Shown piece by piece: positions 1 through 64,000 of a stretch of DNA of 64,000 bases. The stretch is from positions 1,955,001 through 2,019,000 of the forward strand of contig NZ_CP034766.1 of assembly GCF_004006015.1 (NCBI RefSeq), read 5' to 3'. Source of the DNA: Rhodococcus sp. X156. GTDB lineage: Bacteria; Actinomycetota; Actinomycetes; Mycobacteriales; Mycobacteriaceae. The position numbers were made by a program, and so were the translations under genes. Numbering within the stretch: the first letter of the stretch is position 1; each line of letters begins with the position of its first letter. The notes under the pieces were generated by a model. The model searched no databases, was not told where the DNA came from, and worked only from the letters and a program-made list of their open reading frames with translations.

Positions 1-215
1 CTGCTGCGCTGCAGGGTCTCGTGCATCACGTCCGCGGTGAAGGCGCCCTCGCCGAGCACGTCCACCACGGTCAGGCACACGCCGTTGACCGCGATGGAGT
101 CGCCGTGCTTGGCGTCGGAGGTGACCACCGGTCCCTGCACGGTGAACCGGGCGGCGTCCGCGAGGTCCTCCTTGGCCACCACGTGGCCGAGCTCCTCGAC
201 AATTCCGGTGAACAC
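1..215 (-). CDS. ribE: Riboflavin synthase alpha subunit, N-terminal part (cut by window edge)
   Basis: Condenses two 6,7-dimethyl-8-ribityllumazine molecules to riboflavin in the cytoplasm. The first 71 codons are visible. They begin with the family hallmark MFTGIVEELG and contain the conserved GDSIAVNGVCLTV stretch of the first lumazine-binding barrel. The start is a GTG at 215, one base after the ribD stop (TGA at 217-219), so the two are translationally coupled. The remainder lies beyond position 1. It is the last visible gene of the priA-def-fmt-rsmB-rpe-ribD-ribE run. No FMN riboswitch is visible ahead of ribD or ribE. Confidence 0.9.
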   Translation of the reverse strand, partial: MFTGIVEELGHVVAKEDLADAARFTVQGPVVTSDAKHGDSIAVNGVCLTVVDVLGEGAFTADVMHETLQRS

Positions 216-216
216 G

Positions 217-1326
217 TCAGTCCGCCTCTCCTCGGCCACCCATCGGCCCCGCACTCACTCGTGGGACCGCACTCACTCGCACGTCGTTGCCCAGCAGCTG
301 GACGTCTTCGGTCACCATCTGCAACGCATCGGTCATGGTGCGTACTCCAGCATCCCCCAGGGCCGCCACCCCCGACCCCAGCAGGGTGGGCGCGATGTAA
401 GCAACGACACGGTCGACCAGCCCCGCGGCGACGAACGCCCCGGCCAGGGTGGCGCCGCCCTCGAGCAGCACGTCGTCGAGCCCGTCCAGCGCGGCCAGCA
501 CCTCGCGGGGGTCGTGGGTGCGCACCAGCAGGGTCTCCGCGCTGTCGTCGAGCACCTTGGCGTCGCGGGGCAGCTCCCGGGTACCGACCACCACCCGCAG
601 CGGCTGGTGCGCAGCCAGGCTGCCGTCCGGGCGCCGAGCGGTGAGCCACGGGTCGTCGGCCAGCACGGTGCCGGTGCCCACCACGATGGCGTCCAGGTGG
701 GCCCGCTCGGCGTGCACCTGGGCGCGGGCCTGCTCGCCGGTCACCCAGCGGCTGGTGCCGTCGGCGGCGGCGGTGCGCCCGTCCAGGGTGGCGGCCAGCT
801 TGTAGGTGACGTGCGGGCGTCCGGTGCGCTGCCGGTGCAGCCAGGCCCGCAGAGCACCGCGGGTGACCACCTGGTGCGGCGCGTGCACCGCGGTGACGCC
901 GTGCCCGGCGAGGTGCGCAGCTCCCCCGGCGGCCGCGGGGTTGGGGTCGGCGACGGCGTAGTGCACGGCGGCGATGCCGGCCTCGACCAGCGCGGCGGTG
1001 CACGGCGGGGTGCGGCCGTGGTGGTTGCACGGCTCCAGGGTGACCACGGCGGTGCCGCCCCTGGCCGCCGCGCCGGCCTGGCGCAGCGCCTGTACTTCCG
1101 CGTGCGGACCGCCGGCGGGGGCGGTGCCACCCGCGCCCACCACGATGCCGCCGGCGTTGAGGATGACGCAGCCCACCGGCGGGTTGGGGGCGGTGGTGCC
1201 GCGGACGCGCTCACCCTGCGCGGCGGCCAGCTCCATGGCGGCGTCCACCGACACCGGGTGGGTGCCGCGCGGGTCCTGCTCCTCGCGCTGGTCCCGCTCC
1301 TCGCGCTGGCCCTCGTGCTTGCTCAC
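217..1326 (-). CDS. ribD: Bifunctional diaminohydroxyphosphoribosylaminopyrimidine deaminase / aminouracil reductase RibD
   Basis: Catalyses the second and third steps of riboflavin synthesis. The N-terminal deaminase domain has the zinc motif HAE (about residues 75-77) and PC-x8-C (Cys100, Cys109, NHHGRTPP between them). The C-terminal half is the NADPH-dependent reductase domain (starts near residue 165, VTYKLAATLDGR). Drawn from a GTG at 1326, nine bases after the rpe stop. The first 24 residues are charged low-complexity sequence encoded partly by an 18-bp tandem repeat (1279-1314). A GTG at 1254 would give a more typical family N-terminus, so the start is uncertain. Confidence 0.92.
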   Translation of the reverse strand: MSKHEGQREERDQREEQDPRGTHPVSVDAAMELAAAQGERVRGTTAPNPPVGCVILNAGGIVVGAGGTAPAGGPHAEVQALRQAGAAARGGTAVVTLEPCNHHGRTPPCTAALVEAGIAAVHYAVADPNPAAAGGAAHLAGHGVTAVHAPHQVVTRGALRAWLHRQRTGRPHVTYKLAATLDGRTAAADGTSRWVTGEQARAQVHAERAHLDAIVVGTGTVLADDPWLTARRPDGSLAAHQPLRVVVGTRELPRDAKVLDDSAETLLVRTHDPREVLAALDGLDDVLLEGGATLAGAFVAAGLVDRVVAYIAPTLLGSGVAALGDAGVRTMTDALQMVTEDVQLLGNDVRVSAVPRVSAGPMGGRGEAD

Positions 1327-1335
1327 CGGCGGCGC

Positions 1336-2013
1336 TCAGCCCAGCAGGTGGGCGGAGGACCCGGCCGCGCTCGTGCGCAGCGCCGCCACGGCCGCGGCGG
1401 GGTCCTCGGCGCCGTAGACCGCGGAGCCGGCCACGAAGCAGTCCACGCCGGCCTCGGCGGCAGCGTGCACGGTGTCGGCGTTGATGCCGCCGTCGATCTC
1501 CACCAGCAGGGTGAGGTGCCCGGTGTCCACCAGGTTGCGCACCGTGCGGGCCTTGCCGAGCACCTCGGGCATGAACGACTGGCCGCCGAAGCCGGGCTCC
1601 ACGCTCATCACCAGCAGGGTGTCGAACTCGCGCAGCACCTCGAGGTAGTCCTCGATGGGCGTGCCGGGCTTGACGCTGAGCCCGGCCTTGGCACCGGCGG
1701 CGCGGATGTCCCGGGCCACCGCCACCGGGTCGGCGGTGGCCTCGGCGTGGATGGTGACGTTGTGCGCACCGGCCTCGGCGTACCCGGGTGCCCAGCGACC
1801 GGGGTCGTCGATCATCAGGTGACAGTCCAGCGGGATGTCGGTGGCCTTGAGCAGGCTCTCCACCACCGGCAGGCCCAGGGTGAGGTTGGGCACGAAGTGC
1901 GCGTCCATCACGTCCACGTGCAGCCAGTCGGCCCCGTGCACGGCCGCGGCCTCCTCGGCGAGACGGGCGAAGTCGGCGGACAGGATGGACGGGGCGATCA
2001 TCGGCGCAGCCAC
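1336..2013 (-). CDS. rpe: Ribulose-phosphate 3-epimerase
   Basis: Interconverts D-ribulose 5-phosphate and D-xylulose 5-phosphate in the pentose phosphate pathway. Family motifs are present throughout: [11 protein letters not shown] at the N-terminus, the metal/catalytic [33 protein letters not shown], and EIDGGIN with the phosphate-binding AGSAVYG. The GTG at 2013 gives [11 protein letters not shown] and 225 residues, the usual length. An ATG at 2001 is an alternative. An in-frame upstream start at 2046 would add 11 unsupported residues. It lies between rsmB and ribD in the same transcription direction, an arrangement also seen in mycobacteria (Rv1407-Rv1409). Confidence 0.93.
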
Positions 2014-2047
2014 GGTGCAGCAGTCTAGGCGCCGCGCCGGGGTCACC

Positions 2048-2137
2048 CGTGTCCCCGTGCGCCTGTCCCCGTGCGCCCCTGCGCCTCTGTCCCGTGCCGC
2101 CTGTGCCCCTGTGTCCCGTGCCCCTGTGTCTCGGGCC
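2048..2137. repeat. Imperfect C/G/T-rich low-complexity repeat between rsmB and rpe
   Basis: This intergenic stretch is built of irregular copies of GTCCC(C)GTGCGCC and GTGCCCCTGTGTC-like units. It occupies nearly all of the roughly 140-base gap between the rsmB stop (2155) and the rpe start (2013). On the minus strand it is read as CACAGGGGCAC/GGGGCACAGG units. No convincing open frame or consistent period is seen. It may be a transcribed spacer or a decayed tandem repeat. Confidence 0.6.
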
Positions 2138-2154
2138 GCGGCGGCCCGCCCGGC

Positions 2155-3567
2155 TCAGCTGCGGGTGAGGGCGGCCAGGAACATCGCGTCGGTGCCCTGG
2201 CGGTGCGGCCACAGCTGGGCGTGCGGGCCGTCCCCGAGGCGGTCCACGCCGGGCAGCAGCTCGCGGACGTCCAGCTGGGTGGCACCGCTGCGGCGCACCG
2301 CGTCGGCCACCACCGAGGTGGTCTCGGACAGGTGCGGCGAGCAGGTGGCGTAGAGCACCACGCCGCCCGGGCGGACCAGGCGCAGCGCTGAGGCCAGCAG
2401 CTGGCGCTGCAGCGCGGCCAGCTCGGGCACGTCGCTGGACTGGCGGCGCCAGCGCGCCTCGGGACGGCGGCGCAGGGCACCCAGGCCGGTGCAGGGGGCG
2501 TCCACCAGGACGCGGTCGTAGCCGGGCGTCAGGCCGGGGTCGCGGCCGTCCACCACGTGCACGTCCACCGGCAGGTCGCGGGTGGTCTTGCGCACCAGCT
2601 CGGCGCGGTGCGGGGTGGGCTCCACCGCGTCCACCCGAGCGCCGTCGATGGCCGCGATGGACGCCAACAGCGCGGCCTTGCCGCCGGGGCCGGCGCACAG
2701 GTCCAGCCAGCGCCCGCCGTCCGGGCCGTCCAGCGGGGCCAGGGTGAGCGCACGGGCCACCAGCTGGCTGCCCTCGTCCTGCACCCCGGCCAGGCCCTCG
2801 CGAACCGCCTCGAGGTCGCCGGGGTCGCCACCGGCGTCGAGGTACACCGCGTAGGGCGAGTAGCGGCCCGGCTCGCCGCCGGTGACCGCGGCCAGCTCCT
2901 CGGCGCTCATCTCCCCCGGACGCGCCACCAGGTGCACGGTGGGACGGGTGTCGTCGGCGGCCAGCGCCTCGGGCAGCTCGGCGGCCTCGGCGCCCAGGGA
3001 GTCGGCGAAGGCCTGGGCGATCCAGCGCGGGTGGGCGTGGGTGAACGCCAGCCGGCCCACCGGGTCCTCGGCGGCGTCCGGCGCCAGCTGCGCCACCCAG
3101 CCCGCCTCGTCCTGCTTGCTCACCTTGCGCAGCACCGCGTTGACGAAGCCGGCCCGGGCAGTGCCCTTCTCGGCGCGGGCCAGGTCCACGGCGGTGGACA
3201 CCGCGGCGTGCATGGGCACCCGGGTGCGCAGCAGCTGGTAGGCGCCCAGTCGGAGGATGTCCAGCAGCACGCCGTCCACCTCCTCCAACGGGCGGTCCAC
3301 GCACTCGCCGAGGACCGCGTCCAGCAGCCCCTGCGCGCGGCAGGTGCCGTAGGCCAGCTCGGTGGCCAGCGCGGCGTCGCGGCCGCTGATCTTGCGGTCG
3401 CGCAGCATCTTCGGCAGCACCAGGTTGGCGTAGGCGTCGCGCTCGCGCACCGCGGTGAGCACCTCGCGCACGGCGCCGCGCACGGGATCGACGTCCACCG
3501 GTCCCGCGGCGGGCCTGGGCCGGCGGCTGCCGCCGGTGCGCTTGGCCGGGCGGCGTGACTCAGTCAT
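2155..3567 (-). CDS. rsmB: 16S rRNA (cytosine967-C5)-methyltransferase RsmB
   Basis: Methylates C967 (E. coli numbering) of 16S rRNA using S-adenosylmethionine. The protein is 470 residues. A basic tail (residues 1-25) is followed by a NusB-like RNA-binding domain (about 28-150, including [10 protein letters not shown]). The Rossmann methyltransferase domain follows, with the SAM motif [10 protein letters not shown], the catalytic-loop Cys in [20 protein letters not shown] and the second Cys in YATCSPH. The ATG at 3567 overlaps the fmt stop (ATGA, 3564-3567), so translation is coupled to fmt. Confidence 0.94.
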
Positions 3568-4559
3568 CGTGCGGTGGTCCTGTCCGTGGGGGTGTGCTGG
3601 GTGGTCTCGGGCTGGGTGGTCTCGTGGTGCGGGCTGTCGAGGCGGGCGGTGTCGTCCAGGCGGGCGCCGCGGGCCCAGTCGCCGGCGTTCATCATCTTCT
3701 TGCCCGGCGGCTGCACCTGGCTGAGCCGGACCGGCTGCGTGGCGGTTCCCACGAGCACACCGTCCTTGCCCACCTGCAGCTGTCCGGGCGGCAGGGCCGG
3801 CTCGTCCACCGGGAGCACCGGACCGAGCTTCAGCCGGACCTCGCCCATGGTGGTCCACGCGCCGGGCGCCGGGGTCACCGAGCGCACCACGCGGTCCACC
3901 GCCAGCGCGGGCAGCGTCCAGTCCACCCGCGCGTCGGCCGCAGTCACCTTGGGCGCCAGGGACACCCCGTCGGTGGGCTGCTCCACCGCCGTCAGGATGC
4001 CGTCCTCGATCCCGTCCATGGTGGAACTCATCAGGGCTGCGCCGGAGTCGGCCAGCCGCGCCAGCAGCGCTCCCGCGGTGTCGTTGGGGCGGATGGTCTC
4101 GGTGACGATGCCGAACACCGGGCCGGTGTCCAGGCCCTCCTCGATGCGGAAGGTGCTGGCGCCGGTGACCGCGTCACCCGCACGGATCGCCGACTGCACG
4201 GGCGCGGCCCCGCGCCAGGCGGGCAGCAGCGAGAAGTGCAGGTTCACCCAGCCGTGCCGGGGGATGGCCAGGGCCGCCGGGCGCAGCAGGGCGCCGTAGG
4301 CGACCACCGGGCAGCAGTCCGGCTCCAGCGCCCGCAGCTGGTCCAGGAAGTCCGGGTCCGACGGCGACGTCGGGGTGAGGACCGGGACACCGTGGGCGTC
4401 GGCGAGCTGGCCGATCGGCGAGCGCACCACCTTGCGGCCGCGGCCGGCGGCGGCGTCGGGCCGGGTGATCACCGCGACCACCTCGTGGCGGGCGGAGTCG
4501 AGCAGGCGCTGCAGGGTGGGCACGGCGGGCTCGGGGGTGCCGGCGAAGACCAGCCGCAC
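3564..4559 (-). CDS. fmt: Methionyl-tRNA formyltransferase
   Basis: Formylates initiator Met-tRNA with 10-formyltetrahydrofolate. The GTG at 4559 begins [16 protein letters not shown], one base after the def stop, giving 331 residues. The catalytic Asn/His region appears as [21 protein letters not shown], followed by the Asp-containing GLDTGPV. The C-terminal domain includes [13 protein letters not shown]. The extreme C-terminus is Thr/Gln/Pro-rich and contains a perfect 15-bp tandem duplication (3596-3625) encoding [10 protein letters not shown]. It forms the classic def-fmt pair, and its product is deformylated by the upstream gene. Confidence 0.95.
3596..3625. repeat. 15-bp tandem duplication in the fmt C-terminal codons
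   Basis: Two adjacent copies of GCTGGGTGGTCTCGG, the second ending in T, occupy 3596-3610 and 3611-3625. They are in frame and encode two ETTQ units in the poorly conserved tail of Fmt. Confidence 0.8.
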
Positions 4560-4560
4560 G

Positions 4561-5109
4561 TCAGCGCACCCCGCCGTGCAGGCCGAGCGGGTTGAGCTTG
4601 ACGGTGGGCTGCTGCTCGCCGAACCACGGGGCGCTGCGGATCTCCCGCATGGCGGCCTTGCGGGCCTCGGCGTCCAGCCGGTCCAGGAAGAGCACGCCGT
4701 CGAGGTGGTCCACCTCGTGCTGGATGGCCCGGGCGAGCAGGCCGCTGCCCTCGATCTCCACCGGGTCGCCGTGCATGTTCCACCCGCGGGCCACCACCTG
4801 CAGGGCACGGCGGCAGTCGTAGCGCAGGCCGGGGATGGACAGGCAACCCTCGGGGCCGTCCTGCTCCTCCTCCCCCACCACGTCGAAGGTGGGGTTGACC
4901 AGGTGCCCGGCGAAGCCGTCACAGTCGTAGGTGAACACGCGCAGCCCCACGCCCAGCTGCGGAGCGGCGATGCCCGCGCCGCCGTGCTCGGTCATGGTGT
5001 CGGTGAGGTCCTGCACCAGGGCGCGCAGCTCGGCGTCGAAGTCCACCACCTCGTCCGCGCGGGTGCGCAGCACCGGGTCACCGAAGAGTCGGACAGGCAC
5101 GACGGACAC
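4561..5109 (-). CDS. def: Peptide deformylase
   Basis: Metalloenzyme that removes the N-formyl group from nascent proteins. All three signature motifs are present: GIAAPQLG (motif 1), EGCLSIPG with the metal-ligand Cys (motif 2), and HEVDH with two His ligands and the catalytic Glu (motif 3). Length is 182 residues, typical of actinobacterial enzymes. The ATG at 5109 is preceded by GGAG within 10 bases (AGGAGCTCCTG on the minus strand). fmt follows after one base. Confidence 0.95.
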
Positions 5110-5169
5110 GCAGGAGCTCCTCAGCGACGGGGTTGGTAGGTCAATTCTAGGGGGCGGTGGCTGCCCGGC

Positions 5170-7167
5170 TCAGCCGATGCGGTGCGGGTCCACCTGCACC
5201 CGCACCGACTCGGCGTCCTTGCGGGCGCTGCGTGCGGCCTGCGCCGCCGACAGCGCCGCGGACAGCGCCTTGCCCTGCTCGCGGGGCACCCGCAGCAGCA
5301 TCCGCTCCCCGCCGTCGTCGATGTCCACCGGGCCGAGCAGCTGGGTTCCCTCGGGCTGCTCCACCGCCTCCACCAGGGCGGCCACCGCCTTCGGGGGCCC
5401 CTCCACCGCGGCCAGGTGCACCGCCGGTGGGAAGCCCACCTCCGCGCGGGAGTGCAGCTCGGTGGCGGCGTGGCCCACCGGGTCCCAGCGGACCAGGGCC
5501 TGCACGGTGGGCAGCTCCGACTCCGCGCCCACCACCACCTGCCCGCCCTGGCCGATCGGGCGCACCAGGGCGGCGGCGGCCATCCAGCGGCGCAGGGTCT
5601 CCTCCGCGGCGCGCAGGTCGGCCCGGCCCAGCAGCGCCCAGCCGTCCAGCAGCAGGGCGGCGCCGTAGCCACCCGGCACCACCGGCTCCGCGCCCGGCGT
5701 GGCCACCACGACCGCGGGGCCACGGGGCACCTCGGTGAGCACCGACGACCCGCCGGAGGTGCGCACCGGCACCCCGGGGAACGCCCGACCGAGCTCCTCG
5801 GCGGTGCGCCCGGCGCCCACCACCCGCGCCCGCAGCGCCCGCGACCCGCAGGCCGCGCAGCGGAACGCGGCGTCAGCCACCCCGCACCAGCGGCACACCG
5901 GGGTGGCCGCGCCGTCCGGGCCGGCGGCGGCCGGCAGCGACAGCGGTCCTGCGCAGCGCCGGCACCGGGCGGGCTCGCGGCAGCGGGCACAGCCCAGCGA
6001 GGGCACGTAGCCGCGGCGGGGCACCTGCACCAGCACCGGGGCGTCGGCGGCCAGGGCGGCGCGGGCGGCGGCGAAGGCCACCGCGGGCAGCCGGGAGGCG
6101 CGGGCGCCGGGGTCGCGCTCGAGCTGGACGTCGGTGTCGGCCACGGCGGTGATGCGGGGGCTGCGCTCGCGGAGCACCTCGCGGGGGGCGAGCAGGTCGT
6201 GCGCCCAGCCGGTCTCCACCAGCAGCTGTCCCTCGGCGGTGCGGGAGAAGCCACCCAGCAGCACCCCGGCGTGGTCGGCGTGGGCCCGCAGCAGCGCCAC
6301 CTCGCGGGCGTGCGGGTACGGCGCGCGCAGCTCGGCGTGGGTGTCGTCGCCGTCGTCCCACACCACCACCAGCCCGAGGTTGCGCAGCGGGGCGAACACC
6401 GCCGCGCGGGTGCCCACCACCACCCGTGCGGTGCCCCGCAGGGCGGCGAGCCAGCGCCGGTAGCGCGCCGACGGCCCCAGCGCGGCGGTCAGCTCCACCA
6501 CGGTGTCGGCGTCCAGGGCGCCCACGCACGCGGCGTGCACCCGGTCCACGTCGCCCTGGTCGGGCACGATCACCAGCGCCGTGCGGCCGGCGCTCACCGT
6601 CCAGGCCACCGCCTCGGCGATGCGGGCGGGCCAGTCCTCGCCGGGCAGCGCCTGCCACACCGCACGCGGGGAGCGCTCCTGGCCCAGCGCCACCAGGTAG
6701 CGCTCGCCGTGGGTGTAGGCGGCCCACGCGGGCGCCTCCGGCGGCGCCGGAGGGCAGCCCTGCACGGGCGGGGCGGCGTCGGTCTCCACCCGGGCGTGGC
6801 GGGCCGGGACGGCCAGGCGCAGCACGTCGGAGCGGGTGCCGGCGTAGCGGCCGGCCACGGTGCGGGCCAGCGCGGCGATCTCGGGGGTGAGCACCTGCTC
6901 CGGGGAGACCACCTTCTCCAGCCAGCCCAGCTTGCCGGTGTGCGCCGACGACGCGGCGCGCTCCAGGACGAAGCCGTCCACCAGGCGGCCGGCGAAGCGG
7001 ACGCGCACGCGCACCCCGGGCTGGGCGTCGTCGGACTGGGCTGCGTCGACGAGGTAGTCGAAGTCACGGTCGAGGTGAGCCAGCGGCACCATCAGCGCCA
7101 CGCGGGCGACGGGCAGCTCGGGGGCGGCCGTGTGCTCGCTCTTCACCCGCACAGGTCTACCCACCAT
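5170..7167 (-). CDS. priA: PriA-family primosomal protein N', degenerate helicase type
   Basis: Homologue of the replication-restart protein PriA, 665 residues. The N-terminal 3'-DNA-binding domain (LPVARVALMVPLAHLDRDFDY) and the cysteine cluster (CARC, CRRC, CRWC, CAAC; eight Cys) that should bind two zincs are intact. The ATPase core is not: the Walker A region reads ALPGEDWPARIAEAVAW instead of GxxGxGKT, and the DEEH box is replaced by WDDGDD. The same loss is known in mycobacterial PriA, so this is a family trait, not recent decay. It probably acts as a structural primosome or fork-binding factor without helicase activity. It heads the def-fmt-rsmB run. Confidence 0.9.
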   Translation of the reverse strand: MVGRPVRVKSEHTAAPELPVARVALMVPLAHLDRDFDYLVDAAQSDDAQPGVRVRVRFAGRLVDGFVLERAASSAHTGKLGWLEKVVSPEQVLTPEIAALARTVAGRYAGTRSDVLRLAVPARHARVETDAAPPVQGCPPAPPEAPAWAAYTHGERYLVALGQERSPRAVWQALPGEDWPARIAEAVAWTVSAGRTALVIVPDQGDVDRVHAACVGALDADTVVELTAALGPSARYRRWLAALRGTARVVVGTRAAVFAPLRNLGLVVVWDDGDDTHAELRAPYPHAREVALLRAHADHAGVLLGGFSRTAEGQLLVETGWAHDLLAPREVLRERSPRITAVADTDVQLERDPGARASRLPAVAFAAARAALAADAPVLVQVPRRGYVPSLGCARCREPARCRRCAGPLSLPAAAGPDGAATPVCRWCGVADAAFRCAACGSRALRARVVGAGRTAEELGRAFPGVPVRTSGGSSVLTEVPRGPAVVVATPGAEPVVPGGYGAALLLDGWALLGRADLRAAEETLRRWMAAAALVRPIGQGGQVVVGAESELPTVQALVRWDPVGHAATELHSRAEVGFPPAVHLAAVEGPPKAVAALVEAVEQPEGTQLLGPVDIDDGGERMLLRVPREQGKALSAALSAAQAARSARKDAESVRVQVDPHRIG

Positions 7168-7241
7168 GTCCGACAGTGCACCCGGCGGGGCAGCTCACGT
7201 CAGGGCCGGGGCGGCCTGCTTGGTAGCGGTTGCAGACGCCG

Positions 7242-7286
7242 GTGGCGGCTCTGGGTGGTGCTTGCAGATCACCCAAGAGCCGCCAC
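7242..7286 (-). terminator. Probable rho-independent terminator after metK
   Basis: A strong inverted repeat: GTGGCGGCTCTGGGTG (7242-7257) against CACCCAAGAGCCGCCAC (7270-7286), with one bulged base and a 12-nt loop. It sits 26 bases downstream of the metK stop and ahead of priA. There is no long U tract, as usual for actinobacterial terminators. Confidence 0.75.
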
Positions 7287-7311
7287 GGGAGCGTCGGTAG
7301 GAGCGTGTCGG

Positions 7312-8526
7312 TCAGAATCCCGCCAGTGCGCGCAGGGCGTCGGCGCGGTCGGTGCGCTCCCAGGGCAGGTCCACGTCGGTGCGGCCGAAGTGCCCGTAGG
7401 CCGCGGTGGGCGCGTAGATGGGACGCATCAGGTCCAGGTCACGGATGATCGCGCCCGGGCGCAGGTCGAACACCTCGGAGATGGCCTGCTGGATCTTGGC
7501 CGGGTCGCCGTTCTCGGTGCCGAAGGTCTCCACGAACAGGCCCACCGGCTTCGCCTTGCCGATGGCGTAGGCCACCTGCACCTCGATGCGCTGGGCCAGC
7601 CCGGCGGCGATGGCGTTCTTGGCCACCCAGCGCATGGCGTAGGCCGCCGAGCGGTCCACCTTGGACGGGTCCTTGCCGGAGAAGGCACCACCACCGTGGC
7701 GGGCCATGCCGCCGTAGGTGTCCACGATGATCTTGCGGCCGGTCAGGCCGGCGTCACCCATGGGGCCACCGAGCACGAAGCGACCGGTGGGGTTGACCAG
7801 CAGCCGGTAGGAGGAAGTGTCCAGGCCGGGCAGGTCCATCTCGGCCACCACGGCCTCGACCACCTTCTCCTGCACGTCCGGGGTGAGCAGGCCCTCGATG
7901 CTCACGTCCGCGGCGTGCTGGGTGGACAGCACCACGGTGTCCAGGCGGACGGGCTGGTCGCCGGCGTACTCGATGGTCACCTGGGTCTTGCCGTCCGGGC
8001 GCAGGTAGGGCAGCAGGCCCTCCTTGCGCACCTCGGTGAGCCGACGTGCCAGCCGGTGCGCCATGGCGATCGGCAGCGGCATCAGCTCGGGGGTGTCCTG
8101 GCAGGCGTAGCCGAACATCAGGCCCTGGTCGCCGGCGCCCTGGCGGTCGATCTCGTCCTCGGCGTCGCCCTCCACCCGCGCCTCGTAGGCGGTGTCCACG
8201 CCCTGGGCGATCTCCGGGCTCTGCTGGCCGATGGAGATGCTCACCCCGCAGGACTCGCCGTCGAAGCCCTTGGTGGAGGAGTCGTAGCCGATGTCCAGGA
8301 TGCGGTTGCGCACGATGTCGGCGATCGGCACGTAGGAGTTGGTGGTCACCTCGCCGGCGACGTGCACCTGACCGGTGGTCACCATCGTCTCCACGGCCAC
8401 CCGGCTGCGGGGGTCCTCAGCCAGCATCGCGTCCAGGATCGAGTCACTGATGGCGTCACAGATCTTGTCTGGGTGCCCCTCGGTGACTGACTCGCTGGTG
8501 AACAGACGGCGGCCGGACTGGGTCAC
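7312..8526 (-). CDS. metK: S-adenosylmethionine synthetase
   Basis: Makes S-adenosylmethionine from methionine and ATP. Length is 404 residues with signature motifs: [17 protein letters not shown], the adenine-binding [12 protein letters not shown], and the P-loop-like [19 protein letters not shown]. The ATG at 8526 has a good upstream AGAGGACACCTCGTG context. It is the last gene of the mihF-gmk-rpoZ-coaBC-metK order shared with mycobacteria (Rv1388-Rv1392) and is followed by a clear hairpin terminator. No SAM riboswitch is visible in the 57-base gap to coaBC. Confidence 0.97.
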
Positions 8527-8583
8527 GAGGTGTCCTCTCGGGGGTTGGTCAGCAACTCGGGGGGCGAGCCTAGCCGGGGTGGG

Positions 8584-10798
<2,215 letters not shown>

Positions 10799-10806
10799 GA
10801 TCGCGC

Positions 10807-11124
10807 TCAGGCCTGGTCGAACTTCGCGAGCAGCGCCTTGCGCTGCCGGTCACCCAGTCCGCGCAGGCGGCGGGTGGGGGCGATGTCCAGCTCGGTCATG
10901 AGCTCGGCAGCCTTGACCTTGCCCACCTTGGGCAGGGCCTCCAGCAGTGCGGAGACCTTCATCTTGCCCAGGATCTCGTTCTCGTCGGCGTCCTGGAGGA
11001 CCTGCTTGAGGTCGGTGCCACCTCGCTTGAGGCGCTCCTTGAGCTCAGCCCGGACGCGGCGGGCCACAGCTGCCTTCTCCAAAGCAGCCGCTCGCTGCTC
11101 ATCCGTCAGCTGGGGAAGGGCCAC
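10807..11124 (-). CDS. mihF: Actinobacterial integration host factor
   Basis: Nucleoid-associated DNA-binding protein of the actinobacterial mIHF/sIHF family, with a helix-two-turn-helix type fold. The 105-residue product starts [18 protein letters not shown] and ends in the strongly conserved block [20 protein letters not shown], with [19 protein letters not shown] in between. The GTG at 11124 is preceded by GGAGGAA at ideal spacing. A longer reading from 11244 would add 40 unsupported residues. It leads the gmk-rpoZ-coaBC-metK operon. Confidence 0.96.
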
Positions 11125-11274
11125 GGGTTCCTCCGTCTTGTGTTTGTTCTCGGGAAGCTGCTGGTGTGCCAGCAGCAGCGACGACCGTACCGACGTCGCC
11201 ACACTTGTTCTTACCCGCCCCCGCGACAAGGACTCCCCGGTCACGCTGTAGAGGCGGTTACGCAGCGTGTCTTT

Positions 11275-11299
11275 CTGCCACCACTCTCGGTAGTGGCAG
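11275..11299 (-). terminator. Possible terminator between pyrF and mihF
   Basis: Inverted repeat CTGCCAC (11275-11281) and GTGGCAG (11293-11299) with an 11-nt loop. On the minus strand it is followed by AAAGACACG, just after the pyrF stop at 11305. The stem is short, so the call is tentative. Confidence 0.45.
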
Positions 11300-11304
11300 C
11301 CGCG

Positions 11305-12140
11305 TCAGGAAGGCAGCGCGGCGGCCACCTCGTCGCGGGTCCTGGCGGCGGCGCCGCGCAGGGCTGCGACGTCCGGCCCGCGCCCCAGGACGTCCCGAGA
11401 AGTGCTGGGCAGCACCAGCTCTGCGACGCCGGCGAAGATCGCCGCCAGGTCTGCCGCGGTGGCCCCCTGGGCACCCAGGCCCGGCGCCAGCACCGGCCCG
11501 TTCAGCCCGCCCAGCGCCAGCCCGTGGTCCCGGGTGGCCCCCACGACCACCCCCACCGAGCCCGGTGCGCTCCCGGCGTTGCGTGCCGCCGCGGCGTCCA
11601 CCACGTGCTGCGCCACGGTGCCACCGTCGGGTGCGGTGGCCAGCTGCACCGGCGCACCCTCCGGGTTGGACGTCCGCGCGAGCACGAACACGCCCCGCCC
11701 GGTGGCCTCGGCCAGCTGCAGGGCCGGCTCCAGCGAGCCGGTGCCCAGGTAGGGCGAGAGCGTCACCGCGTCGGCCGCCAGCGACGAGCCCTCCCCCAGG
11801 TAGGCCCGGGCGTAGGCGGCCATGGTGGAGCCGATGTCACCCCGCTTGACGTCGAGCAGCACCAGTGCCCCGGCGGCGTGGGCGGCCGCGATGGTGTCCT
11901 CCAGCACCCGCACCCCCGCGGAGCCGTGCGCCTCGAAGAAGGCCACCTGTGGCTTGAGCACGGCCACCTCGCCCGCCAGCGCCCGCACGCAGGTGTCGGC
12001 GAAGCGGGCCAGGCCCAGGGCGTTGTCGTCCAGCCCCCAGGCCTGCAGCAGGGCCGGGTGCGGGTCGATGCCCACGCAGAGCCGGCCCCGCTCGGCCACG
12101 GCCTCAGCCAGCCGGTGGCCGAACGGGAGCCGGACTGCGC

Positions 12141-12144
<4 letters not shown>
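11305..12144 (-). CDS. pyrF: Orotidine 5'-phosphate decarboxylase, long (type 2) form
   Basis: Final step of UMP synthesis. The 279-residue protein is the long type 2 form, with [16 protein letters not shown] at the N-terminus and the catalytic charge network in [17 protein letters not shown]. The GTG at 12144 overlaps the carB stop (GTGA, 12141-12144) and was chosen over an upstream frame that would extend into carB. It is the last gene of the pyr operon. Confidence 0.95.
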
Positions 12145-15472
<3,328 letters not shown>

Positions 15473-15473
<1 letters not shown>

Positions 15474-16585
15474 CAGTGCGCGCCTTCCATGAGGTCGGTG
15501 AAGCGGTCGAAGAGGTAGGCGGCGTCGTGTGGGCCGGCCGCCGCCTCGGGGTGGTACTGCACCGAGAAGGCGGGGCCGTCGAGCAGGGCGACGCCCTCCA
15601 CGGTGTCGTCGTTGGGGCAGGTGTGGCTGATCACGGCGCGGCCGTAGGGAGTGTCGAACTCCTCCCCCGCCTCCCCCGCCAGGGCGAAGCCGTGGTTCTG
15701 CGCGGTGATGGCCACCCGGCCGGTGGCGTGCTCCACGACCGGGATGTTCATCCCGCGGTGGCCGTAGCGCATCTTGTAGGTGTCCCGGCCCAGGGCGCGG
15801 CCGAGGATCTGGTTGCCGAAGCAGATGCCGAACAGCGGCACCTCGCGCTCCAGCACCTTCTGCGTCAGGGCCACCACGTCGTCGGCGGTGGCCGGGTCGC
15901 CGGGCCCGTTGGAGAGGAACACCCCGTCCGGGCTGACGGCGAGGATGTCCTCCAGCGTCGCGGTGCTGGGCAGCACGTGCACCTCCACGCCGCGCGCAGC
16001 GAGCATCCGCGGGGTGTTGGACTTGATGCCCAGGTCGAGCGCGGCGACGGTGAAGCGCTTGTCGCCCTGCGCGGAGACCACGTAGGGCTCGGCGGTGGTC
16101 ACCTCCCCGGCGAGGTCAGCGCCCACCATGCTGGGCTGCTCGCGCACCTGGTCGACCAGCGCGTCGTGGTCGGCCAGCGCGTCGCCGGAGAAGATCCCGG
16201 CCCGCATGGCACCGCGCTCGCGCAGGTGGCGCACCACCGCGCGGGTGTCGATGCCGGCGATGCCCACCACGCCCTGCTTGACCAGCTCCTCGGGCAGGGT
16301 GCGGTTGGCGCGCCAGCTGGACGAGGTGCGGGAGGGGTCACGCACCGCGTAGCCGGCCACCCAGATGCGCGTGGCCTCGTCGTCCTCGTCGTTCCAGCCG
16401 GTGTTGCCGATCTGCGGCGCCGTGGCCACCACGATCTGGCGGTGGTAGCTGGGGTCGGTGAGCGTCTCCTGGTAGCCGGTCATCCCGGTGGAGAAGACCG
16501 CTTCACCAAAAGTGGCGCCCGTGGCGCCGAACGCCTCGCCCCGGAAGGTCCGGCCGTCCTCGAGCACCAGCACTGCCTCGCTCAC
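15473..16585 (-). CDS. carA: Carbamoyl-phosphate synthase small (glutaminase) subunit
   Basis: Class I glutamine amidotransferase that feeds ammonia to CarB. The 370-residue product has the N-terminal CarA domain ([18 protein letters not shown]) and the C-terminal triad: nucleophilic Cys in FGICFGNQ and His-Glu in VQYHPEA. The usual GxCLGHQ appears as CFGNQ. The GTG at 16585 overlaps the stop of the upstream membrane protein gene by 4 bases. An in-frame open frame extends far upstream through that gene but has no homology support. Confidence 0.96.
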
Positions 16586-17106
16586 GCGATGTCTCCATTC
16601 TTGTCCTGATCCGAACCCGAGCTGGCCTCGTGGGCCAGGGCGTGCAGCCACTCGGGGTAAGTCGTCTTGTCGTCGGCGCGAAACCCGCTGTCGACCTCTT
16701 CTGACGCCACCCGCCAGCGCAGCACCAGCAGGCCGTCCCTGGTCATCACCTTGCCGGCGAGCTTGTTGTCCGTGCGCACCTCGACCAGGGCGTTGCGGGG
16801 CACCCACAGGTCGCTGCAGCCCTGGCGGGCGAGCAGCACGCCGGCCTCGTGCAGGCTCAGCTCGGCGGTGGCGCGGTGGCCGATGTCGCCCACCGTCACC
16901 CGGTCCTGCCAGTTTCCCGCCATGGTGGTGCCGATGTAGAAGCCGGTGGTGGGGCCCAGCAGGGCCGGACCCACCTCCGCCGGCGGCGCCGGCCAGCCAC
17001 GCAGCCCCTCGGCCTGGCGCTGGGCACGCCTGGTCCAGCCCCGGTACATGGCCCACACCGCCAGCACCAGCACGGCGATGGTCAGCAGGGTCAGCAGAAT
17101 TCTCAC
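16582..17106 (-). CDS. Pyr-operon single-pass membrane protein (Rv1382-like, PH-like domain)
   Basis: Conserved actinobacterial protein of unassigned function, located as in mycobacteria between pyrC and carA (Rv1382 position). One N-terminal transmembrane helix (about residues 3-22, [19 protein letters not shown]) is followed by a positively charged linker and a soluble cytoplasmic domain of about 130 residues. The repeated beta-strand pattern ([36 protein letters not shown]) is consistent with a PH-like domain. It overlaps pyrC by 4 bases and carA by 4 bases. Its conserved position suggests a link to nucleotide metabolism, but no activity can be named. Confidence 0.85.
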
Positions 17107-18419
17107 GCGGCACGGACCTTTCCCTCGTGCGCGGTGACCCGTCCGCGCAGCACTGTGGTAACGATCTTCCCAGGCAGGGTCATTCCCTCGTACGGGGTGT
17201 TCCCCGCGATGCTGGCCAGCTCAGCGCCGCGCACCGTCCACTCCGCCTCGGGATCGACCAGCACCAGGGTGGCGGGCTCACCCACCTCCAGCGGCCGGCC
17301 CTGGTCGCCCAGCCCGGCGATCTCGGCGGGACGCTCGCTCATCACCCGGGCGACACCGCGCCAGTCCAGCAGGCCGGTGCGCACCATGGTGAGCACCACC
17401 ACCGACAGCGCGGTCTGCAGACCCAGCATGCCCGGGCGGGCGGCGGAGAACTCGCAGTCCTTGTCCTGCGGGGCGTGCGGGGCGTGGTCGGTGGCCACGC
17501 AGTCGATGGTGCCGTCGGCCAGCGCCTGCCGCAGCGCCGCGAGGTCGGCCGGCTCGCGCAGCGGCGGATTCACCTTGTTCACCGGGTCGTAGGTCGCCAG
17601 CCGGGAGTCGTCCAGCAGCAGGTGGTGCGGGGTGACCTCGGCGCTGACCCGGATGCCGGCGTCCTTGGCCCAGCGCAGGATGCTGGCCGTGCCCTCGGTG
17701 GAGACGTGGCACACGTGCAGCCGGGCACCGGCGTCCCGGGCCAGCAGGCAGTCGCGGGCCACGATGGACTCCTCCGCGGCGCGGGGCCAGCCGGCCAGGC
17801 CCAGCCGAGCGGCGGTGGGGCCCTCGTGGGCCTGCGCGCCGCCTGGCGTGCCGAAGCCGGTCAGCCGCGGCTCCTCGGCGTGCTGGGCCACGAGCACGTC
17901 CAGCGAGCTGGAGTACTCCAGGGCGCGACGCATCACCAGCGGGTCGGACACGCAGTGGCCGTCGTCGGAGAACACCAGCACCCCGGCGGCGGCCATGGTG
18001 CCCAGCTCGGCGAGCTGCTCCCCGCGCAGGCCCGCGGTGACCGCACCCACCGGGTGCACGTCCACCAGCCCGGCGCGGCGGCCGAGGGTGCGGACGTGCT
18101 CGGTGACCACCACCGAGTCGGCGACCGGGTCGGTGTTGGCCATCGCGAACACTGCGGTGAACCCCCCGAGGGCGGCCGCCGCGGAGCCGGTGGCGATGGT
18201 CTCGGTGTCCTCCCGGCCGGGCTCGCGCAGGTGCGTGTGCAGGTCCACCAGCCCGGGCAGCACCACCAGGCCGGCGCCGTCGATCACCTCGACGTCGTCG
18301 GCCTCGGTGAGCGTCGCGGCCAGGCCGCTGCCCATCTCGGCGATGACGCCGTCGCGCAGCAGCAGGTCGGTGGGCGCACCCTCCGCGTAGGGCCGCGCTC
18401 CCGTGATGAGCACGCTCAT
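17103..18419 (-). CDS. pyrC: Dihydroorotase
   Basis: Cyclises carbamoyl-aspartate to dihydroorotate. It is a class I amidohydrolase of 438 residues with the metal-binding [10 protein letters not shown], the conserved [18 protein letters not shown], and the catalytic Asp in [14 protein letters not shown]. The start overlaps the pyrB stop by 4 bases (18416-18419), and the stop overlaps the next gene. PyrB and PyrC acting on successive intermediates in adjacent genes is typical for actinobacteria. Confidence 0.97.
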
Positions 18420-19402
18420 TCGTTGACTCCCTGGTCTGATCCGGTGCGGCTGTCGCCGGCGAGCAGCTGGTAGAGCACCGCCATGCGCACGTGGACGCCG
18501 TTGCGCACCTGGTTCAGCACGGCGGCACGCGGTGAGTCGGCCACCGACGAGGCGATCTCCATGCCGCGGTTCATCGGGCCGGGGTGCAGCACCACGGCGT
18601 GCTCGGCCAGCAGCGCCGCCCGGCGCTCGGAGAGGCCGTAGCGCACCGCGTACTCCCGGGTGGAGGGCAGGTACCCGCCCTGCATGCGCTCGGCCTGCAC
18701 CCGCAGCATGAGGACCGCGTCGGCCGCGGGCAGCTCGGCATCGAGGTGGTGCGACACCGTCACCGCGGCGTCGGGCCCGCCCCAGTGCGCCACCCCGGGG
18801 GGCAGCAGCGTCGGCGGAGCGACCACCACCACCTCCGCGCCCAGCGTGCTGAGCAGGCTGACGTTGCTGCGAGCCACCCGGCTGTGCAGCACGTCGCCGA
18901 CGATGGCGACGCGCCGCCCGGCCAGCCCGCCGAGGCGCTGGCGCAGGGTGAGGGCGTCCAGCAGCGCCTGGGTGGGGTGCTCGTGGGTGCCGTCGCCGGC
19001 GTTGACCACGGCGGGGCCCGCGGCGTCGGGCCCGGCACCGTCGGCGGTCCAGGCCGCGATGCGGTGCGCGGCGCCGGAGGCGGAGTGGCGCACCACCAGG
19101 CAGTCGGCACCGGCCGCGCGCAGGGTGAGCGCGGTGTCGCGCAGCGACTCACCCTTGGAGGCCGAGGAGCCCTTGGCGCTGACGTTGACCACGTCCGCGC
19201 TCATCCACTTGCCGGCCACCTCGAAGGACACCCGGGTGCGGGTGGAGTCCTCGAAGAAGACCGTCATCACGGTGCGCCCGCGCAGGGTGGGCAGCTTGCG
19301 GACCTCCCGACCCAGCAGCGCCTGCTCGAAGGCCTCGGCGTCGTCGAGGAGGGCAGTGGCGGCATCGGCGGAGAGGTCGGCTGCGGAGAGCAGGTGCCTC
19401 AT
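18416..19402 (-). CDS. pyrB: Aspartate carbamoyltransferase catalytic subunit
   Basis: Transfers the carbamoyl group to aspartate. The 328-residue protein has the carbamoyl-phosphate motif [26 protein letters not shown] and [13 protein letters not shown]. No regulatory pyrI follows, so it is expected to be an unregulated catalytic trimer, with control exerted at expression through PyrR. The start overlaps the pyrR stop (19399-19402). Confidence 0.97.
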
Positions 19403-20013
19403 GCGCCGGCCACCGCGCCTCCGCCTGGCGTGCGCAGCAGCACGGCGTCCCGGCCGTCGTGCTCGGTGAGCAGCACCGCCACTCCCTCGCTGCGGGAGGT
19501 GGGCACGTTCTTGCCCACGTAGTCCGCCCGCACGGGCAGCTCCCGGTGGCCGCGGTCCACCAGGACCGCCAGCTGGACGGCCCGGGGACGACCCAGGTCA
19601 CGCAGCGCGTCCAGGGCGGCGCGCACGGTGCGGCCGGAGAACAGCACGTCGTCCACCAGGACCACCAGCGCGTCGTCCACGCCGCCGGGCGGGACGGAGG
19701 TCTCCCCCAGTGCACGGGAGGGCTGACGACGCAGGTCGTCGCGGTAGAGGGTGGTGTCCAGGGTCCCCAGGTCGGGGCGGATCCCGGAGAACTCGGCCAC
19801 CCGGTCGGCGAGGCGCGCGGCGAGGGTGCCGCCACGGGTGGGGATGCCGAGGAGCACGACGCGTGGTGCGTCCGGTGCATCCAGAGCAGTCTTCTCGATC
19901 AGCTGGTGGGCGATGCGGGCCACGGTGCGCGCGACGTCGGCGGAGCTGAGCAGCTCACGCTCGATGACGTCGGTACGCCCCTGCGATCCGTTCGCCCCGG
20001 GTGCCTGTGGCAT
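19399..20013 (-). CDS. pyrR: Bifunctional pyr operon RNA-binding regulator / uracil phosphoribosyltransferase
   Basis: Senses UMP/UTP and binds pyr leader RNA, with side activity as a uracil phosphoribosyltransferase. The 204-residue protein has the PRPP-binding signature [21 protein letters not shown] and the N-terminal [18 protein letters not shown]. The ATG at 20013 is chosen because AAGGAGG lies 7 bases upstream and because a PyrR-type RNA hairpin abuts that sequence. A longer frame to 20094 would swallow this signal. It is the first gene of the pyr operon. Confidence 0.95.
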
Positions 20014-20046
20014 CCAGGACCTCCTTGCCTGCCTCACTGGACAGGT
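20014..20046 (-). promoter_or_regulatory. PyrR-binding hairpin overlapping the pyrR ribosome-binding region
   Basis: Read on the minus strand, the leader contains UCCAGUGAGG (20041-20032), an exact fit to the PyrR binding-loop consensus UCCNGNGAGG. It folds as CCUG (20045-20042) with CAGG (20031-20028), a bulged U, a CC/GG inner stem and the loop AGUGA. The Shine-Dalgarno AAGGAGG (20026-20020) begins one base after the hairpin, and the ATG follows. No attenuator-terminator pair is visible. PyrR would therefore repress translation directly, as reported for mycobacterial pyrR leaders. Confidence 0.8.
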
Positions 20047-20173
20047 TGTTAAAGGATGTCGAACATTTCTCCGTAGGTTACCAGTCGCCTCCAATCAGTT
20101 AGATTGATGCCAGCCGCATCGAGTGACGTCGCGCTGACGGCCCGTGCGGGGACTCATGCTAGGAGGGGGAGAG

Positions 20174-20644
20174 ATGGCCGAGTACGCGAAAGCCCTGGGG
20201 GCGCGTCTTCGTGATGTTCGCCAGCGGGAGGGCTTGTCCCTCCAGCGGGTGGAGGAGAAGTCGCGGGGCCGCTGGAAGGCGGTCGTCGTCGGCTCCTACG
20301 AGCGCGGTGACCGTGCGGTCACCGTGAACAAGCTGGCCGAGCTGGCCCGCTTCTACGGCGTGCCGATGAGCGAGCTGCTCCCGCCGGACGACTTCGGTGC
20401 CGCTGACGGCGTCGCGGCGCCCATCGTGCTCAACCTCGAGCGCCTGCACGAGGTTCCGGAGAGCGACACCGAGGTGCTCTCCCGCTACATCGCCGACATC
20501 GCCCAGCGTCGGGGGGCGCACGAGACGTTGTTGCAGATCCGTTCGGCCGACCTCGACGCGCTCGCCGAGCTGTACACGATCCCCACCGACGAGCTGGTCG
20601 GCCGGCTCGTCTCGTGGGGCGTGCTGGCACCAGGCGTCGCCTGA
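20174..20644 (+). CDS. bldD: BldD-family transcriptional regulator with degenerate c-di-GMP signature
   Basis: Global developmental regulator family. The N-terminal XRE-type HTH (residues 3-70, RLRDVRQREGLSLQRVEEKS and GRWKAVVVGSYERGDRAVTV) is nearly identical to Streptomyces BldD as I recall it. The C-terminal domain (about 85-156) normally binds tetrameric c-di-GMP through RGD-x8-RQDD. Here the equivalent is RGA (113-115) and RSAD (123-126) with a seven-residue spacer, so two acidic ligands are lost. The ATG at 20174 has AGGAGGGGGAGAG just upstream. It is divergent from pyrR and convergent with nusB, as in Streptomyces. Confidence 0.93.
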   Translation: MAEYAKALGARLRDVRQREGLSLQRVEEKSRGRWKAVVVGSYERGDRAVTVNKLAELARFYGVPMSELLPPDDFGAADGVAAPIVLNLERLHEVPESDTEVLSRYIADIAQRRGAHETLLQIRSADLDALAELYTIPTDELVGRLVSWGVLAPGVA

Positions 20645-20664
20645 CCTGCTGATCGGTCCGAGGC

Positions 20665-20689
20665 GGGCTCCCAGCGCTGCTGGGAGCCC
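20665..20689. terminator. Bidirectional terminator between bldD and nusB
   Basis: Perfect 11-bp stem GGGCTCCCAGC / GCTGGGAGCCC with a 3-nt loop, in the 70-base gap between the convergent bldD (stop 20644) and nusB (stop 20715). It can serve both strands. Confidence 0.85.
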
Positions 20690-20714
20690 GGCCCTCGGAG
20701 CACACCGCAGCAGG

Positions 20715-21416
20715 TCAGTCCCGCGGTGAGTCGTCCCGCTCCGAGCTGAGCTCTGCGCTCGCCGGCTCGGTACCTTCTGTCGCCGCCGGCTCGGTGGCTT
20801 CTGTCGCCGCCGGCTCCGTGGCTTCTGTCGCCGCCGGCTCCGTGGCCCGGCTGGAGACCGCCGCCGCGGCAGCCCGCACCTGCGGCGCCACCAGCACCAC
20901 CTGGCCGAGCACCCCGTTGATGAACGTCGGCGAGTCGTCGGTGGAGAGCTGCTTGGCCAGCTCCACCGCCTCGTCCACCGCCACCACGGGCGGGACGTCG
21001 CTGGCGTGGAACAGCTCCCACACCGCCACCCGGAGCACTGCCCGGTCCACCGCGGGCAGCCGGTTCAGCGTCCACCCCTGCAGGTGGGAGGACACCACCT
21101 CGTCGATGCGGTCGAGGTTGCGGGCCACGCCGCTGACCAGGCTCAGCGTGTAGTCGTTCACGGCCGGGACGCTCTGGTCGTCCTTGGCCATCCGGCGTCG
21201 CTCGATGGCGATGCCGACCGGGTCCACGTCACGGGCCTCGGCCTCGAACAGGAAGTCCACGGCCCGCTTGCGCGCCTTGCGGCGGGCACCGCCGGGCTTG
21301 CGCTCCCGCTGGGGCGCCGCACCCGGTGCGGGTGCGGCGTGCTCCAGCAGCTCGTGCTCAGCAGGCGGCTCGACGTGCTCGTCGTGCCGCGGGTCGTTCT
21401 CGTGCGCGTAAACCAC
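20715..21416 (-). CDS. nusB: Transcription antitermination factor NusB with repeat-bearing C-terminal tail
   Basis: RNA-binding partner of NusE (S10) in rRNA antitermination. The NusB core spans about residues 43-180: [39 protein letters not shown], and [24 protein letters not shown]. At 233 residues it is longer than usual. The first 40 residues are acidic/Pro-rich, and the last 50 contain copies of the eight-residue unit TEPAATEA encoded by a 24-bp tandem repeat. The GTG at 21416 directly abuts the efp stop codon (21417-21419). Confidence 0.93.
20761..20847. repeat. 24-bp tandem repeat in the 3' end of nusB
   Basis: Three complete copies (20761-20784, 20785-20808, 20809-20832) and a partial fourth (20833-20847) of GCCGGCTCGGTGGCTTCTGT plus CGCC, with only a few substitutions. 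They are in frame and encode TEPAATEA-type units in the dispensable tail of NusB. Copy number is a likely strain-variable marker. Confidence 0.9.
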
Positions 21417-21980
21417 TCAGGAGTTCACTCGTCCCAGGTAGCGGCTGTCGCGGGTGTCGACCTTGAGCTTGTCGCCGGTGTTGATGAACAGCGGCACCGC
21501 GATCTCGTAGCCGGTCTCCAGCGTGGCCGGCTTGGTGCCACCAGTGGAGCGGTCACCCTGCAGGCCCGGGTCGGTGTGCTGCACCACGAGCTCGACCGCG
21601 ACGGGCAGCTCCACGTACAGCGGGACGCCCTCGTTGAAGGCGATCTGCACGGTCATGTTCTCCAGCATGAAGTTGGCGTTGTCGCCGACGATGGCTGCGG
21701 GCAGGTAGTGCTGCTCGTAGTCCTGGGAGTCCATGAACACGTAGTCCTCACCGTCGCGGTAGAGGTACGTCATGTCGCGCCGGTCGACCGTGGCGGTCTC
21801 GACCTTCACGCCGGCGTTGAACGTCTTGTCGTTGACCTTGCCGGTCAGCACGTTCTTCAGGGTGGAACGGACGAAGGCCGGCCCCTTGCCCGGCTTCACG
21901 TGCTGGAAGTCGGTGATGGTCCACAGCTGGCCATCGATCTTCAGGACCAGCCCGTTCTTGAAGTCGCTCGTGGATGCCAC
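21417..21980 (-). CDS. efp: Elongation factor P
   Basis: Relieves ribosome stalling at polyproline stretches. The 187-residue, three-domain protein has the tip-loop sequence [10 protein letters not shown], with Lys32 at the loop apex. The PGKGP loop is the type described as working with an unmodified lysine, consistent with no EpmA/B or other modification genes nearby. The C-terminal signature is [11 protein letters not shown]. It follows pepQ and precedes nusB, as in mycobacteria (Rv2533c-Rv2535c). Confidence 0.97.
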
Positions 21981-22080
21981 GTGCCCTTGCCTCTCTGTCT
22001 TCTCGCTGCTCGCACTGCGCCGCCTGGTGGCTGCGCTGTCGGTCTCGCCCCCGCTGGGCCGACACCGACCACGGGGCGGC

Positions 22081-23172
22081 TCAGACCACGAGGAGCTCCT
22101 TGGTCGTCATCGTCAGCAGCTCCGGCATGGCGCCGGTGACCACGAGAGTGTCCTCGATGCGGACGCCGCCGCGTCCTTGCAGGTACACGCCGGGTTCGAC
22201 CGTGACTGCCGCGCCAGCGGGAAGCATACCGGTGCTGCGGGGACCGATTCCCGGCGCTTCGTGGATCTCCAGCCCGACGCCGTGCCCGAGCCCGTGGGAG
22301 AAGTACTCGCCGTAGCCGGCGTCGACGATGATGCTGCGGGCCGCGGCGTCCACGGCGGCGGCCTCAGCGCCGACGCGCACGGCCTCGCACCCCGCGGCCT
22401 GGGCGGTGTGCACCAGGTCGTAGATCTCCCGCTGCCAGGCAGCCGGCTCGCCCAGCACCATGGTGCGGGTCATGTCCGAGTGGTAGCCGCCCACCAGGGC
22501 ACCGAAGTCGATCTTGACGAAGTCTCCGGGCGCCAGCACGTTGGCGGTGGGTCGGTGGTGGGGCACGGCGGAGCTGGCGCCAGCAGCGACGATCGTCTCG
22601 AAGGAGGGACCGTCCGCGCCCGCGTCGCGCATCCGCTGCTCGAGGTCCCTGGCCACCTCCACCTCGGTGCGGCCCACCCGCACTCCCCCGTCCGCCAACA
22701 GCTCGGCCAGCGCGCGGTCACCAGCTCGGCAGGCCGCGCGCAGCAGCTCGAGCTCGCCCTCGTCCTTGACCAGCCGCAGCTGCTCCACCAGCCCCGGCGC
22801 GCGGACCAGCTGCACACCCTCGGCGGCGGCCGCCACCTCGGCGTGCAGGTCCACCGTCAGCACGTGGCTCTCGAAGCCGAGCGTGCCCACTCCGGTCGTC
22901 GCCGCCAGCCGGCCGAGGTGCTGGGCGCACGGCGGGTCGATGTCGCGACGGAGGTCGGGCACCTGCTGGGCGGACTGGCTGCGGTAGCGGCCGTCGGTGC
23001 AGAAGACGGTGCGCTCCTCGTCGGTCGCGCTCACCAGCAGCGCACCCGCCGAGCCGGTGAAGCCGGTGAGGTACCGGACATTCAGCAGGTCAGTGACCAG
23101 CAGGGCGTCACAACCGTCGGCGCGGAGCAGCGTGCGCAGCGCCGCGCGCCGCTGGCTGTGGTTGCTCGTCAT
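22081..23172 (-). CDS. pepQ: M24-family Xaa-Pro aminopeptidase/dipeptidase
   Basis: Cytoplasmic metallopeptidase that cleaves N-terminal residues next to proline. The 363-residue protein has an N-terminal creatinase-like domain (about 1-125, [22 protein letters not shown]). The pita-bread domain carries the five metal ligands: two Asp in [18 protein letters not shown], His in [14 protein letters not shown], Glu in VTVEPGVY and Glu in GVRIEDTL. The ATG at 23172 was chosen because upstream in-frame sequence is Arg-rich and unconserved. Gene order pepQ-efp-nusB is conserved in actinobacteria. Whether it is a dipeptidase (PepQ) or aminopeptidase (PepP-like) is not settled. Confidence 0.9.
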
Positions 23173-23251
23173 GCTCACCACGGTAGCGACCCGCCTCGGG
23201 CGGGCCCGCACGTACCGCGCGAGCCGGTGAGGGGCCCGTTACCCTGCACCT

Positions 23252-23701
23252 GTGAGGCAGTGGCTGACGCGAGCAGCGGTGATGGTGGTGCTGCACGTGA
23301 CTGTCGCTGCCGCGCTCGGTCTGGCCGCGGTGGAGTGGCCGACGTCCGGAGCCCTGCAGCGAGCGGCGGCCTTCGTGGTGCTGGTGGTCCCGCCGCTGGT
23401 GTGGGCGGGGCTCGACTCGCTGCGCGACGACGCCCTGGACGACGACCCCGACGAGCGCTCGACGCTGAACCTGGGCTGGCTCAAGGCAGCCCTGGCGGCC
23501 GGACCGGTCGCGGGCCTGCTCAGCTGGGCCGTGCAGGCGGTCTTCATCGACAAGATGGGCGCCTCGGAGCTGCTGGGCTCCATCATCGGTGGCGGTGCGT
23601 TCACCGCGCTGCTCATCTACCTGCCCGCCACCGTCGGCCTGGTGCTCGGGCGCCTCGCCCGCGGCAGGTCGCTGGGCAGGACCGCCACCGCCGACCAGTA
23701 G
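23252..23701 (+). CDS. B-4DMT family four-helix membrane protein
   Basis: The 149-residue protein has four predicted helices: about 8-26 (AVMVVLHVTVAAALGLAAV), 37-54, 79-100 and 108-131. A long acidic loop (SLRDDALDDDPDERSTL) follows helix 2. The pattern and genomic place (divergent from pepQ, near aroQ) match mycobacterial Rv2536, assigned to the B-4DMT (bacterial 4-TM drug/metabolite transporter-like) family. Substrate is unknown. The start codon is ATG-equivalent GTG at 23252 with weak ribosome-binding sequence, so transcription may be leaderless. Confidence 0.75.
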   Translation: MRQWLTRAAVMVVLHVTVAAALGLAAVEWPTSGALQRAAAFVVLVVPPLVWAGLDSLRDDALDDDPDERSTLNLGWLKAALAAGPVAGLLSWAVQAVFIDKMGASELLGSIIGGGAFTALLIYLPATVGLVLGRLARGRSLGRTATADQ

Positions 23702-23807
23702 CGGCCGCACCGGCGAGCTGCACCGTGCGCGTTGGTCCCCGTTGCGCGCCAAGCGTTGCTACGGTCGCGCAGCACGCGCCACGCCGTCCGTCGAGGGGAA
23801 GTCGACA

Positions 23808-24005
23808 GTGCCTGCAGAGACACGCTGGGGCGCTGTCCTCGTGGCTGTTGCCGTGCTTGCGGTGACCCTGAACGTCGTGGCAGGACAGGCGTTTCCGGCG
23901 AAGTGGGGTGGCCCAAACTTTCTGGCCGGGCTGATCCAGCTGGTCGCCTACCTCGTTGCCCTGACCGGTGTCGTGCTGGTGCTCGTGGGGATCCGGCGGC
24001 GATAG
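23808..24005 (+). CDS. Small two-helix membrane protein
   Basis: A 65-residue open frame from GTG 23808, with GAGGGGAAG a few bases upstream. It encodes two hydrophobic helices (about 7-26, WGAVLVAVAVLAVTLNVVAG, and 37-60, LIQLVAYLVALTGVVLVLVG) joined by a short loop (QAFPAKWGGPNF), and ends in RRR. I recognise no family. The signal-like composition and basic C-terminus support a real small membrane protein. It sits between the B-4DMT protein and the molybdenum hydroxylase genes. Confidence 0.55.
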   Translation: MPAETRWGAVLVAVAVLAVTLNVVAGQAFPAKWGGPNFLAGLIQLVAYLVALTGVVLVLVGIRRR

Positions 24006-24117
24006 GCAGCACTGAGCGCCGCTGGTTCGAACGAGGGTGGACTCATTCGCCCTGGCCACCTCGCTCGCCCACGCTTCGCTGGGCACGGAGGGTAGTGGTG
24101 TCGCTAGCGTCAGACCC

Positions 24118-24618
24118 ATGGAATCGGATATCACCCTGCACGTCGACGGGCACGAGCGCACGCTCACCGTCGACAACCGGACCACGGTCCTCGACGCCCT
24201 CCGTGACCACCTGGGTGTCACCTCCCCCAAGAAGGGCTGCGACCACGGCCAGTGCGGCTCCTGCACCGTGCTGCTCGACGGCCGCCGGGCCACCACCTGC
24301 CTCACCTTCGCCGTCGCCAACGACGGCGCGGAGATCACCACCGCCGAGGGCCTGGCCGCCGACGGCGAGCTGCACACCATGCAGCAGGCCTTCCAGGACC
24401 AGGACGGCTTTCAGTGTGGCTACTGCACTCCCGGTCAGATCTGCTCCGCGGTGGGGATGCTGGACGAGGCCAAGGCCGGCCACCCCTCGCACGTCACCGA
24501 GGACGACGGGCCCGTCGAGCTGACCGACGCGGAGATTCGGGAGCGCATGAGCGGGAACCTCTGTCGCTGCGGCGCCTACGTCAACATCGTCGCCGCCATC
24601 CGGCAGGCCGCCTCGTGA
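24118..24618 (+). CDS. Molybdenum hydroxylase 2Fe-2S subunit (YagT/CoxS type)
   Basis: Electron-transfer subunit of a xanthine-oxidase-family enzyme. The 166-residue protein has the plant-type ferredoxin cluster motif GCDHGQCGSCTVLLDG with the fourth Cys in ATTC. The helical domain has CGYCTPGQICSA and NLCRCGAYVNI for the second 2Fe-2S. The ATG at 24118 gives the normal N-terminus (ITLHVDGHERTLTVD). No Tat signal is visible, so it is probably cytoplasmic, unlike E. coli YagT. It overlaps the FAD subunit gene by 4 bases (GTGA). Confidence 0.93.
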   Translation: MESDITLHVDGHERTLTVDNRTTVLDALRDHLGVTSPKKGCDHGQCGSCTVLLDGRRATTCLTFAVANDGAEITTAEGLAADGELHTMQQAFQDQDGFQCGYCTPGQICSAVGMLDEAKAGHPSHVTEDDGPVELTDAEIRERMSGNLCRCGAYVNIVAAIRQAAS

Positions 24619-25607
24619 TCCCCTTCGACTACCAGCGCGCCGACGACGCCGCCAGCGCGGTGGCCACCGTCGCAGCCCGTGCGGACGCCGCCTTCCTCGG
24701 TGGCGGCACCAACCTCGTCGACCGGATGAAGCTCGGCGTGGACAACCCGACGCTGCTCGTCGACATCAGCCGCCTGCCGCTGAACGCCGTGGACGTGCAG
24801 CCCGACGGCAGCGTCCACGTCGGCACCAACGTCCGCAACAGCGACCTGGCCGCCCACCCGGTGATCCGCGCGCACTACCCGGCGCTGTCCCAGGCCCTGC
24901 TCGCCGGCGCCTCCGGGCAGCTGCGCAACCTGGCCACCACCGGCGGCAACCTGCTGCAGCGCACCCGGTGCGTGTACTTCCAGGACGTCACCACCCCGTG
25001 CAACAAGCGCGAGCCCGGCTCCGGCTGCTCGGCCATCGGTGGCTACACCCGCTACCACGCCATCCTCGGCTCCTCGCCGGAGTGCATCGCCGTGCACCCC
25101 TCGGACATGGCGGTGGCGCTGGCGGCCCTGGATGCCACGGTCGTGGTGGTCGGGCCCGACGGAGAGCGCCACGTCCCGGTGACCGAGCTGCACCGCCTGC
25201 CCGGTGCGCACCCCGAGCGCGACACCGTGCTCGCCCACGGCGAGCTGATCACCGCGGTGCACCTCTCCCCCACCGGCGCCTCACGGTCGGCCTACCGCAA
25301 GGTCCGTGACCGCGCCTCGTTCGCGTTCGCGCTGGTCTCTGTCGCGGCCACCCTGGAGGTCACCGACGGCACCGTCACCCGCGCACGCATCGCGCTGGGC
25401 GGAGTGGCCCACAAGCCGTGGCGGGCCAGCCGCGCCGAGGAGCTCCTGCGGGGCGCACCGGCCACCGAGGACAGCTACCGGCGTGCCGCGGAGGCCGAGC
25501 TGGCCGACGCGGTGCCGCAGGGCGAGAACGCCTTCAAGATCCCCATGGTCCGCAACACCCTCGTGTCCGTGCTGCGCGAGCTCACCCCCACCGAGGAGCA
25601 GCGATGA
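24615..25607 (+). CDS. Molybdenum hydroxylase FAD-binding subunit (YagS type)
   Basis: FAD-binding middle subunit of the same enzyme, 330 residues. The FAD-binding AFLGGGTNLVDRMKLGV and ATTGGNLLQRTRC motifs are clear. It also carries the extra cysteines RCVYFQDVTTPCNKREPGSGCSA, which in YagS and 4-hydroxybenzoyl-CoA reductase beta subunits ligate an additional [4Fe-4S] cluster. The GTG at 24615 overlaps the 2Fe-2S gene, and its stop overlaps the large subunit ATG (25604-25607), so all three subunits are co-translated. Confidence 0.92.
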   Translation: MIPFDYQRADDAASAVATVAARADAAFLGGGTNLVDRMKLGVDNPTLLVDISRLPLNAVDVQPDGSVHVGTNVRNSDLAAHPVIRAHYPALSQALLAGASGQLRNLATTGGNLLQRTRCVYFQDVTTPCNKREPGSGCSAIGGYTRYHAILGSSPECIAVHPSDMAVALAALDATVVVVGPDGERHVPVTELHRLPGAHPERDTVLAHGELITAVHLSPTGASRSAYRKVRDRASFAFALVSVAATLEVTDGTVTRARIALGGVAHKPWRASRAEELLRGAPATEDSYRRAAEAELADAVPQGENAFKIPMVRNTLVSVLRELTPTEEQR

Positions 25608-27685
25608 CCGCGCCCGTGCAGCCCCACGCCATCGGCACCGACCAGCCGCGGGTGGACGGCGTCGCCAAGGTCACCGGCAGCGCCACCTACGCCTACGAGC
25701 ACCCCGTCGAGCACCCCGTGCACCTGCACCCGCTGCACTCCACCATCGCCCGCGGCCGCATCACCGCCGTGGACACCTCGCAGGCCGAGGCGCTGCCGGG
25801 CGTGCTCACCGTGCTCACCCACCTCAACGCCCCCCGGCTGGCCGACACCAGCGACGCCGAGCTGGCGGTGCTGCAGACCGCCGACATCGCCTACCGGGGG
25901 CAGCTGGTGGGTGCGGTGATCGCCGAGACCCCCGAGGTCGCCCGGCACGCGGCGAGCCTGGTGCACCTGACGTACCACCAGCAGCCGCACGACACCGTGC
26001 TGCACGCCGACCGCGACGACTTCTACACCCCGGAGTCGGTCAACGGCGGCTTCGAGACCGACACCGACAGCGGAGACGTGGAGTCTGCGCTGCGCGAGGC
26101 CGCGGTCACCGTGGACGCCACCTACTCCACCCCCACCGAGCACAACAACCCGATGGAGCCGCACACCACGGTGGCACTCTGGAACGGGCAGGTGCTCACC
26201 CTGTTCGACTCCACCCAGGGCGTGCACACCGTCCGCACCACGCTCGCCCCGATCCTGGGCCTCGACCCGGAGCAGCTGCGGGTGGTCGCACTCAACGTGG
26301 GCGGAGGCTTCGGCTCCAAGGGCATGCCGCACCCGCACAACGTGCTGGCGGCCATGGGTGCCCAGGTCACGCCCGGGCGGGCCGTGAAGATGGCGCTGAC
26401 CCGCCAGGAGATGTTCACCGTGGTCGGCTACCGCACCCCCACCATCCAGCGGGTGCGCTACGGCGCCGACGCCGACGGACACCTCACCGCCATCGTGCAC
26501 GAGGTCCTCGAGCAGTCCTCCACGGTCAAGGAGTTCGCCGAGCAGACCGCGGTGCCGGCCCGGATGATGTACGCCTGCGCCAACCGACGCACCAGCCACC
26601 GGGTGGCGGCGCTGGACGTGGCGGTGCCGTCCTGGATGCGTGCTCCCGGCGAGTGCCCGGGCATGTACGCCACCGAGGCCGCGATGGACGAGCTGGCGGC
26701 AGCGTGCGGGCTGGACCCCATCGAGCTGCGGGTGCGCAACGAGCCCGAGGTCGATCCGGAGACCGGAAAGCCGTGGTCGCAGCGACGCCTGCTCGAGTGC
26801 CTCTACGAGGGCGCCCGGCGCATCGGCTGGTCCGACCGCGCCCCGCAGCCCCGGGCGCGGCTGGAGGACGGCTGGTGGGTGGGGCTGGGCGTCTCGGCGT
26901 CGACGTACCCGCACAACGTGATGCCCGGCTCCCACGCCAAGATCTCCTACGCCGCCGGCCGCTACTCGGTGCAGATCGGCGCCGTGGACATCGGCACCGG
27001 CGCGTGGACGGCGCTCGCCCAGATCGCCGCTGACGCGCTGCGCTGCCCGCTGGACGCGGTGGACCTGCAGATCGGGGACAGCGCGCTGCCGATGGCCACC
27101 GTCGCGGGTGGCTCCTCCGGCACCACCTCCTGGGGCACCGCCATCACCGCCGCGGCTGAGCTGTTCCGCCACGACCACGGCGAGCACCCGGAGGACGGGG
27201 TGCACAGCGAGGCCGTGATGCCCGAGCTGCCCGGGCCGCTGGAGACGGCGATCCACAGCTTCGGCGCCCAGCTGGTGGAGGTGCGCGTGCACGCCGACAC
27301 CGGCGAGGTGCGGGTGCCGCGGATGGTGGGGGTGTTCTCCGTGGGCCGGGTGGTCAACCCCCGCACCGTGCGGTCCCAGCTGATCGGCGGCATGACCATG
27401 GGCCTGTCGATGGCCCTGCACGAGCAGAGCATCACCGACCCGCGGTTCGGCCACGTGGTCAACCACGACTTCGCCGAGTACCACATCGCCGCCCACGGCG
27501 ACGTCGCGGACATCGACGTGAGCTGGTTGGACGAGCACGACCCGCACGCCAACCCGATGGGCACCCGTGGGGTGGGCGAGATCGGCATCGTGGGCACCGC
27601 GTCGGCCATCGTCAGCGCGGTCCACCACGCCACCGGCACCCGGGTGCGCGACCTGCCCGTCACCGCGGACAAGCTGCTGGAGTAG
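25604..27685 (+). CDS. Molybdenum hydroxylase molybdopterin-binding subunit (YagR/XdhA type)
   Basis: Catalytic subunit that holds the molybdopterin cofactor and oxidises an aldehyde or N-heterocycle, 693 residues. Seen are the a/b hammerhead start (GVAKVTGSATYAYEHP), GGGFGSKG, the substrate-side APGECPGMYATEAAMDE, AGGSSGTTSWGTA and the catalytic Glu in GTRGVGEIGIVG. The closest pattern is the periplasmic aldehyde oxidoreductase YagR/PaoC, but the substrate cannot be read from sequence. No cofactor-maturation (XdhC/MocA) gene is adjacent. Confidence 0.92.
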   Translation: MTAPVQPHAIGTDQPRVDGVAKVTGSATYAYEHPVEHPVHLHPLHSTIARGRITAVDTSQAEALPGVLTVLTHLNAPRLADTSDAELAVLQTADIAYRGQLVGAVIAETPEVARHAASLVHLTYHQQPHDTVLHADRDDFYTPESVNGGFETDTDSGDVESALREAAVTVDATYSTPTEHNNPMEPHTTVALWNGQVLTLFDSTQGVHTVRTTLAPILGLDPEQLRVVALNVGGGFGSKGMPHPHNVLAAMGAQVTPGRAVKMALTRQEMFTVVGYRTPTIQRVRYGADADGHLTAIVHEVLEQSSTVKEFAEQTAVPARMMYACANRRTSHRVAALDVAVPSWMRAPGECPGMYATEAAMDELAAACGLDPIELRVRNEPEVDPETGKPWSQRRLLECLYEGARRIGWSDRAPQPRARLEDGWWVGLGVSASTYPHNVMPGSHAKISYAAGRYSVQIGAVDIGTGAWTALAQIAADALRCPLDAVDLQIGDSALPMATVAGGSSGTTSWGTAITAAAELFRHDHGEHPEDGVHSEAVMPELPGPLETAIHSFGAQLVEVRVHADTGEVRVPRMVGVFSVGRVVNPRTVRSQLIGGMTMGLSMALHEQSITDPRFGHVVNHDFAEYHIAAHGDVADIDVSWLDEHDPHANPMGTRGVGEIGIVGTASAIVSAVHHATGTRVRDLPVTADKLLE

Positions 27686-27695
27686 CGCACGCCCA

Positions 27696-27720
27696 GGCGG
27701 GCCCGCCCAGGTGGGCCCAC
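27696..27720. terminator. Paired GC palindromes between convergent genes (possible terminator)
   Basis: Two palindromes, GGCGGGCCCGCC (27696-27707) and GTGGGCCCAC (27711-27720), fill the 35-base gap between the molybdenum hydroxylase stop and the aroQ stop. A GGGCCC/GGGCCC stem with an 8-nt loop is possible. Termination is inferred from position. Confidence 0.35.
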
Positions 27721-31053
<3,333 letters not shown>

Positions 31054-31088
31054 CTTCCCATGCGGCTACCGGCGCCCGCGCACCGCGC

Positions 31089-31904
31089 TCAGTCCAGGGC
31101 GGCGGCCATGGCCGTGCGCGGGGCCGCGCGGCCGGTGAACAGCTGCACCTGCCCGAAGGCCTGGTGCAGCAACATGTCCAGCCCGCTGGCCAGCTGGCCG
31201 TCAGCGCGCTGCACGGCCTCGGCCAGCGGGGTGGGCCACGGGTCGTAGATGACGTCGAGCACGCTGGGCACCGTGGCCAGCGCCTCGGCCAACCCGGCGG
31301 CAGCGGCGGCGGGCACCGTGCTCACCGCCACGGCGGCCTGGGCGCAGGCGGCGGCGACCGCAGCCGGGTCGAACGGGACGATCGCGGTGTGCAGGCCGGC
31401 GGCCTCCGCGCACTCCACGGTGCCCACGGCCCGGGACGGCTCCCGCACCACCAGGTCGAGCTCGCGCACCCCGGCGGCGGCGAGGGCCACCACCACGGCG
31501 CGGGCGGTGCCCCCGGCGCCCACCACCACCGCGCGGGTGCCGGCCAGCTGCTCGTCGCCCGGGGTCACCCCCAACGCACCGAGCACGCCGTCCACGTCGG
31601 TGCAGTCGGCCAGCCAGCCGTCCCCGGTGCGCACCAGGGTGTTGGCCGCGCCCACCGCCTCGGCGCGCGCGGTGCGCACGTCCGCCACCGCCAGCGCGGC
31701 GAGCTTGGCCGGCATGGTCACCGACAGCCCCACCCACTCGGGGCCGAGCGAGGCCACCAGCGGCGCCACGCCGTCCGCGTCGCACTCGATGCGCTCGTAG
31801 GTCCACTCCGGCAGCCCGAGCGCCGCGTAGGCGGCCAGGTGCAGCTGCGGGGAGCGCGAGTGCGCGATCGGCGTGCCGATCACCGCGGCCCGGCGAGCGG
31901 TCAC
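31089..31904 (-). CDS. aroE: Shikimate 5-dehydrogenase
   Basis: NADPH-dependent reduction of 3-dehydroshikimate. The substrate-binding N-domain shows SRSPQLHLAAYAALGL and the catalytic Lys in GLSVTMPAKLAAL. The dinucleotide-binding motif is VVGAGGTARAVVVAL and the C-terminus is SGLDMLLHQAFGQVQLFTG. The GTG at 31904 overlaps the mltG stop, giving 271 residues. The shikimate genes present lack aroA (EPSP synthase) and aroG/F, which must lie elsewhere. Confidence 0.93.
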   Translation of the reverse strand: MTARRAAVIGTPIAHSRSPQLHLAAYAALGLPEWTYERIECDADGVAPLVASLGPEWVGLSVTMPAKLAALAVADVRTARAEAVGAANTLVRTGDGWLADCTDVDGVLGALGVTPGDEQLAGTRAVVVGAGGTARAVVVALAAAGVRELDLVVREPSRAVGTVECAEAAGLHTAIVPFDPAAVAAACAQAAVAVSTVPAAAAAGLAEALATVPSVLDVIYDPWPTPLAEAVQRADGQLASGLDMLLHQAFGQVQLFTGRAAPRTAMAAALD

Positions 31905-33325
31905 GGCGGCCCGCCCCCGCCGGCGATGATCGCCAGGTGCTGGTCGTAGGTGTCGGAGAAGCAGGTGGCGCCCTGGGTGCCACAGGTGACGAAGTAGTGC
32001 CAGGTGCCCTCCGCCGGGTTCATCGCCCCGGTGATGGCCTCCTCGCCCGGGGAGGCGATGGGGGTCAGCGGCAGGCCCGGGCTGGCGTAGGTGTTCCACG
32101 GCGTGACCGTGGCCCGGTCCTTGGGCGTGGTGGCGATGTACTGCAGGTCCAGGGGGTAGTTCACGGTGGAGTCGAACTCGAGCTTCTGGCTGATCTTGAG
32201 CCGGTTCAGGATCACTCGGGTGACCTTGTCGTACTCCCCGGGCTTGACCTCGCGCTCGTTGAGCGAGGCGACCACGAGCACCTGGTAGGGCGTCAGGCCG
32301 TCCACGTTCGCCTCCGGCAGGCCCGCCAGCTGCAGCGCCGTGGCCGAGCTGCTGATCATCCGCTGCAGCAGCGTGGTGGCCGGTGCCCCCGGCTCCACGT
32401 CGTAGCTGCCGGGCCGGATGAGGCCCTCGATGCGCTTCTCCTTCTCCGAGCTGGCGGCCTGCACCTCGGTCTTGGCCCAGTCGGGCACGCCGAGGTCGTC
32501 CAGGTCGGCGGTGGCCGCGGCCGTGCGCAGGTCGGCCTCGCTGGTGCAGCGCCGCTCCCCGTCGAGCTCCACGCAGGAGGCCTTGGCCAGGGTGGACAGG
32601 ATGCCGGGAGTGACCGAGCCGTCCTTGCCGCGGACGTCGTCGAGCTGGCGGCCCTCGGGGATGACGAGGCCGCCGACGCGGGACTTGGGGTCGACCAGGC
32701 GGGACACGGCCGTGGCGGCGGGAATCTTGGTGCGCAGCTTGTAGAAGCCCGGCTGCACCGACGCCATCCGGGTGTCGTTGGCAGCCGCCTTGGTGAACAG
32801 CGACGCGCTGCTGACCACGTCGTCCCTGACCAGCGCGGCACCGATGGCGCCGGCGGTGTCGCCCTCCATCACGCGGAACACCACGTCGGACTCGCCCCCA
32901 CCGGCGTAGTCCTCGGTCTCGGAGCTGGAGAACTGCCCGAAGAGCGCCTTGCCGCCGAGGTACACCACGCCGCCGAGCACCAGCAGCACCACGAGTGCCA
33001 CGGCGACACCCACCCGGCGTCGGGTGGCGTGCACCCGCGACGGGCCGGTGCGCCGCGAGCGCGCCGGGCCGGCGTCGTAGTCGTGCTCGTCGGCCCAGTC
33101 GGGCTCGCCCGCGTGGTCGGAGTCGTAGTAGCCGTCGGGGTCGAGCAGCGGGTCGTCCAGCAGGGAGTCCGGCTCCAGCACGGAGTCGCCGGTGGCGGCA
33201 CCCGGTGGTGGGGCCACGAACCGCGGCCCGACCGAGCGGCGACCCCACTCCTCGCCACCATCGTCGTGGCCAGGCGTGCGGGGTGCTCCTGGCCTGGTGC
33301 GGCCACCGTCGAAGCTGTCACTCAC
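31901..33325 (-). CDS. mltG: Endolytic murein transglycosylase MltG (YceG family)
   Basis: Membrane-anchored lytic transglycosylase thought to cut nascent glycan strands. The 474-residue protein starts with about 100 acidic, disordered cytoplasmic residues (many D/E/Y). One transmembrane helix follows (about 105-127, [21 protein letters not shown]), then an extracellular YceG domain. The catalytic Glu is in VVASLNERE, at the place of the usual ASIVEKE, followed by VILNRL and [11 protein letters not shown]. It overlaps ruvX and aroE by 4 bases each, as in the mycobacterial order ruvX-mltG-aroE. Confidence 0.93.
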
Positions 33326-33843
33326 CGGTTTTCCTCCGTGGTCGCGTTGTCTCCCCTGGTCCTGCTGGCCCGTTCATCGAGCCAGCCCTGCAAGATCGCC
33401 ACGGCCGCAAGCTGGTCCACCAGCGAGCGCTGGCGCTTGCCTCTCACCCCCTGCTCGGCCAGCACCCGGCTGGCCGTCACCGTGGTCAACCGCTCGTCGC
33501 TGAGCCGCACCGGAACCGGGGCGAGCACCTGACGCAGTCGATCAGCGTACTCAGTGGCCAGTGCGGCGGCCTTGCCGTGCTCGCCGCGCATGGTCTGCGG
33601 CAGCCCCACCACGACCTCGACCGCTTCGTACTCCGCCACGATCTCACGAATGCGGCGCACGTCGGGGCTGTCGAGACCGGCGCGTCCCCCGGCCCTGGCC
33701 ACCGTCTCCACCGGAGTGGCCATGATCCCGTCCGGATCGCAGGAGGCCACTCCGATGCGGACGCTGCCCACGTCGATGCCGATCCGCCGCCCCCGGCCGG
33801 GGTCGGTGTCGTCCGGCCGGTCGGGCCGGGCGCGCTCGGTCAC
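33322..33843 (-). CDS. ruvX: Putative Holliday-junction-type nuclease / pre-16S rRNA nuclease YqgF
   Basis: RNase H-fold protein of the YqgF family, implicated in 5' maturation of 16S rRNA. The 173-residue product has the metal-binding [27 protein letters not shown], the Glu in [11 protein letters not shown] and the Asp in [14 protein letters not shown]. The GTG at 33843 overlaps the alaS stop (GTGA), and the gene's stop overlaps mltG. Confidence 0.94.
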
Positions 33844-36500
33844 GGCGCGAGCGCCCCGCGCAGGGCCGCGATGGCGGCCGGGATCCCGGCCGGGTCGGTG
33901 CCCCCGCCCTGCGCCATGTCCGGCTTGCCGCCGCCACGGCCGCCGATGGCGGCAGCGAAGCTGGGCACCAGGGCACCGGCCGACAGACCGGCGTCGCGGG
34001 CCGCCGCGGTGGTCGCCACCAGGAAGCTGACCTTGTCACCGTTGGTGCTGAACAGCGCCACCACGCCGGGCTGCTGGCCGAGCTTGCCGCGCACGTCGCC
34101 GGCCAGTGCCCGCAGGTCGTTGCCGCTGGTGCCCGCCGGAGCCTGGGTGGCGACGAGCAGGGTGTCGCCGACCCGCTCGGCGGACTCCGCCAGGGTGCCG
34201 GCCGAGGACAGCACGGCCGCCGCGCGGGTCTGCTCCAGCTCCTTCTCCGCCACCCGCAGGCGCTCGACCAGGTCCGCCACCCGGGCGGGCACGTCGGCGT
34301 CGGGCGTCTTCAGCGTGGCGGCCAGGCCCTGCACCAGCGCGCGCTCCTTGGCCAGGTAGCGGTAGGCGTCCATGCCGACGTAGGCCTCGATGCGGCGCAC
34401 GCCCGAGCCCACCGAGGACTCCCCGAGCAGGGTGACCGGACCGACCTGCGAGGAGTGCAGCACGTGCGTGCCGCCGCAGAGCTCGCGCGACCAGGGGCCG
34501 CCGATTTCCACCACGCGGACCTCCTCGTCGTAGGTCTCGCCGAACAGCGCGAGCGCCCCCATCTCACGGGCGCCCGCCATGCTGGTGTGCAGCACGCGCA
34601 CCGGCAGGTCCTCGAGCACCGCGCGGTTGGTGACCTCCTCCACCTCGCTGCGCGTGGCGGCGGACAGCCCGCCCTGCCAGGCGAAGTCCAGGCGCAGGTA
34701 GCCGGGCTTGTTGTAGGAGCCGCTCTGCAGCGCCGTCGGGCCGAGCACCTCGCGCAGCGCAGCGTGCACCAGGTGCGTGCCGGAGTGGCCCTGCCGGGCA
34801 CCGGCTCGCCACACCGGGTCGACCTGGGCGAGCACCTGGGCACCCTCGGTGACCTCGCCACCGCGCACCCGCACCCGGTGCACCCACAGCCGCTTGGCCA
34901 CCTTCTGGACGTCGAGGACCTCCAGGTCGAGGTCAGTGCCGGTGATGACGCCGGCGTCGCTCTCCTGGCCGCCGGACTCCGCGTAGAGCGGGCTGCGGTC
35001 CAGCACCACCTCCACCACCTCGCCCTCGCCGGCGGAGCGGACCCTGCCGTGGTCGGCGACGATGCCGATGACCCGAGCCTCGGTGGCGAGCTCGTCGTAG
35101 CCGGTGAACTGGGTGGGGCCGGCGTCGAGCAGCTCGCGGTACACCGAGAGGTCTCCGTGGGCGTGCTTGCGGCTGGCGGCGTCGGACTTGGCGCGCTGGC
35201 GCTGCTCGGTCATCAGCGCGCGGAAGCCCGGCTCGTCCACGGTGAGCCCAGCCTCGGAGGCCATCTCCAGGGTGAGGTCGATGGGGAAGCCGTAGGTGTC
35301 GTGCAGGGCGAAGGCCTTGTCACCGCCGATCACCGAGCCACCCCCGGCGCGGATCTCCGCCACGGCGTTGTCGAACAGCTTGGAGCCCGAGCTCAGCGTC
35401 TGCAGGAAGGTGGTCTCCTCCCCCACCGCGATGCGCTCGATGCGTGCGCCCTCGGTGACCAGCTCGGGGTAGCTCTGCCCCATGGTGTCCAGCACCACGG
35501 CCACCAGCTCGGCCATGCTGGGCTTGTCCACGCCCAGCAGCCGGGCGGAGCGCACGATGCGGCGCAGCAGGCGGCGCAGCACGTAGCCGCGGCCGTCGTT
35601 GCCCGGGGTGACGCCGTCGGCGATGAGCATCACCGCGGTGCGGGCGTGGTCGGCGATCACCCGGAAGCGCACGTCGTCGGCCTCGTTGCCCACCGCGTAG
35701 CGACGCCCGGAGAGCTCCTCGGCCTTGGTGATCACCGGGCGCACCAGGTCGGTCTCGTAGACGTTGTCCACGCCCTGCAGCAGGAAGGCGACCCGCTCCA
35801 CGCCGAGACCGGTGTCGATGTTGCGCCGCGGCAGCGGGCCGAGGATCTCGAAGTCGTCCTTGGACGTGCCCGCGCCCCGCTCGTTCTGCATGAACACGAG
35901 GTTCCAGATCTCGATGTAGCGGTCCTCGTCGGCGATGGGGCCGCCCTCGACGCCGTACTCCGGGCCGCGGTCGTAGTAGATCTCCGAGCAGGGCCCGCAC
36001 GGGCCGGGGATGCCCATGGACCAGTAGTTGTCGGCCATCCCGCGGCGCTGGATGCGCTCGGCCGGCAGACCCGCGATCTCCTGCCACAGCCCGAACGCCT
36101 CGTCGTCGTCGAGGTACACCGTCACCCACACCCGCTCGGGGTCCAGGCCGTAGCCGCCGTCAGCCACCGGCGCGGTGATCAGGGTCCAGGCGAAGGTGAT
36201 CGCCTCGCGCTTGAAGTAGTCGCCGAAGGAGAAGTTCCCGGCCATCTGGAAGAAGGTGTTGTGCCGGGTGGTGATGCCCACGTTCTCGATGTCACCGGTG
36301 CGCACGCACTTCTGCACGCTCACCGCCCGCGGCCACGGCGCGGGGGCCTGACCCAGGAAGTACGGCACGAACTGCACCATGCCGGCGTTGATGAACAACA
36401 GGTTCGGGTCGTCCAGGATCAGCGACGCGCTGGGGACCAGGGTGTGGCCGTTGCGCACGAAGTGGTCGATGAATCGCTGGCGGATCTCGTGGGTCTGCAC
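33840..36500 (-). CDS. alaS: Alanyl-tRNA synthetase
   Basis: Charges tRNA-Ala. The 886-residue protein contains the class II core ([35 protein letters not shown]), the editing domain zinc motif [11 protein letters not shown] with [10 protein letters not shown], and the C-Ala domain ending in the Gly-rich [18 protein letters not shown]. The start ATG at 36500 is preceded by a short leader containing GAGGACACCCCCCC. Confidence 0.97.
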
Positions 36501-36564
36501 GGGGGGGTGTCCTCAATACGCGGGGAAGCGGCCTGTCGGCCCGGGTCTGTGGGAGGTGCCGGTC

Positions 36565-36762
36565 TCAGCCGGTGGCGGCGGGCTCGTCGTCAGGCAGCAG
36601 CTCGGCCGGCACCCGGGGCGGGCTGGTGGCCGAGGGCGAGGTGGGCCGCCGCAGCCACCGGGCGAGCAGCACCCCGACGGCAACGCCGGTCCCGGCCGTC
36701 AGCAGCAGCCGGGGCGCCGTCACGCGCCCTGGTCGCGCTGCCCGGTCTCGCCGCACGTCCAT
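36565..36762 (-). CDS. Small single-pass membrane protein
   Basis: A 65-residue protein from ATG 36762 with GGGAGGAACGAGG immediately upstream. A basic N-terminus (RRDRAARPGR) precedes one hydrophobic helix (about 17-35, PRLLLTAGTGVAVGVLLARW), then RR and a Pro/Ser-rich cytoplasmic or external tail (TSPSATSPPRVPAELLPDD). I recognise no family with certainty. Actinobacteria often carry small membrane proteins between rarA and alaS, so position supports a real gene. Confidence 0.65.
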   Translation of the reverse strand: MDVRRDRAARPGRVTAPRLLLTAGTGVAVGVLLARWLRRPTSPSATSPPRVPAELLPDDEPAATG

Positions 36763-36863
36763 CCTCGTTCCTCCCAGGCTCTGCTGGCACGGCGGTCAGG
36801 TTACCGGGCCGCCCACAAGCTCCGGGACCCGCCGATCAGGGCCTGCCGGTCGGGGCGTGTCGA

Positions 36864-38231
36864 TCAGCCTCGCCCGCGCACGATGGAGCGCAGCTTGGCC
36901 AGCCGCTCGCGCAGCGTGCGCTCCACCCCGTGGTTGGTGGGCCGGTAGTACTCCCGGCCCACCAGCTCCTCGGGCGGGTACTGCTGGGTGAGCACGCCGT
37001 CGGGGTGGTCGTGCGGGTAGCGGTAGCCCTGGGCGTTGCCCAGCTTGGCCGCCCCCGCGTAGTGCCCGTCGCGCAGGTGCGGCGGCACGGACCCGGCCTT
37101 GCCCGCGGACACGTCGGCCAGCGCGGCGGAGAGCCCGGCGAGCACCGCGTTGGACTTGGGCGCGGTGGCCAGGTGGATGGTGGCCTGGGCCAGCGCCAGG
37201 CGGGCCTCGGGCATCCCGATCAGCTGCACCGCCTGCGCGGCGGCGGTCGCGGTGAGCAGCGCCGTCGGGTCGGCCATGCCGACGTCCTCGCTGGCGTGCA
37301 CCACCAGCCGGCGAGCGATGAAGCGCGGGTCCTCCCCGGCGGCGATCATCCTGGCCAGGTAGTGCAGGGCGGCGTCCACGTCGGAGCCGCGGATGGACTT
37401 GATGAACGCGCTGGTGACGTCGTAGTGCTGATCACCGCTGCGGTCGTAGCGCACCGCCGCCTCGTCCACCGTCGCCTCCACGGCCGGCAGGTCGATCTCG
37501 CCGCGGCCCTCGCTGGACACCGCGTCGGCGGCGGCCTCCAGGGCGGTGAGCGCGCGGCGGGCGTCGCCGGAGGCCAGCCGCACCAGGTGGTCCTCGGCGT
37601 CGGCGCTGAGGGTCACCACGCCGGCGAGCCCGCGCGGGTCGCTGACGGCCCGGCGCAGCAGGGAGCGGACGTCCTCGGCGCCCAGCGGCCGCAGCTGCAG
37701 CACCAGCGAGCGCGACAGCAGCGGTGCGACCACGGAGAACGACGGGTTCTCGGTGGTGGCGCCCACCAGCAGCACGATGCGGTCCTCCACCGCCCCGAGC
37801 AGCGCGTCCTGCTGGGTCTTGGAGAAGCGGTGCACCTCGTCGATGAACAGCACCGTCTGCTCACCGTGCGCCAGCCGGCGGCGGGCCACGTCGATGACCG
37901 CGCGCACCTCCTTCACCCCGGCGGACAGCGCCGACAGCGCCTCGAAGCGGCGACCGGTGGCCTGCGACACCAGGGTGGCCAGGGTGGTCTTGCCGGTGCC
38001 GGGCGGGCCGTAGAGCAGCAGCGACGCGGGTGCGGCGCCCTCGATCAGGCGGCGCAGCGGGGCGCCCGGGCCCAGCAGGTGCTCCTGGCCGAGCACCTCC
38101 TCCAGCGAGCTGGGCCGCATCCGCACGGGCAGCGGGGCGTGCGGACGGGACGCGACGGGGCGAGCAGGGCCGGACGCCGCGGACGGCTGCTCGGCCTCGT
38201 CGCCGAACAGCCCCGGTTCTGGGTGGGACAC
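36864..38231 (-). CDS. rarA: Replication-associated recombination protein A (MgsA/WRNIP1-type AAA ATPase)
   Basis: AAA+ ATPase that acts at stalled replication forks. The 455-residue protein has a clamp-loader-like core with Walker [12 protein letters not shown] (about 75-85), Walker [17 protein letters not shown] and sensor-1 [11 protein letters not shown]. The C-terminal tetramerisation domain includes [11 protein letters not shown] and [14 protein letters not shown]. The N-terminus LFGDEAEQ is a normal feature. GTG at 38231. Confidence 0.95.
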
Positions 38232-38232
38232 T

Positions 38233-39381
38233 TCAGCCGGTGACCTGCAGCGCTGCGGCGACGGCCAGGGCGTGCTCAGCCACGTCGGCGTCCCCGCCCC
38301 GCTCGGCGGCGCGCGCCAGCTGCTGCCAGCGCACCCGCAGGGCGCCCTGGCGGGTGTAGGTCAGCGGGTGGTGCCCGCCCGGGTTGGCCCGGTGCGGGCT
38401 GGCCGGCAGGAACCAGTAGGTGCTCAGCCACACCCAGAGCAGCTGCGCGTCCAGCATCCGCGGCCAGAGCACGGCGTCGTCGGCCAGCTCGGGCCACACG
38501 CCGACCACCTCCGAGCGCCACGCCTGCACCAGCTTCTCGGCCTGGGACTCCCCCACCTCGTGGATGCACCAGCAGGACGGGAACGGCACCAGCGCGTACG
38601 CCGCGTCCAGGGTGACGTCGCGGAAGCCGCCCCACTCGAAGTCCAGGAACCGGACCCCGCCGTCGGTGATCATGGCGTTGTCCGGGCACAGGTCCGACGG
38701 GCTGAACGCGCGCAGCGCGTCCTGGCCCAGCAGTCGCTGCGCCCCGGTCGCGCGGGCGGCGACGGTGGGCGGGGTGCTGACGCCCAGCTGCGCGGCGAGC
38801 AGGTCGGGCAGGGTGTTCAGCGCCGTGGTGGCCACCTTGGCCATCGGGTCGGGCCAGGCCTGGCGGTTCGCCCGGCGCAGCAGGGTGCGGAAGTCGTCCT
38901 CGCCATTGGCCGTGGCGGCGTGCATCCGGCCCAGCGCCTGCGCCCAGGCCATCAGCCCGTGCTGCACGCCGGAGCCGTCCCCGCGCAGCAGCACGTCGGC
39001 CAGGGTGGGCCCGTTGCCCAGGTCGGAGAGCACCAGCAGGCCGTCGTCCACGTCGTGGGCGAACATCTCCGCGCCGGGGCGGTGCTCCGGGCGCAGGGAG
39101 TTGCCGAACTGGTAGGACACGGCCTCGCGCAGGAAGGCGCCGCGGGCGTCGGCGCTCTGCGCCGAGTCACCGAGCGGACCCTCGAGCATCCGCTTCACGA
39201 CCATGGTCTTGGGGAGGGAGAACGGGTTCTCCTCCGCGCGGACACGGAGCACCAGGGTCCGGTCGCTACCTCCCAGGTCGACCGGATCCACCAACGTCAC
39301 GGGAGCGCCGGTACGCCGAGTGAGCAGACGTTGCGCCGCCTGCACCACCTCGGTCACCGGGTCCGTCGCCACAGCTCGCAT
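38233..39381 (-). CDS. Aminoglycoside-phosphotransferase-fold protein lacking the catalytic-loop histidine
   Basis: A kinase-fold protein of 382 residues. The N-lobe Lys is likely Lys63 (MVVKRML) with Glu86 (FLREAVSY). The Brenner-type loop reads [10 protein letters not shown]: Asp230 and Asn235 are kept, but the usual His before the Asp is missing (HGD to PSD). The following metal motif is FLDFEWGG (Asp247). ATP binding and transfer remain possible; the substrate is unknown. It is separated from rarA by one base and from aspS by a terminator, so it probably begins its own transcript, followed by rarA. An antibiotic-resistance role is not supported. Confidence 0.75.
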
Positions 39382-39445
39382 TGTTCCAAAGGGTACCTGG
39401 GTCAGCGGTCCAGCACCGCGCCGAGCCGCTGACCCGCACCGATGC

Positions 39446-39487
39446 CTCGTGTCGGCCCCCGCACCGGGGTCCGGGAGCCGACACGAG
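39446..39487 (-). terminator. Terminator downstream of aspS
   Basis: An 11-bp perfect stem, CTCGTGTCGGC (39446-39456) with GCCGACACGAG (39477-39487), encloses a small CCCC/GGGG hairpin. It starts seven bases past the aspS stop at 39494. A second, overlapping hairpin (CCGACAC / GTGTCGG, 39478-39493) is possible. Confidence 0.8.
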
Positions 39488-39493
39488 TGTCGG

Positions 39494-41272
<1,779 letters not shown>

Positions 41273-41513
41273 GATGGTCCTCTCGTAGTGATCTTGGGAT
41301 TCGCTGCTGATCCTACGGAGCGGCCCGGCGGCGCCCGAGCCGCGTCGCGCCCCGGTGCCGCGTCGTGACAGTCATCTCAGCTCGAGCGTGCGGGAACACT
41401 GGGCGCCGGTCGGTAGTTTGTACGACTGGCGGTGCTCGATCCATGCCCCGGGCCCCAAAAATAGTCGCTACGAGCGACCCCGTGCCGAGAGGCGCACTGG
41501 CGGGCACCGCCCC

Positions 41514-41550
41514 GTTGGCCGTCCGGCTGTGATCCAGCCGGACGGCCAAC
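41514..41550. terminator. Strong bidirectional hairpin terminator
   Basis: A perfect 16-bp inverted repeat, GTTGGCCGTCCGGCTG / CAGCCGGACGGCCAAC, with loop TGATC. It lies 24 bases past the stop of the acyl-CoA ligase. The surrounding 41,273-41,573 stretch (about 300 bases) otherwise holds only the aspS upstream region, and I see no supported gene in it. Confidence 0.9.
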
Positions 41551-41573
41551 ACTCATCTCGGGAGGAGCTGGGC

Positions 41574-43061
41574 TCAGCCCGCGCTGATCTCCCGCTTGAG
41601 GATCTTGCCGGTGGCTCCCTTGGGCAGCTCGTCCACGATGAGCACCTTGCGCGGGTACTTGTAGGCCGCCACCAGGGGCTTGACGTGGGCGATGAGCTCC
41701 TCGGGCGTGGCCTCGGCCCCTGCCTTGAGCGCCACCACCGCGCAGATCTCCTCGCCCAGGTCGTCGTGCGGCATGCCGATGACCGCAGCCTCGGCCACCG
41801 CCGGGTGCTCGTAGAGCACCTCCTCGACCTCGCGGGGGTAGACGTTGAACCCGCCCCGGATGATGAGGTCCTTCTTGCGGTCGACGATGTAGTAGTAGCC
41901 CTCGTCGTCCACGCGGGCGAGGTCGCCGCTGTGGAACCAGCCGTCGACGATCGCGGCGGCGGTCGCCTCGGGGTTGTTCCAGTAGCCCTTCATGATGTTC
42001 TCGCCGCGGATGCAGATCTCGCCGACCTCGTCCTTGCCGACCTCGTTGCCGTCCTCGTCGAGCAGCGTGACCTCGACACCCTTGACGGCCACGCCGATGG
42101 AGCCGGCCTTGCGCTCCCGGTCGGGCAGGTTGAACGTGGCCACCGGGCTGGTCTCGGACAGGCCGTAGCCCTCCAGCACCGTGCAGCCGAACTTCTCCTC
42201 GAACCCGCGCATGACCTCCACCGGCATGGCCGACCCGCCGGAGACGCACACCCGCAGGTTCGACAGGTCGTAGGAGTCGCCCTCGGGGTGGTGCAGCATC
42301 GCCGCGTACATCGTGGGCACGCCGGCGAAGGCGGTCACCTTGTCGCGCTGCAGCACCTCCAGCGCCTTGGTGGCGTCGAAGCGCGGGATGAGGGTGAGGG
42401 TGGCGCCGGCCCGGATGACGGTGTTCAGCGCACAGGTCTGGCCGAACGCGTGGAACAGCGGCAGGGCGCCGAGCATCACGTCGTCGGGACCGAGGTTGAG
42501 CAGCGTGGACGCGCTCAGCTCGCTGTTGCTGTTCAGGTTGTGGTGGGTCAGCTCGGCGCCCTTGGGCTTTCCGGTGGTGCCGGAGGTGTAGAGGATGACG
42601 GCGGTGTCCTCGTCGGCCCGCTCCACCACCTCGGGGGCCGGCTCGGCCGCCCCGACCAGGGCGGTGAAGCCCTCCACGGTGACCACGATGCACTCGGCGT
42701 TCGCGTCCGCCGCACCCTTCTCGCCGGCCTCGGCGAAGTCCTGCCAGGCGAACAGCCACTTGGCCCCGGAGTCGGCCAGGTGGTAGGCGACCTCGCGCTG
42801 CTTGAGCAGCGGGTTGAGCGGGACGACGACACCGCCGGCGCGCAGCACGCCGTAGTAGACGATCGGGAAGTGCGGCACGTTGGGCAGCGAGACACCCACG
42901 GCGTCACCGGGCTTGAGTCCCTTGGCCTTGAGCAACCCGGCCAGGTGGGCGGTCGCACCGTCGAGCGCGGCGTAGTCGAGCACCAGGTCGTCCAGCTTCA
43001 CGGCCGGGTGCGACGGGTCGCGCTGCACGCTCCTGGCCAGGTTCTCCGCGATGTTCGTCAA
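41574..43061 (-). CDS. Long/medium-chain fatty acid-CoA ligase (FadD-like), TTG start
   Basis: ANL-superfamily acyl-CoA synthetase of 495 residues. The motifs are AMP-binding YTSGTTGKPKGAELTHHN, GYGLSETSP, GWFHSGDLARVDDEGYYYIVDRKKD, the hinge FNVYPREVEEVL, and the catalytic Lys in PKGATGKILKRE. The start is best read as TTG at 43061 (MTNIAENLARSV), with GAGGAGA six bases upstream. Longer frames from 43148 give Arg-rich, unconserved sequence. Chain length and substrate are not resolvable. It is divergent from the efflux pump gene. Confidence 0.92.
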   Translation of the reverse strand: MTNIAENLARSVQRDPSHPAVKLDDLVLDYAALDGATAHLAGLLKAKGLKPGDAVGVSLPNVPHFPIVYYGVLRAGGVVVPLNPLLKQREVAYHLADSGAKWLFAWQDFAEAGEKGAADANAECIVVTVEGFTALVGAAEPAPEVVERADEDTAVILYTSGTTGKPKGAELTHHNLNSNSELSASTLLNLGPDDVMLGALPLFHAFGQTCALNTVIRAGATLTLIPRFDATKALEVLQRDKVTAFAGVPTMYAAMLHHPEGDSYDLSNLRVCVSGGSAMPVEVMRGFEEKFGCTVLEGYGLSETSPVATFNLPDRERKAGSIGVAVKGVEVTLLDEDGNEVGKDEVGEICIRGENIMKGYWNNPEATAAAIVDGWFHSGDLARVDDEGYYYIVDRKKDLIIRGGFNVYPREVEEVLYEHPAVAEAAVIGMPHDDLGEEICAVVALKAGAEATPEELIAHVKPLVAAYKYPRKVLIVDELPKGATGKILKREISAG

Positions 43062-43195
43062 GGCTTCTCCTCGCGTCTGCCTCGGGCGCGATCGCCGCAG
43101 ACGGGCGATCCGCGCACACCTGCCCCGCTGGCACGTGTTTCCGCGCACGGTAGCAACGCGAGGTCAGGGCCAGTCCGGCGACGCCGAGGCCGGGT

Positions 43196-43215
43196 ATGTC
43201 ATCCTGCGGAGACAT
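43196..43215. promoter_or_regulatory. Candidate TetR operator upstream of the efflux pump gene
   Basis: The inverted repeat ATGTC (43196-43200), 10-nt spacer, GACAT (43211-43215) ends 28 bases before the MFS start at 43244, where a promoter is expected. The cotranscribed TetR regulator is the obvious candidate ligand. The arms are only five bases, so this is tentative. Confidence 0.35.
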
Positions 43216-43243
43216 CACGCGTTGACTTCTGCTGAGGAGCGCC

Positions 43244-44725
43244 ATGTCTGCCCGCCCCACCGCCGCCGCTCCGCAGGCGACCGAGGCCGCGCGACACCCC
43301 GGTCTCGTTCCCGCCCTTGTCTTTCTGGGGGCGCTGGTGGCGGTGGTCAGCAGCCTGGGCGCTCCCCTGGTACCGACTGTGGCGGTGGACTACGCGGTGT
43401 CACTGCCCAGTGCCCAGTGGTCGCTCACCATCACCCTGCTGGCCGGCGCGGTGTCCACCCCCGTCCTGGGCCGGCTCGGTGACGGCCCGCACCGCCGCGG
43501 CGTGATCATCGGTGCGCTCGCGCTGATCGTGCTCGGCTGCGTGCTGGCCGCCGTCCCCGGCAGCTACCCCCTGCTGCTGGTGGGGCGGGCACTGCAGGGC
43601 GTGGGCCTGGGCCTCACCCCGCTGGCCATGGCGGTGGCCCGCGACCACCTCACCGGGGCGCGGGCCCGGTCGGCGGTGGCGACGCTGTCGGTGACCACCG
43701 CGGCCGGCGTGGGACTGGGGTACCCCCTCACCGCGCTCGCCGCGCAGCACCTGGGCTTCCACGCCGCCTTCTGGTGCGCCGCCGCCGCCACCTCGCTGGT
43801 GCTCGTCGCCGTGATCGCCGTGGTGCCGCCCAGCACCACCCGCACCCGCCACCGCCTGGACGTCCTCGGCGCCACGCTGATGAGCCTGAGCCTGGCCGCG
43901 GTGCTGGTCGCCGTGAGCACCGGCGGGCAGTGGGGCTGGTTCTCCGGCCGCGTGCTCGGCCTGCTCGTGGTGGCGGTGGTCCTCGGCGCAGCGTGGGCGT
44001 GGTGGGAGCTGCGGGTGGCCCACCCGTTGGTCGACCTGCGCCTGCTGCGCAACCGCGCGGTGCTCACGGCCGACGTCAGCGCGGTCATCTCGGGGGTCGG
44101 CATGTACTTCCTGATGGCCACGATCATCCTGTTCGTGCAGTCCCCCACCTCCACCGGCTACGGGCTGGGCCAGTCGGTGGTGGTGGGTGCGCTGGTGCTG
44201 GTGCCGTTCTCGCTGTGCAGCGTGGCGGCGAGCCGGCTGGCCGTGCTGATCGGCCGCCGCGTCGGCGAGCGCCTGGTCATCCCCGTCGGGGCGGGGTTCT
44301 TCCTGCTGGCCATGCTGATGTTCCTGTTCCTGCGGCACAGCGTGTGGCAGGTGTGCGTGGTGATGGGACTGGCCGGCCTGGGCGTCGGCTGCACCTTCGC
44401 GGCCATGCCCGCGCTCATCGTGCGCTCGGTGCCGGTGCACGAGACCGGCAGCGCGCTCGGCGTCAACCAGGTGCTCAAGACGGTGGGTGGCTCGATGGGC
44501 AGCGCGCTGGCCTCGGGCGTGCTGGCCTCGCACACCCTGGCCGGCGCCCAGTACCCAGAGAACAGCGGCTACTCGGTGGGCGCGGTGCTGTGCATCGGCG
44601 TCTGGGTGCTGGTCGGGGTGCTCGGCTACGTCCTGCTCGGGCGGTCGCTGCGCACGCCGGCACCCACCGACGCCCAAGCCCCCACCGACGCGGAGGCACC
44701 CTCGGCGAGGCTGGGGACACGATGA
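43244..44725 (+). CDS. MFS efflux transporter, 14-TM DHA2-like
   Basis: Proton-driven drug/metabolite exporter in the cytoplasmic membrane. The 493-residue protein has about 14 hydrophobic helices. Landmarks are the motif A-like loop GRLGDGPHRRGVI between helices 2 and 3, and the motif C-like run in helix 5 (TTAAGVGLGYPLTAL) typical of antiporters. The N- and C-termini are short and cytoplasmic, and the C-terminus has APTDAQAPTDAEAP. Ribosome-binding site GAGGAGCGCC precedes ATG 43244. The stop overlaps the following TetR gene, which probably regulates it. Substrate unknown. Confidence 0.9.
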   Translation: MSARPTAAAPQATEAARHPGLVPALVFLGALVAVVSSLGAPLVPTVAVDYAVSLPSAQWSLTITLLAGAVSTPVLGRLGDGPHRRGVIIGALALIVLGCVLAAVPGSYPLLLVGRALQGVGLGLTPLAMAVARDHLTGARARSAVATLSVTTAAGVGLGYPLTALAAQHLGFHAAFWCAAAATSLVLVAVIAVVPPSTTRTRHRLDVLGATLMSLSLAAVLVAVSTGGQWGWFSGRVLGLLVVAVVLGAAWAWWELRVAHPLVDLRLLRNRAVLTADVSAVISGVGMYFLMATIILFVQSPTSTGYGLGQSVVVGALVLVPFSLCSVAASRLAVLIGRRVGERLVIPVGAGFFLLAMLMFLFLRHSVWQVCVVMGLAGLGVGCTFAAMPALIVRSVPVHETGSALGVNQVLKTVGGSMGSALASGVLASHTLAGAQYPENSGYSVGAVLCIGVWVLVGVLGYVLLGRSLRTPAPTDAQAPTDAEAPSARLGTR

Positions 44726-45276
44726 GCGAGGCACGCAAGCGCGACTCCGCCCGGAGCAGGCAGGAGCTGCTGCGGGCGGCGGCCGAGCTGTTCAGCGAGC
44801 GCGGCTACGACCGGACGACGCTGCGCGAGGTCGGCGAGCGCGCCGGGGTGGACCCGGCGCTGGTGGCGCGCTACTTCGGCGGGAAGGTGGCGCTGTACGT
44901 GGCCACCCTGAAGGCCTCGGCCCGGGACGGGGTGCCCGACCTGCTGCAGCCGGGGCGGGTGGCGGAGGTGCTGCGCGGCATCCGCCGGTCCGGCTCGGCG
45001 CCGTTGCTGCAGGCGGCGCTGCGCCCGCACGACGACCCGGACGTGCAGGAGGCGGCGCGGGAGACGCTGGCGCTGCGCCTGACCACCCCGCTGACCGAGC
45101 GCCTGGCCGAGGCCGGCCACACCGACGCCGCCCTGCGCGCCGAGGTGGCCATCGCGGCGCTCGCGGGCATCGGGCTGGGCCTGGGCTCCGGCGCCTTCCC
45201 AGCGCTCAGCGCCGCCTCGGACGACGAGCTGGCCGCCGTGACCACGGCCGTGCTCGCCGCCCTGCGCGACGGGTGA
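44722..45276 (+). CDS. TetR-family transcriptional regulator
   Basis: A 184-residue repressor-type protein. The N-terminal DNA-binding domain (about 10-58) reads SRQELLRAAAELFSERGYDRTTLREVGERAGVDPALVARYFGGK, containing the TetR helix-turn-helix. The C-terminal ligand domain (from about residue 70) is divergent. The ATG at 44722 overlaps the MFS stop (ATGA), so pump and regulator are co-expressed, consistent with autoregulated efflux. Confidence 0.92.
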   Translation: MSEARKRDSARSRQELLRAAAELFSERGYDRTTLREVGERAGVDPALVARYFGGKVALYVATLKASARDGVPDLLQPGRVAEVLRGIRRSGSAPLLQAALRPHDDPDVQEAARETLALRLTTPLTERLAEAGHTDAALRAEVAIAALAGIGLGLGSGAFPALSAASDDELAAVTTAVLAALRDG

Positions 45277-45332
45277 GCAGCCCGGCCACGCCCTCGGCCG
45301 CGAACTGCTTGGCCGGGTCCATCACCTCCGAC

Positions 45333-45350
45333 GCCAGCCGCGGGGCTGGC
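45333..45350. terminator. Short hairpin between convergent TetR and SDR genes
   Basis: The stem GCCAGCC / GGCTGGC (7 bp, 4-nt loop) ends on the first base of the SDR stop codon (45350-45352) in the 73-base convergent gap. A plausible terminator for the TetR transcript. Confidence 0.45.
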
Positions 45351-46084
45351 TAGGCGGTGGCTCCGCCGTCGACCACGAAGTCGGCGCCAGTGCAGTAGCT
45401 GCTGGCGTCGCTGGCCAGGAACGCCACCATCGCGGCGACCTCCCCGGTAGTGCCCGCCCGCGGTATCGGCAGGTGCGAGAGGTTCAGCACGCTCAGGTCC
45501 ACCATCGGGGTGTCCACCGAGCCGGGGCACACGCAGTTCACCCGGACGTGCCGCGGTGCCAGCTCCTGTGCGGCCGAGCGACTGGCTCCGCGCAACCCCC
45601 ACTTGGACGAGGCGTAGGCCAGCGCTCCGCCGTGCCCGCGCATCCCCGAGATGGAGGCGACGTTGACGATGGCGCCACCGCTGTCGGGCATGGCGTCCAC
45701 CACCTCGCGCATGCCCAGCACGGGACCGAGCAGGTTCACCTCCAGCAGCCTCCGCAGATCGGCGTCAGACCAGCTGGCCAGCGGCTGCTTTCGGTAGATC
45801 CCCGCGTTGTTCACCAGCACGTCCACCCGCCCGTGCTGCTGCACCGTCTCCCGCACCACCCGCTGCCAGGCGGCGCTGTCGGTCACGTCGTGGGTGAGGA
45901 AGGTGGCCGACGGTCCGAGGCGCTGCGCCACCTCGCGGCCGGCGGACTCGTTGACGTCGGTGAGCACCACGGTGGCCCCGAGCTCGACGAACAGCTCGGC
46001 CTCCGCCGCTCCCTGCCCCTGGGCCGCGCCGGTGATGACGGCGACCTTGTGCTCGAGTCGGACCAGTGGCGCTGCCGCGGTCAC
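45350..46084 (-). CDS. Short-chain dehydrogenase/reductase
   Basis: Classical SDR of 244 residues. The cofactor motif is VITGAAQGQGAAEAELF (TGxxxGxG), with an acidic residue after strand 2 (LTDVNES) favouring NAD(H). The remaining landmarks are NNAGIY, the catalytic Ser in NVASISGMRG, YASSK (Tyr-x3-Lys), and a Gly-rich C-terminus (DFVVDGGATA). The start GTG 46084 overlaps the stop of the amidohydrolase, so they form one operon. The substrate is probably a secondary alcohol or ketone, not further resolvable. Confidence 0.9.
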   Translation of the reverse strand: MTAAAPLVRLEHKVAVITGAAQGQGAAEAELFVELGATVVLTDVNESAGREVAQRLGPSATFLTHDVTDSAAWQRVVRETVQQHGRVDVLVNNAGIYRKQPLASWSDADLRRLLEVNLLGPVLGMREVVDAMPDSGGAIVNVASISGMRGHGGALAYASSKWGLRGASRSAAQELAPRHVRVNCVCPGSVDTPMVDLSVLNLSHLPIPRAGTTGEVAAMVAFLASDASSYCTGADFVVDGGATA

Positions 46085-47820
46085 TGGGCGCGAGCGGCCG
46101 GGCCGGGCTGGGCCCCACGGATCAGCCGGCCGGGCAGCGGCCCCACCGCCTCGCCGTCGCGGTAGGTCTCCTGACCGCTGACCACGGTGTGCCGGTAGCC
46201 GTCCACGCGCTGCACCATCCGGCGCCCGCCCGCAGGCAGGTCGTGGCGGATCTCCGGCTTGTGCAGCCGGAGGCCGGCCATGTCGATGACGTTGACGTCG
46301 GCCTTGTAGCCGGGCTTGAGCAGGCCGCGGTCGAGCAGCCCCACCAGCTCGGCGGTGGCGCGGGACTGCCGAGCGACGATGTAGGGCAGCTCGAAGGTGC
46401 CGTGGTCGCGGTCGCGCACCCAGTGCTGCAGCAGCGTGGTGGGGAAGCTGCCGTCGCAGATGGTGCCCACGTGGGCGCCGCCGTCGGAGAGCCCGGGCAC
46501 GGTGTAGGGGTGCGCCATCATCTCCTGGACGGCGTCCAGCGAGCCTGCGTTGTAGTTGGCGAACGGGCTGTAGAGCAGCCCGCGGCCGTGGTCGGCCACC
46601 AGGAGGTCGTAGGCCAGCTCCTCCGGCGTGCAGCCGATGCGGGCGGCCCGGCGGGCGACGGTGTCCTCCGGGTCGGGCTCGTAGCTCGGCGGGTCGGCCA
46701 GCTCGAACATCAGGTCGAACTTGCCGATGATGCGACCGCCGATGCGGGTGAGGTTCTCCTCGCCGGACTGCGCGGCGAGCACCCGGGCCCGGAAGTCCGA
46801 GCTCGCCATCTGGGCCGCCTGCTCCGCCAGCGGCAGGTGGGACACGCTCTGCCACACCGGGTTGTACATGAAGGGGTTGAGGGTGCAGTCCAGGCCGAGG
46901 ATGATCCCGATGCCGCGGGCAGCGACCTGCGCGCGCAACCGGTATCCGTCGTCGTTGACCTGCTCGATCAGCCGGAGGATCTCCCGGAACTTCTGCGGGT
47001 TGGTGGTGCTCTGCGCCAGGGACAGCGACATGGGGCGTCCGGAGGCCTCCATCATGGCGCGCACCAGGCGCGCGTCCGGGCCCAGGTCGTCGTCCCAGTC
47101 GGTGACCAGCTGCAGCACGCCCTTGCCGGTGCGCCCGATGGCGGCGGCGATCGCGGTGAGCTCCTCCATGCCTGCGTCGTAGGTGGGGGTCAGCTCGCCG
47201 GAGATGCTCTTGTGGTTGAGCGTGCGCGAGGTGCTGAAGCCCAGGGCGCCGGCCTCGATGCCCTCCGCGGCCAGCTTGGCCATCAGGGCGATCTCCTCGC
47301 CGGTGGCCATCTCGTGCGCAGCGGCACGGGCACCCATGGCCCGCACCCGCACTGCGGCGTGCGGAACCTGCGCGGCGAGGTCGATGTCGTGCGGGCGGCG
47401 CTCCACCGCGTCGAGGTACTCCGGGAACGACTGCCAGTCCCAGGCCAGACCCTCGGCCAGCGCGACACCAGGGATGTCCTCCACGCCCTCCATCAGCTCG
47501 ATCAGCCGGTCGTGGTCGGCGGGCACCACGGGGGCGAAGCCGACACCGCAGTTGCCCATCACGGCGGTGGTGACGCCGTGCCAGGAGGAGGGCTGCATCC
47601 GGTCGTCCCAGGTGGACTGGCCGTCGTAGTGGGTGTGCACGTCCACGAAGCCGGGCGCCACCACGGCGCCGTCGGCGTCGATCTCCTGCCGGCCGGTCCC
47701 CGAGACCGCGCCGACCTCCACCACGATGCCGTCGCGCACCGCAACGTCGGCGGTGAAGGCAGGCGCCCCGGTGCCGTCGACGACGCTGCCACCTCGGATG
47801 ACGAGATCGTGCTCGGACAC
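46081..47820 (-). CDS. N-acyl-D-amino-acid deacylase-type amidohydrolase
   Basis: Amidohydrolase 3-family protein, 579 residues. It has metal-binding DVHTHYDGQSTWD, GVTTAVMGNCGVGFAPV, and the C-terminal catalytic Asp in LSDGGAHVG, which resemble D-aminoacylases and related urethanases/N-acyl hydrolases. GTG 47820 with AGAGGAGC upstream. It is divergent from the esterase/monooxygenase operon across a promoter carrying two related operators. The SDR follows in the same operon. The true substrate (N-acyl amino acid, carbamate or other) is unknown. Confidence 0.85.
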   Translation of the reverse strand: MSEHDLVIRGGSVVDGTGAPAFTADVAVRDGIVVEVGAVSGTGRQEIDADGAVVAPGFVDVHTHYDGQSTWDDRMQPSSWHGVTTAVMGNCGVGFAPVVPADHDRLIELMEGVEDIPGVALAEGLAWDWQSFPEYLDAVERRPHDIDLAAQVPHAAVRVRAMGARAAAHEMATGEEIALMAKLAAEGIEAGALGFSTSRTLNHKSISGELTPTYDAGMEELTAIAAAIGRTGKGVLQLVTDWDDDLGPDARLVRAMMEASGRPMSLSLAQSTTNPQKFREILRLIEQVNDDGYRLRAQVAARGIGIILGLDCTLNPFMYNPVWQSVSHLPLAEQAAQMASSDFRARVLAAQSGEENLTRIGGRIIGKFDLMFELADPPSYEPDPEDTVARRAARIGCTPEELAYDLLVADHGRGLLYSPFANYNAGSLDAVQEMMAHPYTVPGLSDGGAHVGTICDGSFPTTLLQHWVRDRDHGTFELPYIVARQSRATAELVGLLDRGLLKPGYKADVNVIDMAGLRLHKPEIRHDLPAGGRRMVQRVDGYRHTVVSGQETYRDGEAVGPLPGRLIRGAQPGPAARAQ

Positions 47821-47848
47821 TGGCCTGCTCCTCTGATCAACTAGCTCG

Positions 47849-47869
47849 ACTATGCCGGTTAGACATAGG
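47849..47869. promoter_or_regulatory. Operator copy 1 (ACTATGC-N7-ACATAGG)
   Basis: Inverted repeat with left arm ACTATGC (47849-47855), 7-nt spacer and right arm ACATAGG (47863-47869), matching at five of seven positions. It lies 29-49 bases upstream of the amidohydrolase start. The left arm plus the next two bases (ACTATGCCG) is identical to copy 2. Confidence 0.6.
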
Positions 47870-47952
47870 CAGCAGTGGAACAGACCGCCTGGTGCGCGTC
47901 AAGGGTGCCGGACGGCGGCGCGGCAGTGCTTGACCACTGGTGGAACTGGTGC

Positions 47953-47975
47953 AACTATGCCGAAATTGCATAGTT
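47953..47975. promoter_or_regulatory. Operator copy 2 (AACTATGC-N7-GCATAGTT)
   Basis: Perfect 8-bp inverted repeat with a 7-nt spacer (CGAAATT), 58 bases upstream of the esterase start at 48033. Its centre is 105 bp from that of copy 1, close to ten helical turns. It is probably bound by a dimeric regulator controlling both divergent operons. Confidence 0.7.
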
Positions 47976-48032
47976 CGCCCCGTACCTGTGACCGGCTCGT
48001 GGCGACGGGACCCCACCCGAGAGGACCCACCC

Positions 48033-49007
48033 ATGGCGCTGGACGCCGCGACCACCGACTTCATCGGCCTGATGGCCCAGGCCGGCGGCCCCCCGCTGCA
48101 CGAGCTCTCCCCCGCCGAGGCCCGCACCAAGCTGGCCGGCCTCGTCCCGATGTTCGGCACCGGCCCGGACGTCGCCGAGGCTCGCACCGAGCAGGTGCCC
48201 GGCCCCGGCGGCGACCTCGCGGTCCGGGTGCTGGTCCCGCACGGACGCCCACGCGGCGTCCTCGTCTACTTCCACGGCGGTGGCTGGGTGCTGGGCAGCC
48301 TGCCCGAGTACGAGGTTCTCGGGCGTCAGCTCGCCGCCCGCACCGGGTGCACCGTGGCGGTGGTGGACTACCGCCTGGCCCCCGAGCACCCCTACCCGGC
48401 CGCGGTCGGTGACGCCTGGGCTGCGCTGCAGTGGGCTTCCGCCACGCTGGCCAGCGCGGGGTCGGGCCCGGCCGGCCTGCCGCTGGTGGTGGCCGGCGAC
48501 AGCGCCGGGGGCAACCTCGCCGCCATCGTCAGCCGGCACGCCCGCGACGCCGGCGGACCGGACGTGGCGCTGCAGGTGCTGGTGTACCCGGTGACCGACT
48601 GCGACCTGGAGAGCGAGTCCTACGTGGACCCGGCCAACCAGGGGATGCTCAACCGCCACACCATGGCCTGGTTCTGGAACCACTACGTCACCGACGAGCA
48701 GCGCACCCACCCCGACGTCTCCCCGCTGCGCGCCGCCGACCTCGCCGGGCTCGCGCCGGCGGTGGTGGTCACCGCCGAGCACGACGTGCTGCGCACCGAG
48801 GGCGAGGCCTACGCGTCCGCGCTGGCCGAGGCCGGCGTGGACGTGACCCACCGCCGCTTCGACGGCCAGATGCACGGCTTCTTCACCATGGTGAACCTGC
48901 TGCCCGGCAGCGCCACGGCCATCGACTTCGTGGCCGAGCAGGTCGGCGCGCACCTGGACCAGGCCGGCACCGCCCCCACCCCCGAGAGCACAGGAGCGCA
49001 GCACTGA
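48033..49007 (+). CDS. Alpha/beta hydrolase, hormone-sensitive-lipase (family IV) esterase
   Basis: Esterase of 324 residues with oxyanion-hole motif HGGGW (81-85), nucleophile Ser157 in GDSAGG, acid Asp251 (AEHDVLR) and His281 (MHGFF). The ATG at 48033 follows GAGAGGA at suitable spacing. A longer reading from 47940 would cross operator copy 2 and is rejected. Its stop overlaps the next gene (TGATG), a Baeyer-Villiger-type monooxygenase. An ester-forming oxygenase with an esterase is a common catabolic pair: ketone to ester to alcohol plus acid. Confidence 0.92.
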   Translation: MALDAATTDFIGLMAQAGGPPLHELSPAEARTKLAGLVPMFGTGPDVAEARTEQVPGPGGDLAVRVLVPHGRPRGVLVYFHGGGWVLGSLPEYEVLGRQLAARTGCTVAVVDYRLAPEHPYPAAVGDAWAALQWASATLASAGSGPAGLPLVVAGDSAGGNLAAIVSRHARDAGGPDVALQVLVYPVTDCDLESESYVDPANQGMLNRHTMAWFWNHYVTDEQRTHPDVSPLRAADLAGLAPAVVVTAEHDVLRTEGEAYASALAEAGVDVTHRRFDGQMHGFFTMVNLLPGSATAIDFVAEQVGAHLDQAGTAPTPESTGAQH

Positions 49008-50608
49008 TGGCACCAGCAGAGGTCGACGCCGTGGTGGTGGGAGCGGGGTTCTCCGGGCTCTACATGGTGCACAAGCTGCGCGGGCTCGGGCTGTCGGTGC
49101 GTGGCTTCGAGGCCGGGGCCGACGTGGGCGGCACCTGGTACTGGAACCGCTACCCGGGCGCTCGCTGCGACGTGGAGAGCATGTACTACGCGTACTCCTT
49201 CGACCGCGAGCTGGTGCAGGAGTGGGAGTGGTCGGAGAAGTACTCGGCCCAGCCGGAGATCCTGCGCTACCTGCAGCACGTGGCCGACCGCCACGACCTG
49301 CGGCGCGACTTCACCTTCAACACCCAGGTCACCGCCGCCGCCTACGACGAGGCGTCGTCGCGGTGGACGGTGACCACCTCCGACGGCGACCAGGTCAGCG
49401 CCCGCTACTGCATCCTCGCGGTGGGCTGCCTGTCCTCGGCCAAGCTGCCGGAGATCCCCGGCCTGGAGCAGTTCCGCGGGCGCACCTTCCACACTGCCCA
49501 CTGGCCGCACGAGGGGGTGGACTTCACCGGGCAGCGGGTAGGCGTCATCGGCACCGGCTCCTCCGGCATCCAGGTGATCCCGCTGGTGGCCGAGCAGGCT
49601 GAGCAGCTCACCGTCTTCCAGCGCACGGCCAACTTCGCCTTCGCGGCCTTCAACGGCCCCGCGGACCAGGACAAGGTCAGCACCATCAAGTCCGACTACC
49701 CCAGCGTGGTGGCGAACATCCGCTCCTCCTACGGCGGCATCCCGCCGACCAACCCGCCGACGTCGGCGCTGGAGGTCACCCCCGAGGAGCGGCAGCGTCG
49801 CTACGACGAGCGGTGGCGCCTGGGCCTGCTGAGCGGCCCGTTGCAGGCCTTCTACGACATCATGGTGGACCGGGCCGCCAACGAGACCGCGGCGGAGTAC
49901 GTCCGCGAGCGGATCCGCGAGGCGGTCACCGACCCGGAGGTCGCGGAGGCGCTGTGCCCGCAGGGCTACGCCATCGGCACCAAGCGGCCGTGCCTGGGCA
50001 CCCGCTACTACGAGACCTACAACCGGGACAACGTCACCCTGGTGAACCTGCGCCAGACACCGCTGGTGGCGATCACCGAGCGCGGCATCGCCACCACCGA
50101 AGGCGAGCACGAGCTGGACTCGCTGGTCTTCGCCACCGGCTTCGACGCGATGACCGGCCCGCTGCTGGCCATCGACATCACCGGCCGCGACGGTGCCACG
50201 CTGCGGGAGGAGTGGGCGTCGGGCCCGATCACCTACCTGGGCCTGGCCACCGCCGGCTTCCCCAACATGTTCCACCTCACCGGCCCGGGCAGCCCCTCGG
50301 TGATCACCAACATGGCGGTCTCCATCGAGCAGCACGTGGAGTGGGTCGCCGACGCGGTGGCCTACCTGCGCGACCACGGCGTGGCGGCCATCGAGGCCGA
50401 CCCGCAGGCCCAGCAGGAGTGGACCCAGCACGTGCAGGAGGTCGCCTCCTACACGCTGTACCCGGAGACCGACTCCTGGTACACCGGGTCCAACGTGCCG
50501 GGCAAGCCGCGGGTCTTCATGCCCTACCTCGGCGGCGTCGGGCTGTACCGGGACAAGTGCCAGCAGGTCGCCGACGACGGCTATCCGGGGTTCGTGCTCA
50601 CCGCCTGA
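49007..50608 (+). CDS. Flavin-containing Baeyer-Villiger-type monooxygenase
   Basis: NADPH/FAD-dependent oxygenase of 533 residues predicted to convert a ketone to an ester or lactone. It has the FAD-binding GAGFSG (12-17), the type I BVMO fingerprint FRGRTFHTAHWP (156-167), the NADPH-binding GTGSSG (182-187), and conserved GGTWYWNRYPGARCDVES. It overlaps the esterase stop by one base. The substrate is unknown; cyclohexanone/steroid-type monooxygenases share this layout. Confidence 0.93.
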   Translation: MAPAEVDAVVVGAGFSGLYMVHKLRGLGLSVRGFEAGADVGGTWYWNRYPGARCDVESMYYAYSFDRELVQEWEWSEKYSAQPEILRYLQHVADRHDLRRDFTFNTQVTAAAYDEASSRWTVTTSDGDQVSARYCILAVGCLSSAKLPEIPGLEQFRGRTFHTAHWPHEGVDFTGQRVGVIGTGSSGIQVIPLVAEQAEQLTVFQRTANFAFAAFNGPADQDKVSTIKSDYPSVVANIRSSYGGIPPTNPPTSALEVTPEERQRRYDERWRLGLLSGPLQAFYDIMVDRAANETAAEYVRERIREAVTDPEVAEALCPQGYAIGTKRPCLGTRYYETYNRDNVTLVNLRQTPLVAITERGIATTEGEHELDSLVFATGFDAMTGPLLAIDITGRDGATLREEWASGPITYLGLATAGFPNMFHLTGPGSPSVITNMAVSIEQHVEWVADAVAYLRDHGVAAIEADPQAQQEWTQHVQEVASYTLYPETDSWYTGSNVPGKPRVFMPYLGGVGLYRDKCQQVADDGYPGFVLTA

Positions 50609-50705
50609 CCGCGCTCGGAGTGGCGCCTCGGCCCAGCCTGACTACCCTCCAGGGGACGGCCCTGCTCCACGTGGAGCACGCGCCGTGCGGGTGCGGGAGG
50701 TGTTG

Positions 50706-51575
50706 ATGACCACTGCGGATGCCGACGTGATCGACGAGGTGGTGGACACCGATCGGTACCCGTTGTCCGCCCCGGACTCCCCCGCCTGGGACCGGGCCGT
50801 GCTCGCCGCCCGCGAGCGGCTGCACGCCGACGGCTGCTGTGTGCTCACCGGCTTCGTCCGCCCGGAGCTGACTGCTCGGCTGCAGGCGGAGTCCGCGCTG
50901 GCGGCGCCGCTGGCCCACCACGACGTGGAGCTGGCCAACGTCTACAACACCCCGCCTGATCCCCACCTGCCCCCGGAGCACCCGGCGCAGGTGCTCCTGC
51001 CGCGCGGCAACGCCTTCGTCGCCCGCGACCAGCTGGACCCGGGGTTGCTCGTCCAGGGCCTCTACGCCAGCCCCCTGCTGCAACGGTTCCTCGCCGCGTG
51101 CTTCGAGCTGCCGGAGATCCACGAGCTGGCCGATCCGCTGGCCGGGCTGGTGCTCAACGTGCTCAGCGAGGGCCACTCGCACCCGTGGCACTTCGACACC
51201 AACGAGCTGGCCATCAGCATGCTCACCCAGGCGCCCGAGGCCGGCGGCACCTTCGAGTACTGCCCGGACATCCGCACGGCCGAGGACGAGCACCTCGCCG
51301 ACGTCGCCGCCGTGCTCGCCGGCGAGGGCGAGCACCGGGTCTCGCGGCTGCAGCCACGGGTGGGCGACCTGCAGCTGTTCCGCGGCCGCTACTCCCTGCA
51401 CCGGGTCACCGCGGTGCGGGGCGGCACCGAGCGGCACTCCGCGATCTTCGCGTACTCGGCCCGACCGGGCGTGGTGGGCTCGGTGGCGCGCACCCGCCAG
51501 CTGTTCGGCCGGGTGCTGCCCGAGCACCTCGCCGCCGAGGGCCGCGCGGTGCGGCTCGACCAGCTGATGGACTGA
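50706..51575 (+). CDS. Non-haem Fe(II)/2-oxoglutarate dioxygenase (HalD/BesD/ArpA-like fold, HxD type)
   Basis: A 289-residue protein with facial-triad residues His162 and Asp164 (PWHFDTNE) and His232 (GRYSLHRVT), and Arg243 (TERHSAIF) as likely 2-oxoglutarate ligand. The segments TQAPEAGGTFEYCPDIR and LQLFRGRYSLHRVT recall the family annotated as HalD/BesD halogenases and ArpA-like oxygenases. Because Asp164 is kept, hydroxylation rather than chlorination is expected. ATG 50706 has GGGAGG six bases upstream. The acyltransferase gene starts three bases after its stop, implying coupled function. Confidence 0.85.
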   Translation: MTTADADVIDEVVDTDRYPLSAPDSPAWDRAVLAARERLHADGCCVLTGFVRPELTARLQAESALAAPLAHHDVELANVYNTPPDPHLPPEHPAQVLLPRGNAFVARDQLDPGLLVQGLYASPLLQRFLAACFELPEIHELADPLAGLVLNVLSEGHSHPWHFDTNELAISMLTQAPEAGGTFEYCPDIRTAEDEHLADVAAVLAGEGEHRVSRLQPRVGDLQLFRGRYSLHRVTAVRGGTERHSAIFAYSARPGVVGSVARTRQLFGRVLPEHLAAEGRAVRLDQLMD

Positions 51576-51578
51576 CCG

Positions 51579-53360
51579 GTGGCCGCCACCACGACCTACG
51601 CCGCCGAGGAGGGCCTGCCCCGGGCCCCGCTGCCCAGCCTGCAGGACAGCTGCGACCGCCTGCTGCAGTGGAGCGCCCCGCTGCTGGACGCCGAGCAGCT
51701 GGCGGAGACCCAGGCCGCGGTGGTGGCGTTCCTGCGGCCGGGCTCCCCCGCGCACCGGCTGCAGGCGGCGCTGCAGCGCGAGCAGGACGAGGGGGCCGGC
51801 TGGCTGGAGGGGTTCTGGGCGAGTCGCTACCTGGGTCGCCGGGACCGCATCGCCGTCAACGCCAACTACTTCTTCCTGCTGGCGGACTCCCCGCTGGGCC
51901 AGGTGGAGCGGGCGGCGGCGCTCACTCGCGCCGCGGTGGACCACAAGCAGCGCCTGGACGCCGAGGCGGTGGCCCCGGTGCGCGAGCGCGACCAGGTGCA
52001 GTCGATGGAGCAGAACAAGTACCTGTTCTCCGCCACCCGCATCCCCGGCACGGAGCACGACACCGACCGCACCGCCTACAGCGCCACCGAGCCCGGCGCG
52101 TCCCGGCACCGCCACGTGCTGGTGCTCAGCCGCGGCCACGCGTTCCGGTTGGAGGTGCTCGACCACCACGACCGGCCCTACCCCGTGGAGCGGCTGGCGG
52201 CGGGGCTGCAGCGCGTGCTCGCGCAGTCGCAGGACTGGGCGCCTCCGAGCCGGGCGCTGGGCCACCTCACCACCCAGGACCGGGCCCAGTGGGCCACCGA
52301 CCGCGCCGAGCTGCTGGCGGGTGCACCGGAGAACGCCGCGTTCCTCGACCAGGTGGAGACGGCACTGTTCTGCCTGTGCCTGGACGACGTGGCGCCGGCC
52401 GACACCCGTGCGGCGTGCTGGCAGCTGCTGGCCGGCAGCGGCGCCAACCGCTGGTACGACAAGTCGTTCTCGCTGATCGTCGCGGCCGACGGCACCGCGG
52501 GACTCAACGGCGAGCACACCCACCTCGATGGCACCACCGTGGTCGGCCTCATCGACGCGCTGCTCGCACCGGGCGCCACGGAGACCACTCCGGCGGCCGA
52601 GGGCGAGCCCGGTGTCGCCGCGCTGGACGTCCGGCTGACCGCAGCGCTGGCCGAGCGGGTGGTGGCCGCGGCGGAGTCCTTCGCCGACTTCACCGCCGGC
52701 TGCGCCACCGAGCTGGTGAGCTTCGACCACCTCGGCTCGGCGCAGCTGAAGTCGCTGGGGGTCTCCCCCGACGCGTTCGTGCAGATGGCCTTCCAGCTGG
52801 CCCACCAGCGCGCGCGTGGGCTGGTGGGATCGACCTACGAGTCGGTGGCCACCCGGCAGTTCTGGCACGGCCGCACCGAGGCCATGCGGGTGGTCACGCC
52901 GGAGGTGCTCACCTTCGTGGCGGCGATGGACGACCCCGCGGTCGACCCGGCCGGGCGGGTGGCGGCGCTGCGGGCAGCGCTGGCGGCGCACACCGCTCGG
53001 GCCCGGGAGTGCAAGCAGGGTCTCGCCCCCGAGCAGCACCTGTGGGAGCTGCAGCTGACCCAGCAGCGTCGCGGTGCGGAGCTGGGCGCCACCGAGCCGC
53101 TGGCGCTGTACCACAGCCCCGGCTGGGTGGTGCTGCGCCAGGACTACCTCAGCACCAGCTCGGCGCCGTCGCAGTTCACCCAGTACTTCGGCTTCGGCTC
53201 CACCAGCGACCGGTGCATCGGCGTGGGCTACGTGCTGCTGCCCGAGCGCTTCCACCTGCACCTGAGCACCCCCCGGGCGGTGGACCAGCAGATGCAGGCC
53301 TTCGCCGCACAGCTGCGCTCCGTGGTTCCCGAGCTGCAGTCCCTGCTCGCGGGGGGCTAG
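51579..53360 (+). CDS. Choline/carnitine O-acyltransferase family protein (bacterial)
   Basis: Moves acyl groups between CoA and a hydroxylated quaternary amine such as carnitine in the known family. The 593-residue protein spans the full fold. It shows RIAVNANYFFLL, NKYLFSATRIPG, YDKSFSLIVAADG, catalytic His313 in LNGEHTHLDGT, YESVATRQFWHGRTEAMR (420-437) and the STS motif LSTSSAPSQF (525-527). GTG 51579 is three bases after the dioxygenase stop. Its TAG stop shares CTAG with the opposing Mur ligase stop. This family is common in eukaryotes and sporadic in bacteria. The acceptor is unknown. Confidence 0.9.
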   Translation: MAATTTYAAEEGLPRAPLPSLQDSCDRLLQWSAPLLDAEQLAETQAAVVAFLRPGSPAHRLQAALQREQDEGAGWLEGFWASRYLGRRDRIAVNANYFFLLADSPLGQVERAAALTRAAVDHKQRLDAEAVAPVRERDQVQSMEQNKYLFSATRIPGTEHDTDRTAYSATEPGASRHRHVLVLSRGHAFRLEVLDHHDRPYPVERLAAGLQRVLAQSQDWAPPSRALGHLTTQDRAQWATDRAELLAGAPENAAFLDQVETALFCLCLDDVAPADTRAACWQLLAGSGANRWYDKSFSLIVAADGTAGLNGEHTHLDGTTVVGLIDALLAPGATETTPAAEGEPGVAALDVRLTAALAERVVAAAESFADFTAGCATELVSFDHLGSAQLKSLGVSPDAFVQMAFQLAHQRARGLVGSTYESVATRQFWHGRTEAMRVVTPEVLTFVAAMDDPAVDPAGRVAALRAALAAHTARARECKQGLAPEQHLWELQLTQQRRGAELGATEPLALYHSPGWVVLRQDYLSTSSAPSQFTQYFGFGSTSDRCIGVGYVLLPERFHLHLSTPRAVDQQMQAFAAQLRSVVPELQSLLAGG

Positions 53361-54904
53361 CGCCGCCGGTCCAGCACCTGGGCCAGCTGCTCGCGGTCGT
53401 CGAACGGACGCACCTGCTCGCCGTAGACCTGGTGGCCGTCGGCGCCGCGGCCGGCCACCACCAGCACGTCGCCCGGCCTGGCGCGAGCCGCGGCCTGCTC
53501 CAGGGCCCGGCGGCGGTCGGGCTCCACCACAAGCTCGCCGCCACGCACCGAGCGGGCCCCGGCGGCCACCGCCTCCCGGACGCGGTCGGCAGGCTCGGAG
53601 CGCGGGCTCTCGTCGGTGACCACCACCACGTCGGCCAGCTCGGCGGCGGTGGCACCGAGGCGGAAGCGCTTGCCCGGGTCGCGGTCACCGGTGGCCCCCA
53701 GCACGACCAGCAGCCGGCCGGTGGTCAGCGAGCGCAGGAACGGCAGCAGCGAGCGCTGCCCGGCACTGTTGTGCATGTAGTCCACCAGGGCGAGGAACGG
53801 CTGCCCGACGTCGACGCGCTCCAGCCGGCCCGGGACGCGGGCCAGCTGTTCCATCCCGTGGACCGCACCGCGCAGGTCCACCCCCGCCAGCACCAGCGAG
53901 GTGAGCGCCGTGAGCGCGTTGGCCACCTGGTGCGGACCCAGCAGCGCCAGCGACACGGGCAGCCGCCCGGACGGGGTGTGCACGGTGAACCGGGTGCCCT
54001 CGGCGTCACAGGCGATGCCGTCGGCGAACACGTCGGCCGTGGGGTCGCGGGTCGAGTGGGTCCACACCGGCAGGTCGGTGCTGGCGCAGAGCCGGCGGCC
54101 GTACGGGTCGTCCACGTTGACCACGGCCGCGCCGGCCCGCTCGGGGGTGAACAGGGCGGCCTTGGCGGCGTAGTACTCCTCCATGGTCCGGTGGTAGTCC
54201 AGGTGGTCGCGGCCCAGGTTGGTGAAGGCCACCACCCGGAAGCGGATGCCGTCCACCCGCCGCTGGCTCACCGCGTGCGAGGAGACCTCCATGGCCGCCG
54301 CCAGCGCGCCCTCGTCCCGGAACCCGGCGAGCAGCCGCTGGAGCACCGCCGCCTCCGGGGTGGTGCGCTGGGCCGGCCAGGAGCCGGCGGGGCTGCGGAT
54401 CGCGATGCCGGTGATCATCGCGTTGCGCACACCCGCACCGGACAGGCCCGCGTCAACCAGGTAGGTGGCACTGGTCTTGCCGTTGGTCCCGGTGACGCCG
54501 TAGACGTCCAGCCGGGCGGAGGGGTGGTCGTGGATCCAGGCGGCCAGCGGGCCGACGTGACGACGGGGATCGGACACGACGAGGCAGGGCAGGGCCGTGG
54601 CGGGCCGGTCGCTGAGCACGGCCACCGCACCGCGGGCCGCCGCCTCGGCCTCGAAGGTGAGCCCGTGCTCCCGCTCGCCCGGCAGTGCCACGTAGAGGTC
54701 TCCGGCGGTGACCGTCCGGGAGTCGTCGCTGACGCCGGTGACCGACCGAGCGAGCTCCCCGGTCGTCCCCGTGGCGGCGAGGCCCAGGTGGGCGGCGACG
54801 TCGCACACGGTGCGGCCCAGCGCAGCGGGGGCCGCAGGGGGGCGAGTCATCGGCACCGACGCTGCCAGCCAGAAGTCCACTGCCAGCCAGAAGTCACGGT
54901 TCAT
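53357..54904 (-). CDS. MurE-like Mur ligase with altered amino-acid-recognition motifs
   Basis: ATP-dependent amide ligase fold, about 515 residues. It keeps the MurE-like UDP-binding domain (GVSDDSRTVTAGDLYVALPG), P-loop GVTGTNGKTSATYL (137-150), MEVSSHA, and the carbamyl-Lys region EEYYAAKAALF. The MurE diaminopimelate motif DNPR is replaced by TDESPRSEP, and the usual VDYAHTPD is VDYMHNSAGQ, closer to cyanophycin-synthetase/MurT HN-AG. A peptidoglycan MurE role is therefore doubtful. ATG 54904 has GGGAG upstream; ATG 54850 is an alternative. It overlaps the acyltransferase tail to tail. Confidence 0.8.
   Translation of the reverse strand: MNRDFWLAVDFWLAASVPMTRPPAAPAALGRTVCDVAAHLGLAATGTTGELARSVTGVSDDSRTVTAGDLYVALPGEREHGLTFEAEAAARGAVAVLSDRPATALPCLVVSDPRRHVGPLAAWIHDHPSARLDVYGVTGTNGKTSATYLVDAGLSGAGVRNAMITGIAIRSPAGSWPAQRTTPEAAVLQRLLAGFRDEGALAAAMEVSSHAVSQRRVDGIRFRVVAFTNLGRDHLDYHRTMEEYYAAKAALFTPERAGAAVVNVDDPYGRRLCASTDLPVWTHSTRDPTADVFADGIACDAEGTRFTVHTPSGRLPVSLALLGPHQVANALTALTSLVLAGVDLRGAVHGMEQLARVPGRLERVDVGQPFLALVDYMHNSAGQRSLLPFLRSLTTGRLLVVLGATGDRDPGKRFRLGATAAELADVVVVTDESPRSEPADRVREAVAAGARSVRGGELVVEPDRRRALEQAAARARPGDVLVVAGRGADGHQVYGEQVRPFDDREQLAQVLDRRR
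54862..54897. repeat. 18-bp tandem duplication in the Mur ligase N-terminal codons
   Basis: Two adjacent copies of CTGCCAGCCAGAAGTC plus two bases (54862-54879, 54880-54897). If the 54904 start is used they encode DFWLAV/DFWLAA. If 54850 is used they lie in the leader. Confidence 0.8.
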
Positions 54905-55106
54905 CGTGACACTCCCACGGGCACAACGCGCATCGTCGGCTGAGCTGGTCCCGGTCGGTGGGACGAGCACGAGCGAGCGCACACCGCCAGGTGAGAATTT
55001 CCGCCAGGGGGGTGGAACGTGGCGTGAGTTACTGTTACCGTCAATCTCACCAACGGTCATTGACACAATCTACGACGCGACCAACCAGACTCCCCAGGGG
55101 GAAGAC

Positions 55107-56018
55107 ATGACCACCGCACCGGCCATCACCGACCAGCGCACCACTGCCGACGAGGACGTGTCCCGCCGGCTCCTGGAGTCGGCTGCGGCCCTGTCCTACG
55201 ACCCCGCCGAGGAGGTCGACTGGGAGTCCCCGCTGGACCCCACGCTGCACGGCCTCAACCCGGAGTGGAGCACCCTCTACGGGACGGCGCTGTGGGACGA
55301 GATGACCGAGGAGCAGCGCATCACGCTCACTCGCCACGAGGTGTGCTCGATCATGAGCACCGGCATCTGGTTCGAGATGATCCTGCAGCAGATGGTGCTG
55401 CGGGACATGTACGTCACCGACACCGCGCGCTCGGACTTCCAGTTCGCCCTCACCGAGATCGCCGACGAGTGCCGGCACTCCATCATGTTCGCCCGGGCCT
55501 GCGAGAAGATGGGCGCCTCGTCCTACTTCCCCACCCGCCTGAGCGTGGAGCTGGGCCGCGCCTTCAAGAGCGTGGCCAACGCCGAGGTCGCCTACGGCGG
55601 GATCCTGGTGGCCGAGGAGGTCCTCGACGTCATGCAGCGTGACTGGATGCGCGGGGAGAACGTGCTGCCGATGGTCCGGACGACGAGCAAGATCCACGTC
55701 GTCGAGGAGTCCCGGCACATGAAGTTCGCGCGCCAGGAGATCCGCGAGCAGATGGAGGGTGCGAGCGCCACGCGCCGCCGCACCAGCAGCCTGGTCATCG
55801 CCATCGCTGCCTACGTCATCGTCTCCAACATGGTGAACAAGGGCGTCTACGCCGCGGCGGGGCTGGACACCGACCGCGCGGTGCGCGAGGCCAAGAACAA
55901 CGAGCACCACAAGGCGATGATGCGGTCCAGCTGCGCCCACCTGATGGACTTCCTCGCCCAGTGCGGGCTGCTCAGCCGCCCGGCCATGCGCATCTACCAG
56001 CGCGCCAACATGCTCTGA
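55107..56018 (+). CDS. AurF-like di-iron oxygenase
   Basis: Ferritin-like four-helix protein of the p-aminobenzoate N-oxygenase (AurF) family, 303 residues. Likely metal ligands are Glu90 (GIWFEMIL), Glu121 and His124 (IADECRHSIMFA), Glu170/171 (VAEEVLD), and Glu200/201 with His204 (VVEESRHMKFA). ATG 55107 has GGGGGAAG upstream. The family oxidises aryl amines or similar substrates and needs external electrons; the ferredoxin-reductase fusion 57 bases downstream is a credible partner. It is divergent from the Mur ligase over a 200-base promoter region. Substrate unknown. Confidence 0.9.
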   Translation: MTTAPAITDQRTTADEDVSRRLLESAAALSYDPAEEVDWESPLDPTLHGLNPEWSTLYGTALWDEMTEEQRITLTRHEVCSIMSTGIWFEMILQQMVLRDMYVTDTARSDFQFALTEIADECRHSIMFARACEKMGASSYFPTRLSVELGRAFKSVANAEVAYGGILVAEEVLDVMQRDWMRGENVLPMVRTTSKIHVVEESRHMKFARQEIREQMEGASATRRRTSSLVIAIAAYVIVSNMVNKGVYAAAGLDTDRAVREAKNNEHHKAMMRSSCAHLMDFLAQCGLLSRPAMRIYQRANML

Positions 56019-56075
56019 GCCGAGCCACCCACCTTCCGTCTCTCCGGACCTCACACACAGGGACCTCCACCGGCC

Positions 56076-57761
56076 ATGGCCTACGCGATCACCCAGACCT
56101 GCTGCAACGACGCCACCTGCGTGTCGGTGTGCCCGGTCAACTGCATCCACCCCACTCCCGAAGAGCCTGACTTCGGGACCACGGAGATGCTCTACGTCGA
56201 CCCGCAGACCTGCATCGACTGCGGGGCCTGCGCCGACGCCTGCCCGGTGGACGCGATCTTCCCGGTCGACCGGCTCATGGGCCGCGACACGGTGTTCGCC
56301 GAGCTGAACCAGCAGTACTACGCCGACCGGCCGACCGACAACGAGTGGTCGGCGCCGCGGTTCCCCCGCTCGCTGCCGCGCACCCCGGAGGGCCCTGCTC
56401 GGGTCGCCGTGGTGGGCACCGGACCGGCCGCCTGCTACGCCGCGGAGTCGCTGCTGCGCATCGGCGCCAGCGTCACCATGATCGACCGTCAGCCGGTGCC
56501 CGGCGGGCTCGTCCGGTTCGGCGTCGCACCCGACCACCCGTCCACCAAGAAGATCGGCGACAGCTTCGCCAGCCTGTTCCAGCACCCGCGCCTGCAGATG
56601 CACCTCAACGTGGAGGTGGGTACGCACGTCAGCCACGAGGAGCTGGCGGCGCACCACCACGCCGTGGTCTACGGGGTGGGCGCCGCGGCCGACAACCCCC
56701 TGGGCGTGCCCGGCGAGGACCTGGCGGGCAGCATCTCCGCCACCGCGTTCGTGGCCTGGTACAACGCCTACCCCGATGCGCACCCCACCGTGTCGAACAC
56801 CCCGATCGACCTCTCCGCCGAGCGGGCCGTGATCGTCGGCAACGGCAACGTGGCGCTGGACGTGGCGCGGATCCTGGCGTCGGACCCCGAGGATCTGGCC
56901 CGCACCGACATCGCCGACCACGCGCTGGAGGCGCTGCGCGCCAGCAACATCCGCGAGGTGGTGCTCATCGCGCGCCGCGGTCCCGAGCAGGCGGCGTTCA
57001 CCCGCCCCGAGCTGCTCGCGCTCAAGCACCTGCCCGGCGTGCGGCTGGTGCTCGACTCCACCACGGTCACCGCCGACGACGTGGCTGCGGCCGCGCCGGG
57101 CAGCAAGACGGCGCTGTTCAGCGACGTCGACGCCGAGGAGGTCGACTGGCAGTCACCGCCGCCGGCAGGCAAGCGCATCGTGTTCCGCTTCCTGTCGTCG
57201 CCGCTGGAGCTCACCGGGGACGGCCGCGTCGAGGGAATCGCGCTGAGCCGCAACATCCTGGAGGAGCGCGACGGCCAGGTGGCGGTGACGGCGACCGGCG
57301 ACCGGGACGAGCTGCCCACCGGGCTGGTGCTGCGCTCCACCGGCTACCGCGGCCGCCCGCTGCCGGGCCTGCCGTTCGACTCCACGACCGCCACCGTGCC
57401 GCACGAGGCCGGGCGGGTGCTGGACTCCCCCGGGGGGGCTCGACTGGACGGCACCTACGTGGTGGGCTGGATCAAGCGCGGACCCTCCGGTGGCATCGGC
57501 GCCAACCGCACCTGCGCGGAGGAGACGGTGGACTCCATCATCGACGACGCTGCTGCCGGTGCGCTGCCGTCCCCGCGCGGCTCCGCCAGGGCGTTCGCCC
57601 GGCTGGTGCGCCAGCGGCAGCCGCAGGTGATCACCCGCCAGCAGGCGCTGGCCATCGACCAGGCTGAGCGCGAGCTCGGTGCCAAGGTGGGTCGGCCGCG
57701 GGTCAAGCTGGCCAGCACCGAGGAGCTGCTGGCTGCGGTCAAGAAGCCGCTGCGCCGCTAG
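56076..57761 (+). CDS. fprB: Ferredoxin-fused ferredoxin-NADP+ reductase (FprB type)
   Basis: A 561-residue flavoprotein with an N-terminal bacterial ferredoxin domain (residues 1-65). Two cluster motifs are visible (CCNDATCVSVCPVNCIHP and CIDCGACADACPVDAIFP). The adrenodoxin-reductase-like domain has FAD motif VVGTGPAACYAAE, GGLVRFGVAPDHP, the NADP motif IVGNGNVALDVARIL, and C-terminal YVVGWIKRGPSGGIGANRT. It resembles mycobacterial FprB. Transcribed with the di-iron oxygenase gene, it could reduce that enzyme directly through its own ferredoxin domain. Confidence 0.93.
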   Translation: MAYAITQTCCNDATCVSVCPVNCIHPTPEEPDFGTTEMLYVDPQTCIDCGACADACPVDAIFPVDRLMGRDTVFAELNQQYYADRPTDNEWSAPRFPRSLPRTPEGPARVAVVGTGPAACYAAESLLRIGASVTMIDRQPVPGGLVRFGVAPDHPSTKKIGDSFASLFQHPRLQMHLNVEVGTHVSHEELAAHHHAVVYGVGAAADNPLGVPGEDLAGSISATAFVAWYNAYPDAHPTVSNTPIDLSAERAVIVGNGNVALDVARILASDPEDLARTDIADHALEALRASNIREVVLIARRGPEQAAFTRPELLALKHLPGVRLVLDSTTVTADDVAAAAPGSKTALFSDVDAEEVDWQSPPPAGKRIVFRFLSSPLELTGDGRVEGIALSRNILEERDGQVAVTATGDRDELPTGLVLRSTGYRGRPLPGLPFDSTTATVPHEAGRVLDSPGGARLDGTYVVGWIKRGPSGGIGANRTCAEETVDSIIDDAAAGALPSPRGSARAFARLVRQRQPQVITRQQALAIDQAERELGAKVGRPRVKLASTEELLAAVKKPLRR

Positions 57762-57967
57762 TTCGGCCGCTCCTCAGGTGGTGCTGGACCAGCTGGCACC
57801 AGCGCAGACAGGAGCAGCTGGGGCGTGGCGTCGTCCACCGGCACGGCGACGCCCGCTGGGGTGCCCCGACGACGGTGGGTAGATGCGTGTGGCAGTTCCC
57901 CCTTCCGCGCTGGTCCGATGCTCCAGAAACGCTGCGGTACAAGGCATTTGTCGTGTTCACTGGGTGG

Positions 57968-58534
57968 GTGAGGGTCACTGAGCGGTTTGCCGGGCTGCCG
58001 CTGTGGGTGCGGGTGTTGTGCTCGGTGGCTGGGGGCGCGGCACTGGGTGCGGGTTGCGGCCTCGCCACGGGTCCCGCGGACCGGGCCGTCCTGTGGGCGG
58101 TGGTGGGTGCGGTGATGGGGGGCGCCGGGCAGCTCACGGCACACCGCAGACGGGCCAAGCTGGCCGACGACATCGGCTTCGTCGGCGACCTCGACCAGCT
58201 CGACGTCGTGCGTCGCCAGGTAGAGGCCGGGCGGGTCCCGACCGACACCTACACCCAGCGGGAGCTAGCCCGGCGCTACACCAGCTACCAGCAACGCCTC
58301 CTGTGGGCGCAGCGCCTTCTCGCTGTCGTGTGGACGGTGCTGGGGGTGGCATACGTGGCGCTGCTCGTGGCTGAGCCCACCGGCCTGCACGTGCTGTCGG
58401 CGACTGTGTGGCTGCTCGGGGCGGTGGTCTTCGCCCGCGCCGCCTGGCTGCAGCCGCGACGCTACCGTCAGGTGTTCGAGGTTCTCGGGTACACCGACCG
58501 TGACTGGACAGCCCAGGCCGAAAGCCGGAGCTAG
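57968..58534 (+). CDS. Hypothetical four-helix membrane protein
   Basis: A roughly 188-residue membrane protein of unknown family, drawn from GTG 57968; an in-frame GTG at 57875 would add 31 poorly plausible residues. Two hydrophobic segments near the N-terminus (about 14-32 and 38-55, WVRVLCSVAGGAALGAG and AVLWAVVGAVMGGAG) precede a charged cytoplasmic region (HRRRAKLADDIGFVGDLDQL). Two more helices follow (about 122-140 and 146-163), with a basic end (QPRRYRQVFEVLGYTDRDW). Its TAG stop shares CTAG with the opposing gene. The 57,762-57,967 gap shows no other supported feature. Confidence 0.6.
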   Translation: MRVTERFAGLPLWVRVLCSVAGGAALGAGCGLATGPADRAVLWAVVGAVMGGAGQLTAHRRRAKLADDIGFVGDLDQLDVVRRQVEAGRVPTDTYTQRELARRYTSYQQRLLWAQRLLAVVWTVLGVAYVALLVAEPTGLHVLSATVWLLGAVVFARAAWLQPRRYRQVFEVLGYTDRDWTAQAESRS

Positions 58535-59064
58535 CCCCGTCCCTGTTTCTCCCCCGCTCCGTCTGGCGCTGACACTCTGCGCCCCGTGGACCGCGCCTGC
58601 ACCGCAACCTCCACGCCGTCGAGGGCAGATCGGATCGTCGCGCCGTAGCCGTCGTCGGGCAGTGCGTCCAGTCGTTCGCGAGCTGCCATCAGCTCACGCT
58701 GGGCCGCGCCGAACGAGCCGAGCCGGCGGAAGTTGTCAGCGAGGTTGAGGTGCAGCGAGGGGTAGAAGCCGCGAACGTCGAGGGAGGCGTGGTGCTGCTG
58801 GGCACGGGCGTTGTCGAGGCTGTCGGCGGCGTCGAGGGCGCGGACGTCCCACACGAGCGCCTCGGCAGGATCGTCGTGCAGGTCGGCCAGGAAGTGGGCC
58901 AGCGTGCACCGGTGCAGCGGGTCACCGCCCGGGCCCACTTCCGCCCAGATTGCGGCGAGAGCGGCGCGGGCAGCGTCCGGATCGCCGGCGAACCCCAGCT
59001 GGACAGCGTCGGTGATGGCGGCCATCGTCTTGTCGGCCGGGGCTGGCTCGTGGGTGGGGGTCAC
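58531..59064 (-). CDS. TPR-like helical protein co-translated with a DUF222/HNH gene
   Basis: A 177-residue soluble, alpha-helical protein. Alanine/leucine-rich helix pairs (AVQLGFAGDPDAARAALAAIWAEVG, HRCTLAHFLADLHDDPAEALVWDVRAL and LHLNLADNFRRLGSFGAAQREL) have tetratricopeptide-like spacing. No catalytic motif is seen. GTG 59064 overlaps the stop of the DUF222/HNH gene (GTGA), so it is expressed from the same LexA-controlled transcript. Function unknown. Confidence 0.7.
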   Translation of the reverse strand: MTPTHEPAPADKTMAAITDAVQLGFAGDPDAARAALAAIWAEVGPGGDPLHRCTLAHFLADLHDDPAEALVWDVRALDAADSLDNARAQQHHASLDVRGFYPSLHLNLADNFRRLGSFGAAQRELMAARERLDALPDDGYGATIRSALDGVEVAVQARSTGRRVSAPDGAGEKQGRG

Positions 59065-60404
59065 GGGTCACGTCCTTCGGGTGGGTGAGTCAGGTCGGGT
59101 GGGTGGTGGATCGGGTTGGTGCGTGGAACCCGTTGTGGATCAACGTGTCTGGGTGCGATCCACTCGATGCGGCCGTGAGTGCCCATGCGGACGGTGAAGC
59201 CTTCGTGGGTGATGAGCCGGTGGTCGAACGGGCAGACCAACGCCAAGTTGTGCAGGTCGGTCGGTCCGCCGTGTTGCCACTCGGTCAGGTGGTGCACTTG
59301 GGTCCACTGGGCGGGCATCTCACAGCCGGGTCGGGAGCAGCCGCGGTCGCGGGCGTACAGGGCTAGTCGCTGTGCCGGTGAGGCCAGTCGTTGCCCGGTG
59401 CCGAGGTGCAGGACTTGTCCGGTGGAGTCCAGCACGCAGGGCAGCCACTTCGCGTCGGCCGCCCTGCGGAGCAGGTCACGCACCGGCACGGTGCCACCAG
59501 AAGCCGTTGATGCGGTACCCGCCCGGCGATCCAGATCGGCCAGTCCCATCGTCACCACCACCGTGGCCGGCAGCCCGCGGTTGCTCGGCAGCTCCCCGCC
59601 CGCCAATGCGTTGCGGCACAGCGTGGCCAGCGCGTCGTGGTTGCGCTGGGCGGCACTGCGCGGATCCGCCACCCCGTCCTCGGCGACGGGCCGCGCAGCG
59701 GCGGAGAAGGCGGCGTCCACCAGGGCCCGGGTCATCGGGTCGAGCTCACCGCTGATGCGGCTCATCCCGTCGAGGCGCTGGCGGCCGATGGTGAAGCCCC
59801 GCCGCCGGGCCCGATCGGCGTCAGAGGTCTCCCGCCCGTCGGGGTCGAGGTAGGCCACCAGCCGCTCCGCGGCCTTGACCAGCTCCGACGGGCGCAACGC
59901 ACACGCCTGCGCAGCCAGAGTCTGCTCCGCCAACACGACAGTCTCGGCGTCCAGCGAGGCCGGCAGGTCGTGCATCGTCTTGGCGACGATGTCAGCGTGG
60001 CGCGGCGAGATCGCCCCAGCAGCTTCGGCAGCGGCCGTAGCGGGCTGCAGCGGACCGAGATCCGCACCAGAGAGGGAGGTCCGCGGACCTCGAAGCTGCG
60101 CAGCACGTACCCGGGCTCGCGCTTCCTGCACGTCCAGGTGCAGCAGCTCCGACAACAACCCAGCCGTGCCCCGCGCCAGGAACACCGTGGCCAAGGAACG
60201 GCACTCCATCTCCACGATCAACCGATGATCCACCGTCGGCTTCATCCGGTGCACCCGCTCCACCTCACGGCACACCGCCAACACCCCAGCATCGGACAGC
60301 CCGGCCAGCGGCACCTGATGCAACCGCGCCACCACCGCGGCATGCTCAGCCAGCAACGAGGCGACCTCGTCAGGGAGGTCCTCCGCTACACCGTTCGAAC
60401 TCAT
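59061..60404 (-). CDS. DUF222/HNH endonuclease-domain protein (13E12 repeat family type)
   Basis: A 447-residue protein with an N-terminal DUF222 region (about 20-330, including MKPTVDHRLIVEMECRSLA). The C-terminal HNH nuclease motif has zinc Cys CSRPGCEMPAQWTQVHHL with HGGPTDLHNLALVCPFDHRLIT (catalytic His, Asn and His). This family is multi-copy in mycobacteria (13E12) and often SOS-induced. ATG 60404 lies inside a perfect LexA box, and a TACTAT -10 element ends about 8 bases before it, implying a leaderless mRNA. The downstream TPR-like gene overlaps by 4 bases. Confidence 0.9.
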   Translation of the reverse strand: MSSNGVAEDLPDEVASLLAEHAAVVARLHQVPLAGLSDAGVLAVCREVERVHRMKPTVDHRLIVEMECRSLATVFLARGTAGLLSELLHLDVQEARARVRAAQLRGPRTSLSGADLGPLQPATAAAEAAGAISPRHADIVAKTMHDLPASLDAETVVLAEQTLAAQACALRPSELVKAAERLVAYLDPDGRETSDADRARRRGFTIGRQRLDGMSRISGELDPMTRALVDAAFSAAARPVAEDGVADPRSAAQRNHDALATLCRNALAGGELPSNRGLPATVVVTMGLADLDRRAGTASTASGGTVPVRDLLRRAADAKWLPCVLDSTGQVLHLGTGQRLASPAQRLALYARDRGCSRPGCEMPAQWTQVHHLTEWQHGGPTDLHNLALVCPFDHRLITHEGFTVRMGTHGRIEWIAPRHVDPQRVPRTNPIHHPPDLTHPPEGRDP

Positions 60405-60410
60405 GTTCGA
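60395..60410. promoter_or_regulatory. LexA-binding SOS box
   Basis: TCGAAC-TCAT-GTTCGA, an exact match to the actinobacterial consensus TCGAAC-N4-GTTCGA, extended by one more pair (T60394/A60411). It covers the start codon of the DUF222/HNH gene. The candidate -10 TACTAT lies directly upstream on the minus strand, so bound LexA would block the promoter and transcription start. Confidence 0.9.
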
Positions 60411-60568
60411 ATAGTACGAGCGACCCCCGACAACTTCCGGAGCTCGTGCGATCTCGCCCGACTGGGTTGACCAGCGACAGTGGCGCCCGCCGAGCTGGAT
60501 CCGGCCGTGCACGTCCTGCCGGGCGGCCCACCGGGCTCGCCCCTACCTGCTCGCGGCCTGGTCCAGAG

Positions 60569-61036
60569 TCAGGCCTTGGTGTACTTGAGCAGCGTGATGC
60601 CCTCCGGCGCACCCGGGCTTGGCGGCACGTCGCAGAACACCGGCTTCACCCGCATGCCCACGTGGATGTCCGCCGGGTCGACGTCCACCAGCTCGGTGCT
60701 CAGCCGCGGACCCTCGTCCCACTCCACCACGGCCAGCAGCTGCGGCAGCTCCCCCGCCCAGGGTGGTGCCGTCGGACGGTCGGCCACGGTGAAGGTGTAC
60801 AGCGTGCCCAGCCCGCTGATCTCCCGCCACTCCAGGTCGTCGGCGAGCGTGCCCGGCGCCAGCAGCCGCGGGTAGAACACGTAGCGCTGCGCCGACGGCG
60901 AGTACTGGATGCGAATGGTGCCCTGACGCAGGCTGTCCCAGAACGGCGCCGACACCGGGGTGGGCTCCGGCAGCGGCTTCACCGGCCCGTCGGGAACGCG
61001 GTCGCCCAGGGCGTCGGGAACGGCATTGCTTGTCAT
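60569..61036 (-). CDS. DUF35 OB-fold protein lacking the zinc-ribbon cysteines
   Basis: A 155-residue acyl-CoA-associated OB-fold protein. The C-terminal OB-fold reads ISGLGTLYTFTVADRP and LLAVVEWDEGPRLSTELVDV. The N-terminal rubredoxin-like knuckle, normally CxxC...CxxC, is IQYSPSAQRYVFYPRLLAP with no Cys, so no structural zinc. It lies three bases after a thiolase-like gene. Such pairs correspond to the Ltp2-ChsH2(DUF35) retro-aldolase complex of steroid side-chain degradation, in which DUF35 supports the aldolase. Confidence 0.85.
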   Translation of the reverse strand: MTSNAVPDALGDRVPDGPVKPLPEPTPVSAPFWDSLRQGTIRIQYSPSAQRYVFYPRLLAPGTLADDLEWREISGLGTLYTFTVADRPTAPPWAGELPQLLAVVEWDEGPRLSTELVDVDPADIHVGMRVKPVFCDVPPSPGAPEGITLLKYTKA

Positions 61037-61039
61037 GTC

Positions 61040-62242
61040 TCAGTCTCCCTGCAGCACGAGAGCGACCTGCTCGCTCATGATTCCGCCGTTGCCGGTGACG
61101 AACGCGGTGTTGCAGTCGTTCACCTGCGCGGCCGCGGCCCGGCCCATTACCTGCCGAGCACCGTCCACCACGTGGTGCATCCCGCCGGCCATGCCGGCCT
61201 GCCCGAAGGACAGCTGACCACCAGCGGTGTTCACCGGGAAGTCGCCGCGGAAGGTGAGGTCGTGGTTGCGCACCCACTCCATCCCGGTGCCCTTGGGGCA
61301 GAATCCGGCGTCCTCCAGGCTCATCAGCACGGTGATGGTGTAGCAGTCGTAGATCGATGCCACGTCCACGGCAGAGCGGTCCAGCCCGGCCATGGTGAAC
61401 GCCATGTCGGCGGCCTTGGCGATGGGCGTGCGGACCATGTCCTCGGCGTAGGTGGGCGTCTTGAACGACAGGTGCTCGCCGAAGCCCTTGATCCACACCG
61501 GACGGTTCTTGCTGCGGGCGGCGACGTCGGCGTTGGCCACGATCACCCCGCACCCGCCCTGCACCCGCATCACCACCTCGAGCATGTGGATGGGGTCGGC
61601 GATCATCGGGCTGGCCAGCACGTCGGCCACGGTGATGGGCTTGCCGTGGAACACCGCGTCCGGGTGGGCGCAGGCGTTGGTGCGCTGGTCCACCGCGATC
61701 TTGGCGGTGGCCTCGGCGTCGTAGCCGAACTCCGCGGCGTAGCGCTGCGCGATCTGGGCGTAGGGCGCGTTCTGCCCGAGGTTGCCGTAGGGGATCTCGA
61801 ACTCCGCCTGGGGCGAGCCGAAGTTGTTGCTGGAGGCGCCGAAGTAGCCGGGGTCCTTGCCCGGCCGGGTGCTCGAGCGCGGCAGCATCAGCGACCCGGG
61901 CACGATCACCAGCACCGCCTCGCACAAGCCCAGCTCCACCGCCGCCGCCGCGCGCCACACCATGCCGGCCGAGGTGGCCCCACCCAGGTCGACGCGCTCA
62001 CCGAAGTTCAGCGGCAGCCCGAGGTACTCCGACAGCGTGGCCGGCACGAACATGTCCGACTCCGCCAGCCCGTGCGCCACGATGCCGTTGACCAGCGAGG
62101 CGTCGATGCCCGCGTCGTCCACCGCCATCTTGGCCAGCAGCGCGTACTGCTCCAGGGTGAACATCGCCGGCCGGGTCTGCTTCTTCTGCGCCGGCAGCTC
62201 GCAGATGCCGACGATCGCCGCCTCGCCGCGCAGCCCCGCCAT
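61040..62242 (-). CDS. SCP2/Ltp-type thiolase-like protein lacking the nucleophilic cysteine (probable retro-aldolase)
   Basis: A 400-residue thiolase-fold protein. The position of the first catalytic Cys reads DLGGATSAGMVWRAA, with no Cys, and the later region has SIYDCYTITVLMSLED, NTAGGQLSFGQAGMAGGMHHV and VTGNGGIMSEQ. This matches SCP2-type proteins that work with DUF35 partners as acyl-CoA retro-aldolases rather than thiolases. The ATG overlaps the stop of the upstream MaoC gene (TGATG). The substrate CoA ester is unknown. Confidence 0.88.
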   Translation of the reverse strand: MAGLRGEAAIVGICELPAQKKQTRPAMFTLEQYALLAKMAVDDAGIDASLVNGIVAHGLAESDMFVPATLSEYLGLPLNFGERVDLGGATSAGMVWRAAAAVELGLCEAVLVIVPGSLMLPRSSTRPGKDPGYFGASSNNFGSPQAEFEIPYGNLGQNAPYAQIAQRYAAEFGYDAEATAKIAVDQRTNACAHPDAVFHGKPITVADVLASPMIADPIHMLEVVMRVQGGCGVIVANADVAARSKNRPVWIKGFGEHLSFKTPTYAEDMVRTPIAKAADMAFTMAGLDRSAVDVASIYDCYTITVLMSLEDAGFCPKGTGMEWVRNHDLTFRGDFPVNTAGGQLSFGQAGMAGGMHHVVDGARQVMGRAAAAQVNDCNTAFVTGNGGIMSEQVALVLQGD

Positions 62243-62697
62243 CAGGAGCCCGTCCCGGCGCGCAGCGGCAGCGACACGGTGGCAGTGCCCGGCATGAGCA
62301 CCTCGTCGCCGCGCAGCCCCTGGATGCTCAGCTCCACCACGCCGCGCCCGCCGGAGGACTCGCCCAGTCCAGTGACGGTGCCGGTGAACACCAGCTCCTC
62401 CCCCGGGAACGCCGACGCCCGGTTCTGCACCGCGTAGCTGACCAGCGTCCCGGCGCCACCGATCCAGTCGGTGACCGCACGGGCCAGCAGCGCCGCCTGC
62501 AGCGGACCCTGCACCACGATGTCGGAGTAGCCCTCCTTGTCCACCGCCCAGCTGCGGTCGTAGTGGATGCGGTGGCCGTTGTAGGTGGCGGCGCTGAACA
62601 GGAACATCTGCAGCGGGTCGACGGTCACGGACAGCGGTGGCACCACGGTGCCCACCTCGACGTCCTCGAAGAAGAGCTGGGACGGGGCGTCTGCCAT
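62242..62697 (-). CDS. MaoC-fold dehydratase, second subunit (ChsH1-like)
   Basis: A 151-residue single hotdog-fold protein. It starts MADAPSQLFFEDVEVG (ATG 62697, with AGAGGTG upstream; a GTG at 62721 is an alternative) and carries the hydratase-2-like segment FSAATYNGHRIHYDRSWA (catalytic His candidate), then VVQGPLQAALLARAV. It pairs with the upstream MaoC-like gene. Such pairs form heteromeric enoyl-CoA hydratases in steroid side-chain degradation. Confidence 0.85.
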   Translation of the reverse strand: MADAPSQLFFEDVEVGTVVPPLSVTVDPLQMFLFSAATYNGHRIHYDRSWAVDKEGYSDIVVQGPLQAALLARAVTDWIGGAGTLVSYAVQNRASAFPGEELVFTGTVTGLGESSGGRGVVELSIQGLRGDEVLMPGTATVSLPLRAGTGS

Positions 62698-62717
62698 GGG
62701 GTTCACCTCTGCTGTGC

Positions 62718-63221
62718 TCACGGGCGCGCGATCATGGACGTGGTGGCCTCGGCCACCAGCTCGGCGCGCTGGTTGGTGTAGGTGGTCTTCCAGGTGACCA
62801 GGACGAAGCGACCCGAGCGCCCGGCCTTCTCCACGATGGAGTCGATGGTGCGGACGCTGGTGATGACGTCGCCGTCGTAGCAGGGCCGCAGGAAGGTGGT
62901 GTTCTCCCCGCCGGCCATCCGCTTGGGGCACTTCGGAAAGGCCAGGTTGCCCGAGGCCGCTCCGGAGGAGCCGTCCACGCGCAGGGTCTCGATGGGCGTG
63001 ACGCCGAGGATGGCGTACTGCACGTACAGCGGCGGGCAGATGACGTCGGCGTACCCGTTGGCGCGGGCGTGCTCAGCGTCGAAGTACAGCGGGTTGTGGT
63101 CCTTGACCGCCACGGCCCAGCGCTGCCAGTCGCGGCGCACCACGGCTCCGGTGGCGGTGGAGGCGACGGTGCCCACGCGGGCGGCCACCTCGTCGGGGAT
63201 CAACGAATCGTGCTCTGACAT
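62718..63221 (-). CDS. MaoC-fold dehydratase, first subunit (FAS1-like dehydratase / ChsH2 N-domain-like)
   Basis: A 167-residue hotdog protein with IPDEVAARVGTVAST, the substrate-tunnel segment AVAVKDHNPLYFDAEHARANGYADVICPPLYV, and GGENTTFLRPCYDGDVIT, typical of MaoC dehydratases with an N-terminal half-domain. In mycobacterial ChsH2 this domain is fused to DUF35. Here DUF35 is a separate gene two positions downstream. It overlaps or abuts the second MaoC gene and follows the CoA-transferase gene by 10 bases. Confidence 0.85.
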   Translation of the reverse strand: MSEHDSLIPDEVAARVGTVASTATGAVVRRDWQRWAVAVKDHNPLYFDAEHARANGYADVICPPLYVQYAILGVTPIETLRVDGSSGAASGNLAFPKCPKRMAGGENTTFLRPCYDGDVITSVRTIDSIVEKAGRSGRFVLVTWKTTYTNQRAELVAEATTSMIARP

Positions 63222-63231
63222 GTGCTGCCCT

Positions 63232-64000
63232 TCAAGCGATCTGGTGGTCGGTGACGAGTCCGCGCCGCACCAGGTCGGCGTAGTCGTCGTCGGAGTAGCC
63301 CAGCAAGGTCTGGTAGACGTAGGCGTTGTCCTCGCCGAAGCCGGGCACCACCCGGCCGAAGGCCAGGTCGAGGCCCTCGGCGCGCCACGGGTGTCCGGGG
63401 TAGCGGTAGGTGCCCACCGAGGGGTGGCTGCGCTCCTGGAAGAAGCCGCGGGCCGCCAGGTGCTCGTCGACGAGCAGCCGGTCCTCGGCCATCACCTCAC
63501 CGGCCGGCACCCCCGCCGCCTGCAGCTCGTCCACGATGGACACCGCCGAGCGCGCCCGGGCGCACTCCGCGATCCGGTCGCGGATGGCTCGGGAGTGCTC
63601 CGTGCGCAGCGCCGCGGTGGACCCCAGCTCGGCGAGATCGTCCAGCTCGAGCACCCCCACCAGCGCGGCCCAGTCGGCGTCGTCGCGGACGCTGATGGCC
63701 ACCCACCGGTCGTGGTCGGCGCTGAGGAACACGTCCTGCAGCACGTGCGGGTCGGTGTTGCCCAGCACCTGCGGGTCACGGCCGTTCACCTGCTGGTCCA
63801 GCACGTGCTCGCCGATCTCGGCCATCACGTTCTCCGCCTGGGCGAACTCGATGAGGCCGCCCTCGCCGGTGCTCTCCCGGTCCCACAGCGCGGCCATCAC
63901 CGCGAACGCCAGCCCCGCCGGCGCGGCCTCGTCCATGTGGTAGTTCTCCCCGGCGGAGTCCGGCTCCTCGCCCTCGTAGCCGTCCATCGCGGCGATGCCC
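63232..64000 (-). CDS. Class III (CaiB/BaiF-type) CoA-transferase, C-terminal part (cut by window edge)
   Basis: At least 250 C-terminal residues are visible; the 5' end lies beyond the window. Landmarks of family III CoA-transferases are the helical segment ALWDRESTGEGGLIEFAQAENVMAEIGE, the DRWVAISVRDDADW region and the carboxy domain LQAAGVPAGEVMAEDRLLVDEHL. It transfers CoA between acids. It heads the visible part of the MaoC/thiolase/DUF35 operon and probably activates the acid substrate for it. An in-frame ATG at 63987 is internal, not a start. Confidence 0.88.
   Translation of the reverse strand, partial: GIAAMDGYEGEEPDSAGENYHMDEAAPAGLAFAVMAALWDRESTGEGGLIEFAQAENVMAEIGEHVLDQQVNGRDPQVLGNTDPHVLQDVFLSADHDRWVAISVRDDADWAALVGVLELDDLAELGSTAALRTEHSRAIRDRIAECARARSAVSIVDELQAAGVPAGEVMAEDRLLVDEHLAARGFFQERSHPSVGTYRYPGHPWRAEGLDLAFGRVVPGFGEDNAYVYQTLLGYSDDDYADLVRRGLVTDHQIA

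What the first reader, a model, noticed from the sequence alone, without database searches (positions are those of the whole stretch)
50706..53360. Fe(II)/2OG dioxygenase coupled to a bacterial choline/carnitine acyltransferase
The dioxygenase stop and the acyltransferase GTG are three bases apart, and both proteins keep their catalytic residues (H162/D164/H232; H313, STS motif). In the classical carnitine pathway a 2OG dioxygenase makes the hydroxyl that carnitine acyltransferases then acylate, so a hydroxylate-then-acylate module for a small amine or amino acid is a natural hypothesis. The dioxygenase belongs to a HalD/BesD/ArpA-like family, not the butyrobetaine-hydroxylase family, so the acceptor may be new. 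The motifs are read directly; the function is inferred.
Basis: partly seen in the sequence, partly recalled or inferred. Interest (0 to 1): 0.72.

Follow-up and report, generated by a model that had tools for sequence, protein, structure and literature searches.

The report
Conserved hydroxylase–acyltransferase operon in actinomycetes
Two neighbouring genes, usually with a methyltransferase gene between them, form a conserved actinomycete operon that probably hydroxylates and then acylates a small charged molecule other than carnitine, hinting at an undescribed carnitine-like metabolite.

Summary
Window 50706-51575 is a HalD-family Fe(II)/2OG dioxygenase (DIOX) with an intact H162/D164/H232 triad; 51579-53360 is a full-length choline/carnitine acyltransferase (CAT). 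The pairing is conserved: CAT lies beside DIOX, or one gene away, in 80 of 80 fetched DIOX loci (14 named genera), and in a 296-genome class sample all 29 genomes with close DIOX have CAT next to it. The window's operon lacks it; a 38%-identical homologue lies elsewhere in the genome. The Arg that binds carnitine's carboxylate is Gln in 108 of 108 DIOX-type CAT rows but Arg in both DIOX-less CATs examined, so carnitine is unlikely to be the acceptor. Distant DIOX relatives (38-46%) have no CAT nearby and mostly precede a DddP-like M24 protein, once beside a betaine transporter gene. Best reading: methylate (often), hydroxylate, then acylate (probably short acyl) a small cationic, probably onium, zwitterion. 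Co-conservation and the Arg-to-Gln change are shown; chemistry and acceptor are inferred.

The parts
50706..51575 (+). DIOX: HalD-family Fe(II)/2-oxoglutarate dioxygenase, 289 aa; H162-x-D164...H232 triad, hydroxylase-type (Asp present, unlike BesD-type halogenases)
   Evidence: ORF and translation; PF23169 HalD; fold like HalB / lysine hydroxylase 7jsd, Z 21-22; triad invariant in 81 of 81 rows
51576..51578 (+). three-base gap between DIOX stop and CAT GTG; the place where an intact methyltransferase gene sits in 66 of 80 related loci
   Evidence: sequence; comparison of loci
51579..53360 (+). CAT: choline/carnitine acyltransferase family protein, 593 aa; His313, STS motif, Tyr420, Thr433 kept; Gln486 in place of the carnitine-carboxylate Arg; Phe537 at the acyl-chain gate
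   Evidence: ORF; PF00755 511 bits; residue comparison

Best explanation
DIOX and CAT are the core of a conserved actinomycete operon acting in series on one small cationic zwitterion. DIOX hydroxylates an aliphatic carbon of an amino-acid-derived substrate, probably an onium compound (betaine-like). CAT then transfers an acyl group, probably short (acetyl to propionyl range), from CoA to the new hydroxyl. In most genomes the MT encoded between them adds methyl groups, probably to the nitrogen, making the quaternary amine that a CAT pocket recognises; in the window genome this step would be done by an unlinked homologue or be unnecessary. The acceptor is not carnitine: the carboxylate-binding Arg is replaced by Gln throughout the DIOX-paired CATs. 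SHOWN: gene content, pairing, catalytic residues, Arg-to-Gln, sister contexts. INFERRED: order of steps, N- versus O- or carboxyl methylation, identity of acceptor, acyl length.
For: CAT beside DIOX or one gene away (gap at most 1.6 kb) in 80 of 80 fetched loci, 79 on the same strand and one (L011) on opposite strands. In the class sample of 296 genomes 29 have DIOX at 55% identity or more and all 29 have CAT next to it; 2 of the 31 CAT genomes lack DIOX. MT intact between them in 66 of the 80 loci. Arg518-equivalent is Gln in 80 of 80 named rows and 28 of 28 further rows, Arg in both DIOX-less CATs. The acyl gate (Met564-equivalent) is Phe in 105 of 108 rows, against Gly in long-chain CPT2. 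DIOX folds like HalB, HalD, BesD and lysine hydroxylase, enzymes of free cationic amino acids. Of 7 relatives at 38-46% identity, 5 precede an M24 protein; the one of these scanned with NCBIfam scores best with DMSP lyase DddP (below that model's cut-off), and its next gene is a ProX/OpuAC-type betaine-binding protein. A second of the seven (L141) has a partial OpuAC-like match about 7.5 kb downstream. At about 33% identity, relatives lie near MttB-type methyltransferases and a Rieske protein nearest GbcA.
Against: No enzyme was assayed and no product is known. No MT match lies between the genes in 12 of 80 loci, one more has only a remnant (L051) and one an in-frame stop (L073); 10 of the 12 genomes have no MT homologue anywhere, so methylation is not universally required. 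The onium contexts occur in distant relatives only, and several contexts show no such marker (L144, L146, L147, L148, L149) or point to amino acids (L132, L133). Arg-to-Gln weakens but does not exclude binding of a carboxylate. The MT model matches only generic class I folds, so its methyl acceptor is open.
Confidence: 0.55

Rival explanations
1. Ordinary carnitine metabolism: DIOX is a non-canonical gamma-butyrobetaine hydroxylase and CAT an ordinary carnitine acyltransferase.
For: Matches the logic of the eukaryotic pathway; CAT keeps the Thr and Tyr of the carnitine site; some DIOX relatives lie near betaine genes.
Against: The carboxylate Arg is Gln in every DIOX-type CAT row examined (108 of 108), while the two DIOX-less CATs keep Arg. 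The Asp before it is Glu and the Thr two after the GRT Thr is Ala in all 108. DIOX is of the HalD family.
Confidence: 0.13
2. The pair acts on an unmethylated cationic amino acid (lysine, ornithine, arginine or a derivative): DIOX hydroxylates it as HalD-family hydroxylases do, and CAT O-acylates it; MT is a side branch (for example carboxyl or late N-methylation).
For: Closest folds are lysine and ornithine enzymes; distant relatives lie by an amino-acid transporter of Lys/Arg/Orn type (L133) or a dimethylargininase-like gene (L132), both below the models' cut-offs; 10 of 12 MT-less genomes have no MT at all.
Against: CAT-family acceptors known to me are quaternary amines (recalled); MT is intact in 66 of 80 loci; the nearest CAT-less sister operons point to onium compounds.
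Confidence: 0.2
3. CAT is a bacterial choline-type acyltransferase and DIOX a clearing or tailoring enzyme for a different molecule; they are linked by regulation, not by substrate.
For: Like choline acetyltransferase (Asn), these CATs lack the carnitine Arg.
Against: The choline enzyme's Val at the GRT site is Thr in all 108 rows; strict pairing across genera suggests a shared pathway.
Confidence: 0.07

Closest known systems
Eukaryotic carnitine system (gamma-butyrobetaine hydroxylase, then carnitine acyltransferase; recalled)
   Same: A 2OG dioxygenase makes a hydroxyl on a quaternary amine and a PF00755 enzyme acylates it
   Different: DIOX is HalD-family; carboxylate Arg replaced by Gln; methyltransferase usually in the operon; bacterial two- or three-gene operon
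HalD / BesD / HalB and the lysine hydroxylase 7jsd
   Same: Fold (Z 21.1-21.9, 224-239 residues aligned, rmsd 3.2-3.6), iron triad; Arg100, Glu140 and Asp143 line up with the same residues of lysine hydroxylase
   Different: Only 14-22% identity; Asp ligand present so not a halogenase; partnered with CAT; substrate unknown
CrAT, ChAT, CPT2 (solved PF00755 enzymes)
   Same: Homology over most of the length, catalytic His, STS, TYES and GRT motifs
   Different: DRHL/DNHL is EQHL; the residue two after the GRT Thr is Ala; acyl gate Phe
DIOX-M24 (DddP-like) operons in other classes and phyla
   Same: DIOX homologue at 38-46% identity as first gene
   Different: M24 protein instead of CAT; no CAT or MT match in these loci

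Membership tests
HalD-type Fe(II)/2OG oxygenases (PF23169) | Profile score above Pfam's cut-off | tested here: met
   53.0 bits against cut-off 26
HalD-type Fe(II)/2OG oxygenases (PF23169) | Fold of HalB/BesD | tested here: met
   AlphaFold model mean pLDDT 92.1; the ten best entries are HalB, HalA, HalD, BesD and 7jsd at Z 21.1-21.9, then another lysine-hydroxylase entry at 18.3, next group 16.9
BesD-type radical halogenase | Loss of the iron-binding Asp (Gly/Ala instead; recalled) | tested here: not met
   Asp164 in 81 of 81 rows
Choline/carnitine acyltransferase family (PF00755) | Full-length profile match, catalytic His, STS | tested here: met
   511 bits over 2-573 of 574; His and the last Ser of STS in 80 of 80 named rows
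Carnitine acyltransferase (carnitine-specific) | Arg binding the carnitine carboxylate (Arg518 of CrAT; number and role recalled) | tested here: not met
   Gln486 in window, Gln in 108 of 108 DIOX-type rows
Choline acetyltransferase | Asn at the Arg site and Val at the GRT site | tested here: not met
   Gln and Thr instead
Gamma-butyrobetaine hydroxylase (BBOX) | GBBH-like N domain PF06155 | tested here: not met
   DIOX shows no match to it in Pfam at E 0.001. The search of the window's whole genome also found none, but no control genome rang, so that search proves nothing
Onium/betaine-specific hydroxylase | Activity on a betaine | not testable with these tools
   Only gene context of distant relatives:

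The most novel reading that the evidence does not exclude
Actinomycetes make an undescribed class of acylated hydroxy-betaines, a bacterial parallel to acylcarnitines, by an operon DIOX-MT-CAT in which a HalD-type hydroxylase replaces butyrobetaine hydroxylase and a non-carnitine CAT acylates the product. A concrete candidate is O-acyl gamma-hydroxy-delta-N-trimethylornithine (or the 5-hydroxy-trimethyllysine analogue), which contains the carnitine-like unit Me3N+-CH2-CH(OH)-CH2- with an amino-acid end instead of a lone carboxylate.
Probability: 0.3. Interest if true: 0.85.

Novelty: new variant of a known kind. Interest (0 to 1): 0.62.

Why it matters
Acyltransferases of the carnitine family are uncommon in these bacteria (31 of 296 genomes of the class; 4 of 296 full-length in the phylum sample), and I found nothing in print on their acceptors in ten searches of the open PMC library. 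This operon gives a strictly conserved partner enzyme, a residue change that argues against carnitine, and a methyltransferase clue, so it makes 'what do these bacterial carnitine-family acyltransferases acylate?' directly testable. A positive answer would add a new acylated onium metabolite class and a HalD-family hydroxylase with a new kind of substrate.

Tried and rejected
Neighbours as part of the system: the flavin monooxygenase (49001-50608), alpha/beta hydrolase, amidohydrolase, MurE-like ligase, AurF and ferredoxin reductase were tested by tblastn against the 85 loci L003-L087. None is conserved beside DIOX: MurE, hydrolase and amidohydrolase hit none of them, AurF and reductase hit one (L055), and four loci have 32-34% flavin monooxygenase hits (L013, L015, L050, L062). 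In clustering of predicted neighbours over the same 85 loci, the most widespread cluster besides DIOX, MT and CAT reached 31 loci, the rest 19 or fewer. Cluster 0 of that call lumped MT with CAT, so MT was separated with its own tblastn. My first count of MT (68 of 80) took in a remnant (L051) and a copy with an in-frame stop (L073); the recount is 66 intact.

Butyrobetaine hydroxylase in the window genome: none, but no control rang, so uninformative. OpuAC-type binding proteins do exist elsewhere in the window genome, not near the operon. Plasmid-borne CAT: no match at E 1e-5. Promoter and terminator scans: nothing. MT fold search: generic class I methyltransferases only, TM about 0.3-0.4 by query length, no acceptor clue. 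MT of L009 against Pfam, NCBIfam and PDB sequences: no hit; a sub-threshold Methyltransf_23 hit for L060. BesD substrate-contact residues were sought in PMC13244439 with no passage found, so no claim on lysine contacts is made.

Literature: ten counted searches in the open PMC library listed no paper that I recognised as describing this operon; subscription journals are mostly not covered. I saw search listings only, plus find-passages of PMC13244439 (none found), PMC11852590 (one passage) and PMC10187165 (title and abstract passages). CrAT residue numbers, the roles of Arg518, Thr465, Tyr452 and Met564, the identity of 4b28 as DddP, and 'CAT acceptors are quaternary amines' are recalled.

Full report
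WHAT IS THERE. Window 50706-51575 (+) encodes a 289-residue protein and 51579-53360 (+) a 593-residue protein; three bases separate the first stop from the second start. The first matches Pfam HalD (53.0 bits, cut-off 26), the second Choline/Carnitine O-acyltransferase over its whole length (511 bits). Neither matches an NCBIfam model at E 0.001. The AlphaFold model of DIOX (mean pLDDT 92.1) is closest to HalB, HalA, HalD, BesD and the lysine hydroxylase 7jsd (Z 21.1-21.9), then another lysine-hydroxylase entry (18.3), then other groups from 16.9 down. The HxD...H triad has Asp164, so a hydroxylase-type iron site; triad and Arg243 are invariant in 81 of 81 rows. The genome has one PF00755 match and one DIOX match.

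THE PAIR IS CONSERVED. A scan of one genome per species gave 375 stretches encoding DIOX relatives; the best 80 were kept (56-65% identity). CAT lies beside DIOX, or one gene away, in 80 of 80 (largest gap 1531 bases), 79 on the same strand and one (L011) on opposite strands. Record titles name 14 genera (Actinokineospora, Saccharopolyspora, Saccharomonospora, Amycolatopsis, Actinomadura, Nocardia, Gandjariella, Protofrankia, Frankia, Patulibacter, Pseudonocardia, Streptomyces, Labedaea, Actinophytocola) plus MAGs; Patulibacter belongs to another class, Thermoleophilia. Because this set was chosen by DIOX similarity, I also ran samples not chosen that way. Of 296 genomes of the class, 31 have CAT and 32 have any DIOX match; 29 have DIOX at 55% identity or more. 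All 29 have CAT on the same contig and strand next to it or one gene away (coordinates). Two have CAT without DIOX (G139, G326), three have only a distant DIOX and no CAT (G267, G287, G318). A Fisher test on 29/0/2/265 treating genomes as independent gives 4e-38, which overstates it because genomes are related. In a sample of 61 close relatives (window genome included) 6 have DIOX, each with CAT beside it, while the one other genome of the window's genus in that sample has none: the operon is patchy but its two core genes travel together.

A THIRD GENE. In 66 of the 80 loci, and in 5 of 5 loci from close relatives (L003-L007), an intact gene of roughly 270-340 residues lies between DIOX and CAT. 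One further locus (L073) has a full-length match with an in-frame stop near its start, one (L051) only a remnant, and 12 none; the window has none. The protein carries an 'LDIGCSYGINAALL'-like motif, has no NCBIfam family or relative among PDB sequences, a sub-threshold Methyltransf_23 hit in one member, and a model (mean pLDDT 89.8) that matches generic class I SAM methyltransferases. In the 12 genomes whose locus lacks it a homologue elsewhere was found in 2 (60% identity in Labedaea, 36% in Streptomyces endophytica). The window genome has a 38% homologue at G000:C1:1105862-1106677, with no sign of DIOX or CAT beside it. In the class sample the other two genomes with no MT match at the operon (G306, G338) also have such a distant homologue, against 3 genomes that have one without DIOX-CAT (G186, G271, G296). 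G076 keeps only a short MT remnant between DIOX and CAT and has a second MT-CAT pair on another contig. On a quick CAT tree the MT state needs at least 5 changes, 3 forced by starred branches (6 if L051 is scored as lacking MT), and the window sits in a starred set of 13 rows of which 11 lack MT (quick method, long window branch, so its exact place is unsure). Thus DIOX-CAT is the core and MT a frequent but dispensable third part.

THE ACCEPTOR IS PROBABLY NOT CARNITINE. Printed alignments show CrAT and CPT2 with DRHL, ChAT with DNHL, and the window CAT with EQHL. In a family alignment this position is Gln in 80 of 80 rows (window plus 79 named loci; L074 left out because its CAT is split into two frames) and in 28 of 28 further rows, some of which come from the same genomes. 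The two DIOX-less CATs both read IDRHL. The Asp before it is Glu and the residue two after the GRT Thr is Ala, both in all 108 rows, while Tyr, Thr and the STS Ser are kept. By recall, this Arg binds carnitine's carboxylate and Asn takes its place in choline acetyltransferase, so loss of Arg coinciding with the DIOX partner argues for a different acceptor that still has a quaternary or cationic nitrogen. The acyl gate (Met in CrAT, Gly in CPT2) is Phe in 105 of 108 rows, which by recall fits short acyl groups. Only two DIOX-less CATs were available, from one genus, so the contrast rests on a small outgroup.

CLUES FROM DISTANT DIOX RELATIVES. In a phylum sample of 296 genomes, DIOX relatives at 28-46% occur in 11 genomes (plus one fragment, G532) and none has a full CAT; G553 has a 59-position PF00755 fragment on another contig. 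Seven loci at 38-46% were read (two from plasmids, L140 and L141; five). In 5 of 7 an M24 protein follows DIOX. The one from Caballeronia (L140) scores best with the DMSP lyase model DddP (330 bits, below its cut-off of 600) and with M24 structures 4b28 and 4s01. In that locus the next gene is an OpuAC protein nearest ProX (77 bits, cut-off 215); in the Pseudomonas locus (L141) a partial OpuAC-like match lies about 7.5 kb downstream. At about 33%, one Mesorhizobium and two Rhodobacterales loci carry MttB-family proteins and the first also a Rieske protein nearest GbcA (NCBIfam scores below cut-off). Against this, the Pantoea, Klebsiella, Shinella, Rahnella and Hyphomicrobiales loci read show no such marker; L133 has an amino-acid transporter of Lys/Arg/Orn type and L132 a dimethylargininase-like neighbour, both below cut-off. 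The common theme is small cationic zwitterions, with onium compounds nearest the window's group; this is suggestive, not proof.

MECHANISM. I favour: (MT) N-methylation, DIOX hydroxylation, CAT O-acylation. Shown: genes, pairing, residues. Inferred: order, acceptor, methyl position, acyl length.

NOVELTY. All three protein kinds belong to known folds; the combination and the non-carnitine CAT group were not found in ten searches of the open PMC library (listings only), which misses most subscription journals.

Noticed in passing
window 53357-55066 (-): MurE-like ligase (TIGR01085 417 bits) convergent with CAT, overlapping its stop by 4 bases; whether it is a second MurE paralogue was not checked.
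   Followed up: no
window 55092-57761 (+): AurF-type N-oxygenase followed by a ferredoxin/NADP reductase-like gene; the same pair (76% and 65% identity) lies upstream of DIOX in Amycolatopsis marina (L055:4292-6926), the only such case among the 85 loci searched.
   Followed up: partly
L140, L141, L152, L154, L156: A sister operon, DIOX relative followed by a DddP-like M24 protein, in Proteobacteria and other Actinomycetota; possibly an uncharacterised onium-compound catabolic operon.
   Followed up: partly
L074:8929-10787: CAT of Streptomyces endophytica is split in two reading frames (disrupted gene or sequencing error).
   Followed up: partly
L086 (7759 bases): Contig labelled Candidatus Melainabacteria carries an actinobacterial-type DIOX-MT-CAT operon; possibly a mis-binned contig.
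   Followed up: no
L132:7179-8849: A 32%-identical DIOX relative directly follows a dimethylargininase-like gene, a possible arginine-derivative pathway.
   Followed up: no
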